Shown here one piece after another: positions 1 through 42,002 of a stretch of DNA of 42,002 nt; positions within the stretch are counted from its first letter, which is position 1, and the number at the start of each line of letters is the position of its first letter. A program made the translations under genes and the position numbers. This DNA comes from Candidatus Nitrosopumilus sp. (GTDB taxonomy: Archaea; Thermoproteota; Nitrososphaeria; Nitrososphaerales; Nitrosopumilaceae): assembly GCA_029881195.1 (NCBI GenBank), contig JAOUNB010000008.1, positions 1-42,002 on the forward strand. Reading direction: 5' to 3'. The notes under the pieces were generated by a model, which saw only the letters and a list, made by a program, of their open reading frames with translations, was not told the DNA's origin and did not search any database.

Positions 1-13
1 ATGCAAAAGTCTC

Positions 14-205
14 TCAAGATTTTAGTCGATCTTTTGTAAACATTATGAAGCTGATTGAAAAAACTGCCAGCATTGCAATCCCTGTGACATATGCATAGTT
101 TAGTCCTATGCCAGGATGATCTTCCTGATGATAGTAGTTGATCAAGAAAGTCGCAACCAGCAAAATTACTCCCACAACTGTTAGTTTCTGATGTGTCTCC
201 AACAA
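14..205 (-). CDS. small two-helix membrane protein, unknown function
   Basis: The 63-residue protein has two hydrophobic stretches (about residues 9-25 and 38-56) joined by a short polar loop with His and Asp residues (YYHQEDHPG), so it is probably a hairpin inserted in the cytoplasmic membrane. A basic C-terminus (KDRLKS) suggests that end stays inside. I recognise no family. It is followed upstream by a 168-bp AT-rich spacer and appears monocistronic. Such mini membrane proteins are frequent in thaumarchaea. That it is a real gene is supported by its coherent two-helix composition and its in-line orientation with the next gene, but not by any motif. Confidence 0.6.
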   Translation of the reverse strand: MLETHQKLTVVGVILLVATFLINYYHQEDHPGIGLNYAYVTGIAMLAVFSISFIMFTKDRLKS

Positions 206-373
206 GGATTAGTCTTATCAGTAACTATATGAATTTAGAAAAACTACCAGAAATATTTATCAAAGTATTGCAACAGTAAATTTTCGATACTCTGTCAATA
301 GTCATGCATTTACGATATTATATTTATGACATGATGGAATAACTATGTCAATTTACAGTTTTTGGAGATTAGT

Positions 374-703
374 CTATGGATCAGATTTCATTTGAGATAG
401 TTTGGCAATTACCTGCTCAAGCTCTGCTGCGTTTTCATCAATTACTTTTCTCATCACTGCAAGCTCTTCGTTTATCTTCTCCAGATTAGCATCATCGGAA
501 TTTTTGATTTTTTCTTCCAGTTCCTGCAGGACTTGTTTGTTGTATTGGTTGATTTTTTCAAGTTCATTTTTGTATCTCTCTAATTTTTCATACTGATTGG
601 AAATTTCAGGAACTTCATATTTTTCGTTTGAGAGAAATCCCAAGGAGATAACAATGCCTCCTACGACCAAGACTGCAATGAGAACAATGACGCTTAATCT
701 CAA
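374..703 (-). CDS. membrane-anchored coiled-coil protein
   Basis: The 109-residue product begins with one transmembrane segment (about residues 4-25, rich in V, I, L). The rest is a highly charged helix (about 34-105) with a Glu/Lys/Leu heptad character, expected to form a coiled coil. The protein would be anchored by its N-terminus with the coil on one face of the membrane. It lies 43 bp downstream of the ABC-transporter surface protein on the same strand and could be co-transcribed with that operon. No enzyme motif is present. A scaffold role is only a guess from the architecture. Confidence 0.65.
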   Translation of the reverse strand: MRLSVIVLIAVLVVGGIVISLGFLSNEKYEVPEISNQYEKLERYKNELEKINQYNKQVLQELEEKIKNSDDANLEKINEELAVMRKVIDENAAELEQVIAKLSQMKSDP

Positions 704-746
704 TTTAGTATCATCACTTTCTCTTTTAAGATTTAAAATTTAGCAT

Positions 747-2051
747 CTATTCTGCCTTAATTGCTGTTTTTTTACGTCTGCGAATTATGTAAATTCCAAT
801 GCCTATTACCACAATAATTGGAATGACAATCATTGTCAAGTCAGGACCGGCTTCATCATCGTTTGGTGGTTCCTTGACAAATATTGTCGCATCATATGGT
901 TCAAAGATCTCATCTCTAACACCATCCTTGTATCTTACAGTAATGGTGATGTCATGTTCCCCGTATTTTGGCTCGCCATTAAACTCGATTGGAATGTTAA
1001 ATGGAACGGGGGCATCAATTTCAATTTCATCGATGAATTGGGTATTTGCTTTGATGTTGGAATCTCCACGAGGTTCAATGGTTACAAAACCAAACAATCC
1101 GTCTTCATTTCCTTCATTGATTATTTCCCCAATTACCATTTGTGTGCCAGACAATTCAATGACATCGACATTGTATATTGACAAGTCAATCATACCCTTA
1201 ACATAGAAATCAGCGATTCGTGAAATGGTGTGTTGATCACCATGCGCATTAAAGTAAGTTATTTCAATTGGTGCGCGAAGTGTATCACCTTTCAGAGATT
1301 CTGGTACGTATACATTAAGATCAATTTGTTTTTTTGAATTTGGTGCAATTTCACCAATCTCCCAATTGGTGTTTAGAACCACAACATTCTCAATATTAGT
1401 GATAGATTGGGTAGTTGACGCCCTTTCGCTTTGTGTGTTTTGCAGTACAACATTGACACTTGAAATTGGTGCAGTTCCGTCATTTGAAATTTCAATTGTC
1501 ACATGGTTTTGTTGCAATGATGTAAGGAATGGAACTAGTGCTCGCAAGTTTATTACATTTTCTCCGGTTACCTTAAAATCAAAATTCTCAAACGCTGTAC
1601 GAACCCCTGATTCCCGTAGCCTGGAATAATCAACCTTGACGGTGCCGGGATACTGCTGTATTTTGATCCCGTTGCCTATATCAACAAAAAACGTCAGATG
1701 GAAATTTTCCCCGGCAAGAGCATTGGAAGTAGCATCAGCATGTATTACAGAGCCAGGTCCATCTGATGCTGAAAATCCAAGAGGAAGAGAGAGTTGTCCT
1801 CGGATTCCCGTAATATCCTGAGTTCCAACATTTGCCATTATTACTGTAAATGGCACATTGTTGTCTCCTGCATCAACTTCAAATTTTTCATCTATTGTTC
1901 CAAAGTAGGCATCAAGGAATTTTACATCTCCATAGTCCCTTTCAAAAGGAGAGTCGCCAAATCCCCCAGAGGTAATTTGCGCATAAGAGTTATCAAAAAC
2001 AAATGGAGAGAGCCCAATTACAAATAACGGTAAGAAGAGTTTTACATTCAT
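747..2051 (-). CDS. surface-exposed CARDB/COG1361-like protein with C-terminal anchor
   Basis: The 434-residue protein starts with a signal peptide (about residues 1-24, ending NSYA before a Gln). It continues as a long beta-rich extracellular region with motifs such as NVGTQDITGIRG and SNDGTAPISSVNV, typical of CARDB/NEW-type adhesive Ig-like modules found in S-layer-associated proteins. It ends with one transmembrane helix (about 406-423) and a basic RRRKK tail that would hold the protein on the outer face of the membrane. Its ATG overlaps the stop of the ATPase gene by ATGA, so translation is probably coupled. With the permease and ATPase it forms a three-gene unit. A role as extracytoplasmic partner of the transporter is inferred from this coupling. 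Confidence 0.8.
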   Translation of the reverse strand: MNVKLFLPLFVIGLSPFVFDNSYAQITSGGFGDSPFERDYGDVKFLDAYFGTIDEKFEVDAGDNNVPFTVIMANVGTQDITGIRGQLSLPLGFSASDGPGSVIHADATSNALAGENFHLTFFVDIGNGIKIQQYPGTVKVDYSRLRESGVRTAFENFDFKVTGENVINLRALVPFLTSLQQNHVTIEISNDGTAPISSVNVVLQNTQSERASTTQSITNIENVVVLNTNWEIGEIAPNSKKQIDLNVYVPESLKGDTLRAPIEITYFNAHGDQHTISRIADFYVKGMIDLSIYNVDVIELSGTQMVIGEIINEGNEDGLFGFVTIEPRGDSNIKANTQFIDEIEIDAPVPFNIPIEFNGEPKYGEHDITITVRYKDGVRDEIFEPYDATIFVKEPPNDDEAGPDLTMIVIPIIVVIGIGIYIIRRRKKTAIKAE

Positions 2052-2752
2052 ACTAAAACCTCCATTTCAGAAGGCTGCTCACCTTCAAATGCCTTACCGT
2101 CTTTTATTGTAATCACCTTATCTACTTCACCAAAGTGCTGTCTATCGTGAGTAACTATGACAAATGTCTGATTAAGTTTTTTTGCCATAGACTTCATCAG
2201 TTGAACAATTGTTTCTGAAGTTACAGAATCAAGATTGCCTGTAGGCTCATCAGCTAAAACAATTGATGGCTTGTTGATCAATCCCCTTGCAATTGCAACT
2301 CTTTGAGCTTGCCCACCTGAAATCTTGTTTGCACGTTTATTTATTTGGTCTTCAAGGCCAACTGCTTTTAGCAAGTCTCTGGCCTCTTTTTCAGCAACGC
2401 CATCGGTTCCTGCAATCTGTCTGGGCAGTAATACATTTTCTAAAACAGAAAGATCAGTAAGTAAGTTGGAAAATTGAAAGATAAATCCCAATTTTTTATT
2501 TCTAAATGAAGAAATCTGATCGTCATTCAGTGTTGTAGTATCAACTCCATCAATGAAGATCTTCCCACTCGATGGGTGATCTAAGAGTCCAATCATGTTA
2601 AGTAACGTGGATTTTCCAGAGCCGGAGCTTCCCACAATTAGGACAATTTGACCCTGCTCAACTGAAAATGACGCATTATCAAGTGCCTTTACTTTGCTAT
2701 CGCCTTCCCCGTAAATCTTGCTAACATTGATGATCTCAAGTACTTTAGACAG
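2048..2752 (-). CDS. ABC transporter ATP-binding protein (LolD/MacB-type)
   Basis: This ATPase powers the neighbouring FtsX-type permease. The sequence shows a Walker A GSSGSGKST, a Q-loop, the signature SGGQAQRVAIARG, a Walker B IVLADEPTG and the H-loop THD. The first ATG/GTG/TTG in frame (GTG at 2635) lies inside Walker A and would delete the first beta-strands. The frame continues upstream with normal family sequence (LEIINVSKIYGEG then VKALDNASFSVEQGQIVLI) to a stop at 2756-2758. The only reasonable start there is CTG at 2752-2750, with GGAGG nine nucleotides upstream; this gives 234 residues, the usual size. It overlaps the permease end by 8 bp and the next gene by 4 bp. Confidence 0.88.
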   Translation of the reverse strand: MSKVLEIINVSKIYGEGDSKVKALDNASFSVEQGQIVLIVGSSGSGKSTLLNMIGLLDHPSSGKIFIDGVDTTTLNDDQISSFRNKKLGFIFQFSNLLTDLSVLENVLLPRQIAGTDGVAEKEARDLLKAVGLEDQINKRANKISGGQAQRVAIARGLINKPSIVLADEPTGNLDSVTSETIVQLMKSMAKKLNQTFVIVTHDRQHFGEVDKVITIKDGKAFEGEQPSEMEVLV

Positions 2753-3932
2753 TTCTCATCGCCTCCACTGGTAATAGCTTAGTTGCCCTATACGAGGGAT
2801 ACAGAGATGCAATGATTGCCAAAGCAAAAGAGGTCAAGGCAGTTTGAATGATCTTTTCCCAGTTGTAGCTGACCTCAAGAGGCAGGCTATTGTTAAATGA
2901 CATTTTAGTTTCCTTTGCATAAACAGTGTAACCTAATCCTGCTGCGGTTCCCACTCCAGCACCAATTGCCCCAATAATCATTCCTTGAAAAATGAAGACT
3001 ATGAGAATGTCTTTTCTTTTAGCGCCAATTGCCCTCATTATACCAATTTCTTTGGTCTTGCCATTTACAAGCATCATCTGAATTGTAAGAATTGCAAATG
3101 CAGATGACATCATTCCAAAATAGCCTATCATGCTAATCATTGCAATGCCAGATCTAAAACCTGCCAGTTGTTCTTCAGCTGATTCCTCTATTGTTTCGGC
3201 AAGAAAGTCATCATTAGGAAATGATTGTAAAAAGAATTCTTTTACTTCTAATGCTTTAGAAGGATCATTTAGTTTTACCATAAAAGACCCAGTATCTCCA
3301 GGTCGATTCATCATGTCTCGTAAGGTATCAATGTGTACAACAGCAGTATAATCAAATCCCTGACCTCCAGGTGACTTTGCAATTCCAGAAACAGTAAATC
3401 TTCTGATCTGATCTTCTCCGAATCTATCAACTACAAGAACTTTAACACTATCACCAACTTCGGCTCCGCCAAGATCCTTTGCCACATTAGATCCTAACAC
3501 AATAGAATTTCTTGAAAAGACATAGCTTCCTTCTGAGACAGTTTCATGAACAGTAGATGCCCTGATGTCACGAAAGGGATCAACGCCAACTATTGGCACC
3601 CTAGTTTCTTCAATTAGTTTTCCATTTTTAGTCATATTCATTTCGGCACTTGACGAAAGCCGCGGTGTGGCGCCTTGAACATAGGGTATTCTCTCAAACC
3701 AACTTACAATTGACAAATCTGATTTGTCAATATAGTCAGCTTCATCAGTTACAAGAACGTCACCATTTCTGTAATTGCTGATATCTCTAACTATAGCATC
3801 AAAGAGTCCCTGAAATATTACAAAATTTACATGAATAACTAATATGCCAATAGTTACGGCTAAAACTGCACCAAGCAAACTGCCCTTCTTGTTAAATAGC
3901 ATTCTTTTTGCTAGTTTTAGTCGGTAATCCAC
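2745..3932 (-). CDS. ABC transporter permease, FtsX/MacB family
   Basis: The 395-residue protein has the FtsX layout. There is one N-terminal transmembrane helix (about 17-40), a large extracytoplasmic MacB-PCD-like domain (about 45-260), then three C-terminal helices (about 265-290, 310-335 and 360-380). The cytoplasmic loop GKTKEIGIMRAIGAKRKDI between helices 2 and 3 is the typical FtsX coupling signature, and the end SYRATKLLPVEAMR is also typical. This family does not move solutes through a pore but transmits ATP hydrolysis to the extracytoplasmic side, extracting lipoproteins or peptides or activating enzymes. It is first in the operon with the ATPase and the anchored surface protein. 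The substrate is unknown. Confidence 0.88.
   Translation of the reverse strand: MDYRLKLAKRMLFNKKGSLLGAVLAVTIGILVIHVNFVIFQGLFDAIVRDISNYRNGDVLVTDEADYIDKSDLSIVSWFERIPYVQGATPRLSSSAEMNMTKNGKLIEETRVPIVGVDPFRDIRASTVHETVSEGSYVFSRNSIVLGSNVAKDLGGAEVGDSVKVLVVDRFGEDQIRRFTVSGIAKSPGGQGFDYTAVVHIDTLRDMMNRPGDTGSFMVKLNDPSKALEVKEFFLQSFPNDDFLAETIEESAEEQLAGFRSGIAMISMIGYFGMMSSAFAILTIQMMLVNGKTKEIGIMRAIGAKRKDILIVFIFQGMIIGAIGAGVGTAAGLGYTVYAKETKMSFNNSLPLEVSYNWEKIIQTALTSFALAIIASLYPSYRATKLLPVEAMRTV
2762..2766 (-). promoter_or_regulatory. Shine-Dalgarno GGAGG for the ABC ATPase
   Basis: The minus strand reads GGAGG inside the end of the permease gene, nine nucleotides before the CTG at 2752-2750. This is good spacing for ribosome binding and is the main evidence that the ATPase starts at CTG. 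An ATG only two bases after the motif is in the permease frame and meets a stop after four codons. Confidence 0.55.
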
Positions 3933-4021
3933 AAAATTAGTAAAATAGTCTAATATTTAATGTATATGATGTATAGTGTTAAATTATAGACAATTTTATA
4001 TGATAATAGTAATTTTTAGAT

Positions 4022-4040
4022 TCTATAGAGGAACTATAGA
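4022..4040. promoter_or_regulatory. inverted repeat, candidate Lrp autoregulatory operator
   Basis: Perfect 7-bp arms TCTATAG and CTATAGA are separated by five bases (AGGAA), ending eight bases before the ATG at 4048. A TATA-like TTTATATGA lies at 3993-4001. Lrp/AsnC proteins bind short palindromes and often repress their own gene from the start region. The placement fits, but binding is inferred. Confidence 0.45.
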
Positions 4041-4047
4041 TGATAAA

Positions 4048-4950
4048 ATGGACAGTTTAGATATGAAAATTCTTGGCAGATTATTAAATAACTGCAGAGA
4101 ATCAGACAGACAGATAGGAATAGAGTTGGGAATTTCTGGCGGGGCAGTACGTGCTAGAATTAAAAAAATGGAGGAAAGAAAAATCATTGAAGAGTTTTTC
4201 ATAAAAGTTGAACCTACAGTGCTAGGGTATGGAGTGTTGTATTTTGTTGTGTCTGATGAAAATACAAATGAAATTTTAGACCAGATAAGTCTTGTAGGCG
4301 AACCATTTTTTGTTGTCCCATGTGTAGGCGGAATCACTGTTTGCAGTATCGTGGTAAAAGAGAATATGAAGCAAAAAATTCAGCTTGCAAGTAAACTAAT
4401 GAAAGATGTAAGAGTTTTATCAATTTTTGAGGCAGAGAATCCAGGGTTTAATGCAAATCTTACAAAGACCGATTTAGAAATTCTAGAAGAACTAATCAAG
4501 GAACCTAGAGCAAAAATTGAAAAAATTGCTGAAAACACAAATTTGTCAACAAAAACAATTACCAGATGCATTGAGAAATTACAAGAAAATGATGGAGTTC
4601 AGTTTACAATAATTTATGATCCTACAAAAATTGAAAATTATATTCCTCATGCAATTCTTACCTGGATAGACGGAGATCTTAAAGAGACATTACAAAATAT
4701 GAATAAGATATTTTCTGAATCATATTTGCAGATTCCATTTATTGCTAAAAATCAAATTGTTTTGTTTATGTATAGTGATAATATTTTCAAAATGGATGAA
4801 ATAACACAAAGAGTCAGAACAGTTAAAAATGTAAAATCAGCGGATTTGTTTATTCCAAAAAGAATTTCATTTTATGTAAAATGGTTAGAAATAGCAATTA
4901 AAGAATTTAAAAAATCCTCCAAACTACATTTAGTTTATGAAACAAATTAA
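4048..4950 (+). CDS. Lrp/AsnC-type transcription regulator with two HTH domains
   Basis: The 300-residue protein carries two helix-turn-helix units. The first (about residues 1-50, LDMKILGRLLNNCRESDRQ then GAVRARIKKME) is a classic AsnC/Lrp reader with an alpha/beta effector part behind it. The second (about 142-185, LTKTDLEILEELIKEPRAK then STKTITRCIEKLQ) repeats the pattern and is followed by another effector-like segment. It is thus about twice the usual Lrp length, and looks like an internal duplication. An earlier in-frame ATG at 3976 would add 24 residues of unlike composition and translate through the inverted repeat, so I chose 4048. The gene is divergent from the ABC operon and may control it or itself. 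Confidence 0.85.
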   Translation: MDSLDMKILGRLLNNCRESDRQIGIELGISGGAVRARIKKMEERKIIEEFFIKVEPTVLGYGVLYFVVSDENTNEILDQISLVGEPFFVVPCVGGITVCSIVVKENMKQKIQLASKLMKDVRVLSIFEAENPGFNANLTKTDLEILEELIKEPRAKIEKIAENTNLSTKTITRCIEKLQENDGVQFTIIYDPTKIENYIPHAILTWIDGDLKETLQNMNKIFSESYLQIPFIAKNQIVLFMYSDNIFKMDEITQRVRTVKNVKSADLFIPKRISFYVKWLEIAIKEFKKSSKLHLVYETN

Positions 4951-4975
4951 ATAACAATAGTTTTCAAGATTTAGA

Positions 4976-5491
4976 ATGAAGAAGAAAAAGATCTATGAAG
5001 GAAAAATTTTAGGTCTTAGCGTTTATGATGGAAAAATAGAAGGAAGAAAAGTAAAACGTGAAATGATAGAACATCGAGGTGCTGCAGCAATGCTTGCCTT
5101 TGATGAAGAAAAGAAGATTATTCTTGTCAAGCAACATAGATTTCCTCACGGATATGTTTTAGAAATTCCAGCTGGAACACTAGAAAAAGGAGAAGAGCCA
5201 GTAAAATGTGCATTTAGAGAATTAGAAGAAGAGACTGGATATAGAGCAAAAAAGATGATTCCTCTGATTACATACTATCCGTCAATAGGTTATAACACAG
5301 AGATAATTCATTGTTTTGTAGCCTCAGGATTGAAGAAAATTGCCGATTTAAAGCTAGACGATGATGAGATTCTATCTGTTGTGAAAATGGATTTGAAGAA
5401 ATTATTAAAATCAATTAAAACTGGAAAAATTCAAGATTCAAAAACAATATGTGCTGTCTTGACATATGCTGCCAAGAAGAAACTTTATTGA
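4976..5491 (+). CDS. Nudix hydrolase, ADP-ribose pyrophosphatase-like
   Basis: The 171-residue protein contains a complete Nudix box at about residues 67-89, from GTLEKGEEP to RELEEETGY, which binds the metal and cleaves a nucleoside diphosphate linked to another group. The flanks ([17 protein letters not shown] before the box and [17 protein letters not shown] after it) match the ADP-ribose/NUDT5-like subfamily, so hydrolysis of ADP-ribose to AMP and ribose 5-phosphate is the likely reaction. It follows the Lrp gene by 25 bp on the same strand and ends directly against the convergent PhoU gene. The protein should be cytosolic. Substrate choice within the family cannot be settled by reading. 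Confidence 0.88.
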
Positions 5492-6472
5492 TCATTTATT
5501 ATAAATTGGTTTTACAAGATCTGCAATATCAGCCCAAGACTGGGTAATTTTTTCATACATATACACCAAATCAAGAAATTCGATTGGAATTTGTTTTTTA
5601 TTTCCTAATGTAGTTCTTAATTTACTAAGGTTTTGCTCATATTTTTTATGTAACGATATTGCTTCGATAGCTAAAAGTCTATCAGGTTTTGTAAATGCAT
5701 CAATTGATTTTTCTGCAAGTATACTAAAATCTTTAACGATATCAAAAATCTTTTTTGAATGTTCTTGCGACAAAGATGAATTGTAGATAAAATTTGAGAG
5801 TTCAACAATAGAGTCACCGGCATTTTCAAGAAGATTTGCAGCTACCCTATAATCGAGCACATCAATATTTTCCAAATTAAATACATTAGCTAATTTCTTA
5901 TCAACAAGAATACTACGAATTAAGCGAACCAATAAAAAATATTGGCGATTTACTTCAACATCACGCTTTGATAACGTCTCTAAATTTGATTTATCTCCTG
6001 AGATCAATCCCTTTGATGCATCATCGTACATTCCAAGTGCAATTGAGCTCATTCTTTTTAGAATTTTTTCAGGATCCAGAGTTGTTGCATCTAAGAGAAA
6101 CTGCATGTTGATATGAGATGCATCTTCTTCAATGATTTCCATCCCCACTAATCTTCTCATTGAATTTCGTATCTTTTCTCTGTCTTCTCCCGGTATACTG
6201 GATTTAGAATTAATTTTGAATACATCATATCCCAAAAGATAAGCCCCTGTAATGTCTGCCACTATGTTTTCCTCTTTTGGTAACGGATAAGATATCACGA
6301 GTTCTTTTGTAGGCCGTGACTCTTTGTTTAGAGATATTGAGATGCTATCATGTCCAGTTTCAAGTTCGACTTGGCTGCTTTTATCCAAGTTATTTGCATC
6401 AACCCATTCTTTTGGAAGCGATACTAAGATAGTGCTTCCGATTTTTTGTAGGCGTCGAATGAATTTAGTCAA
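5492..6472 (-). CDS. AbrB-PhoU phosphate uptake regulator-like protein
   Basis: The 326-residue protein begins with a SpoVT/AbrB-type swapped-hairpin DNA-binding domain (about residues 1-48, IRRLQKIGSTILVSLPKEWV). It continues with two helical PhoU-like modules (about 110-220 and 225-326) of charged helices. This fusion is the common archaeal version of PhoU and is thought to sense phosphate-transport status and act on transcription. No pst transporter genes are nearby, so the target is unclear. The start is a TTG directly before ACT AAA; no other start fits because the AbrB domain begins at once. The gene is divergent from the CoA operon, with a 65-bp AT-rich spacer. Confidence 0.85.
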   Translation of the reverse strand: MTKFIRRLQKIGSTILVSLPKEWVDANNLDKSSQVELETGHDSISISLNKESRPTKELVISYPLPKEENIVADITGAYLLGYDVFKINSKSSIPGEDREKIRNSMRRLVGMEIIEEDASHINMQFLLDATTLDPEKILKRMSSIALGMYDDASKGLISGDKSNLETLSKRDVEVNRQYFLLVRLIRSILVDKKLANVFNLENIDVLDYRVAANLLENAGDSIVELSNFIYNSSLSQEHSKKIFDIVKDFSILAEKSIDAFTKPDRLLAIEAISLHKKYEQNLSKLRTTLGNKKQIPIEFLDLVYMYEKITQSWADIADLVKPIYNK

Positions 6473-6503
6473 TTTATATTAATTTAATTAATTTAAACCA
6501 TAT

Positions 6504-6513
6504 TCTTATATTT
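6504..6513 (+). promoter_or_regulatory. TATA-like element of the CoA operon
   Basis: TCTTATATTT lies 25-34 bases upstream of the pantoate kinase ATG at 6538, the distance expected for an archaeal TATA box and a leaderless or nearly leaderless transcript. Confidence 0.4.
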
Positions 6514-6537
6514 TGTGTAAAATTTAAACTCAGATCA

Positions 6538-7449
6538 ATGGAGGCCAAGGCATTTTGTCCCGCTCACATTACAGGTTTTTTTAAAGCCCATTTAGAGGGG
6601 CCTCAAAATGATTTAGAAAAATTAGGGTCCATGGGTGCGGGTTTTTCAATTAAACAAGGTGTAACCACTAGAGTAAGAATTGATCCAAAAAATGGTCAGC
6701 AATCAAGTTTCCACATTACCACAAAAGGATATCATCCAGACAAAACAGATATCTCAGAATATGTTCTAAATGAGTTCTTAAAGCTCGGGGAATTTTCTGA
6801 CAAATTTTTTGATGTTGAACATGAAATATCGATTCCAGTCGGATATGGTTTAGGTTCTAGTGGTGCTGTTGCTTTATCACTATCATATGCACTGGATCAA
6901 GCCCTTGATACTAAATTAGATAAAACAAAGATTGGACAAATTGCACATAACGCAGAAGTGAACTGCAAAACTGGACTTGGAGATGTTTTAGCATCATATC
7001 ACGGAGGTTTTGAAATTCGTGTCAAGGCAGGAGCTCCTGGAATAGGAAGTGTTGAAAAAATAATTACAGATAAAATTTCAATTATAATGATATGTTTTTC
7101 TCCAATTTCTACAAACAAATTCATCAAAGAACGTTTATCACAGATTAATGGTCTTGGTGGAAAAATGGTAGATAAACTACTAGAATCAAGAAACTATGAA
7201 GACTTTCAAGACATGTCTTTAGAATTTGCAAAATATGTGGATGTCATGACTCCAAGAATGCAAAAATTGGTTAATGAATTATCAGAAAGGGATATCAAAT
7301 GTGGAATTGCGTTGTTTGGGGAAACAATCTTTTCAATGATTCCTAAAGAAAAAGAAAATGATGTTTTAGAAATTTTACAAAAGTATACTGAAGGATCAAT
7401 TATAAAATCAGAGTTGGATAACCAAGGAGCAAGAGTTCTTTTTAATTAG
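6538..7449 (+). CDS. pantoate kinase (GHMP family)
   Basis: This enzyme phosphorylates pantoate to 4-phosphopantoate with ATP, the archaeal replacement for the bacterial order of pantothenate synthesis and kinase. The 303-residue protein shows the GHMP kinase signature PVGYGLGSSGAVALSLSYA (about residues 99-117), the N-terminal CPAHITGFF and the acidic/glycine-rich GLGDVLASYHGG segment typical of archaeal PoK. It is first in an operon whose next gene, phosphopantothenate synthetase, uses its product; the gap is only 10 bp. Its length and context fit the family well. A shikimate or homoserine kinase is the generic alternative, but the neighbours make PoK almost certain. Confidence 0.93.
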   Translation: MEAKAFCPAHITGFFKAHLEGPQNDLEKLGSMGAGFSIKQGVTTRVRIDPKNGQQSSFHITTKGYHPDKTDISEYVLNEFLKLGEFSDKFFDVEHEISIPVGYGLGSSGAVALSLSYALDQALDTKLDKTKIGQIAHNAEVNCKTGLGDVLASYHGGFEIRVKAGAPGIGSVEKIITDKISIIMICFSPISTNKFIKERLSQINGLGGKMVDKLLESRNYEDFQDMSLEFAKYVDVMTPRMQKLVNELSERDIKCGIALFGETIFSMIPKEKENDVLEILQKYTEGSIIKSELDNQGARVLFN

Positions 7450-7459
7450 CCGAAATTAT

Positions 7460-8224
7460 ATGTCGTTAATTCCAAAATCACATCCAAGAGCTAAGTCATT
7501 ATTTATTCGAGAGAGACTCGTAAAAGGATTTGATAATGGATTAGTTGCAAAAGAAGGATTACTTGCTCAAGGTAGAGGCGAAGCTTTTGATTACCTGCTA
7601 GGAGAAAAAACAGGGAAATCTGCAAAAAACGCGATTAGGGCAGCAGCAGCACAGCTTCTAGTAGCAGAGAGACCTGTCATTTCAGTCAATGGGAATATAG
7701 CTGCACTGTGCCCTAAAGAAATTGTAAAGTTATCAAAGCAAATCAAGGCTAAACTTGAGGTAAATTTGTTTTATTCAAATAAAATGAGAAAAAATGCAAT
7801 TATCAAGACACTCAAAAAATCTGGCGCAAAGGAGGTTTTGGGGGCAAATCTTAGCATGTCTACAAAATTACAAGGAATAGATTCTGCAAGAAGAATAGTT
7901 GACAAAAATGGAATTTTTGCAGCAGATGTGGTATTAGTACCGTTAGAAGACGGGGATAGAACCATAGCACTTAGAAAAGCGGGAAAAACGGTTCTAACAT
8001 TTGATCTTAATCCACTTTCAAGAACTTCACAGACTGCAAATATAACAATTGTAGATAATGTAACGCGGGGGATTAATTTACTAATAGATGAATCAAAGAA
8101 ATTGTCTAAAAAAAATCATAGTTCACTAAGAAAAATAATTAAGGATTTTGACAATAAAAAAAATCTTTCAGACAACATACTTGAAATAAAAAAAAATCTG
8201 GCAAGAGGTGCAAAAATTGCATAA
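7460..8224 (+). CDS. 4-phosphopantoate--beta-alanine ligase (phosphopantothenate synthetase)
   Basis: This enzyme joins 4-phosphopantoate and beta-alanine with ATP to give 4'-phosphopantothenate. The 254-residue protein belongs to the former DUF137 family: it starts IPKSHPRAKSLFIRERLV and contains the conserved VNGNIAALCP, NLFYSNKMRKN, VLVPLEDGDRT and ALRKAGKTVLTFDLNPLSRT segments. The family is archaeal-specific and dimeric. It sits between pantoate kinase and panB, and overlaps the latter by 17 bp, so translation is likely coupled. No truncation or odd residues are visible. Confidence 0.94.
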   Translation: MSLIPKSHPRAKSLFIRERLVKGFDNGLVAKEGLLAQGRGEAFDYLLGEKTGKSAKNAIRAAAAQLLVAERPVISVNGNIAALCPKEIVKLSKQIKAKLEVNLFYSNKMRKNAIIKTLKKSGAKEVLGANLSMSTKLQGIDSARRIVDKNGIFAADVVLVPLEDGDRTIALRKAGKTVLTFDLNPLSRTSQTANITIVDNVTRGINLLIDESKKLSKKNHSSLRKIIKDFDNKKNLSDNILEIKKNLARGAKIA

Positions 8225-9056
8225 ATCAGTATCAGATATTTTGAGAATGAAAAAAGAAAAGAAAAAAATTTCAGTGATTACAAGTTATGATTATACTTTA
8301 GCATCATTATGTGATAAAGCAGGAATTGATGTTCTTTTAGTTGGAGATAGTGCAGGAATGGTGATGCTTGGTTATGAGAATACAGTTACTGTAACAATGG
8401 ATCAAATGTGTATGTTTACAGAAGCAGTTAGTCGAGCTAGAAAAAATGCACTGCTAGTATCGGATTTACCATTCATGTCATACCAAGCTAGTATAGAAGA
8501 TGCAATCAGTAATTCAGGAAAACTAATCAAAGCAGGAGCTGATGCAGTAAAGCTTGAAGGCGGTTCAATTATGGCTGAAACAATTAGTGCTATAGTGGAT
8601 GTAGGAATTCCAGTGATGGGACATATTGGATTGCAGCCGCAAACAACAATACTTTCACAGGGATACAAGGTTCAAGGAAAAACAAAAGATACTGCAATGA
8701 AGTTAATCGAAGATGCAAAAGATCTTGAAGAGGCAGGAGTGTTCAGCATTGCTTTAGAAATGGTCAGTCATGAAGTAGCAGAGATAATCTCTCAGACAGT
8801 CAGTGTACCAATAATCGGAATTGGTTCAGGTGTAGGATGTGATGGACAAGTTCTGGTAATTCAAGATTTACTAGGAATGTATGACAAAATCAAGCCTAAA
8901 TTTGCTAAAAGATACATGAATTTGTCTGAAGACATTGTAAAATCACTGGAGGATTACAAAAATGATGTTATTTCAGGCACATTTCCTGCAGAAGAAAATT
9001 GGTTTTCTATGGAAGAGGAAGAATTGAAAAAATTACGTGAGCAAATTGGTAGCTAG
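8208..9056 (+). CDS. panB: ketopantoate hydroxymethyltransferase
   Basis: PanB transfers a hydroxymethyl group from 5,10-methylene tetrahydropterin to 2-ketoisovalerate, giving ketopantoate, the first committed step to CoA. The 282-residue protein has the typical TIM-barrel landmarks: KKISVITSYDYTLASLCDKAG, VGDSAGMVMLGYENTVTVT, DLPFMSYQ, GADAVKLEGG, GHIGLQPQ and the late GIGSGVGCDGQVLVIQDLLGM. The GTG start at 8208 lies inside the previous gene; a TTG at 8217 is an alternative. It overlaps the following coaBC by 20 bp. The presence of panB in the operon shows that pantoate is made de novo; ketopantoate reductase is not in the window. Confidence 0.95.
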   Translation: MQKLHKSVSDILRMKKEKKKISVITSYDYTLASLCDKAGIDVLLVGDSAGMVMLGYENTVTVTMDQMCMFTEAVSRARKNALLVSDLPFMSYQASIEDAISNSGKLIKAGADAVKLEGGSIMAETISAIVDVGIPVMGHIGLQPQTTILSQGYKVQGKTKDTAMKLIEDAKDLEEAGVFSIALEMVSHEVAEIISQTVSVPIIGIGSGVGCDGQVLVIQDLLGMYDKIKPKFAKRYMNLSEDIVKSLEDYKNDVISGTFPAEENWFSMEEEELKKLREQIGS

Positions 9057-10284
9057 GAAAAGAGATCATCCATCACTTGATATTGTCTCTTCAAAAGGTG
9101 TGGAGCTTACAGGTAAAAAGATAGTTCTTTGTGTTGCAGGAAGTGTTGCAGCATACAAAGCAATTGAATTGGCCAGATTATTGATGAGACACGGTGCTGA
9201 TGTAACATGTGTTGCAAGTAATGCAGTTACAAAATTGATACAGCCAGATTATTTTAAATGGGCTACTGGAAATAAAGTCATAACAAAACTCACTGGCGAA
9301 TTAGAACACATAAAATTAACAGATTACAAACAATCAGATTTAGTAATTGTGTATCCTGCAACAGCAAATACACTTGGAAAACTTGCAAATGGAATAGATG
9401 ATACCCCCGTATCAACAGTACTTACAGTAGGGTTTGGCTCCAAGATTCCAATTCTGATGTGTTTGGCAATGCATGAATCAATGTATGAGAATTTAGCAGT
9501 AAAAAAAAATATTGAGTTTCTGAAAAATAAGATTCAATTTATTAGCCCAAAGATGGTTGAGGGGAAAGCAAAAGCTCCGGAACCAGAAGATGTTTTAGAT
9601 ATAGTATTAAAAAAATTTGGATTCACATCAATATTGAAAAACAAAAAAGTGTTAATCACTGCAGGTCCAACATTAGAATACATTGATCCAGTAAGAGTAA
9701 TAACAAATCTTAGCTCAGGAAAAACTGGAGTTCTTTTAGCATCTGAATTAATTTCTGCAGGAGCTAAAGTTACCATCATTTATGGACCGGGAAATGAAAA
9801 ACCTCCAAACGGTGCCAAGACAATCAATGTAACAACAAGTAGAGAAATGTTTGATGCAGTTAGAAATGAACTAAAGAAAAATTTGGATGTGGTGATTATG
9901 GCAGCAGCTGTTTCGGATTACACACCAGAAAGCACATCTAAGTCTAAAATTAAAAGTAACAAAAATTCCCTAACAATTAGGCTCAAAAAGACACCAAAAA
10001 TTATAGAGCAAGTAAGAAAACTGCAAAAGGATGCTTTGATAGTTGGATTCAAGGCAGAATCTAATATTTCAAAAAACGCTTTGATCAAGTCAGCTCAAAG
10101 AAAGATGAAAGATGTTGATGCAGACATAATGATTGCAAACGATATTGGAAACAGATACCAAAAGAATCCCAATTATAATCAGATCTTAATTATTGATAAT
10201 AAAAAAATTAAATCATCAGGATGGAACAAAAAAGAAAAGATTGTCAAATTAATCAGAAAAGAAATTGAACAGAAATTAAAATGA
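9037..10284 (+). CDS. coaBC: bifunctional phosphopantothenoylcysteine synthetase/decarboxylase
   Basis: The N-terminal half (about residues 25-190) is the HFCD flavoprotein decarboxylase, with LCVAGSVAAYKAIELARLL, the YPATANTLGKLANGIDD segment and the active-site region PILMCLAMHESMYEN. The C-terminal half (about 205-410) is the CoaB synthetase, with VLITAGPTLEYIDPVRVITNLSSGKTG, MAAAVSDYTPE and VGFKAES. Together they turn phosphopantothenate and cysteine into 4'-phosphopantetheine. Archaeal CoaB uses a nucleotide that cannot be read from sequence. The GTG start overlaps panB by 20 bp, and the stop overlaps the next small gene as ATGA. It completes the four-gene CoA block; the final PPAT and DPCK enzymes are not here. 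Confidence 0.95.
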   Translation: MSKLVARKRDHPSLDIVSSKGVELTGKKIVLCVAGSVAAYKAIELARLLMRHGADVTCVASNAVTKLIQPDYFKWATGNKVITKLTGELEHIKLTDYKQSDLVIVYPATANTLGKLANGIDDTPVSTVLTVGFGSKIPILMCLAMHESMYENLAVKKNIEFLKNKIQFISPKMVEGKAKAPEPEDVLDIVLKKFGFTSILKNKKVLITAGPTLEYIDPVRVITNLSSGKTGVLLASELISAGAKVTIIYGPGNEKPPNGAKTINVTTSREMFDAVRNELKKNLDVVIMAAAVSDYTPESTSKSKIKSNKNSLTIRLKKTPKIIEQVRKLQKDALIVGFKAESNISKNALIKSAQRKMKDVDADIMIANDIGNRYQKNPNYNQILIIDNKKIKSSGWNKKEKIVKLIRKEIEQKLK

Positions 10285-10454
10285 AAAATTCTGAGATTAA
10301 AAAACTAATATCGCAATATAATGAATTCAAGGCAAAAAAGAAAAAGAAACATACTGATAATTTTAAAATTGAAGAAATGTTAAAAGAAATTGAACGCCGA
10401 TATTTTCATGAAACAGGAAGAACATTAAAATCAGATTTAAAGGAACAGGCTTAA
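10281..10454 (+). CDS. 57-aa charged helical protein coupled to coaBC
   Basis: An ATG overlaps the coaBC stop (ATGA), and the frame stays open for 57 codons to a TAA at 10452-10454. The protein is lysine- and glutamate-rich and predicted helical: a basic stretch KAKKKKKH (residues 17-24) is followed by FKIEEMLKEIERRYFHETG. It looks like a real gene because start and stop interlock with the operon and because it fills the space between coaBC and the methyltransferase exactly. No family is recognised. The regular basic and acidic pattern could suit an RNA- or protein-binding adaptor, but no function can be claimed. Confidence 0.55.
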   Translation: MKNSEIKKLISQYNEFKAKKKKKHTDNFKIEEMLKEIERRYFHETGRTLKSDLKEQA

Positions 10455-10495
10455 AGTTGTTAAATTTCAAGTCACTTGAATATAAAAAAAGAAAC

Positions 10496-11302
10496 ATGAC
10501 AATATGGAATGAGGTAGCACTACGCTACCATAAGAGATGGGCAAGCGTTGGTGAAGGACCATTTCAAAGCACTTCTAAATTGATAGAACTAGTAAACATC
10601 AACAAAGGAGATTCTGTATTAGATGTTGCCTGTGGAACAGGTGTTGTTACAAAAGAGATTAGAGAAAAAGTAGGAAATTCAGGATATGTTGTAGGTGCTG
10701 ATACTTCCACTACGGCAATCAAAATTGCAGAAAAGTGGAATGATAAAAAACCGAATTTAGATTTTTTAAATATGGATGCAGAGAATTTTGGCTTTTCAAA
10801 AAAATTTGATATCATCACATGCCAATATGCATTGTTTTTCTTTCCTAATGCTAGAAAAGCGCTAAAAAATATGAAAAACAGCCTCAAAAAGTCAGGCAAG
10901 ATTGGAATTTCAGTTCATGGTAGTAGAGAAAATGTTCCGTTTTTCAGCAGTATTTTAGATTCAGTAATCAAGTTCATTCCAGATTATGTACCACCTGGCT
11001 CTCCAAATCTTGATAGATTTGGTACAAAATCTGCATTAAGGGCAGAAATAAGCAAAGCAGGTTTTTCAAAAATTTCAATTAAAGAATTTATTTTTCATTA
11101 TAGTCCTGGAAAATTTGAGGAATATTGGAAAAATTATATCAAATACATAGCAAAGCCACTAAAAGAGAAACTAAATGAATTAGAGTATTCAAAAAGAAAG
11201 GAATTGAAACAAGTTGTAAAAGACAAAACATTGCAATATACAAAGAAAAATGGAGAAATCTTGTTTCCGTGGCAAGTTTTAATTTTGACCGCAAAACACT
11301 AG
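10496..11302 (+). CDS. class I SAM-dependent methyltransferase
   Basis: The 268-residue protein has a Rossmann methyltransferase fold: motif I VLDVACGTGVVTKEI (about residues 42-56), an acidic loop VVGADTS, motif II-like DAENFGF then KFDIITCQYALFFFPNARKAL, and a C-terminal cap with aromatic residues (FIFHYSPGKFEEYWKNYIKY). It resembles the UbiE/Methyltransf_11 group; the substrate may be a small lipid or quinone-like molecule, but nothing proves this. An in-frame TTG at 10457 would add 13 residues; I chose the ATG at 10496 because homologous proteins usually begin just before the conserved WNEVALRYHKRW. It follows the CoA operon on the same strand. Confidence 0.82.
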   Translation: MTIWNEVALRYHKRWASVGEGPFQSTSKLIELVNINKGDSVLDVACGTGVVTKEIREKVGNSGYVVGADTSTTAIKIAEKWNDKKPNLDFLNMDAENFGFSKKFDIITCQYALFFFPNARKALKNMKNSLKKSGKIGISVHGSRENVPFFSSILDSVIKFIPDYVPPGSPNLDRFGTKSALRAEISKAGFSKISIKEFIFHYSPGKFEEYWKNYIKYIAKPLKEKLNELEYSKRKELKQVVKDKTLQYTKKNGEILFPWQVLILTAKH

Positions 11303-11311
11303 GATTCAGGA

Positions 11312-11794
11312 ATGGTTAAAGAAAAAAAGAAGAAAGAGGAAAAGCCAAAAAAGAAAGATTTTAGAGCATTTCTTAAGAAAAGAGCACCAATCTATCTTGC
11401 CATCATAGCAATGTTTGTGATCTTTGCAATTCCTGAATTAACAAAAGGAGATCTTCAGAGTAGTTTTCCAGAACTTACATCTGAAGAAAAACAAGTTCTC
11501 GATATGTTGATGAAGTATAATGGACCAAACGATTCTGGGTTAACTGTAATGGATGCAATTTCAGGGAAAATTAGTGAAGAATATCCTAATGAGAAGATTT
11601 ATGATCATAGAAAAACGGTAGTTGATTTAGCTGTCTTGAAATTAAATGATGAAGAATACAATATAGTATTAAATTTCGAATCATATAAGGGTGAATTGAA
11701 TTACGATTGGAATGTGGATAAAAATTTAGGAAAGATCACATCAAATAATCAAGATTCAAAACATATTATTGATTTAGTAGATTTTTACGATTAG
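11312..11794 (+). CDS. single-helix membrane protein, unknown function
   Basis: The 160-residue protein has a very basic cytoplasmic N-terminus (KEKKKKEEKPKKKDF), one transmembrane segment at about residues 29-47, and a mostly acidic extracytoplasmic domain of about 110 residues containing the segments LTSEEKQVLDMLMKYNGPNDSG and LNYDWNVDKNLGKIT. Topology by the positive-inside rule is N-in, C-out. I do not recognise the domain. It is 9 bp after the methyltransferase gene, so probably in the same transcript, and ends 2 bp from the convergent M24 peptidase gene. Confidence 0.7.
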   Translation: MVKEKKKKEEKPKKKDFRAFLKKRAPIYLAIIAMFVIFAIPELTKGDLQSSFPELTSEEKQVLDMLMKYNGPNDSGLTVMDAISGKISEEYPNEKIYDHRKTVVDLAVLKLNDEEYNIVLNFESYKGELNYDWNVDKNLGKITSNNQDSKHIIDLVDFYD

Positions 11795-11796
11795 GC

Positions 11797-12861
11797 TCAA
11801 ATTTGGACTAGATCTTTAGTAAATTTGTGCATTACAACAGATTTCTCTTTTACTATCAATGAATCTTCTATGCGAATACCAAATTTATTTTCAATGTAAA
11901 TTCCAGGTTCAACAGTAATTGCCATATTTTTTTGTAATTTTGTTTCACTTTTAGTAGAAATAGTTGGAAGTTCATGTACTTCCAATCCAATACCGTGACC
12001 TGTGGAATGAATAAAATATTTTCCATAGTTTTTTTCTTCAATGTATTTTCTGCAAGCAAAGTCTACATCTTTACAATATACATCAGGCCTTACAGCTTTT
12101 AATCCAAGTTTTTGTGACTCCTTTACAATTTCATATGTTTCATTTGCTTGTTGAGAAATTTTTCCGATTGCAAAGGTTCTAGTTGCATCAGAGACATATC
12201 CTTTGTATCGTAGTGTAAGATCAGTTACGACCAAGTCACCTTTTTTGAATTTTCTTTGTGTGACTTGTGCATGAGGAAGTGCACCGTTTGGACCCCCGGC
12301 AATTATTAATGGATTGAGTGTAGATTTGTAACCAGTGTCAAACATTTCTTGTTCCATAGCATATGTCATTAGAATTGTTTGTAATTCAGATTCTTTTTGA
12401 CCTACTTTCATCTTTTTTGAACAAATATCAAACATTTCATCTATAATTTTTGATGCTTTTTTAAGAATTTGAATTTCTTTTTCATCTTTGATTATACGTG
12501 AATTATAAAATGGTTCTGTTGATGGTTTGATTTTTGGAATGGATTTTTTCAGAGACATCATTACAGAATAGTTTTGACAGTCAGTACAAACTTGATTTTT
12601 TTTGATTTTTTGAATTAACGAGGAAATCAAACCAGTTCCACGTTCGGCTGTAATTACATCACAGTCTTCAGATTCTTCTCGTGCCCTGCCTATTTCCAAC
12701 TCTGGAGTAATTATGGTAGTTTCACCATTTTTTTCCAGTAATCCGATTGCTTCTCCCCAAAATCCAGTCATGTAAAACAGATTTTCAGGCTCAAATGTCA
12801 CTAATGTGTCACAGCTGATCTTTTGGGCAAATTTTAGAAGATTTTTTCTTCTTTGTTTCAT
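11797..12861 (-). CDS. Xaa-Pro dipeptidase/aminopeptidase P-like M24 metallopeptidase
   Basis: The 354-residue protein has a creatinase-like N-domain (about 1-125) and a pita-bread catalytic domain. All five metal ligands are visible: D214 and D225 (VVTDLTLRYKGYVSDATRTF), H289 (HSTGHGIGLEVHE), E318 (TVEPGIYIE) and E332 (IRIEDSLIV). It should therefore be an active two-metal peptidase releasing residues ahead of proline from short peptides in the cytosol. Methionine aminopeptidase is unlikely because of the N-domain. The gene is monocistronic, divergent from the PP-loop enzyme gene by 64 bp, and nearly touches the preceding convergent gene. Confidence 0.92.
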   Translation of the reverse strand: MKQRRKNLLKFAQKISCDTLVTFEPENLFYMTGFWGEAIGLLEKNGETTIITPELEIGRAREESEDCDVITAERGTGLISSLIQKIKKNQVCTDCQNYSVMMSLKKSIPKIKPSTEPFYNSRIIKDEKEIQILKKASKIIDEMFDICSKKMKVGQKESELQTILMTYAMEQEMFDTGYKSTLNPLIIAGGPNGALPHAQVTQRKFKKGDLVVTDLTLRYKGYVSDATRTFAIGKISQQANETYEIVKESQKLGLKAVRPDVYCKDVDFACRKYIEEKNYGKYFIHSTGHGIGLEVHELPTISTKSETKLQKNMAITVEPGIYIENKFGIRIEDSLIVKEKSVVMHKFTKDLVQI

Positions 12862-12925
12862 ACAAAAATTATGCCCTCATTCTCAATTTATGTATGATGT
12901 AAAGTTTGTATATGGAAAATGAAGT

Positions 12926-13942
12926 TTGATTGATGTGACTGAAGAGAAGAAAAAAGTTGTTGCATTACTGTCAGGAGGTCTAGATAGTCAACTTGCAGTA
13001 CGTATGATGCAAGAACAAGGTTTTGACGTTTCAGCTGTTGCAATAAAAACACCATTTTGTGATTTTGATTGTGGAAGAGGATGTGGATTTGAAATTAGAG
13101 AAAGGGCCGATGATCTAAATGTTAATTTAAAAACAGTTTATCTTGGGGATGAATACATTGAGATGTTAAAACATCCAAAACATGGAATTGGTGCTGGTTT
13201 TAATCCGTGTGTAGATTGTAGAACTATGATGTTTGATGCTGCAAAAAAACACATGGAAGAAATTGGTGCCGAGTTTATCATATCAGGTGAAGTGTTAGGA
13301 CAACGTCCGATGAGTCAACATGCACCTGCATTGAGAATTATCGAAAAAGAATCAGGTTTGGTTGGAAAAATTGTAAGACCGTTATCAGCAGGATTACTTC
13401 CAGAGACAGATCCAGAAAAAGAAGGATTGATCAAAAGGGAAAATCTTGGCATGATAAAAGGCAGAACAAGACGGAATCAATTAGATATGGCAAAGAAATA
13501 TGGAATTGAAAATCCACCTAATGCAGGCGGTGGTTGTTTGTTAACAGAACCACAATTTGGAATCAAGGCAAAAGATTTGTTTGAACATGTTGAAACGCCA
13601 ACAATTAATGACATTGATTTGTTAAAAATTGGAAGACATTTTAGATTAGATGAAGAAACAAAATTTGTTGTTGGAAGAAACAAAGATGAAAACGAAATGA
13701 TCAAGGCAATCGCATTATCTGAAGATATTTTACTTGAAGCAAGAGATCATTTAGGACCAGTTTCAATTTTACGTGGCAATAACGCAAAATCTCATGTAGA
13801 ATTTGCCGCGTCTGTAACATTGAGATACTCAGACGCACCAAAAAATCAAGATTGTGTTGTAACTGTAAAAAATGGTAGTTCGAATGAAGAAATTATCTCC
13901 CAGTGTGCAGAAGAACAATCTTACATTAAATTTAGAATGTAG
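12926..13942 (+). CDS. PP-loop ATPase, ThiI/MnmA-like tRNA thiolation-type enzyme
   Basis: The 338-residue protein carries an N-terminal adenylating PP-loop SGGLDS (residues 16-21), as in ThiI and MnmA, and a NPCVDCRTMMFDAA motif (C95, C98) that resembles the MnmA cysteine region. An extra cluster CDFDCGRGCG (C45, C49, C53) could hold a metal or sulfur centre. The C-terminal 110 residues after GGGCLLTEP resemble the NFACT-R-type domain seen attached to some ThiI-like proteins. Activation of a tRNA uridine for sulfur transfer is the probable role, but the modified position is unknown. The start is TTG; the gene stands alone between two convergent/divergent neighbours. Confidence 0.78.
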   Translation: MIDVTEEKKKVVALLSGGLDSQLAVRMMQEQGFDVSAVAIKTPFCDFDCGRGCGFEIRERADDLNVNLKTVYLGDEYIEMLKHPKHGIGAGFNPCVDCRTMMFDAAKKHMEEIGAEFIISGEVLGQRPMSQHAPALRIIEKESGLVGKIVRPLSAGLLPETDPEKEGLIKRENLGMIKGRTRRNQLDMAKKYGIENPPNAGGGCLLTEPQFGIKAKDLFEHVETPTINDIDLLKIGRHFRLDEETKFVVGRNKDENEMIKAIALSEDILLEARDHLGPVSILRGNNAKSHVEFAASVTLRYSDAPKNQDCVVTVKNGSSNEEIISQCAEEQSYIKFRM

Positions 13943-14014
13943 GCGTGAATTTTTAAAGAAATTAGTTTTAACTAAAGAAGAGTTTTTGAAGGAGTAGATC
14001 GCATTTTCAATAAG

Positions 14015-14293
14015 ATGCAAAAACAAGAAAGCCCCACATATCTCAAGGCTATAACGATTAGAGACATCAGCGATGTTCATTCAATTAAAGAAGATATCAA
14101 AAAAGAGATGATTCTGATTTTAAGAGTTACACCGTTAGCTCAGAAGGATGTTGAACAACTAAGAAAAGTTGTTGAAGAATTGTATTCTATTGCAAAAGCT
14201 GCTGATGCAGATATCGCAAGGTTAGGTGAAGAAAGAATTATTGTTGCCCCATCTAACATAAAAATTTGGAAACCAGAGTACGATCTAAAATAA
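14015..14293 (+). CDS. sepF: SepF-like cell division protein
   Basis: The 92-residue protein matches the globular SepF (DUF552) core: YLKAITIRDISDVHSIKEDI, MILILRVTPLAQKD, VVEELYSIAKAADADIARLGEERIIVAPSNIKIW. In archaea SepF anchors FtsZ to the membrane; thaumarchaea also have Cdv proteins, so the relative role here is open. Typical SepF has a short N-terminal amphipathic membrane-binding helix, which is missing if translation starts at this ATG. The frame is open upstream to 13976 and encodes VFEGVDRIFNKM, which could form one, but no standard start codon is there. It overlaps the convergent FttA gene end by 9 bp. Confidence 0.8.
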   Translation: MQKQESPTYLKAITIRDISDVHSIKEDIKKEMILILRVTPLAQKDVEQLRKVVEELYSIAKAADADIARLGEERIIVAPSNIKIWKPEYDLK

Positions 14294-16264
14294 TTTTATT
14301 GCTTCTTGGATTTGAGGATAATGAGCAGGTACTCTGTACATACGTCTTATATTCATTGCAAGATTTTCTGATTTTGAACGTTCTCCGTGATTAACTAACA
14401 CTCTTCGAAGTTTTGGTCTTAATCTTTGTACAAATGACATTAATTGATTATAATCGCTGTGTCCACTGAATCCATCTAGTTTTTCAACACCACAATTGAT
14501 TGTAACAACTTCAACTTTTCCTTCTTTTCCCAACATAGTTGCTTGTTTAGATCCGTCAAGAACTCGTCTTCCCAAAGTTCCATTTACTTGATAGGAAACG
14601 AACAACACTTTACTTTTTTTGTCAGGTGCAATATTTTTGAAATATTCTAAAACAGGTCCACCCTCTAGCATTCCTGATGTTGCCAAGATAATACATGGAG
14701 AGTTTTCTCTCATTGGTTCTTCTCTAGCATCACCATGATCAATATTTGTGAAATACTCTGAATCAAATGGATTGTCATCAGTTTCCAAGATTTTTTGTTT
14801 TAGTTCTCTTGCAAGATACTCAGGATATGATTCATGTATTGCAGATGCCTCAGAGATCATTCCTTCTGTAAATACGGGAGCTTCGATCATTTCTCCAGAT
14901 TTCATGTAATGATCAATTACCATCATAATTTCTTGTGCACGTCCAACTGCAGGAATTGGAATCAAAACTTTGCCTCCATCTGCTAAAGTGTTATTAACTG
15001 CATTAATGAAAGCAGATTCCACCTCTTGTCTTGTTGGTTGAATATCTTCTTTTAGTCCATATGTGCTTTCTATCAACAGGGTTTCTACTCTAGGGAAATT
15101 CCAACTTGCTGCTTCAAATAGAATACTTTTTCCAAATTTAATGTCCCCTGAATAAACAAAGTTATGATCACCATTTCCAATATGAAAATGACATAATGCA
15201 GAACCAAGTATGTGACCAGCATTTGCAAGAACCAATTTAATATCAGGGGAAATATCAGTTACAGTGCCATAAGGTAATGTGATGGTCTGCCTCATGATTT
15301 GTTTTACGTCTCTTTCAGAATATATTGGAGTTCTACCTTGAGCGGCAGCTACCTTGATTGCATCTAATTGAATTAGATTCATCATAGGGAGAGTCGGTTC
15401 AGTACAGTAAATTGGGCCTTTGTAGCCGTATTTGCACAAAGCTGGCAAAAACCCAGTATGATCCAAGTGTGCGTGTCCAATAACTATCGCATCAAGTTCA
15501 TCAAGGGTGATATTTAGAGAATCTAATCTAGGGAACGCATCCATCGGAGAACGAGCACCAGGATTTATTCCACAGTCAACTAAGATTTTGCTTTCAGGAG
15601 TAGATAATAATAGTGAAGATCTTCCTACTTGACCAAAGCCGCCAAGGGTATAAAGAGAGACTTCGGTTCTTTGGGACAATCGTGGACGAAATATCTCATC
15701 ACCTACCTGTTTGAGTTGTTTACTTCTCTCAGCAGAGGATTGTTTGAGAGTTGCATTAATTGTTTGAATTGTTCGTGAGGGTACAGTAGTAGCTTTTCTA
15801 ATGCGTAATTTCCAACCCATTTTTTCGGTAACTTCTGCATGATTGAACTCTTTTGCATTTCTTTGTAGCAACCAAGGTCTTTTTGCTTCAACAGAGACTT
15901 CACCAGTAGCAGTATCAAATATTGTTCCTTGTAGCTTTGCCTCTTCTGGAACACATTCTGCAATTATTCGTCTAGCTTCATCTTCAGGTTTTCTAATTGA
16001 TTCATCAGTTCTTACAACAATTCTTTTTTTGATAACATTTACAAGATTTGAAATTGTTTCATTGTTTTCCATAAGATATCGAGGAGAATTTGTATAAAGA
16101 GCAATTCTTGGTCCTTCGTATTCTATTTTTGTAACACTTGCCTCTTTTGGTATACTTTGCAGTATGGTTGCCATTATATTCTGGCTAGTAGGAGGTAATT
16201 CTTTTTGTTGTTGTTTTCTTTGCATTAAATCACTAAAGTTCGATAACTGCTTTCTTTTGCTCAT
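14285..16264 (-). CDS. aCPSF1/FttA beta-CASP ribonuclease, transcription termination factor
   Basis: The protein has two N-terminal KH-type RNA-binding regions (about residues 30-185), a metallo-beta-lactamase core with HAHLDHTG (264-271), further metal motifs (LANAGHILGSA, YSGDIKFG), and a beta-CASP insertion with ATSGMLEGGPV and the terminal HSDYNQL and VNHGERSKSENLA. This is the archaeal CPSF73-like endonuclease that cuts nascent RNA at U-rich sites and terminates transcription. The 659-residue form from ATG 16264 overlaps the proteasome gene by 32 bp; Met14 (ATG at 16225) begins just after the proteasome stop and is a good alternative. It is downstream of psmB on the same strand. Confidence 0.93.
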   Translation of the reverse strand: MSKRKQLSNFSDLMQRKQQQKELPPTSQNIMATILQSIPKEASVTKIEYEGPRIALYTNSPRYLMENNETISNLVNVIKKRIVVRTDESIRKPEDEARRIIAECVPEEAKLQGTIFDTATGEVSVEAKRPWLLQRNAKEFNHAEVTEKMGWKLRIRKATTVPSRTIQTINATLKQSSAERSKQLKQVGDEIFRPRLSQRTEVSLYTLGGFGQVGRSSLLLSTPESKILVDCGINPGARSPMDAFPRLDSLNITLDELDAIVIGHAHLDHTGFLPALCKYGYKGPIYCTEPTLPMMNLIQLDAIKVAAAQGRTPIYSERDVKQIMRQTITLPYGTVTDISPDIKLVLANAGHILGSALCHFHIGNGDHNFVYSGDIKFGKSILFEAASWNFPRVETLLIESTYGLKEDIQPTRQEVESAFINAVNNTLADGGKVLIPIPAVGRAQEIMMVIDHYMKSGEMIEAPVFTEGMISEASAIHESYPEYLARELKQKILETDDNPFDSEYFTNIDHGDAREEPMRENSPCIILATSGMLEGGPVLEYFKNIAPDKKSKVLFVSYQVNGTLGRRVLDGSKQATMLGKEGKVEVVTINCGVEKLDGFSGHSDYNQLMSFVQRLRPKLRRVLVNHGERSKSENLAMNIRRMYRVPAHYPQIQEAIKLF

Positions 16265-16865
16265 CTGTCAAAAGACGGAATCCATCTTTATCCATTATTG
16301 CGATGTTAATTCCATCGCCTGTTCCGATATTTCTAACAATTGCAGCTTTAACAGCCCGTAAAGCTATTTTTTTTGCCTCGTCAACTGTAAGATCTTCCCT
16401 ATATTCTTCTTCAAGTAAACCATAAGCTACTGGTGAGCCACTACCTGTCGTAACATATGATTTTTCTTCAACTGAACCAAACATATCAATATTAAACAAA
16501 GCTGGTCCTTGGGCATCATAGCCGCCAACTAAAATATCAGCCATGAATGGATAGCCTCTATTTTGATGAAATATCAATGAGCAAAGTCTTGAAAGCGAGT
16601 GAATAGAAATTGGACCTTGTTTTTCAACTCTATGAAGATTTGCATGATAACGCAAAATATCAACAATGTTCTGGGCATCTGCAACGCCTCCAGCTAGAGT
16701 CAGTCCTGCATGTAAATCAATTTTTTGAATTTTCATAGTATTGTTATTTGCAATAAAATAGCCCGCACTGGCTCTCATGTCGGCACACAATACAACACCA
16801 TCTTTAGCCTTGATACCTACAGTGGTAGTCCCATGCAGAATTTTTTCTTCAACGTTATTTGACAA
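16233..16865 (-). CDS. psmB: 20S proteasome beta subunit
   Basis: The 210-residue subunit has a short propeptide of 12 residues ending HG, then the Ntn nucleophile T13 (TTTVGIKAKDG). Counting from this threonine, D17, R19 (CADMRAS) and K33 (TMKIQKID) are all present, so the subunit should self-process and be catalytically active. The later YVTTGSGSPVAYGLLEEEY and GDGINIAIMDKDG are typical. It forms the inner rings of the archaeal proteasome, degrading unfolded proteins fed by an AAA ATPase. Thaumarchaea often have two beta genes; the other, and alpha, are not in the window. The gene is divergent from egsA. Confidence 0.95.
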   Translation of the reverse strand: MSNNVEEKILHGTTTVGIKAKDGVVLCADMRASAGYFIANNNTMKIQKIDLHAGLTLAGGVADAQNIVDILRYHANLHRVEKQGPISIHSLSRLCSLIFHQNRGYPFMADILVGGYDAQGPALFNIDMFGSVEEKSYVTTGSGSPVAYGLLEEEYREDLTVDEAKKIALRAVKAAIVRNIGTGDGINIAIMDKDGFRLLTDEQKKAVIEL

Positions 16866-16962
16866 AAATACACCTTTTAAGATAAAGTGAATGGCATCTC
16901 ACCCTTTTAAATAACTTTTTGATCACTTGAAATCATAAATAATGACAAAAAATTAGGATCGC

Positions 16963-18006
16963 ATGCAATCACACACTATGGAATTGCCAAGACAGATTGT
17001 TGTGGGTGAAAAAAATATCTCTGAATTTGGAGATTTTCTCTATAATCTAACTAAACCAAAAAAAGTGTCCCTTATATCAGGAATTCATGTAAAAAAAATT
17101 CTTAAAGAAAAAATTGAAAAATCACTAAAATCAAAAAAGATTCAATTTGTGTGGCATTTATCAAAAGACAATCAGATTACCAATCTAAATAAAATAGAAA
17201 AAGACGTCAAAAAAGATCATAGTGACATTATAGTAGGAATTGGAGGAGGTCGTTCCGTAGACACTGCCAAAATAGTCTCTTTTAATTTAGATCGACCATT
17301 TGTAAGTGTACCAAGTGCAGCATCACATGATGGAATGGCAAGTCCATTTGTTTCAGTAAAAACAGACAAGCCTCATTCAATTATTGCAAGTGCCCCATTA
17401 GGGGTTTTTGTAGATATAGACATAATAAAAAAAGCACCTGCCAGATTGCTTTCAAGTGGATGTGGTGACCTAATTGCAAATATTATCGCAGTGAGGGATT
17501 GGCAATTAGGTCATGAAAAAACTGGTGAGTATTATGGTAGATATTCGGCAGATTTGGCATTAATGAGTGCAAATATAGTAATGGAAAATTCAAGCAGATA
17601 TGCAAAAAAAGGACTTGATGCAAGAGTGATTGTAGAAGCTCTCATTAGCGCAGGAGTTGCATCATGCATAGCAGGTAGTAGCAGACCATGTTCCGGTGCA
17701 GAGCATCTTTTTTCTCATGCGTTAGATAAGATTGCACCAGGAAAAGGACTGCATGGTGAAAAATGTGGATTAGGTTCTATTATGATTGCAAAGCTTCAAG
17801 GTCAAGATTGGAAAAAAATTGCAAAGACTCTCAAAAATCTTGGTGCGCCAACAACTGCAAGACAAATTGGCCTGAAAGATGAACAGATAATAGATGCACT
17901 TGTAATTGCACAGGACTTGAGACCAGAAAGATATACTATTCTAAAAGAGGTAGAAATGACAGAAAGAAAAGCAATGAATCTTGCAAAGAAAACTAAAATA
18001 ATTTAA
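16963..18006 (+). CDS. egsA: sn-glycerol-1-phosphate dehydrogenase
   Basis: This NAD(P)H enzyme reduces dihydroxyacetone phosphate to sn-glycerol 1-phosphate, the stereochemical hallmark of archaeal lipids. The 347-residue protein has the iron-ADH/DHQ-synthase fold signature GIGGGRSVDTAKIVSF (about 87-102), PSAASHDGMASPF and the zinc ligands in the CGDLIAN and AEHLFSHALDK segments, followed by HGEKCGLGS. A second ATG at residue 6 could be the start. It ends in a 4-bp overlap with the convergent FKBP gene. It is essential for membrane synthesis and is a clear marker that the window is archaeal. Confidence 0.95.
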   Translation: MQSHTMELPRQIVVGEKNISEFGDFLYNLTKPKKVSLISGIHVKKILKEKIEKSLKSKKIQFVWHLSKDNQITNLNKIEKDVKKDHSDIIVGIGGGRSVDTAKIVSFNLDRPFVSVPSAASHDGMASPFVSVKTDKPHSIIASAPLGVFVDIDIIKKAPARLLSSGCGDLIANIIAVRDWQLGHEKTGEYYGRYSADLALMSANIVMENSSRYAKKGLDARVIVEALISAGVASCIAGSSRPCSGAEHLFSHALDKIAPGKGLHGEKCGLGSIMIAKLQGQDWKKIAKTLKNLGAPTTARQIGLKDEQIIDALVIAQDLRPERYTILKEVEMTERKAMNLAKKTKII

Positions 18007-18761
18007 GCGGTTTTTTGTTCAGGGATTTTTTCTGTTTTTTCAGGAGTTTTTTCTGCTTTCTTTTCCGGAGTTTGTTTATTCATGTGTGTTTCAATGAAAT
18101 TTACTTTTTCCAATGTTGGAACAAACTTGAAGATATCTAATTGAATGAAATGTTTCATTATTTGCAAGCCATCAGCACGTAAAATTTCCTCAGGAATTAT
18201 GATGCTAACTTCTTTATCCTTCAAATCAAAGGATATTTTTGTGTCTTCTACCGGTAGTCTATTTTTTAGAATTCCATCAATCTTATCATTTGGAGAGTCG
18301 AGAGATTTAATTACATTTACATCAAATAGAATAGTTTTTCCAGCATATCGGTGGTTGTAGTCTATTTGCACCCTACCAGAACCAATAAAACGAATAATTC
18401 CTCTTTTATTATCAACTTCGATGGTATCACCTACGGAAACTTTTTCTGCGTCTTCACCTAGTTTTCTAAGTGGAATCATTCTAACTTTACCTGAATCTCT
18501 TTCACCAAAACCTTTGTCGGGTGTAACTTCAACTGTAAGTTTATCTCCAGATGATGTTTTTGCAAGTGCTTCATCTAATCCTTTTAGAACAGGATAGCTT
18601 ACTTCTCCAATTGAAACTAATTTTGGTTGATATTTTACATTTTGTTCATGGATAGAATGTTTTTTTGCATCTTCTTCAATAGTGGTGTCAAATATTTCTT
18701 CAGTATCTTTTACCTTTGCAGTATAATCTACTAGAATTAATGAACCTTTATCGAAAGTCAA
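18003..18761 (-). CDS. SlyD-like FKBP peptidyl-prolyl isomerase/chaperone
   Basis: The 252-residue protein begins with an FKBP domain split by an IF chaperone insert, as in SlyD: LILVDYTAKVKDTEEIFDTT, KGLDEALAKTSSGDKLTVEV, then the insert with GFGERDSGKVRMIPL, and the returning NHRYAGKTILFDVNVI. After about residue 155 comes an additional alpha/beta domain, and a low-complexity Lys/Thr/Pro/Glu tail (about 228-252) with TPEK repeats. It should assist folding and proline isomerisation in the cytosol. The start is TTG, with a TATA-like element at 18781-18790. Compared with bacterial SlyD it is longer, in line with archaeal long FKBPs. Confidence 0.9.
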   Translation of the reverse strand: MTFDKGSLILVDYTAKVKDTEEIFDTTIEEDAKKHSIHEQNVKYQPKLVSIGEVSYPVLKGLDEALAKTSSGDKLTVEVTPDKGFGERDSGKVRMIPLRKLGEDAEKVSVGDTIEVDNKRGIIRFIGSGRVQIDYNHRYAGKTILFDVNVIKSLDSPNDKIDGILKNRLPVEDTKISFDLKDKEVSIIIPEEILRADGLQIMKHFIQLDIFKFVPTLEKVNFIETHMNKQTPEKKAEKTPEKTEKIPEQKTA

Positions 18762-18780
18762 TGTGATCGGTCTCGAATTT

Positions 18781-18790
18781 CCTTATATTA
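18781..18790 (-). promoter_or_regulatory. TATA-like element of the FKBP gene
   Basis: The minus strand reads TAATATAAGG 20-29 bases upstream of the TTG start at 18761, which fits a leaderless archaeal promoter. Confidence 0.35.
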
Positions 18791-18802
18791 AGTTAACAGG
18801 AT

Positions 18803-19948
18803 TTAGAGAGCTTTTAGTTTTTCTTCTGCAGTTTTTAGTCCCGCTTGAGCATCAACATCATATCCCATCATTGCTAGTGTAGATGAAATCGCAGACATAG
18901 TTCTCATTACGTGATACGAACTAACTTCACCCATGCATCCAACTCTGAATACTTTACCTTTAAGATTACCAAATCCACCAGCAACTAAAACTTTGAACTT
19001 GTTGGCAAGTGTATTTCTGAATGTTTTGTCTTCAAGTCCATCCAAATAATTTAATGCAACAATTGAGATTGAACGATCTTCTTCTTTTGCAAATGGACTA
19101 AGGCCCATTGCACTTAAACCAGAGTACAGTGCGTCTGAACAAACTTTATGACGTTTAAAGACATTTTGTAATCCTTCCTCTAACATTATTGATAATGCTT
19201 CTCTGTATGCATAAAGTAATGGAAGTGCAGGTGTGAAAGGAGTATGTTTTTCCTCATCATAATATTTGAAGTATCTTGCTAAGTTGAAATACATTGTAGG
19301 AGGTGGATTTTCGATCATGTATTTTTTAGCTTTAGCACTAACAGATATTGGTGAAATGCCAGGTGGAGCAGCTATTGCTTTTTGTGCACCAGTCATGCAC
19401 ACATCAATATTCCATTTATCAACTGGTAGTTGAGCGCCACCAAGTAATGAAACAGAATCTACAACATAGAATGCATCATTTCTAGACGTTAAATCAGATA
19501 CTTTATCAAGATAGTTCACCATTGTTCCAGTAGAAGTTTCGTTGTGGACAACGTAGAATGCTTTTACATCCTTATTGTTATCAAATGCCTCTTTAACTTG
19601 ATCAAAAGTTGCATTTTCTCCTGGTGGGGTTTGAAGTTTAACAACGTTAGCTCCTTGTCCTTCAATAAGCTGGGCCAATCTATTACTAAATTCCCCATTG
19701 ACAGGAATGATGATTTTGTCACCTTTTTTAACTAAATTTACAACTCCTGCTTCAACAGCACCAGTTCCAGATGCAGATAAAGCTACAATATCATTTTGTG
19801 TTTCAAATACTTGCTGGGTTTTTTCGACTACGTCAGTGTATAGTTCAACAAAATCATCACTTCTGTGATTAATAATTGGTGCAAGCATAGCTCTCATTAC
19901 TCTATTAGGTACATTTGTTGGACCGGGAAGCATTGAAAGATATTCCAT
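18803..19948 (-). CDS. class V aminotransferase, alanine/serine-glyoxylate type
   Basis: The 381-residue PLP enzyme starts with the family's typical LSMLPGPTNVPNRVMRAM and contains SASGTGAVEAGVVNLVKKGD, VHNETSTGTMV, the aspartate in YVVDSVSLLGG and the Schiff-base lysine K190 in CMTGAQKAIAAPPGIS. It resembles serine-pyruvate/alanine-glyoxylate aminotransferase, which would link glyoxylate and glycine to serine and alanine. A cysteine desulfurase is less likely because the family start and lysine context differ. A TATA-like TTATAAATAA lies about 35 bases upstream. The exact amino donor cannot be read from sequence. Confidence 0.9.
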   Translation of the reverse strand: MEYLSMLPGPTNVPNRVMRAMLAPIINHRSDDFVELYTDVVEKTQQVFETQNDIVALSASGTGAVEAGVVNLVKKGDKIIIPVNGEFSNRLAQLIEGQGANVVKLQTPPGENATFDQVKEAFDNNKDVKAFYVVHNETSTGTMVNYLDKVSDLTSRNDAFYVVDSVSLLGGAQLPVDKWNIDVCMTGAQKAIAAPPGISPISVSAKAKKYMIENPPPTMYFNLARYFKYYDEEKHTPFTPALPLLYAYREALSIMLEEGLQNVFKRHKVCSDALYSGLSAMGLSPFAKEEDRSISIVALNYLDGLEDKTFRNTLANKFKVLVAGGFGNLKGKVFRVGCMGEVSSYHVMRTMSAISSTLAMMGYDVDAQAGLKTAEEKLKAL

Positions 19949-19989
19949 ATGTTATCTATCTGTCAGTGTCATATGGGGTTTATTTATAA

Positions 19990-20484
19990 TTAGAGATTTT
20001 TTAAACGATCATTAGCACTAATGTTAATCAAAAAATTTTTTGTGCCTTCAGGAACAAGATGATCCCATTTTTGATCGCTAGTAATTAAATCGCGTATATT
20101 AGTTCCAGATAATTCATCTCTTTTTAAAAATGGAATTGAGATGACTTGGGTAATTCTTTTTGAGTACAGGTGTTTTGTTAGTTCGTCATTTGAGAAGACA
20201 ACATCAAAGTTTGGGACAATTGTATCTATTTTCTCAATCCATTTTACATGATTATCCAAGTCAGGAATAAAATAAATTGAGATTTTATTTTTCATTGAGT
20301 CATCGATTGAAGATAGAATCATCTCTTTTCGTTCCTCAGCAGTAAAAGGATTATTTTTTTCTGAAGGTCTGTTGGAGCTTCCTAAACCAACCCATAATTT
20401 ATCCACCTTGGATAGTGCAAAGCGCAAAGCCTCAAGATGACCCAAGTGAAATGGCTGGAATCTTCCTATTAACAATCCATTCAT
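19990..20484 (-). CDS. nicotinamide-nucleotide adenylyltransferase-like nucleotidyltransferase
   Basis: The 164-residue protein has the nucleotidyltransferase HxGH motif (GRFQPFHLGHLEALRFAL, residues 6-23), the GLGSSNRPSEKNNPFTAEERKEM segment of archaeal NMNATs, and SGTNIRDLI in place of the classic ISxTxxR. It should transfer AMP from ATP to nicotinamide mononucleotide, forming NAD. Upstream in-frame codons to 20595 exist but encode an unlikely hydrophobic leader, so the ATG at 20484, right before NGLLIGRFQ, is chosen. A CoA adenylyltransferase is the main alternative, but the motif spacing favours NMNAT. The gene is divergent from rtcA by 63 bp. Confidence 0.88.
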   Translation of the reverse strand: MNGLLIGRFQPFHLGHLEALRFALSKVDKLWVGLGSSNRPSEKNNPFTAEERKEMILSSIDDSMKNKISIYFIPDLDNHVKWIEKIDTIVPNFDVVFSNDELTKHLYSKRITQVISIPFLKRDELSGTNIRDLITSDQKWDHLVPEGTKNFLINISANDRLKNL

Positions 20485-20547
20485 ACAAAAATATAGAAAA
20501 TTTGGTTGTAAAAAAAGTATCATAAAGAGTAGTAATTGGAAAAAAAT

Positions 20548-21573
20548 ATGGAGTTTTTGAAAATTAATGGTGCCCATGGTGAAGGAGGAGGACAAATAAT
20601 TCGTTCAGCAATTACACTTGCTTGTGTTACAAAAAAACCAATTCATTTAGAAAATATAAGAAATAACAGAAAAGTTCCCGGACTAAGACCGCAACACCTA
20701 ACAGCTATAACAATTCTTAAGAAAATTTCAAATGCCAAAGTCATTGGGGCAGAAATAGGTTCTACTGAAATAAAATTTATTCCAGGTGATATTGAAAGTT
20801 TGGAATTAGATGAGGATGTGGGAACTGCAGGAAGTATTTCTTTAATTTTACAAGTTTTAATTCCAGTAATTGCGATTTCTCAAAAAAAACTAAATTTAAC
20901 AATAAAGGGTGGAACCGATGTTCTTTGGAGTCCTTGTATGGATTATACACAACGGGTGTTAAAAGAAGCATATTCCAGAATGGGAATAGAATTTTCCCTT
21001 GAATTAATTAAACGTGGTTATTATCCAAAAGGAAACGGAGAAGTAAAATTACATGTATCACCTTCTCGTTTGAAATCAATATCATTTTTAAAACGAAAAA
21101 CAAATGATGTAAAATTAACATGTACATTTTCAAAAATTCCAATTGAAAAAATCAAAAGTGAAATTGAACGGATTAAAAAGAAACTAATCAATGAGAATTT
21201 TAATGCTGAAATAGAAATTAAAAATCAAGAAGCGGCAGATTCTGGGGCATCGTTATTAATTTACAGTATTGATGAAAATTCCATTATTGGGGTTGATTCC
21301 TTATTTGATAAAAAAACACAAAGTTTTGAGTTAGATTTTGATAAATTTGTGAATAATTCACAAGGTGTAGATGAGAATTTGGCAGATATGCTTGTAGTTC
21401 CTGCAAGTTTATGTCATGGAAAAACAACATTTTTGGTAAAAGACATCACAAAACATTTAGAGACAAATTTGTTTGTGACATCAAAAATTACAGGTTGTAA
21501 GTACGGGATTGGGAAGTTATCTGATGGATTTGAAGTAATAATTGAGGGGATTTCAAACTCCCGCATCAAGTAA
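20548..21573 (+). CDS. rtcA: RNA 3'-terminal phosphate cyclase
   Basis: RtcA converts a 3'-phosphate of RNA into a 2',3'-cyclic phosphate via adenylation. The 341-residue protein shows the opening GAHGEGGGQIIRSAITLA, then VPGLRPQHLTAI, GTAGSISLILQVLIPV, IKGGTDVLWSPCMDYTQRVL and the terminal LCHGKTTFLVKD, all family marks. The first candidate start is TTG at 20536; the ATG at 20548 is preferred because the protein fold begins at once. Its end overlaps the convergent CopD gene by 21 bp. No RtcB ligase is nearby, so whether it works in tRNA-intron repair or in other RNA processing is open. Confidence 0.93.
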   Translation: MEFLKINGAHGEGGGQIIRSAITLACVTKKPIHLENIRNNRKVPGLRPQHLTAITILKKISNAKVIGAEIGSTEIKFIPGDIESLELDEDVGTAGSISLILQVLIPVIAISQKKLNLTIKGGTDVLWSPCMDYTQRVLKEAYSRMGIEFSLELIKRGYYPKGNGEVKLHVSPSRLKSISFLKRKTNDVKLTCTFSKIPIEKIKSEIERIKKKLINENFNAEIEIKNQEAADSGASLLIYSIDENSIIGVDSLFDKKTQSFELDFDKFVNNSQGVDENLADMLVVPASLCHGKTTFLVKDITKHLETNLFVTSKITGCKYGIGKLSDGFEVIIEGISNSRIK

Positions 21574-22050
21574 AGATGCAAAAAATAAAATTGCAACAGA
21601 TAACACTACTGTAATTTCTCCAAGAATGATGATTTTTTTTCTTAATTTTTGAATTTGAGGTTCTGACATTTGGTTTGACATTATTTTTTCTTCAATATCC
21701 TTACGAATTACCCTTACGTGTATAGCATATGTAATCACTAATGCAATAACAAGAATAATCTTGACAATAAGAAATACCCCATAGCTTGTTGCAACAAGTA
21801 GTTCGGGTTTACCTAATAACATATGTGAGCTATACAAACCAGTAGCCATCAAAATAATTAATGAGGGAACAGCAATTTTGTTAAATCGTCTTCCAACACG
21901 AATCATAATTTGCATTCGTTCTTCAATTGAACTAGTCATGGTTTTTAGAAGTGGAGAAAATACAATTCCAATAAAAAGTGAACCACCCACCCATATTGCA
22001 GCTGAAATAAGATGAATCCATGTAAGAAATGCTTGCTCTAAAGCAGCCAT
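21553..22050 (-). CDS. CopD-like four-helix membrane protein
   Basis: The 165-residue protein has four transmembrane helices (about 7-32, 55-71, 82-108 and 135-160) and the start TWIHLISAAIWVGGSLFIG, typical of the CopD/YozB-like copper-resistance D family, with an early conserved His and Trp. In this family a role in copper uptake or heme-like cofactor handling is proposed. Copper is central to ammonia oxidisers (AMO and plastocyanins), so a link to copper handling is attractive but inferred. The gene is divergent from the LEA-like gene by 81 bp and convergent with rtcA. Confidence 0.75.
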   Translation of the reverse strand: MAALEQAFLTWIHLISAAIWVGGSLFIGIVFSPLLKTMTSSIEERMQIMIRVGRRFNKIAVPSLIILMATGLYSSHMLLGKPELLVATSYGVFLIVKIILVIALVITYAIHVRVIRKDIEEKIMSNQMSEPQIQKLRKKIIILGEITVVLSVAILFFASLLDAGV

Positions 22051-22131
22051 AGATAATGATATTTCAGATTAAATATTATGTATTTGGATCTTGATAACGT
22101 TTTTTAGTTGTACATAGTCCGATACAATGGA

Positions 22132-22626
22132 ATGGCTCTTCAAAGTAAAATGACAGTTTATGCAGCAATTGCAGGTGTGTTAACATTAATGGGAGGAATT
22201 ATTTACTATGCTAGTCTTGACAATGTAGATCTTGATCAAGTTGAGATAGAATTAACAAATGTAGAGTTTAGAGAGGTAAGTACAATAAACAATCAAGCAA
22301 AATTTGATGTGACTTTTCTTGTTAAAAATCCAAGTGACAAAACATTCACAGTTTCAGTTATAGAATACAATCTTTATGCAAATGGAACATTGTTAGGTTC
22401 CGGAATCTATTCAACGGCAGATATTGCATTGCCAGGAAGGGCTTTGTTTAGTGCAGGTGCCGAAATTCCTTTAAAAAACATATTTGTTATCAATAAAGGC
22501 GATGTTGAATCAGAAATTTATGATGCAATGATAAATAATAGAATTGCTAGTTTTAGTGCTGAAGGAAGTATTACCACTCAATCTTCATGGAGTGAAGCAC
22601 AAAAAGAATTCAAAACGGGATATTAA
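22132..22626 (+). CDS. LEA14-like/late-embryogenesis-type extracytoplasmic protein
   Basis: The 164-residue protein has one N-terminal transmembrane helix (about residues 9-27), then a beta-sandwich segment EIELTNVEFREVSTIN, VTFLVKNPSDKTFTVSVIEYNLYANGTLLGSG, which matches the LEA14/WHy pattern (NPS, YNLYANGTLLGSG). It should face outside. An upstream in-frame ATG at 22108 would add eight residues; the ATG at 22132 gives a cleaner basic start (MALQSKM). The start choice is uncertain. The gene converges on tRNA-Val, 4 bp apart. The family is linked to stress tolerance, but function here is unknown. Confidence 0.68.
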   Translation: MALQSKMTVYAAIAGVLTLMGGIIYYASLDNVDLDQVEIELTNVEFREVSTINNQAKFDVTFLVKNPSDKTFTVSVIEYNLYANGTLLGSGIYSTADIALPGRALFSAGAEIPLKNIFVINKGDVESEIYDAMINNRIASFSAEGSITTQSSWSEAQKEFKTGY

Positions 22627-22629
22627 AAG

Positions 22630-22703
22630 TGGGCCGAGTGAGATTCGAACTCACGATCACCGCCGTGTCGAGGCGGTATCCTAACCAGCTAGACTACCGG
22701 CCC
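22630..22703 (-). tRNA. tRNA-Val (GAC), with unusual C33
   Basis: A 74-nt cloverleaf is complete on the minus strand. The acceptor stem GGGCCGG pairs with TCGGCCC, with one G-U and discriminator A. There is a 4-bp D-stem with wobbles, anticodon stem CCGCC/GGCGG, variable loop TGATC, and T-stem GTGAG/CTCAC with loop TTCGAAT. The anticodon loop is TCGACAC, putting GAC at 22669-22667 (Val). Position 33, normally U, is C at 22670. CCA is not encoded. Shifting the loop to read CGA breaks the stem, so Val is the supported call. Confidence 0.9.
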
Positions 22704-22770
22704 ATTGAAGTACAAAACTAAAGATTGACATTATTAACGTTTAACAAAAGAAGAATTGTGATGAAACATA

Positions 22771-23481
22771 TTGACAGATGATTTTACTGAAGACGAAAAA
22801 CGAGGCTTCTATAAGGCAATTTATTCAAGAAGAGATGTTAGATCTCATTTTACTTCAAAACCCGTAGAAGATGAGATTTTATCAAAAATTCTTCATGCCG
22901 CACACCATGCTCCATCAGTAGGATTTTCACAACCATGGAATTTTATTTTAATCAAAGATGAACAAACAAAAAAAAGGATAAAGGAATCTTTTCAAGAAGA
23001 GAAGAAACGCTCTTCACAATTAATAGATGAACCAAAAAGATCAAAATATCTTGCATTCAAGTTAGAGGGAATTTCAGAATCTCCGGTAAATTTGTGTGTA
23101 ACATATGATCCTACAAAATTTGGTCCATTTGTGATTGGTAGATCGAGTATTCCTGAAGCAGGTCTATACAGTGTATGCTGTGCAATACAGAATCTATGGT
23201 TGTCAGCAAGAACTGAAGGCATAGGTCTTGGATGGGTAAGTATACTGTCAAATGAAATTCTAAAAGAAGTTTTAGAATTGCCTGAGCAAGTAATTCCTGT
23301 TGCATACTTGTGTTTGGGATACGTTGATGATTTTGCAGAAAAGCCAGATCTTGAGACTGCAGGTTGGTTACCAAGACTTGAATTGAAAGATGTTGTATAT
23401 TTTGAAAAGTGGAACGATAAAGAAAACAAAGATTGGACAAACATTCAAAAAATGATCAGAGACAATCTTGATTACGCTTAA
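22771..23481 (+). CDS. bluB: 5,6-dimethylbenzimidazole synthase
   Basis: BluB, an FMN-dependent nitroreductase-fold enzyme, breaks down reduced FMN with O2 to form DMB, the lower ligand of cobalamin. The 236-residue protein begins with FYKAIYSRRDVRSHFTSKPV, then ILHAAHHAPSVGFSQPWNFILI, KLEGISESPVNLCVTYDP and GIGLGWVSILSNEILKEVLELPEQVIPVAYLCLGYV, a strong BluB pattern. The start is TTG. Thaumarchaea are cobalamin producers, so this fits biology well. It is followed by a T-run and tRNA-Arg. A general nitroreductase is the alternative, but the HAAHHAPSVGFSQPWNF motif argues against it. Confidence 0.92.
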   Translation: MTDDFTEDEKRGFYKAIYSRRDVRSHFTSKPVEDEILSKILHAAHHAPSVGFSQPWNFILIKDEQTKKRIKESFQEEKKRSSQLIDEPKRSKYLAFKLEGISESPVNLCVTYDPTKFGPFVIGRSSIPEAGLYSVCCAIQNLWLSARTEGIGLGWVSILSNEILKEVLELPEQVIPVAYLCLGYVDDFAEKPDLETAGWLPRLELKDVVYFEKWNDKENKDWTNIQKMIRDNLDYA

Positions 23482-23485
23482 ATAA
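23478..23485 (+). promoter_or_regulatory. TATA-like element of tRNA-Arg
   Basis: TTAAATAA overlaps the bluB stop codon and is centred about 25 bases upstream of the tRNA 5' end at 23506, as expected for an archaeal tRNA promoter. Confidence 0.4.
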
Positions 23486-23494
23486 TTAAGAGTA

Positions 23495-23502
23495 TTTTTT
23501 TT
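23495..23502 (+). terminator. oligo-T tract after bluB
   Basis: Eight consecutive T residues lie just downstream of bluB and three bases before the tRNA-Arg gene. U-rich 3' ends are typical archaeal termination signals and the kind of site FttA acts on. There is no hairpin. Confidence 0.35.
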
Positions 23503-23505
23503 GCT

Positions 23506-23598
23506 GGGCTTGTAGCGCAGAGTCATTTTGACGCGCAACATGGATAGCGCAGTAGCCTCCTAAGTTACAGGTCGAGGGATCGAAGCCCTCCAAGCCCG
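23506..23598 (+). tRNA. tRNA-Arg (CCT) with a D-loop intron
   Basis: Acceptor stem GGGCTTG/CAAGCCC with discriminator G, D-stem GCGC/GCGC (23515-23518 and 23547-23550), anticodon stem GTAGC/GTTAC with loop CTCCTAA (anticodon CCT at 23559-23561), variable loop AGGTC, and T-stem GAGGG/CCCTC with loop ATCGAAG. The D-loop would be 28 nt, far too long. Removing about 18 nt (near 23521-23538) leaves AGCATGGATA, a normal D-loop. The removed part forms GTCA-TTT-TGAC flanked by GCGC/GCGC, so a bulge-helix-bulge-like intron at a non-canonical position is likely. The T-loop has A54. Confidence 0.88.
23521..23538 (+). other. probable non-canonical tRNA intron (D-loop)
   Basis: This 18-nt insert between G15 and the rest of the D-loop can pair: the intron's GCGC (23533-23536) with exon GCGC (23515-23518), and GTCA (23522-23525) with TGAC (23529-23532) around a TTT loop. 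That leaves AGA and AAC as three-base bulges. Cutting after the second base of each bulge defines these ends. The outer helix is weak, so exact edges may shift by one or two bases. Confidence 0.6.
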
Positions 23599-23651
23599 TT
23601 TAATCTTAAAAATTAATTGAGACTTAAATATAAAAACAGATGGCATGATAC

Positions 23652-24176
23652 ATGAAAGTTGTAATAATTTCTGGCAGTCCAAGAAAAAATGCCAATACCC
23701 AAATCATAATGAAATATGTTTATGACTATACAAAATCAAAAAATCAAGATACAAAATTAATTAATCTATCAGAAGGTCAAATTGAGTGCTATAGAGGACC
23801 TGATGAAGAATATGATGAATCTACAAAAAATGCGGCAAACGATATAATGAATGCGGATGTATGGTTAATTGGTTCACCAATCTATAATTCATTTTTTAGT
23901 TCGTCATTGAAAAATTTGTTCGAATACATCAATTATAAAAAAACTGTCGGAAAGATTGCAGGGATAACAGTTTTGGCTTCTGGAAATACTGGTTTTATTA
24001 ATGTCCAGACACTAATTACTCAATTATTATCATATTTTAGAGTGATAACAAATCCAAAGGCCGTATTTTTGACTACAGAATCTATTAAGGAAGATATTGT
24101 ATCAGATATTGATGCACAAAATAGACTAAAAGAAATGGTCGATGAAACTTTAGAGATGGCCTCTAAATTACGTTAA
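23652..24176 (+). CDS. NADPH-dependent FMN reductase-like flavoprotein
   Basis: The 174-residue protein has the flavodoxin-like SsuE/ArsH-type start VVIISGSPRKNANTQIIMKYV (phosphate-binding SGSPRKNANT), the GSPIYNSFFSSSLKNLFEYI flavin loop and a GNTGFINVQTLITQL region. It probably binds FMN and reduces it or a quinone with NAD(P)H in the cytosol. Its location just after bluB and the tRNA could tempt a link to FMN supply for DMB synthesis, but there is an intervening tRNA and an independent start, so this is only a guess. The fold call is strong; the substrate is unknown. Confidence 0.87.
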   Translation: MKVVIISGSPRKNANTQIIMKYVYDYTKSKNQDTKLINLSEGQIECYRGPDEEYDESTKNAANDIMNADVWLIGSPIYNSFFSSSLKNLFEYINYKKTVGKIAGITVLASGNTGFINVQTLITQLLSYFRVITNPKAVFLTTESIKEDIVSDIDAQNRLKEMVDETLEMASKLR

Positions 24177-24313
24177 AGTTAGATTTTAGAGACAATTATG
24201 AGTTGATACAACAAAATTTGTAAAATAGAATCATGTTTGATTATGATTAAAAAGTGATTTCAATGAGATTAAAATTGTAAGAATCAAATAATAACAAAAA
24301 TAGATTTTATTTA

Positions 24314-24433
24314 TTGAGTTTGAAAAAAGATCCTACTGAATTATGTTCTTGTAAATGTCATTATGGAGGAGCAGTTAGTTGCCCTAGTTGTAAGGAGAAT
24401 CACGGAGTAGAATGCCATCATTGTAAGAATTAG
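24314..24433 (+). CDS. 39-aa cysteine-rich zinc-type microprotein
   Basis: A TTG-initiated frame of 39 codons ends in TAG at 24431-24433. It encodes seven cysteines and four histidines in 39 residues: CSCKCHYGG, then CPSCKENHG, then CHHCKN. Two CxxC knuckles are obvious (residues 23/26 and 34/37), with a CxCxCH cluster before them, so it could fold around one or two zinc ions. A second TTG at 24320 would shorten it by two residues. It occupies the otherwise empty stretch between the flavoprotein gene and the next convergent gene. Its composition strongly differs from random AT-rich sequence, which is the argument that it is real. Confidence 0.5.
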   Translation: MSLKKDPTELCSCKCHYGGAVSCPSCKENHGVECHHCKN

Positions 24434-24444
24434 GTGTGATTGTT

Positions 24445-24915
24445 TTATTTTCTTTTAGAGGCTAACATTTTCAGATTAGCTAGTTCTGTTTTCAATGACT
24501 CAATTTGAACAAGCGTTTGTAAATTAGCAATTTCTTGGTTCAATCTTTCAATTTCTCCATCTTTTAGCTTTACAGATTCTTTTAGGTTGTTAAGTTCTGT
24601 AGATAATTCAGATTGAACCTGTTTTATTTCTGAAAGACCAATCTGATTATTGCTAGTTGTTGTCTGAATGGTTTGTGTGTTATTCAAGCTTTTTTTTTCG
24701 GTTTGGGCATGAGATGGCGCGTGTTTGTGCATATAGTCAGTACTTTTTTGTGAAATCCAACAAGTGAATACCAAAAACCATGTAATGGGAACTGCCATGA
24801 TAAATACAAAGTTCAGAATAGGTGCAAAGTCAACAAAATATGGCCATAGTCCGGTAAGAATCGCAGCAAAAACAGCTGTTACGATAGTGGCCAAATGGTT
24901 GCCCAAATATCCCAT
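24445..24915 (-). CDS. two-helix membrane protein with C-terminal coiled coil
   Basis: The 156-residue protein has two transmembrane helices (about residues 7-30 and 33-54), a polar His/Ser/Thr/Gln-rich linker (about 60-92), and a long charged coiled coil (about 93-156; LKDGEIERLNQEIANLQTLV). Both termini are likely cytoplasmic. I recognise no family. The architecture echoes the membrane plus coil layout of the small gene at 374-703, but the sequences are unrelated by eye. It lies convergent with the Cys-rich microprotein. Confidence 0.7.
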   Translation of the reverse strand: MGYLGNHLATIVTAVFAAILTGLWPYFVDFAPILNFVFIMAVPITWFLVFTCWISQKSTDYMHKHAPSHAQTEKKSLNNTQTIQTTTSNNQIGLSEIKQVQSELSTELNNLKESVKLKDGEIERLNQEIANLQTLVQIESLKTELANLKMLASKRK

Positions 24916-24999
24916 GATAATTTAAAAAATTCATTATTTATAATAGTAATGCTGAATACCACAAAATGTATAATAATTAAAAAGAAAAAGGAGCCGAAT

Positions 25000-25227
25000 T
25001 TATTCGTCTTCTTCAGGGGTTACTGCTTTAGGCATATCAGATTGTAAGATTTGGATTTTTTGCAATAGTTCGGTTCTCAGATCTCTTGCAACTCTTCTTA
25101 CAGTAGGTCTTGGAACACCCAGTTCATCAACCACTTTGGTGTAAATATCTTGTTTGTCTGTTACCCCTTTGTCAAGATAAGAATTAATCGCTTCTTTAAT
25201 TATCGTGCTTTGGTTTGTACGATTCAA
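25000..25227 (-). CDS. small helix-turn-helix DNA-binding protein
   Basis: The 75-residue protein has a helix-turn-helix-like core: SYLDKGVTDKQDIYTKVVDELGVPRPTVRRVARDLRTELLQK. The GVPRPTVRRVARDLR stretch is the likely recognition helix, and the end is acidic (TPEEDE). It starts with TTG, with a TATA-like sequence about 25-30 bases upstream and a 16-bp palindrome next to it, which suggests autoregulation. Its small size and charge are typical of archaeal wHTH regulators. The target regulon is unknown. Confidence 0.75.
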   Translation of the reverse strand: MNRTNQSTIIKEAINSYLDKGVTDKQDIYTKVVDELGVPRPTVRRVARDLRTELLQKIQILQSDMPKAVTPEEDE

Positions 25228-25266
25228 CAGATTCTAAATTTCAATTGTTCTATATAACACTATAAC

Positions 25267-25282
25267 TTTTAGAATTCTAAAA
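25267..25282. promoter_or_regulatory. 16-bp perfect palindrome upstream of the HTH gene
   Basis: TTTTAGAATTCTAAAA reads the same on both strands; with one extra A the symmetry extends to ACTTTT/AAAAAGT. It lies 40-55 bases upstream of the HTH start, just beyond the TATA-like TTATATAG around 25250-25258, a suitable position for an activator or autoregulator of that gene. Confidence 0.45.
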
Positions 25283-25461
25283 AGTTACATGTTACAAATT
25301 TAGGTTTTTAGTTTTTGAAAAGATTATAATTTTTTCAACCTATAACAAAAAAATTCATCAATGTATTGAGAGTTATGAATTGTTCAGAATTAAAATATAA
25401 ACGGAATTTTTTAATTAGATTTCACAAAAGACTCTTATGATAAGACAACAAAATATCCCTA

Positions 25462-25938
25462 TTGAGTACAGTAAATATCGAAACCAATTTAGGAAATATC
25501 TCATTTAAACTTCTACCTGAATTAGCACCAGAGACAGTTAGAAATTTTGAAAAATTAGTCAAGGATGGATTCTATGATGGTACCCTTTTTCACAGAGTCA
25601 TTCCTGGATTCATGATTCAAGGAGGAGATCCAAATACAAAAACAGACAACAAAGGATCATGGGGAATGGGGGGACCTGGATATAATATCAAAGCCGAATT
25701 TAATTCAAGATCTCATTTACGCGGCATAGTTTCTATGGCTAGATCACAAGATCCTGATAGTGCAGGTTCTCAATTCTTTATAGTGACTACGGATAGTGCA
25801 TTCTTAGATAGACAATACACTGTATTTGGAGAAGTAACAGAAGGGATGGATGTTGCAGATAAAATTGTGAATCTTCAAAGAGACGGTAATGATTGTCCAT
25901 TGGAAAAAGCTCAAATGCTTCATGTGACTGTTGAATAA
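25462..25938 (+). CDS. cyclophilin-type peptidyl-prolyl cis-trans isomerase
   Basis: The 158-residue cytosolic cyclophilin has the hallmark motifs VNIETNLGNISFKLLPELAPETVRNF, YDGTLFHRVIPGFMIQGGDP (with the catalytic Arg in FHRV), RGIVSMARSQDPDSAGSQFFI and LDRQYTVFGEVTEGMDV. It accelerates proline isomerisation during folding. The start is TTG at 25462; the promoter appears farther upstream (AAATATAAAC near 25395), giving a leader of several dozen bases, unusual for this genome. Its stop is directly followed by the ATG of the next gene (no gap), so the two are likely co-translated. No missing residues are visible. Confidence 0.93.
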   Translation: MSTVNIETNLGNISFKLLPELAPETVRNFEKLVKDGFYDGTLFHRVIPGFMIQGGDPNTKTDNKGSWGMGGPGYNIKAEFNSRSHLRGIVSMARSQDPDSAGSQFFIVTTDSAFLDRQYTVFGEVTEGMDVADKIVNLQRDGNDCPLEKAQMLHVTVE

Positions 25939-26835
25939 ATGAATTTCAAGATTTGTGGATTTTTAGTAATTTTTTTAATAATTTTTGTTATCCCTACGGT
26001 TGATGCACAGATCTCATTTGGTGAGAAGGCCAAGCAAAAATCTGTCATAATAATCATTGATTCAGAGGGAGGTGTTCATGTGAGACATGTTATTAGTCCA
26101 TCAAATTTGTCACAACAAATTGAGTTGATTTATGGAACTGTCTCAAATATCACAGTCACAGATGAACAAGGAGAAGAAAAACAATTCTCAGTAATTGGAG
26201 ACAATAAGGAATTAGTAATTTCTCCTTCTAATAACAACTCTATTGTAGAATATGAACTTGAAAATGTGATTACTCAAAAAGACAATGTATGGACATGGAA
26301 TTTTAGGTATCTTGAGACGACTTCTTTTATTTTACCTGAAGAAGCTGATTTGATTTTTGTTAATGAAAAACCAGTACAATTAGTTGAAAAAAAAGGAATA
26401 ACATGTCATGGATGTCAAATGGTTTTAGAATATTCAATTAATGAACCAAAAACATATCAAAGCATAAAATGGGAAGATAGAGAATTTCTAGTTGAAATTA
26501 GAAGTCATTCAGATATTGATGGATTTACATTTCAGCAACCAACAAAAAGTATGACATTTGATGTTTCTGAAAAAAATAAATTTGTTACAACAATAATTCC
26601 ATTAGAGTTGTTGTGGGGACCATATGCGGTATTTCTTGATGATAAAAAAATAGGCTTTCATGAATACATCAACAATGGAACACATGTATGGCTTAACATT
26701 AGACCTGAAACTACTGGTGAAGTTACAATCATTGGAACAACTGTAATTCCTGAATTTCCAGTAATAATGCCATTAGTAATTGGATTTTTGGCGATTATCA
26801 TTACTCCGTTAATTAAGAAAGTTAATCTCCACTAG
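25939..26835 (+). CDS. secreted C-terminally anchored protein with CHGC pair
   Basis: The 298-residue protein has a signal peptide (about 1-23, ending VDA before Gln), an extracytoplasmic beta-rich domain and a C-terminal hydrophobic helix (about 274-292) preceded by PEFP and followed by KK. This tail resembles PEF-type sorting signals of archaea, but the PEFG form usual in thaumarchaea is not exact. C156 and C159 (TCHGCQM) are the only cysteine pair in the mature protein and might form a disulfide or hold a metal. It follows the cyclophilin with zero gap, hinting at joint expression. Its end overlaps the antisense zinc-ribbon gene by 14 bp. Confidence 0.78.
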   Translation: MNFKICGFLVIFLIIFVIPTVDAQISFGEKAKQKSVIIIIDSEGGVHVRHVISPSNLSQQIELIYGTVSNITVTDEQGEEKQFSVIGDNKELVISPSNNNSIVEYELENVITQKDNVWTWNFRYLETTSFILPEEADLIFVNEKPVQLVEKKGITCHGCQMVLEYSINEPKTYQSIKWEDREFLVEIRSHSDIDGFTFQQPTKSMTFDVSEKNKFVTTIIPLELLWGPYAVFLDDKKIGFHEYINNGTHVWLNIRPETTGEVTIIGTTVIPEFPVIMPLVIGFLAIIITPLIKKVNLH

Positions 26836-26977
26836 AACCGCATGAACAAAAACCATATTCGTCAATTCTAACATCACAAACAGGGCATTTCTCACCATAA
26901 TCTACTTCCCAAGGCTCTTTTCCAAAAAGCTTGAAATGATCATCAATTTCTATAGGAATTTCTCTTTTCTTTTCCAA
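26822..26977 (-). CDS. 51-aa zinc-ribbon protein
   Basis: The frame starts with TTG at 26977-26975 and ends TAA at 26824-26822. The 51 residues contain a CPVC knuckle (C31, C34) and a CSC (C44, C46), typical of a small zinc ribbon: EKCPVCDVRIDEYGFCSCG. Nothing else in the family is recognised. It is divergent from the second small zinc protein (27024), with a perfect inverted repeat between them, so the two may be regulated together. Because only TTG is available as a start, the exact N-terminus is not certain. Confidence 0.5.
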   Translation of the reverse strand: MEKKREIPIEIDDHFKLFGKEPWEVDYGEKCPVCDVRIDEYGFCSCGSSGD

Positions 26978-26982
26978 TGATT

Positions 26983-27005
26983 TGTATAGGCATTATACCT
27001 ATACA
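26983..27005. promoter_or_regulatory. inverted repeat between two divergent zinc-protein genes
   Basis: TGTATAGG (26983-26990) and CCTATACA (26998-27005) are perfect 8-bp arms with a seven-base spacer CATTATA. The repeat begins six bases upstream of the minus-strand start and ends 18 bases upstream of the plus-strand start, so one bound protein could control both genes. Confidence 0.5.
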
Positions 27006-27023
27006 TGAATATCGGGACAAATC

Positions 27024-27212
27024 ATGAAAATTCAATGTGGCTGTCATTGTATAAAGTGTAAGAGTACGGATCTTGAGTCAAATAGAATAGGAGAACTTGA
27101 GAAGGATGGATATTTTGATATGCATCACACATGTAATCAATGCAATACACATTTTGATCACTTAGATGGTGAAACTTTTTCTAATTGTGAAAAATGTGAT
27201 TTTGCTAGTTAG
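27024..27212 (+). CDS. 62-aa zinc-binding protein
   Basis: The 62-residue protein is rich in metal ligands: CGCHCIKC (C5, C7, H8, C9, C12), CNQC (C37, C40), plus HH at 34-35, and CEKC (C55, C58). This suggests at least two zinc sites of the ribbon type. The rest is acidic. No known family can be named. The gene's promoter region holds the inverted repeat described at 26983-27005, and its end overlaps the convergent gene by 8 bp. A regulator, chaperone or metal buffer are all possible. Confidence 0.68.
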   Translation: MKIQCGCHCIKCKSTDLESNRIGELEKDGYFDMHHTCNQCNTHFDHLDGETFSNCEKCDFAS

Positions 27213-27693
27213 CGACTAATGCTTCTTCAACAAAATAATGAGTCCTATTTTCATAAGAATTTTTCATAATTTCTTTATTTGATGCCATCTTAGCTAGAGC
27301 CATTGAGACATCCAATGAACTTGCAGACCAGCCATATTCTCTAAGCTGTTGAACAGTCTCAGTTACTGTTCTTGGCGAATCAAAGAATCGGCTTGTCTCT
27401 AAAATTCTTAATTTTGATTTAATTTCACAAGATGTGATGGATTTTGGCTCGTCAAATTCTGGTTCATTTACTTCGACATTGTCCAAATACTCTAATCCGT
27501 ATTGAGTCGTTTGTTCAGATTCGGATGGTTTTTGGGCAGATTCTGTTCTGTAAACAATTTTTGCCGGGTTTTCTGGCAAATGATTTGAAATACTGTCAAT
27601 AATTTCACCTAGTGTTTGATTATCAACATAGAAATCTCTAGAATCAACTTCGATCTCATTCTCACCTAGTTTTACTTTAATTCTAGCCAACAA
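27205..27693 (-). CDS. unknown protein with C-terminal HTH-like region
   Basis: The 162-residue protein starts with a beta-rich domain of about 60 residues (ARIKVKLGENEIEVDSRDFYVDN) with a ubiquitin/MoaD-like feel, then an acidic linker, then a helical C-terminal region (about 90-162) with TVTETVQQLREYGWSASSLDVSMALAKMASNKEIMK and a YFVEE ending. The helical part resembles a winged HTH that could bind nucleic acid or protein. I do not recognise the family. A palindrome at 27728-27744 lies just upstream of its start. Confidence 0.7.
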   Translation of the reverse strand: MLARIKVKLGENEIEVDSRDFYVDNQTLGEIIDSISNHLPENPAKIVYRTESAQKPSESEQTTQYGLEYLDNVEVNEPEFDEPKSITSCEIKSKLRILETSRFFDSPRTVTETVQQLREYGWSASSLDVSMALAKMASNKEIMKNSYENRTHYFVEEALVAN

Positions 27694-27727
27694 AAAATTA
27701 TTGTTTAATTTTGATTTATTCTGTTAG

Positions 27728-27744
27728 CTCTAAGGAGCTTAGAG
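27728..27744. promoter_or_regulatory. 17-bp inverted repeat upstream of the 162-aa gene
   Basis: CTCTAAG and CTTAGAG flank a GAG spacer. The repeat is 35-51 bases upstream of the minus-strand start at 27693 and about 78 bases upstream of the divergent secreted-protein gene, so either could be its target. Confidence 0.4.
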
Positions 27745-27821
27745 ATTAGATCAAAACTTTTACACAATTTATTGGTATTTTTTCCCTTTTGGATTAAAAT
27801 GTAATTTTGCTATTATTAGTC

Positions 27822-28268
27822 ATGAAATCATCCAAAAAAGTCGGTCTAATCATTCTGTTTGTATTAGGAATGAGTATTTTTGGATATTCACAGTATGCTT
27901 CAGCGTCACAAATAGGAGTAAGTGTTGTTCAGAGTGAGTTATTACATGAAAATGAAGAGAATTCAAACTACAATATAGAATTAAGATTCGAGAATCCTTC
28001 ATTGCTAATTATGACTTCAGGTGAGACAGAATTTTTTGTGATTTCAAACGACGAAATGATTGGTAAAGGAAAGTTAGAGCCTTTTACATTGTATCCATTA
28101 GATAGTAGCTATGTAAAAGGCACGTTTCACACAGATTCGAATGATAGTGCAGAGTCTCAATTAGTAAAAATTACGGGCACAACAAAATATGATTTGTTGA
28201 TTACATCTATTGATGTTCCATTTGTGTACTATCCAACAGAAGAACAGGCAAGAGAATTTATACATTAG
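27822..28268 (+). CDS. small secreted protein
   Basis: The 148-residue protein has a basic start (MKSSKK), a hydrophobic signal segment (about 7-24) and a likely cleavage after YASA before SQIG. The mature part is beta-rich and acidic: GVSVVQSELLHENEENSNYNIELRFENPSLLIMTSGETEFFVIS, reminiscent of extracytoplasmic LEA-like or Ig-like modules with the NPS turn. An upstream start at 27807 would add five residues; the ATG at 27822 before the Lys-rich stretch is preferred. It stands 17 bp upstream of the PfkB kinase gene. Function is unknown. Confidence 0.72.
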   Translation: MKSSKKVGLIILFVLGMSIFGYSQYASASQIGVSVVQSELLHENEENSNYNIELRFENPSLLIMTSGETEFFVISNDEMIGKGKLEPFTLYPLDSSYVKGTFHTDSNDSAESQLVKITGTTKYDLLITSIDVPFVYYPTEEQAREFIH

Positions 28269-28285
28269 AATTAGTTTCTTTGTAA

Positions 28286-29179
28286 ATGCTTACTGTTTTT
28301 GGTTCTACAGCATTAGATACAATTAGAACTCCAAAAAAAACAATAAAAAATGTTTTAGGAGGTGCAGCAACTTTTGCTGCAATCTCAGCAAGCAATTTTG
28401 TAAATACTGGATTAATTGCGGTAGTTGGCAAAGATTTTCCAAGACAGTATTATGAAATTTTATCAAAACATTTGGATTTACAAGGATTAACAATTAAAGA
28501 AGGTAAAACATTTTGCTATGATGGTAGTTATGATGATACACTAAGTACCCGATCAACTTTAAAAACTGAATTAAATGTATTAGCTGATTTTAAACCAACT
28601 GTGCCAGAAGATTATCGAAAATCTCAATTTGTATACCTTGCAAATAATGATCCCGAGCAAAATATTTCATTAATCAAAGAATTTGACAATGTGAAATTTT
28701 CTATGTGTGATACCATAGATTTCTGGATTTCTACTAAACGTGATGCAGTTATTAAAATGATAAAAGCTGTTGATGCAGTTGTGATAAATGATGAGGAGGC
28801 CAAACTTCTTACAAAAGAATTCAACTTGATAAAATGTGCGAAAAAAATGATGCAGTGGGGAGCAAAATACGTAATTATCAAAAAAGGGGAACACGGTTCT
28901 TTAATGTTTTATGATGATGTAATTTTTCCAACGGCAGGTTTTTCACTAGAAGATGTAGTAGATCCTACAGGTGCAGGAGACTCTTTTGCAGGGGCAATGA
29001 TAGGATATCTTGCAAGCAAAAAATCAACTAACATGTCTGAAATAAAAAAAGCGGTGGTTTATGGAAACGTATTAGGATCTTTTGCAGTTGAAAAGTATGG
29101 TCTAGATGGATTACTTAAGATCAAAAACAAAGATATTTCAAAACGGATTAAAATTTATGAAAAAATGATCCGCTTCTAA
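28286..29179 (+). CDS. PfkB-family carbohydrate/nucleoside kinase
   Basis: The 297-residue protein has the ribokinase fold signature: TVFGSTALDTIRTP at the start, GGAATFAAISASNF (substrate pocket), and the second signature DPTGAGDSFAGAMIGYLA with the catalytic Asp near residue 234. It should transfer phosphate from ATP to a sugar or nucleoside hydroxyl; adenosine, ribose or a related sugar is possible. It follows the secreted protein by 17 bp. Substrate cannot be fixed by reading; neighbours give no clue. Confidence 0.9.
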   Translation: MLTVFGSTALDTIRTPKKTIKNVLGGAATFAAISASNFVNTGLIAVVGKDFPRQYYEILSKHLDLQGLTIKEGKTFCYDGSYDDTLSTRSTLKTELNVLADFKPTVPEDYRKSQFVYLANNDPEQNISLIKEFDNVKFSMCDTIDFWISTKRDAVIKMIKAVDAVVINDEEAKLLTKEFNLIKCAKKMMQWGAKYVIIKKGEHGSLMFYDDVIFPTAGFSLEDVVDPTGAGDSFAGAMIGYLASKKSTNMSEIKKAVVYGNVLGSFAVEKYGLDGLLKIKNKDISKRIKIYEKMIRF

Positions 29180-29218
29180 AAAGACTTAAGTTCAATTATT
29201 TCTCAAATTGATTCATCC

Positions 29219-29566
29219 TTGACACAAGAAATGGCTGAAGATAGATTAGATATCATATTCAAACTTCAGAAAGGTCTGGCTGAAATGATGAATTTTGATA
29301 GATATCCAAAAGATTCAGAAGGAAGGATTTCTGCATTGTGTACTGCAATAATGCATGAAGCAGTAGAATTGCAAAGGACTACAAATTGGAAATGGTGGAA
29401 AATGGCAACCAAGTTTAATGAAGCTGAAGCAAGAGAAGAATTAATCGACATATGGCATTTTGTTGTTCAAGCATCACTAGAGCTTAAGCTTACGCCAGAT
29501 GATATTGTGGAAGAATACAAAAAGAAAAATGAAATCAATAGAGAAAGACAAAGAAATGGATATTAG
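29219..29566 (+). CDS. dimeric dUTPase-like all-alpha NTP pyrophosphohydrolase
   Basis: The 115-residue protein matches the dUTPase_2/MazG-like fold: FKLQKGLAEMM, then the metal-binding helices HEAVELQRTTNWKWW and EELIDIWHFVVQASLEL (ExxE/ExxD type acidic residues), and the end KKKNEINRERQRNGY, a marked family feature. It likely hydrolyses dUTP or a similar nucleotide, keeping uracil out of DNA. TTG at 29219 is the upstream start; an ATG at 29231 is nearly as good. It is convergent with the MtrA-like gene (overlap 4 bp). Confidence 0.85.
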   Translation: MTQEMAEDRLDIIFKLQKGLAEMMNFDRYPKDSEGRISALCTAIMHEAVELQRTTNWKWWKMATKFNEAEAREELIDIWHFVVQASLELKLTPDDIVEEYKKKNEINRERQRNGY

Positions 29567-30039
29567 TAAAATTTAATTTTAGATAGAATTCTTTCATAAT
29601 TAGTTTCGTTAATCAAATTTACAAGATTTACATTATTTTGAAAATATTTTATCTTAAATTCAGAAACTGTAAGATATGGATGAGGACTAAGTGAATTAAT
29701 TATTCTATTATTTTTGTCAATTCCATGTTTATGTAATTGAAATAAGGAGTGCCCAGATTTATGGCCAAAAACTTCTTTTCCGCAGACGATGATAGAATTA
29801 ATTTTTTGGTTATTGTTAACATATTCAATAATAGAATCAATTCCTTTATTTTCGGATAACAGTCGTCCTACTATAGAAACATCATTTAGAATTTTATGGG
29901 TAGAGAATCTTTTGAGTAAATCTATGCTTGAGAGAGTACAAATTGCTATTGATGAATTGGGATTTCCTTTAACATATTCTTCAGATATAGGTAAGACAGC
30001 CTTACATATTTCTCCAATTATTTCTGCTAGTACATTCAT
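29563..30039 (-). CDS. MtrA-like corrinoid-binding domain protein
   Basis: The 158-residue protein aligns by eye with the soluble cytoplasmic domain of MtrA of methanogens: EEYVKGNPNSSIAICTL, VGRLLSENKGIDSIIEYV, NSIIVCGKEVFGHKSGHSL, LHKHGIDKNNRII and a late KYFQNNVNLVNLI. H93 (EVFGH) falls where methanogen MtrA has its cobalt-ligand histidine. The C-terminal membrane helix of true MtrA is absent and no other Mtr subunits are near, so it cannot be the sodium-pumping methyltransferase. A corrinoid-carrying methyl transfer or storage role is inferred. Its ATG overlaps the stop of the upstream DegT gene by 4 bp, so both are co-translated. Confidence 0.78.
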   Translation of the reverse strand: MNVLAEIIGEICKAVLPISEEYVKGNPNSSIAICTLSSIDLLKRFSTHKILNDVSIVGRLLSENKGIDSIIEYVNNNQKINSIIVCGKEVFGHKSGHSLFQLHKHGIDKNNRIINSLSPHPYLTVSEFKIKYFQNNVNLVNLINETNYERILSKIKFY

Positions 30040-31118
30040 AATATTTCATTTAGAGTTCTGGCAATAAATTCGATATTTTTTGGAGTTACTCCTGGATGAA
30101 TTGGTAAAGAAATCACATGTGAAGATGCCCAATCGGTAATAGGAAGTTTAGTTTTTAGTTTGTAAAATGGTGTTTTATGAACTGGTATTGAGTAGTAAGA
30201 TACAGCACCAATTCCTTTTTCATTAAGTTTCTTCAAAATTTTATCACGTTTTTCTATTGCAATTGTATAAAGATACCAATTTACATTTTCATTTTTTTTC
30301 TGTGTTGGTAGTATAATATTTAGATCAGAGATCAATTTTGATAATAGATCTGCATTTTTTTTTCTTAATTTTAAAAAATTTGGGAGTTTTTTCATTTGAA
30401 CAGTTGCAATTGCAGCATTAATTTCTGGTAATCTTAAGTTTAGGCCAAACATTCTGGTATCATATCCATGAACCATTCCATGATTTCTAATCATCAATAA
30501 TTTATCTCGGAATTTTTTATTGTTAGTTACAACAAATCCGCCTTCACCAGCAGTCATTACCTTTGTAGGATACATACTGTAGCAACCCATTTCAAAGAAA
30601 GTACCTGTATGTTTTCCTTTGTATGTTGTTCCTAATGATTGTGCAGAATCTTCAATAATTGGAATATTGTATTGTTTAGAAATTTTAGAAAGTTTTTCAA
30701 CAGACGCTACGTTCCCATAAAGATGAACAGGTATAATAGCGCGAGTTTTTTTGTTAATCTTTTTTTCTAAATCATCAGGATCAATAGTATAATTTTCTTT
30801 TAGAATATCAACAAAAACTGGTTTAGCTCCAGTTGATACAACAGCATTTGCAGTTGCAACAAAAGTAAATGAAGGAATTAAAATTTCATCTCCTCTTTTG
30901 ACATCTAATGCATGTAAAGCAGCTTGGAGTGCAGCAGTACCTGAATTTACTGCAACAGCATATTTTGATTTTACAAAAGAAGCAGCAACTCTTTCAAATT
31001 CTTGAAGATGTTTTCCACCCTGACTAGCAGAGGATGTCAAAGCATCATTTTTTAGAATGTTGGTAACTGCAGATATCTCTTCTTTGTTTATAATAGGTAT
31101 GTTAATTGCAATCTTCAA
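30036..31118 (-). CDS. DegT/DnrJ/EryC1/StrS aminotransferase
   Basis: The 360-residue PLP enzyme has the family pattern: IPIINKEEISAVTNILKNDALT, AVNSGTAALQAALHALDVKRGDEILIPSFTFVATANAV, DIIIEDSAQSLGTTY-type segment (IPIIEDSAQSLGTTYKGKHTG), the Schiff-base lysine in YPTKVMTAGEGGFV and a NLRLPEINAAIATVQMKKL end. It aminates keto-sugars, usually nucleotide-linked, for cell-surface polysaccharide or glycan; it might also act in another pathway. The start is TTG. It is co-translated with the MtrA-like protein (ATGA overlap), an unusual pair. No other sugar-nucleotide genes are in the window. Confidence 0.9.
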   Translation of the reverse strand: MKIAINIPIINKEEISAVTNILKNDALTSSASQGGKHLQEFERVAASFVKSKYAVAVNSGTAALQAALHALDVKRGDEILIPSFTFVATANAVVSTGAKPVFVDILKENYTIDPDDLEKKINKKTRAIIPVHLYGNVASVEKLSKISKQYNIPIIEDSAQSLGTTYKGKHTGTFFEMGCYSMYPTKVMTAGEGGFVVTNNKKFRDKLLMIRNHGMVHGYDTRMFGLNLRLPEINAAIATVQMKKLPNFLKLRKKNADLLSKLISDLNIILPTQKKNENVNWYLYTIAIEKRDKILKKLNEKGIGAVSYYSIPVHKTPFYKLKTKLPITDWASSHVISLPIHPGVTPKNIEFIARTLNEIL

Positions 31119-31150
31119 CAGTAATGCTGTTTATAACTAGTCTATGAATT

Positions 31151-31158
31151 TTTATATT
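31151..31158 (+). promoter_or_regulatory. TATA-like element of the four-helix membrane protein
   Basis: TTTATATT is 23-30 bases upstream of the ATG at 31181, supporting that ATG rather than the TTG at 31166 as the start of a leaderless gene. Confidence 0.45.
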
Positions 31159-31180
31159 TCAAAATTTGGCAGATTGCATT

Positions 31181-31750
31181 ATGAAACCACGTCATCTTGA
31201 AAAAACAGATTCAGGCTACAAAGTGTATTTGTATATTTTTTATGTTTGTGGATTCATTATGTTATCATCTCTAGTTTTTGGAGTATATGTTACAATGATA
31301 GAATGGATTGAAAATGGAACTTATGTTATGGGAGAGGCAATACATAACACAACAATTCCATTTGAAAATTTTGCGCGAGTATCCACATGGATATTTTTTT
31401 CTACAATTATTGGATGGTATTGTGTTTCAAGAATTGGTTGGAAGAGAACCGCTGGAAATAAGATTGTCGGAACAAAGATGGCGTTACTTCAGTTAATGTT
31501 ACTAGGATTTTCAATTATTACACTCTATGAAGTGATATACAATTTTACAGTATTAAATGCACAAATGACAGCAGGAATTATTGATGGGATGGTTCCAGAT
31601 ATTGATAGATTATTCGTTGCTTACCCAGATCCTGATAGACCATGGAATTTGATTTTTGCAACAAAAGTGTTTCTTGCAGCCTTTATTATTAGCACACATG
31701 CATTTTATCTTAGCACAAAACCCAGAAAAAGCCTAGATGAATCAAAGTAG
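31181..31750 (+). CDS. four-helix membrane protein, unknown function
   Basis: The 189-residue protein has four predicted transmembrane helices (about 17-40, 67-85, 103-128 and 157-178), a basic C-terminus (STKPRKSLDESK), and an extracytoplasmic loop between helices 3 and 4 with acidic and aromatic residues (IDGMVPDIDRLFVAYPDPDRPW). I recognise no family. The promoter at 31151 supports the ATG at 31181. The protein is divergent from the DegT/MtrA-like unit by 62 bp. Conserved-looking polar pairs inside helices are few, so a transporter role is not supported. Confidence 0.75.
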   Translation: MKPRHLEKTDSGYKVYLYIFYVCGFIMLSSLVFGVYVTMIEWIENGTYVMGEAIHNTTIPFENFARVSTWIFFSTIIGWYCVSRIGWKRTAGNKIVGTKMALLQLMLLGFSIITLYEVIYNFTVLNAQMTAGIIDGMVPDIDRLFVAYPDPDRPWNLIFATKVFLAAFIISTHAFYLSTKPRKSLDESK

Positions 31751-31797
31751 AATAGATAATTTCAGATTATTTTACGTAAAAACTATTTTTAGTATGT

Positions 31798-32001
31798 ATG
31801 AGTATTTTCAGTATGGGATTATTTGGCACTAGTAGTAATGAATTAAAATGTAAAAAATGTGGAACTGTCCTTTCTGATTCTGAAAGATTAAAGAAACATC
31901 AAGAAAAGGCACATAATAAGAAAAAAGAAAAGTGTAGAGCATGTGGAACTGAATTTGATACGCAAGAAGATTTGAGAAAGCATAAAAAGAATTGTAAGTG
32001 A
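31798..32001 (+). CDS. small protein with two C2H2-type zinc fingers
   Basis: The 67-residue protein has two finger-like units: CKKCGTVLSDSERLKKHQEKAH (C-x2-C then H-x4-H) and CRACGTEFDTQEDLRKHKKNC (C-x2-C then H-x3-C). The linker is very basic (NKKKEK), suited to nucleic acid binding. Such classical fingers are scarce in bacteria but known as tiny proteins in archaea. The ATG at 31798 or the one at 31813 (MGLFGTSS) may be the start. It could be a regulator or ribosome-associated protein; the sequence cannot decide. Confidence 0.75.
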   Translation: MSIFSMGLFGTSSNELKCKKCGTVLSDSERLKKHQEKAHNKKKEKCRACGTEFDTQEDLRKHKKNCK

Positions 32002-32012
32002 TATTTAGAAAA

Positions 32013-32222
32013 TTATTCTGATAAGCCAGATTCATATTTTGCTGGTTTTTTGAGTGCTTTTTCGATTGCATCTAAGTTTGCAATTTCATTTTTAGAATTC
32101 ATCGTAAGAGTTTTGATCATTTCTGAACCTAATTGAACTGATTGTTCAGGTAACGTGTCTAGAAATTTTTGAAGTGCTTTCTTGTAATTTTCTATTAAAT
32201 TCAATCCATCTTCAAGAGTCAT
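32013..32222 (-). CDS. 69-aa helical protein, unknown function
   Basis: The 69-residue protein is a mostly helical, moderately charged chain with three likely helices (about 2-24, 30-46 and 48-63) and no cysteines or transmembrane segment. It resembles small soluble helical-bundle proteins of thaumarchaea but no family is recognised. It lies 11 bp after the convergent zinc-finger gene. Its ATG is 94 bases from the divergent tyrS start. The steady amphipathic pattern in the middle (LGSEMIKTLTMNSKNEIANL) favours a real protein. Confidence 0.6.
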   Translation of the reverse strand: MTLEDGLNLIENYKKALQKFLDTLPEQSVQLGSEMIKTLTMNSKNEIANLDAIEKALKKPAKYESGLSE

Positions 32223-32282
32223 AAAGAGACCATCAACATCTCATATTCAAAGGTTCTAAATTGATTTAGATTTTTTAAATAA

Positions 32283-32290
32283 CTTTATAC
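32283..32290 (+). promoter_or_regulatory. TATA-like element of tyrS
   Basis: CTTTATAC is 27-34 bases before the TTG at 32317, fitting a leaderless transcript. Confidence 0.4.
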
Positions 32291-32316
32291 GTTTAGATCA
32301 TAAAAGTTGTTTTGAT

Positions 32317-33363
32317 TTGGATATTACAGAAAAAGTAGATCTGATTGAAAGACCACCCACTGAAGAAATAGTGACTCATGATGAATTAATTGAGTTATTC
32401 AAATCAAATTCATCACCAAAACATTACATTGGCCTCGAAATTTCTGGTTTCTTACATCTTGGTAGTTTGATTAGTACAGGTTTCAAAATTAATGATTTTG
32501 TTAAAGCTGGAGTAAAGTGTACAATATTTCTTGCGGATTGGCACACATTGATTAATGATAAACTAGGAGGTGATTGGGAAACAATATCAAAAGTTTCAAA
32601 ATATTATCAAGATGCATTCAAATTAGTTTGTCCAGATGCACAAGTTGTCTTAGGATCAAAAGTGTATGAAGAAAAAGCTGAATATTGGTCTGAACTTGTT
32701 AAATTTACAAAACATATGTCAATTGCCAGAACAATGAGAACTCTTACAATAATGGGACGTTCTGAGGATGATAAAAAAATTGACTTGGCGAAATTACTTT
32801 ATCCTGCAATGCAAGCAGTAGACATTCACTCATTAGATGTAGACATTGCTCATGCAGGAATGGATCAAAGAAAAATTCACATGTTAGTTAGAGAGATTTT
32901 TCCTAAAATGAAATGGAAAGTTCCTGTGGCAGTACATCACAAGTTATTACCTGGACTTTTAAAACCTGCAGACATGAGTGGTTCTCAAATACTGAGTAAA
33001 ATGAGTAAATCTGATCCAAATTCAGGTATTTTTATTCATGATGCTGATTATGAAATTAAGAAAAAGATTAACAAGGCATGGTGTGAAGAGGGAAATATTC
33101 AAAATAATCCATTATTAGAGATTGCTAGAACTGTAATTTTTCATGATTTTGACGAAATGGAAATTGAGAGACCTGAAAAATTTGGTGGAAATATATCGTA
33201 TTCTAATTATAATCAGCTGGAAATGGATTTTGCCGAAAAGAAACTACATCCAGGAGATTTGAAACAAACAGTTGGGGATTATTTAGTTAAAGTGATTTCT
33301 CCCATAAGAGAAAAGCTAAATCTGAGTAAGGAAATTAATGATGCAATAAAGAAAAATTATTAG
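32317..33363 (+). CDS. tyrS: tyrosyl-tRNA synthetase
   Basis: TyrRS charges tRNA-Tyr with tyrosine. The 348-residue protein is of the short archaeal/eukaryotic type: it has the HIGH-like HLGS (GFLHLGSLISTG), the tyrosine pocket YPAMQAVDIHSLDVDIAHAGMDQRKIH and the class I KMSKS (LSKMSKSDPNSG), with a compact C-terminal anticodon-binding part. TrpRS is excluded by the DIAHAGMDQRKIH segment and overall length. The start is TTG with a well-placed TATA-like element; its stop abuts the convergent cobJ. Confidence 0.94.
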   Translation: MDITEKVDLIERPPTEEIVTHDELIELFKSNSSPKHYIGLEISGFLHLGSLISTGFKINDFVKAGVKCTIFLADWHTLINDKLGGDWETISKVSKYYQDAFKLVCPDAQVVLGSKVYEEKAEYWSELVKFTKHMSIARTMRTLTIMGRSEDDKKIDLAKLLYPAMQAVDIHSLDVDIAHAGMDQRKIHMLVREIFPKMKWKVPVAVHHKLLPGLLKPADMSGSQILSKMSKSDPNSGIFIHDADYEIKKKINKAWCEEGNIQNNPLLEIARTVIFHDFDEMEIERPEKFGGNISYSNYNQLEMDFAEKKLHPGDLKQTVGDYLVKVISPIREKLNLSKEINDAIKKNY

Positions 33364-34154
33364 ACTTTGAGTTCTGGATTAGTTTGTTCTTCTAAATTGT
33401 ATTTTGATTTGTATCCTCTTGGATTTATCATCAAATCTTTGTAAGTGTATGTTGATGAATTTCCAATAATTACAGTACTTATCATTCCTAATTTATCAGA
33501 ATGGTTAGGTAAGTTTTCCAAATCGGTCATAACAATTGTTTCAGATTCTCTAAATGCTCCCTTGATTATTGCTATAGGTGTAGTAGGTTTTCTATACTTT
33601 AAAAGAATTTTTCTAGTATCTTGTAATTGATGAATTCTTTTCTTGCTTGCAGGATTGTAAATGACAATTACAAAATCACCTTGAGCTGCTGCCTCAACTC
33701 TTTTTTCAATTATTTCCCATGGAACTAGTAAATCACTCATGCTGACTACTGCAAAATCAGTCATTAATGGTGAACCAATAATTGAAGCACACGAATTTAG
33801 TGCAGATACGCCTGGAACAATTTCTACTTGCAGACCATCTTTAGGATCCCAGTTAGATTCAGCAAGGGTTTCATAAATTAAACCAGCCATTCCATAAATT
33901 CCAGGATCTCCACTTGATACTAATGAGACGATTTTTCCAGATTTTGCAAGATCAATGCATTGATGAGCTCTTTCAACTTCTTGTGTCATCGCATACCGAT
34001 AAACTGTTTTGCCTTCAATCAGATCCTCAACTAAATTTACGTATGTTTCATAACCAACAATCGTATTACTTTCTTCAATTACTTCTTTAGCTCGAAATGT
34101 CATGTGATCATGATGTCCAGGACCAACACCAACAATGTAGAGTTTACCAATCAA
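33360..34154 (-). CDS. cobJ: cobalt-precorrin-3B C17-methyltransferase
   Basis: CobJ/CbiH methylates C17 of the corrin ring with SAM during cobalamin synthesis and promotes ring contraction. The 264-residue protein has the tetrapyrrole methylase marks: LYIVGVGPGHHDHMTFRAKEVI at the start, ALSSGDPGIYG-like VSSGDPGIYGMAGLIYE, VPGVSALNSCASIIGSPL, DLLVPWEIIEKRV and VIYNPASKKRIHQL. These last segments favour CobJ over other methylases of the family. It is alone here, not in a cob cluster, but with bluB in the window supports full cobalamin capacity. It overlaps tyrS by 4 bp at the convergent ends. Confidence 0.92.
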   Translation of the reverse strand: MIGKLYIVGVGPGHHDHMTFRAKEVIEESNTIVGYETYVNLVEDLIEGKTVYRYAMTQEVERAHQCIDLAKSGKIVSLVSSGDPGIYGMAGLIYETLAESNWDPKDGLQVEIVPGVSALNSCASIIGSPLMTDFAVVSMSDLLVPWEIIEKRVEAAAQGDFVIVIYNPASKKRIHQLQDTRKILLKYRKPTTPIAIIKGAFRESETIVMTDLENLPNHSDKLGMISTVIIGNSSTYTYKDLMINPRGYKSKYNLEEQTNPELKV

Positions 34155-34202
34155 TTTAACAATGATTTTTTTGTCAAGTAATTTATCCCTTTAGTGAGAA
34201 TT

Positions 34203-35660
34203 CTATTGAAATGGATCTATGAATGGGCAATTTATTATATGATCACTATTTAGTGGTCTAGCAATACTAACAGATAGCAAACCATCAGCATGAAATGAAT
34301 CAATATCTGATTTTGTCTCCAAAATTTTTGCTGATTCTGGATCATTCCATTCAACTAGATAAATTCTCCACATTGGACTATAATTTTCATCATCAAGAGA
34401 AGCATTTGCAATACTAGCTTGGAAACCTAATGGACCAGAGCCTTTAATTCCATTTTTAAATTGAAAAAGATCAACTGCTCCAGGATGTGCAATAAGATTA
34501 GCAGAAGTTGAGGATGAGGCCACACCCATTGTCTTTGCAGTACCCAGTGGAGTAGCATCAGTTATGATATAGTAAATAGTTTTTCCATCAGGTCCCCACC
34601 CTCTATGTGCTACAAAAGTTACAGTCAATTCTTCTTCATTAATTTCAATTATTTGTCCTTCATCATACGACATATCATCAGCAATTTTGTTGTCAGAACG
34701 TATCTTCATTTGTCCATCAGGCCAAGTAATTTGAGGAGTGTTAAGTACAATTCCTGTTTCATTAAACTCTATTCTTCCATTTTCTTGAGCATTAATAATA
34801 TCGGTTGCAGATTCAAATACTATTTCTTTTTGGCCTTTTTTCCATGTAACTTCAATAACAGAATTTAATGCACTGTATTCAGATTCTTGAGGAGTACTAG
34901 AAAATACTTCATTTTGAAATCCATAGATTCCATCACCCTGTATCCCATTTTTAAAAATAAATATTTTTTGTAAAATATCTTCTGGAATGTTTGAGATAGC
35001 TGGAGCAAGTTCAACATTCCATCCTTGTTTTTTGGAAATAGTTTTTGCATATTCTTCATCACTGCCATCAGTAATGATGTATAAGATTTGATTTCCATTG
35101 TAGATTCCTTTATGCATTGGAATAGTAGCTGGGACATTTGTTCTTGAAAGTAATGATGATTGTTCTTTTTCTAATTGAATTTTTTGCATTATCACTTCAG
35201 TAGGTTGCCCTCGTATCCAGCCATCAACACTTACTGTTGCAGTAAATTCTTTTGAGGTTGGAGAATGTAATGCAAGTGCAGCTCCTGTAAACTCAAAAGA
35301 ACCAGATTTTTCCTGTAAATCAATTAAAGATAATCCATAGATTATTTTTTCATCAATAGTCCAAATTGGTTGTCCTTTTGCATCCTGTGAGTTAATTTCA
35401 TGTAAAACAGCAATTTGAACAGGTACGCTTGAGGTAAATGTTATAGAGCCATCATACAAGGTTCCTTCATTTGGAGAAAGAACTAGTGCTAATTGATGAT
35501 TTTCATGTCCTTGTCCAGGATCTTGCGAAGAAGTTATAGTTTGAGTGAAATGAATCTTTTTTCTTGAACCTGCATCTACAAATTGATCAGATATTGAAGA
35601 GATCGAAATAAGACCAATTACAAAAATTCCAATTAGTATTATACCAATTAGTTTTTTCAA
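34203..35660 (-). CDS. secreted protein with a duplicated domain
   Basis: The 485-residue protein has a signal peptide (about 1-30, ending QFVDA), an N-terminal beta domain (to about 180) and two related domains. Each domain starts with a YYIITD-type strand (ILYIITDGSDEEYAKTI at about 200, TIYYIITDATPLGTAKTM at about 355), then F-x-FKNGI-x-G-x-G-GFQ (FIFKNGIQGDGIYGFQNEV and LFQFKNGIKGSGPLGFQAS), then a strand with VEWN or EVTWK. The repeated pattern shows an internal duplication. No anchor helix is seen at the C-terminus. Function is unknown; an extracellular binding role is plausible. Confidence 0.78.
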   Translation of the reverse strand: MKKLIGIILIGIFVIGLISISSISDQFVDAGSRKKIHFTQTITSSQDPGQGHENHQLALVLSPNEGTLYDGSITFTSSVPVQIAVLHEINSQDAKGQPIWTIDEKIIYGLSLIDLQEKSGSFEFTGAALALHSPTSKEFTATVSVDGWIRGQPTEVIMQKIQLEKEQSSLLSRTNVPATIPMHKGIYNGNQILYIITDGSDEEYAKTISKKQGWNVELAPAISNIPEDILQKIFIFKNGIQGDGIYGFQNEVFSSTPQESEYSALNSVIEVTWKKGQKEIVFESATDIINAQENGRIEFNETGIVLNTPQITWPDGQMKIRSDNKIADDMSYDEGQIIEINEEELTVTFVAHRGWGPDGKTIYYIITDATPLGTAKTMGVASSSTSANLIAHPGAVDLFQFKNGIKGSGPLGFQASIANASLDDENYSPMWRIYLVEWNDPESAKILETKSDIDSFHADGLLSVSIARPLNSDHIINCPFIDPFQ

Positions 35661-35698
35661 TAAATTTGATTTAGTTTATGTCCTTAAATGATTTTGTC

Positions 35699-37102
35699 TC
35701 AATTGATTTTATCTAGTTCAAATTCATTATGTAGTGCTCGTACAGCAACATTCGTATCAGAATTTTTGACTACAAATGCAAGGTTTAGTTCTGATGATCC
35801 TTGAGTTATCATTGAAACATTAATTTTATTTTTCTCTATTGCTCCAAATACCCTAGATGCAACTCCCACTGTTCCTCTCATTCCAGAACCAATTAATGCA
35901 ATAATGGCTACATTAGTAGTAATTTCTAATTTTTTGATAATTTTTCCTAGTAATTCCATTTCTAATGCATTAACTGCTTTATCAAGATCAGTGTTTTTCA
36001 CTACAATTGTAATGCTTGATTCTGAAGGATTTTGTGAGATCATCATCACATTTATTCCCGACTTTGCTAATGTTTCAAATATTTTTGCTGCAGTTCCAGG
36101 TGTTCCAACCATACTACCTCCTTGAATATCGATTAATCCGTTATTTCGAATATTACTTACGCATTTTACAGTATTTTTTGCAAAAGCCGATGGAGACACA
36201 GTTACCAGAGTTCCTTCATTTTTTACATTGAAGGAGCTTCTAATCTTCATAGGAATTTTCTTTGCTAGTAAGGGCTCAAACGTTCTTGGATGAATCTGTT
36301 TTGCACCGAACATAGCCATTTCTATTGCCTCAATGTATGATACTTCTTTGAGCAGTTTTGCATTCTTTACAATTTTTGGATCAGCAGTCATTAGTCCATC
36401 TATATCACTCATCAACCAAATTTCGTCTGCCTTTATACAAGAACCAATAATTGTTGCAGAATAATCAGAACCACCTCTACCAAATGTGGTAACATGTCCG
36501 TGTTGATCTGCACCTGTAAATCCTCCTACTACAGGAATTGTTTTCTTTAAAAACAAATCTTCTACAGTTTTAGATACTCTAAGTCTTGTTGTATCCATTA
36601 ATGGTTTAGATTCGCCAAAATTAGAATCAGTAATTATTCCAATCTCTTTTCCAGTAATAGGAATTGATTTTTTTCCTGAATCATTAATTGCTGATGAAAC
36701 TAATTTTATTGATAATCTTTCACCAAATGAAATTAAATAGTCCATTGATCTCGATGTAACCTCACCAAGTAATACCATTCCATCAATCAAGGCAAGTAAC
36801 TCTACAAAATCTTCATCTAGTTTTCTTAACAATTTTTGTTGCAAGTCTAATTTTTTGATTGTTTGTTTTGCTAACTGTTTATGTCTATTAGTAATTTTTG
36901 ATACAAGTTGTTCAGCTTTTGATTTATTTTCTTTCTTAATTGATTCTGATATCTCTAAGAGATCATCAGTGGTTCCGTTTGTTGCGGAACAAACAACTAC
37001 AATTTGATGTTTCTTCGATAACGAATTAATGTATTTAGCTATTGCTTGGATGTCTTTTGAATTAGAAATTGATGTTCCACCGTATTTTATTACAAGTCTC
37101 AA
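35699..37102 (-). CDS. lysC: aspartate kinase with C-terminal ACT domains
   Basis: The 467-residue enzyme phosphorylates aspartate, opening synthesis of threonine, methionine and lysine. It shows the N-terminal kinase mark KYGGTSISN (6-14), GFTGADQHGHVTTFGRGGSDYSAT, WLMSDIDGLMTADPKIV and two C-terminal ACT domains (about 325-465) with VNVMMISQ/INVSMITQGSSELNLAFVV, the sites of feedback control. Full length and motifs indicate an active, regulated enzyme. It follows pcn by 35 bp on the minus strand and precedes the secreted protein by 38 bp; these may share transcripts but have no functional link. Confidence 0.95.
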   Translation of the reverse strand: MRLVIKYGGTSISNSKDIQAIAKYINSLSKKHQIVVVCSATNGTTDDLLEISESIKKENKSKAEQLVSKITNRHKQLAKQTIKKLDLQQKLLRKLDEDFVELLALIDGMVLLGEVTSRSMDYLISFGERLSIKLVSSAINDSGKKSIPITGKEIGIITDSNFGESKPLMDTTRLRVSKTVEDLFLKKTIPVVGGFTGADQHGHVTTFGRGGSDYSATIIGSCIKADEIWLMSDIDGLMTADPKIVKNAKLLKEVSYIEAIEMAMFGAKQIHPRTFEPLLAKKIPMKIRSSFNVKNEGTLVTVSPSAFAKNTVKCVSNIRNNGLIDIQGGSMVGTPGTAAKIFETLAKSGINVMMISQNPSESSITIVVKNTDLDKAVNALEMELLGKIIKKLEITTNVAIIALIGSGMRGTVGVASRVFGAIEKNKINVSMITQGSSELNLAFVVKNSDTNVAVRALHNEFELDKIN

Positions 37103-37137
37103 TTCAAAGTACCTGAATTAGTTAATCTTTAAATGCT

Positions 37138-37884
37138 TTAACTTTCCACACGTGGAGCCAAGTAGAAGTGAATTCTGCCTATATTTGCTACTTTAAATTC
37201 AATTCTAAGAGGTTTTGCGCTTGAAAATTCACATGTAATAAATCCCGCAGTTGTGCCTACCGCCTTTACTACAGGATTAAGATATTCAAGGCTGTAAGTA
37301 CCAATACTATCTTCTTTTGAAGAAATTTCTTCAATTTCTTCATCTTCTTTATCCAAATCAATTACGACCTCTCCAGAATCACCCTTGCCTGAAAAGTCAC
37401 CTTTTGAGTCAGATGTATGAATTGTTAGATAGTCAGATACCACTTGAACATCACCAAGAATCTTGTCAAACTTTGAAGAAGATAATATGATTTTAGAATC
37501 ATAAGGAATTTTTGGTAATGGGGTATCCGTGGCAGAACTTTCAATTAAGCGCATCTTGTATTTTTTATTTTTACCAACTGTAACAAGTAACATGTTTTGT
37601 TCGGAGATACTAATCTCTATACTGTCTTTTTTATCTGCTCTTTTGATAAGTTTTGAAAATTCATCTATTCTAACTCCAAATTTAATATCGCTATCACATT
37701 CATATTTTTCAAATGCAGAGTTAGGCCACGATATATCAATTAAAGCAACATGTGATGGATCCATTCCTCTAAAGGTAATTCCTTCTGTAGTTGCAACAAA
37801 AGTAGCTTCTTCAACAAGTGTAGATATTGCAGAGATAATTGCTTTTAGATCATCTGAACCACTTGTTTTTGCTCCAAAAGTCAA
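37138..37884 (-). CDS. pcn: DNA polymerase sliding clamp PCNA
   Basis: PCNA trimers encircle DNA and hold polymerases, FEN1 and ligase. The 248-residue protein shows the usual SDDLKAIISAISTLVEEATFVATTEGITFRGMDPSHVALIDISWP start, the second domain with KFDKILGDVQVVSDYLTI, the interdomain acidic loop DKEDEEIEEISS and the C-terminal FKVANIGRIHFYLAPRVES. The start is TTG, the only one in position. The cluster with TFS and rpoL is common in archaea. No missing segment is visible. It should act in the nucleoid at replication forks. Confidence 0.96.
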   Translation of the reverse strand: MTFGAKTSGSDDLKAIISAISTLVEEATFVATTEGITFRGMDPSHVALIDISWPNSAFEKYECDSDIKFGVRIDEFSKLIKRADKKDSIEISISEQNMLLVTVGKNKKYKMRLIESSATDTPLPKIPYDSKIILSSSKFDKILGDVQVVSDYLTIHTSDSKGDFSGKGDSGEVVIDLDKEDEEIEEISSKEDSIGTYSLEYLNPVVKAVGTTAGFITCEFSSAKPLRIEFKVANIGRIHFYLAPRVES

Positions 37885-37918
37885 ATCAACTTTCTTGACT
37901 TAAAGTTCCAGTTAAACG

Positions 37919-38236
37919 TTATGTGTAATCACGCCAGGTGTATTTACATTTCTGGCAACGATAAAATCTAGTTGTAGGTTCATCTGCACTTCTAGTTTGA
38001 AACATCCACCAAACTGCCTCATCATGACCACATTTTTCACAATCTAATTTGATTGTTGGATGTGTATCTTCTCCTTCATTTCCTTCAAAAGCTAAAAGTG
38101 AAAAATCGGGTTCCTCTTCATTAAGAATTTTTTTTGTTTGTGTTATTTTTTCTCCTTCTACATAGCCACATTTTGAGCATTCAAGACTGAAAGTACCCTT
38201 CTTTAATTTGACCTCACATTTGGGGCAAAATTTCAA
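37919..38236 (-). CDS. tfs: transcription factor S (TFIIS-like cleavage factor)
   Basis: TFS rescues arrested RNA polymerase by stimulating RNA cleavage. The 105-residue protein has an N-terminal zinc ribbon (C4, C7, C20, C23) and a C-terminal TFIIS zinc ribbon (C66, C69, C94, C97) with the acidic tip D85-E86 in RSADEPTTRFY, which reaches into the polymerase active site; both catalytic residues are present. It is one base after rpoL on the same strand, so both are co-transcribed, and it precedes pcn by 34 bp. An RpoM paralogue name is sometimes used for this protein. Confidence 0.95.
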   Translation of the reverse strand: MKFCPKCEVKLKKGTFSLECSKCGYVEGEKITQTKKILNEEEPDFSLLAFEGNEGEDTHPTIKLDCEKCGHDEAVWWMFQTRSADEPTTRFYRCQKCKYTWRDYT

Positions 38237-38237
38237 T

Positions 38238-38516
38238 CTAATTTACCTTGATTTTAGAATTAAATAGTTGTTTAAACTCTTCTGCCATTTTTATTGCGGA
38301 ATCTGTTGCTTTTTTAATTTCTTCTAGGGGTTTTGTGCTAGAGTTAATTCTCATCCAACATTCATTGGTAAGAGGATGTTTTACTATAACTCCTGCAAAA
38401 TCAATGTTTGATCCTTTTAGGAGCTCATGTTGAATAATGTATAAAATTCCTATATCAGTCTCAGTGATTGAAAGGCTGATTTCTTTTGGTTCAGAACTGA
38501 TCACTTGTGCGTTCAT
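38238..38516 (-). CDS. rpoL: RNA polymerase subunit L (Rpb11-like)
   Basis: RpoL pairs with RpoD to form the archaeal equivalent of the alpha dimer at the base of RNA polymerase. The 92-residue protein shows DIGILYIIQHELLKGSNIDFAG then VKHPLTNECWMRINSSTKPLEEIKKA, the dimerisation fold of the Rpb11 family. Its length is normal. Its promoter probably uses the shared TATA element at 38541-38550. Gap to tfs is one base. Confidence 0.94.
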   Translation of the reverse strand: MNAQVISSEPKEISLSITETDIGILYIIQHELLKGSNIDFAGVIVKHPLTNECWMRINSSTKPLEEIKKATDSAIKMAEEFKQLFNSKIKVN

Positions 38517-38540
38517 GTATTCAGAAAAAGCACTTATTGC

Positions 38541-38550
38541 GGATATAAAT
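38541..38550. promoter_or_regulatory. TATA-like element usable in both directions
   Basis: GGATATAAAT lies 25-34 bases from the rpoL start and 18-27 bases from the opposite ATG at 38568, and reads as a TATA-like sequence on both strands (ATATAAAT and ATTTATAT). The spacer between these genes is 51 bp. Confidence 0.45.
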
Positions 38551-38567
38551 CATTATGAACGGTAATA

Positions 38568-39104
38568 ATGGCAGAAAGTAAGATTTCAGAGATAAAATTG
38601 GTAAATTCCAAGGATGAGTACTCATCAGATGAAAATGTAGAGATTAATGTTCAATTTTCAGTTGAAGGAGACCTTAGAAATGCGTTCAATGAAACAAATT
38701 GGACTCAAGCCTATAACAAGAATGATGTTTCATTCAAAATGAAACACGGTATTAAATTGACAACTGCGGGATTCAGAAAGAAAGAATTAGGTAGAACCAT
38801 CGATACATACAGAAAGGCATCAATCTTTTGGACTAGAAATCCTAAACTTGTTAATCCAATGAAAGATAGAAGAATTTGGGTTCAGGTAGCCAAAAATTTT
38901 GAACCATTTATCAGATTAACTGAAGAAGAGGTAAGACAGGAGCTTTTCGACTTTAATGAAAAATTTGTTTTCAAAGCGTCAGATCTGGGAAAAGGCAAGC
39001 ACAAGATAAGTGCAGAAGCATTTGCATCCTGGCAAAAGCATGACTTCACAGAAGCTGGAAGTATCAAAAATAATTCTAGTGAAATTGAAATAACAATCAA
39101 TTAG
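38568..39104 (+). CDS. soluble beta-rich protein, unknown function
   Basis: The 178-residue protein has no signal peptide or membrane helix. It begins with an Ig-like strand pattern (ISEIKLVNSKDEYSSDENVEINVQFSVEG), has a basic middle (FKMKHGIKLTTAGFRKKELGRTIDTYRKASIFWTRNP), and ends KHKISAEAFASWQKHDFTEAGSIKNNSSEIEITIN, again strand-like. I do not recognise the family. It may act in the cytosol. It shares a short divergent promoter with rpoL, so its expression may track transcription genes. Confidence 0.72.
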   Translation: MAESKISEIKLVNSKDEYSSDENVEINVQFSVEGDLRNAFNETNWTQAYNKNDVSFKMKHGIKLTTAGFRKKELGRTIDTYRKASIFWTRNPKLVNPMKDRRIWVQVAKNFEPFIRLTEEEVRQELFDFNEKFVFKASDLGKGKHKISAEAFASWQKHDFTEAGSIKNNSSEIEITIN

Positions 39105-39246
39105 GATTAAGCTCAAGATTTACTGAAAATAACGACTAGGGAATTTTATCTAGGACGTGTTTTAAAACCATTATTGTCTAACCAAGCTGATCTTGATTCT
39201 TGTAATGAAGTGTTATGGGAATTCTTAATTCATGTTACACAATTTC

Positions 39247-39260
39247 TCACAATATTGTGA
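39247..39260. promoter_or_regulatory. 14-bp perfect palindrome in the 281-bp spacer
   Basis: TCACAATATTGTGA is perfectly self-complementary. It lies about 125 bases upstream of the S-layer-like gene start. The spacer (39105-39385) otherwise holds no gene I can support, only a short GTCTA/TAGAC repeat at 39301-39315. The palindrome could be an operator. Confidence 0.4.
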
Positions 39261-39385
39261 CTGTAAATGGTTACAAAAGTCCAATAATTAGTAAGAAACA
39301 GTCTATGTTTTAGACATAATCTATGTTCAGCCAAAGATATCAGTAAGTTTCTTTGAATTCTTTAACCATTAATGCATTAAAAATA

Positions 39386-40492
39386 ATGAGATTTGTATAT
39401 CTCAACTTTTTTAATATTGATTATACAATAGCATTTGTGTTCAGTCAACTGTTTACCTTATCTGTCATTATGGTAGTACTTTCGTTTTTTATCACCATAG
39501 GATTTTCAGATGTAATATTTGCAGAAAACATCGAGTCTCCCAGAAAACAATTAGAGAAAGGAATAGAGCCTGAAGACATATCTTGTAAATCAGGGCATAC
39601 CTTGGTGATACTTCAGTCTGACAAACCTGCATGTCTGGGTCTTTCTACTTTAATGAAATTAGAAGAACGTGGTTACATCAAATTAATCATACGGGAGTTT
39701 GCACAGGAAAAAACTGAAACAAAAAAAGAAATTGCTGTGCCAAACACTAGTGGAGGTTCTACAATAAAAGGAGATACTGGAAAGGCATCAACTGCAGAAA
39801 TCACGAATATTCCTGCCTCAGGTGGATCTATAGTAAATTTCTATATCACAGATGATGACTTGAATACAAGCCGAAATGGAGTAGATATTATTGATACAAA
39901 AGATTTGTTGCAGTTTTTGATAAACGGAATTCCAGTCGAAGGTCCAAAAACAATGATTGAGACAGGGCCCAATACTGGACAGTTTTTTGTTAGACTGCAG
40001 CTACCCGATTCAATAAATGGAAAGCCGATAACACAAGATGACGTGGTTGAGATAAAATATCTTGATGAATCAGATGCTGGAGGAGAAAAACAAGTCAGTA
40101 CAAAATCAATACCTTTGTCAAAAACATACGCACTAGTACAAACATCTGGTGCAGGTAAAACAAGAATAGGCCATGAATTTACTGTAAGAATCTATGAACC
40201 TGATGCAAACCTTGATTCAAGGGATGTAAACCGGATTCCGCTCAATAAAATAGAATATCGAGGAGAAGGTGGAATAAAAACGACATTAGCCAATCCGGTA
40301 TTTGATGCAAATGCATCCTTTCTATTGGAAACTGGTGAAAATACAGGAATATTTGAAGTGGTAATTGAAATTCCACGTACTATAGATGGAAAAACGGTTC
40401 ACATTGGAGATTGGTATGAAATTAGGTATGTTGATACATCTACCCCATCTAATACGTCTGAAGAGATCAAGCTGCGAGGGAAGATAGGATAA
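39386..40492 (+). CDS. secreted S-layer-like protein with repeated ETGxNTG domains
   Basis: The 368-residue protein has a hydrophobic N-terminus with a likely signal peptide (about 22-45). Next comes an ESPRKQLEKGIEPEDISCKSGHTLVILQSDKPACLG module seen in thaumarchaeal surface proteins. After a Ser/Gly-rich linker follow two beta domains carrying ETGPNTGQFFVRLQLPDSI then VEIKYLDESD, and ETGENTGIFEVVIEIPRTI then YEIRYVDTST. This repeat pattern resembles thaumarchaeal S-layer-type proteins. Start choice is uncertain: TTG at 39353, ATG at 39386 or ATG at 39470 (MVVLSFFI) are all in frame. No C-terminal anchor is visible. Confidence 0.72.
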   Translation: MRFVYLNFFNIDYTIAFVFSQLFTLSVIMVVLSFFITIGFSDVIFAENIESPRKQLEKGIEPEDISCKSGHTLVILQSDKPACLGLSTLMKLEERGYIKLIIREFAQEKTETKKEIAVPNTSGGSTIKGDTGKASTAEITNIPASGGSIVNFYITDDDLNTSRNGVDIIDTKDLLQFLINGIPVEGPKTMIETGPNTGQFFVRLQLPDSINGKPITQDDVVEIKYLDESDAGGEKQVSTKSIPLSKTYALVQTSGAGKTRIGHEFTVRIYEPDANLDSRDVNRIPLNKIEYRGEGGIKTTLANPVFDANASFLLETGENTGIFEVVIEIPRTIDGKTVHIGDWYEIRYVDTSTPSNTSEEIKLRGKIG

Positions 40493-40570
40493 TTCTAGTG
40501 CGTATTATAGTTATCATAAATAAAAACATGGGTCAATTAGGGATATAAGGAACTTTTAGAGGGAACTGAT

Positions 40571-40723
40571 ATGGCAAAATACGATGGTCTGTTAGGACAA
40601 CCAGTTCTTGAAGTTGAAGAACCTGATAAAGAAGAAGGCATTACCTTTATCTTTAAAGACAACAGGTTTTTGTTTATCAAAGCTGTTGATGGAAAAATCG
40701 AGACTGTATCAATTCCAGAATAG
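40571..40723 (+). CDS. 50-aa small protein, first of a tandem pair
   Basis: An ATG at 40571 opens a 50-codon frame to TAG. The protein is acidic and likely beta-rich, with LEVEEPDKEEGITFIFKDNRFLFIKAVDGKIETVSI. The next gene encodes a clear paralogue: both share a valine/glutamate strand, a P-D turn, GxTxxF and a VDGK hairpin near the end. The pair is a tandem duplication, and both frames are kept open despite AT-rich sequence, which supports real genes. No family is recognised. Confidence 0.6.
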   Translation: MAKYDGLLGQPVLEVEEPDKEEGITFIFKDNRFLFIKAVDGKIETVSIPE

Positions 40724-40733
40724 GTGAATGTGA

Positions 40734-40880
40734 ATGGAAAAATTTGATGCAATCAAAATGTTAGAACTTGTTAAAGTTGAAGATCCTGATTCGGACGGGG
40801 GAATGACTATGATTTTCCAAGAAAATAAAACTTTGAAAATTAAGGTTGTAGACGGAAAATTAGTTTCTGAATTTGTTTAA
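40734..40880 (+). CDS. 48-aa small protein, second of a tandem pair
   Basis: An ATG at 40734, ten bases after the stop of the first copy, opens a 48-codon frame to TAA at 40878. The protein VKVEDPDSDGGMTMIFQENKTLKIKVVDGKLVSEFV parallels the first copy position by position in the core (V-x-E-x-P-D, G-x-T-x-x-F, K-x-VDGK) while the N-termini differ. Both are compact enough to form one small beta-sheet. They are probably in one transcript. A convergent phosphatase gene starts three bases after. Function is unknown. Confidence 0.6.
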   Translation: MEKFDAIKMLELVKVEDPDSDGGMTMIFQENKTLKIKVVDGKLVSEFV

Positions 40881-40882
40881 AA

Positions 40883-41386
40883 CTAACTATTCACATGTTT
40901 TTCATAAAAATCAATAGCTAGTTCTTGTATCTCAGATTGAATAGATCCGGGCCTTTCATCTCGAATTTTTTTAATTGCATTTTTTGCCGTATATTTTTTA
41001 TATTTTACAAAATAACATGCAAGAATTGTTCCTGCTCTTCCCATTCCAGCTGCACAATGAACCATCACAGATTTATTGTTTTTAATTTGTTTATGAATAA
41101 AATCTACTGCTGAATCTATTTTATCCATATCAGGAGCGGTAAGATCAGGAGTTGGAACATGAAGATAATCAATATTTGCTACCCAATTATGAGGTAATGA
41201 ATTCTCAGTCATAGTGACAATTGATTTTACTCCTTGATCTAAAAGCCAATTGAATTCATCAAAACTTGTGGGAATTCCCGAGCCAGCTAATTTGTCTTCA
41301 ATTAACCAAGAAAAATTCGTAGGTTTTTTTCTAACTCTTCCATGAATTTTTCTCCATAAATTACCAGGTTTACTCATATCAGTCAT
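40883..41386 (-). CDS. dual-specificity/tyrosine protein phosphatase-like
   Basis: The 167-residue protein has the Cys-based phosphatase loop HCAAGMGRAGT with C111 and R117 (CX5R), and D81 (VPTPDLTAPD) as candidate general acid. The preceding strand KSVMVHC and later RDERPGSIQSEIQEL are typical of DSP/PTP-like folds, including RNA 5'-phosphatase-like and phosphoinositide-like branches. It should be an active cytosolic phosphatase on phosphoprotein or another phosphate ester; the target is not evident. ATG at 41386 starts it, with an alternative at 41377. It is convergent with the tandem small genes and follows a cyclase-family gene on the same strand. Confidence 0.88.
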   Translation of the reverse strand: MTDMSKPGNLWRKIHGRVRKKPTNFSWLIEDKLAGSGIPTSFDEFNWLLDQGVKSIVTMTENSLPHNWVANIDYLHVPTPDLTAPDMDKIDSAVDFIHKQIKNNKSVMVHCAAGMGRAGTILACYFVKYKKYTAKNAIKKIRDERPGSIQSEIQELAIDFYEKHVNS

Positions 41387-41429
41387 TGGAATTTGCTATA
41401 TTTTTAGCATTACAAAATAATGAAGAAAA

Positions 41430-42002
41430 TTATGATGCCACTGCTCTAACGGGTGAACCTGTTGCATCTTTAAGTTTTAATGGTAGAATTGTTAAATTAA
41501 ATTCCCTAGATAAAATTTTATTCAAATTTGTTAAATTTTCCACTATCAAAATATTATTTTTTGAGAAAAGATGGTGAACAATAAATGATTCACCTTTTCC
41601 TAGATCGATACTTGGAGAATCTATTCCAACTAAATTGATCTTTTTTGATATAAGATAGTTTGCAGCTAATTTATCTAATCCAGGATTTTCAGTAAAATAA
41701 TTGTCTTTTTTTAGATTTTTTTGCCATTCAGTGAAAAATAAGACTGACGAATGATTTGGAATAATTCCATTCTTTTTTTCAAATAAAATAATATCTTCCT
41801 TTGTTATTGAGGAATTTTTAGTTTTTTTGAGTTTAATTAGAATAGCTTTTCTAATTAGTCTATTGAGAGGAATTTGATGGATTTTGATGCCATTTTTCAC
41901 AAAATGGTATGGTGCATCAAGATGGGTTCCAGTGTGAGAACTTAGGAATAATAATTCAAGATTATAACCATCATCTTTGATATTAGACCATAAAATGAAT
42001 TG
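41430..42002 (-). CDS. cyclase-family (kynurenine formamidase-like) hydrolase, 5' end cut by the window
   Basis: The frame ends at 41430 and is open to the window edge, so the start is missing. The residues before the GTG at 41900 belong to the protein: the characteristic SSHTGTHLDAPYHF motif of the cyclase/arylformamidase family (PF04199-type) lies just upstream of it, ruling out an internal start there. Further marks are LISKKINLVGIDSPSIDLGKGESFIVHHLFSKNNILIVENLTNL and the final PLKLKDATGSPVRAVA. The metal-binding histidines and aspartate of HTGTHLDAPYH are present. It probably hydrolyses an amide or ring bond in an amino acid or related compound. Confidence 0.87.
   Translation of the reverse strand, partial: QFILWSNIKDDGYNLELLFLSSHTGTHLDAPYHFVKNGIKIHQIPLNRLIRKAILIKLKKTKNSSITKEDIILFEKKNGIIPNHSSVLFFTEWQKNLKKDNYFTENPGLDKLAANYLISKKINLVGIDSPSIDLGKGESFIVHHLFSKNNILIVENLTNLNKILSREFNLTILPLKLKDATGSPVRAVAS

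Follow-up and report, generated by a model that had tools for sequence, protein, structure and literature searches.

Introns outside the canonical 37/38 position of archaeal tRNA genes are called rare, translocatable and probably late in the cited part of a review (PMC4390854), and the excerpted text of another review presents Thaumarchaeota as a group with alpha2-beta2 splicing endonucleases that is rich in non-canonical introns (PMC4090602). tRNAscan-SE 2.0 contains a bulge-helix-bulge (BHB) model trained on Thaumarchaeota, and the sections of its description used here give 107 non-canonical introns in Thaumarchaeota genomes (PMC8450103). Such introns resemble the tRNA-Arg(CCT) intron described below in being short, in lying outside position 37/38, in adopting a BHB-like fold built from exon and intron, and in their thaumarchaeal host with an alpha-beta endonuclease. 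Compared with the introns of those sections, the Arg(CCT) intron is without an outer helix, has a central helix of 3 to 4 bp and keeps one position across two families. D-arm introns also occur in Caldiarchaeum subterraneum, e.g. at 24/25 of tRNA-Thr(GGU), likewise in a genome with further introns; in the quoted portion of that report the C. subterraneum intron differs between strains and is associated with a mobile element, whereas the Arg(CCT) intron sits at 15/16 and is vertically inherited (PMC3293823). The canonical 37/38 introns of the same genome differ from it in position and are presumably processed by the same endonuclease and ligase. Non-canonical archaeal tRNA introns are a class known already, and the Arg(CCT) 15/16 intron may well be within tRNAscan-SE 2.0 output; mildly new are its deep positional conservation and its repeated exact loss. 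Neither a D-loop 15/16 intron of tRNA-Arg(CCT) nor its loss appeared in the literature titles and abstracts covered, a coverage that mostly excludes subscription papers.

The window, i.e. the whole stretch of 42,002 nucleotides from Candidatus Nitrosopumilus sp. analyzed here, is contig C56 of a genome of 1.59 Mb in 143 contigs. Direct reading of the sequence places the tRNA-Arg(CCT) gene with its 18-nt intron at positions 23506-23598 on the forward strand (Table 1). As encoded, the D-loop measures 28 nt; once positions 23521-23538 are taken out it reads AGCATGGATA, and a standard cloverleaf with a normal D-loop is restored, in agreement with the first-pass annotation, which had held that about 18 bases must leave this loop. 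The canonical 37/38 position is excluded as the insertion site by the uninterrupted anticodon loop CTCCTAA. ARAGORN did not report the tRNA-Arg(CCT) gene of the window, and the Rfam tRNA model (RF00005) returned just a truncated tRNA at 23528-23593 with 31.2 bits. Intron-less homologues were found by ARAGORN and scored 55.1-57.9 bits end to end with RF00005, and an intron-bearing homologue (L003) reached 50.2 bits. In practical terms, ARAGORN overlooks Arg(CCT) in the intron-bearing loci given to it. Within the window's own genome one match to the intron-bearing pattern and zero intron-less matches were obtained, i.e. a second tRNA-Arg(CCT) was not found. A bacterial promoter/terminator scan and an analysis of composition yielded nothing useful.

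Table 1. Parts of the interrupted tRNA-Arg(CCT) gene and landmarks of its locus (window positions).
Feature	Position	Strand	Basis
tRNA-Arg(CCT)	exon 1 23506-23520, exon 2 23539-23598	+	direct reading; homologues and their parsing
18-nt intron AGTCATTTTGACGCGCAA between G15 and C16, D-loop	23521-23538	+	22 intron-less genes; sister pairs
Acceptor stem GGGCTTG / CAAGCCC	23506-12 / 23591-97	+	direct reading
G73 of tRNA-Arg(CCT)	23598	+	direct reading
D-stem GCGC / GCGC	23515-18 / 23547-50	+	direct reading
GCGC, D-stem 5' strand (10-13) in mature tRNA; central-helix 5' strand in precursor	23515-23518	+	reading; L026 T13-A change
Intron GCGC, central-helix 3' strand, pairs with 23515-23518	23533-23536	+	pairs 11-13 88/88, pair 10 36/88
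5' bulge A14 G15 ^ A; predicted 5' splice site after 23520	23519-23521	+	base conservation
3' bulge A A ^ C16; predicted 3' splice site after 23538	23537-23539	+	last intron bases across forms
Inner intron helix 5' strand GTCA	23522-23525	+	covariation
Inner intron helix 3' strand TGAC; loop TTT 23526-23528	23529-23532	+	covariation
Anticodon arm GTAGC-CTCCTAA-GTTAC; anticodon CCT 23559-61	23552-68	+	direct reading
T arm GAGGG-ATCGAAG-CCCTC	23574-90	+	direct reading
tRNA-Val(GAC), neighbor, conserved locus landmark	22629-22703	-	ARAGORN
Nitroreductase-like ORF upstream, name from own sequence, tree marker	22771-23481	+	sequence

We assign a probability of roughly 0.93 to the reading that the insert is a non-canonical archaeal tRNA intron at 15/16, predicted to be removed by relaxed BHB cleavage and ligation. 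The position of the insert, its conservation, its covarying hairpin, the exact intron-less alleles and the enzyme genes behind this reading are observed. The earlier claim of an 18-nt D-loop intron thus gains support from the homologous position, the compensatory changes, the intron-less alleles and the two-subunit endonuclease. A far less probable reading is that the gene is a decaying pseudogene, to which we give almost no credence: the missing ARAGORN report would fit decay, yet the stems are intact with compensatory changes across 88 distinct sequences, the tRNA-Val neighbor is kept at the locus, and the genome offers one intron-pattern match for tRNA-Arg(CCT) and no intron-less match.

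The occurrence of the insert was determined among relatives, the nearest of which in the named collection are Nitrosopumilus, Nitrosarchaeum, Nitrosotenuis, Nitrosotalea and other Nitrosopumilaceae, and the family searched (f1, 250 genomes) is taken to be Nitrosopumilaceae. One family search took 30 of the 250 genomes as input. A pattern allowing any sequence of 9 to 39 free bases at the 15/16 site matched 196 of the 250 family genomes and 21 of 22 genera, and the reversed control pattern gave 0 matches in the same 250 genomes. The intron-less pattern (GCGCAG|YWTGG) matched 30/250 genomes, of which 22 were genuine; the eight others (L163-L166, L185-L188) were discarded as false matches because their intron itself ends in GCGCAG. 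Genus g40 accounts for 18 of the genuine intron-less genomes, g47 for two, g38 for one and the window's genus for one (G025, L189); all 22 genes have G15 and an intact cloverleaf, with complete acceptor stem and D-stem and without an insert. Neither pattern was matched in 32/250 genomes, which are incomplete or carry variants, e.g. the D-stem GCGT in G023 (L026). Of 40 genomes examined from other families, 12 matched a combined pattern: the matching genomes of f2, f10, f14, f15 and f17 are intron-less, and four genomes of f8 bear the insert. In f8, whose named relatives are Nitrosocosmicus and Nitrososphaeraceae, 24/70 genomes matched and a looser pattern recovered the gene in 8 of the 46 further genomes; all readable D-arms are interrupted at 15/16, without a single intron-less case, and the gene was unmatched in 38/70 genomes. 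The Nitrososphaeraceae-type genes contain a different, often longer intron at the identical position, and the insert length spans 14 to 35 nt across relatives. Two bacterial matches in the collection scan (L296, L319) were rejected as chance pattern matches to ordinary bacterial tRNAs. The intron is old and probably dates back to an ancestor shared by Nitrosopumilaceae and Nitrososphaeraceae. It has remained fixed at 15/16 over two ammonia-oxidizer families despite changing sequence, length and covarying helices; since the position is kept across both, it is possible for a non-canonical intron to be of great age and stability.

For the structural comparison, 321 rows were reduced by merging identical D-arm/intron forms to 88 family, 27 Nitrososphaeraceae-type and 6 further forms, the family and Nitrososphaeraceae-type groups being split by T-loop and not by taxonomy. 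The pairings named in the first-pass annotation, i.e. GCGC of the intron with the D-stem and GTCA with TGAC within the intron, are present in the window gene, as are the two three-base bulges AGA and AAC. Its description of a BHB-like substrate with a weak outer helix held for the fold and failed for the helix: beside the 3' bulge of the window gene, T8 A9 face A17 T17a without standard pairs, and the motif is relaxed (BHL-like) as judged from the predicted pairing, not a strict hBHBh' BHB. In the exon-intron central helix, pairs 11, 12 and 13 are standard in 88/88 distinct family forms, with one double change (C13-G to T13-A in L026) and two G-T pairs. The helix has 4 bp in the window gene, and pair 10, formed by G10 with the intron, is standard in 36/88 and non-standard in 52/88 forms. 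The first three inner intron pairs (2, 3 and 4) are likewise standard in all 88 forms, with double changes from G-C to A-T (3), T-A to C-G (10) and C-G to T-A (2), and the fourth is standard in 64/87. Taken together, 328/351 cells of inner pairs 2-5 are standard against a maximum of 320/351 in 2000 shuffles, a significance that is overstated as the sequences are related. For the 27 Nitrososphaeraceae-type forms the inner pairs are standard in 91/99 cells against a shuffle maximum of 78, which for related sequences is not a probability, and some of these introns (8/27) have just one or two inner pairs. A hairpin arising by chance is ruled out by this conservation and the compensatory changes. 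Folding energies are neutral across the family and give the splicing fold no preference: the splicing fold of the window gene is 1.9 kcal/mol better than the cloverleaf with hairpin (-31.0 vs -29.1 kcal/mol), and the difference has a median of 0.0 kcal/mol over 82 forms of the family, with the splicing fold lower in 37 and equal in 7.

These data bear on the idea that the insert is kept and that the tRNA has a permanently enlarged D-loop with a small hairpin. The cloverleaf D-stem and the intron hairpin are indeed compatible simultaneously, but we hold this to be very improbable, given that the pairing between exon and intron is preserved and includes a compensatory change, that the insert varies from 14 to 35 nt in length, that its exact deletion has been tolerated several times, and that the bases conserved in the bulges are in keeping with cleavage sites. 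Inserts in the D-loop would, moreover, disturb the contact between D-loop and T-loop.

The exact boundaries of the predicted intron are a separate matter. Because GCGCA is repeated on both sides of the insert, several registers are possible on sequence alone, e.g. removal of 23515-23532 (GCGCAGAGTCATTTTGAC), which would leave the D-loop AACATGGATA with A15. Such a register would also fit the truncated Rfam match, which starts at 23528 and takes the GCGC within the intron for the D-stem. It is nevertheless improbable in view of the bases at the junctions. AG occupies positions 14-15 in all family (88/88) and all Nitrososphaeraceae-type (27/27) forms, and the first intron base is A in 85/88 and 27/27 forms, respectively; the last intron base, in contrast to the invariant G15 of exon 1, varies among the 88 family forms, whose introns end in AA (70), AG (16), AT (1) or AC (1). 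All 22 intron-less family genes have G15, even where the introns of their nearest relatives end in AA, and they all agree with the cut register AG^A / AA^C predicted from the sequence. With G15 invariant the G15-C48 pair, which we take to be the Levitt pair, is kept. Both predicted cuts separate the second bulge base from the third, which agrees with a solved endonuclease-RNA complex in which cleavage occurs between bulge bases 14 and 15, i.e. after the second bulge base (PMC12397907).

The genome encodes two EndA-family splicing endonuclease genes, both above the endA cut-off of NCBIfam TIGR00324. The alpha subunit (L071) shows an end-to-end alignment to 2cv8_A and 3p1z_B, presumably crenarchaeal catalytic subunits, and its segments IDHAPF and VRKQF match the two chains at a His and a Lys, respectively, that we assume to be catalytic. 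Its Lys35-Pro36-Lys37 lies opposite KPR of 3p1z_B, which from its residue numbering would be the Aeropyrum pernix chain. The second gene (L072) encodes a relative whose matching segment contains no His, and its product is probably the structural beta subunit, for which such a lack is expected. An RtcB ligase is also encoded (E 5e-180). In the cited sections of the structural report, K44, P45 and R46 form the crenarchaea-specific loop of A. pernix, and such loops are tied to relaxed substrates (PMC12397907). By this comparison the alpha-beta endonuclease of the genome is predicted to be able to cut relaxed motifs.

In the proposed mechanism, the 5' strand of the D-stem (10-13) would pair in the precursor with the 3' part of the intron over three to four base pairs, and next to this exon-intron helix the intron would fold into a hairpin with at least three pairs, leaving AG^A as the 5' bulge and AA^C as the 3' bulge or loop. 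A heterotetrameric alpha-beta endonuclease with a Lys-containing broad-specificity loop would cut after the second base of each bulge, and the ligase (RtcB) would join G15 to C16. The D-stem, once freed, would refold as GCGC/GCGC with the loop AGCATGGATA.

Close pairs of genomes with and without the intron provide a natural experiment on the purpose of the intron and on archaeal intron loss. The intron-less locus L189 is 95% identical over 2.25 kb to the intron-bearing locus L003, and its tRNA equals spliced L019 exactly; the intron-less locus L170 is 83% identical over 3 kb to the intron-bearing L073, and its tRNA equals spliced L073. A tree was calculated from 147 distinct nitroreductase-like neighbor proteins, drawn from 272 loci of which 198 have the neighbor and 194 have it near full length. 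Five state changes are needed on this tree, three of them forced by well-supported branches; its branches are long, its inner support is weak, and the loss in g38 (L167) is absent from it. One of the five sets the outgroup apart, which leaves about four for the family, with g38 in addition. At least three to five losses of the intron appear to have occurred within the family.

The end of exon 1 (GCGCAG, 23515-23520) and the end of the intron (GCGCAA, 23533-23538) form direct repeats in register. Such repeats follow from the self-complementary central helix, i.e. the splicing-competent fold also eases exact or near-exact deletion, and slippage between them would be the obvious route of loss. 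Such a deletion is possible, but the introns of the relatives of L189 (L003/L019) and of L170 (L073) end in GCGCAA, so that slippage would leave A15, and the observed G15 is the exact spliced product. A possible, though doubtful, explanation is repeated gene replacement by a copy of the spliced RNA, either by reverse transcription and recombination or by RNA-templated repair. G15 would otherwise be explained if the intron of the immediate ancestor ended in GCGCAG, as AG terminates 16/88 distinct forms, or if A15 was corrected to G by selection. RNA-mediated replacement is proposed for another archaeal intron, that of cbf5, in the cited part of PMC2738675. If true for Arg(CCT), replacement by an RNA copy would be a remnant of gene conversion by way of RNA in mesophilic archaea.

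The first-pass annotation had also pointed to A at position 54 of the T-loop. The base is real, yet it has no tie to the intron: ATCGAAG (A54, G60) is also found in tRNA-Arg(TCT), tRNA-Arg(TCG) and one tRNA-Met of the same genome, as well as in Arg(CCT) genes that lack the intron, both within the family and in a further one. This T-loop lies at window positions 23579-23585 and recurs at the loci L053, L055 and L070, and the Arg(CCT) genes of the Nitrososphaeraceae type have TTCAAAT or TTCGAAT in place of ATCGAAG. ATCGAAG is probably a lineage signature of arginine tRNAs.

Further interrupted tRNA genes were seen in the genome. L384 (G000:C139:1580-1760), missed by ARAGORN, is a tRNA-Met(CAT) with initiator-like stems in which taking ~14 nt out of the D-loop (GGGAAGCCAG|ACTAATTAGGGCTA|GTCATCCC) gives a normal D arm, and this suggests a second D-loop intron of the genome near position 18/19. 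Also missed by ARAGORN were L387 (G000:C108:6570-6760), which resembles a tRNA-Glu(TTC) with a T-loop insert, and the disrupted tRNA gene L386 (G000:C135:850-1030). Anticodon-loop introns were reported by ARAGORN in tRNA-Gln(CTG), tRNA-Met(CAT), tRNA-Tyr(GTA) and tRNA-Ser(GGA) (loci L375, L376/L377, L378/L379 and L383), the intron-bearing Met and Tyr genes each occurring twice on different contigs. The tRNA-Val(CAC) gene at L069 (G000:C51) is 97 nt long without a canonical intron, a length that suggests another non-canonical insert.
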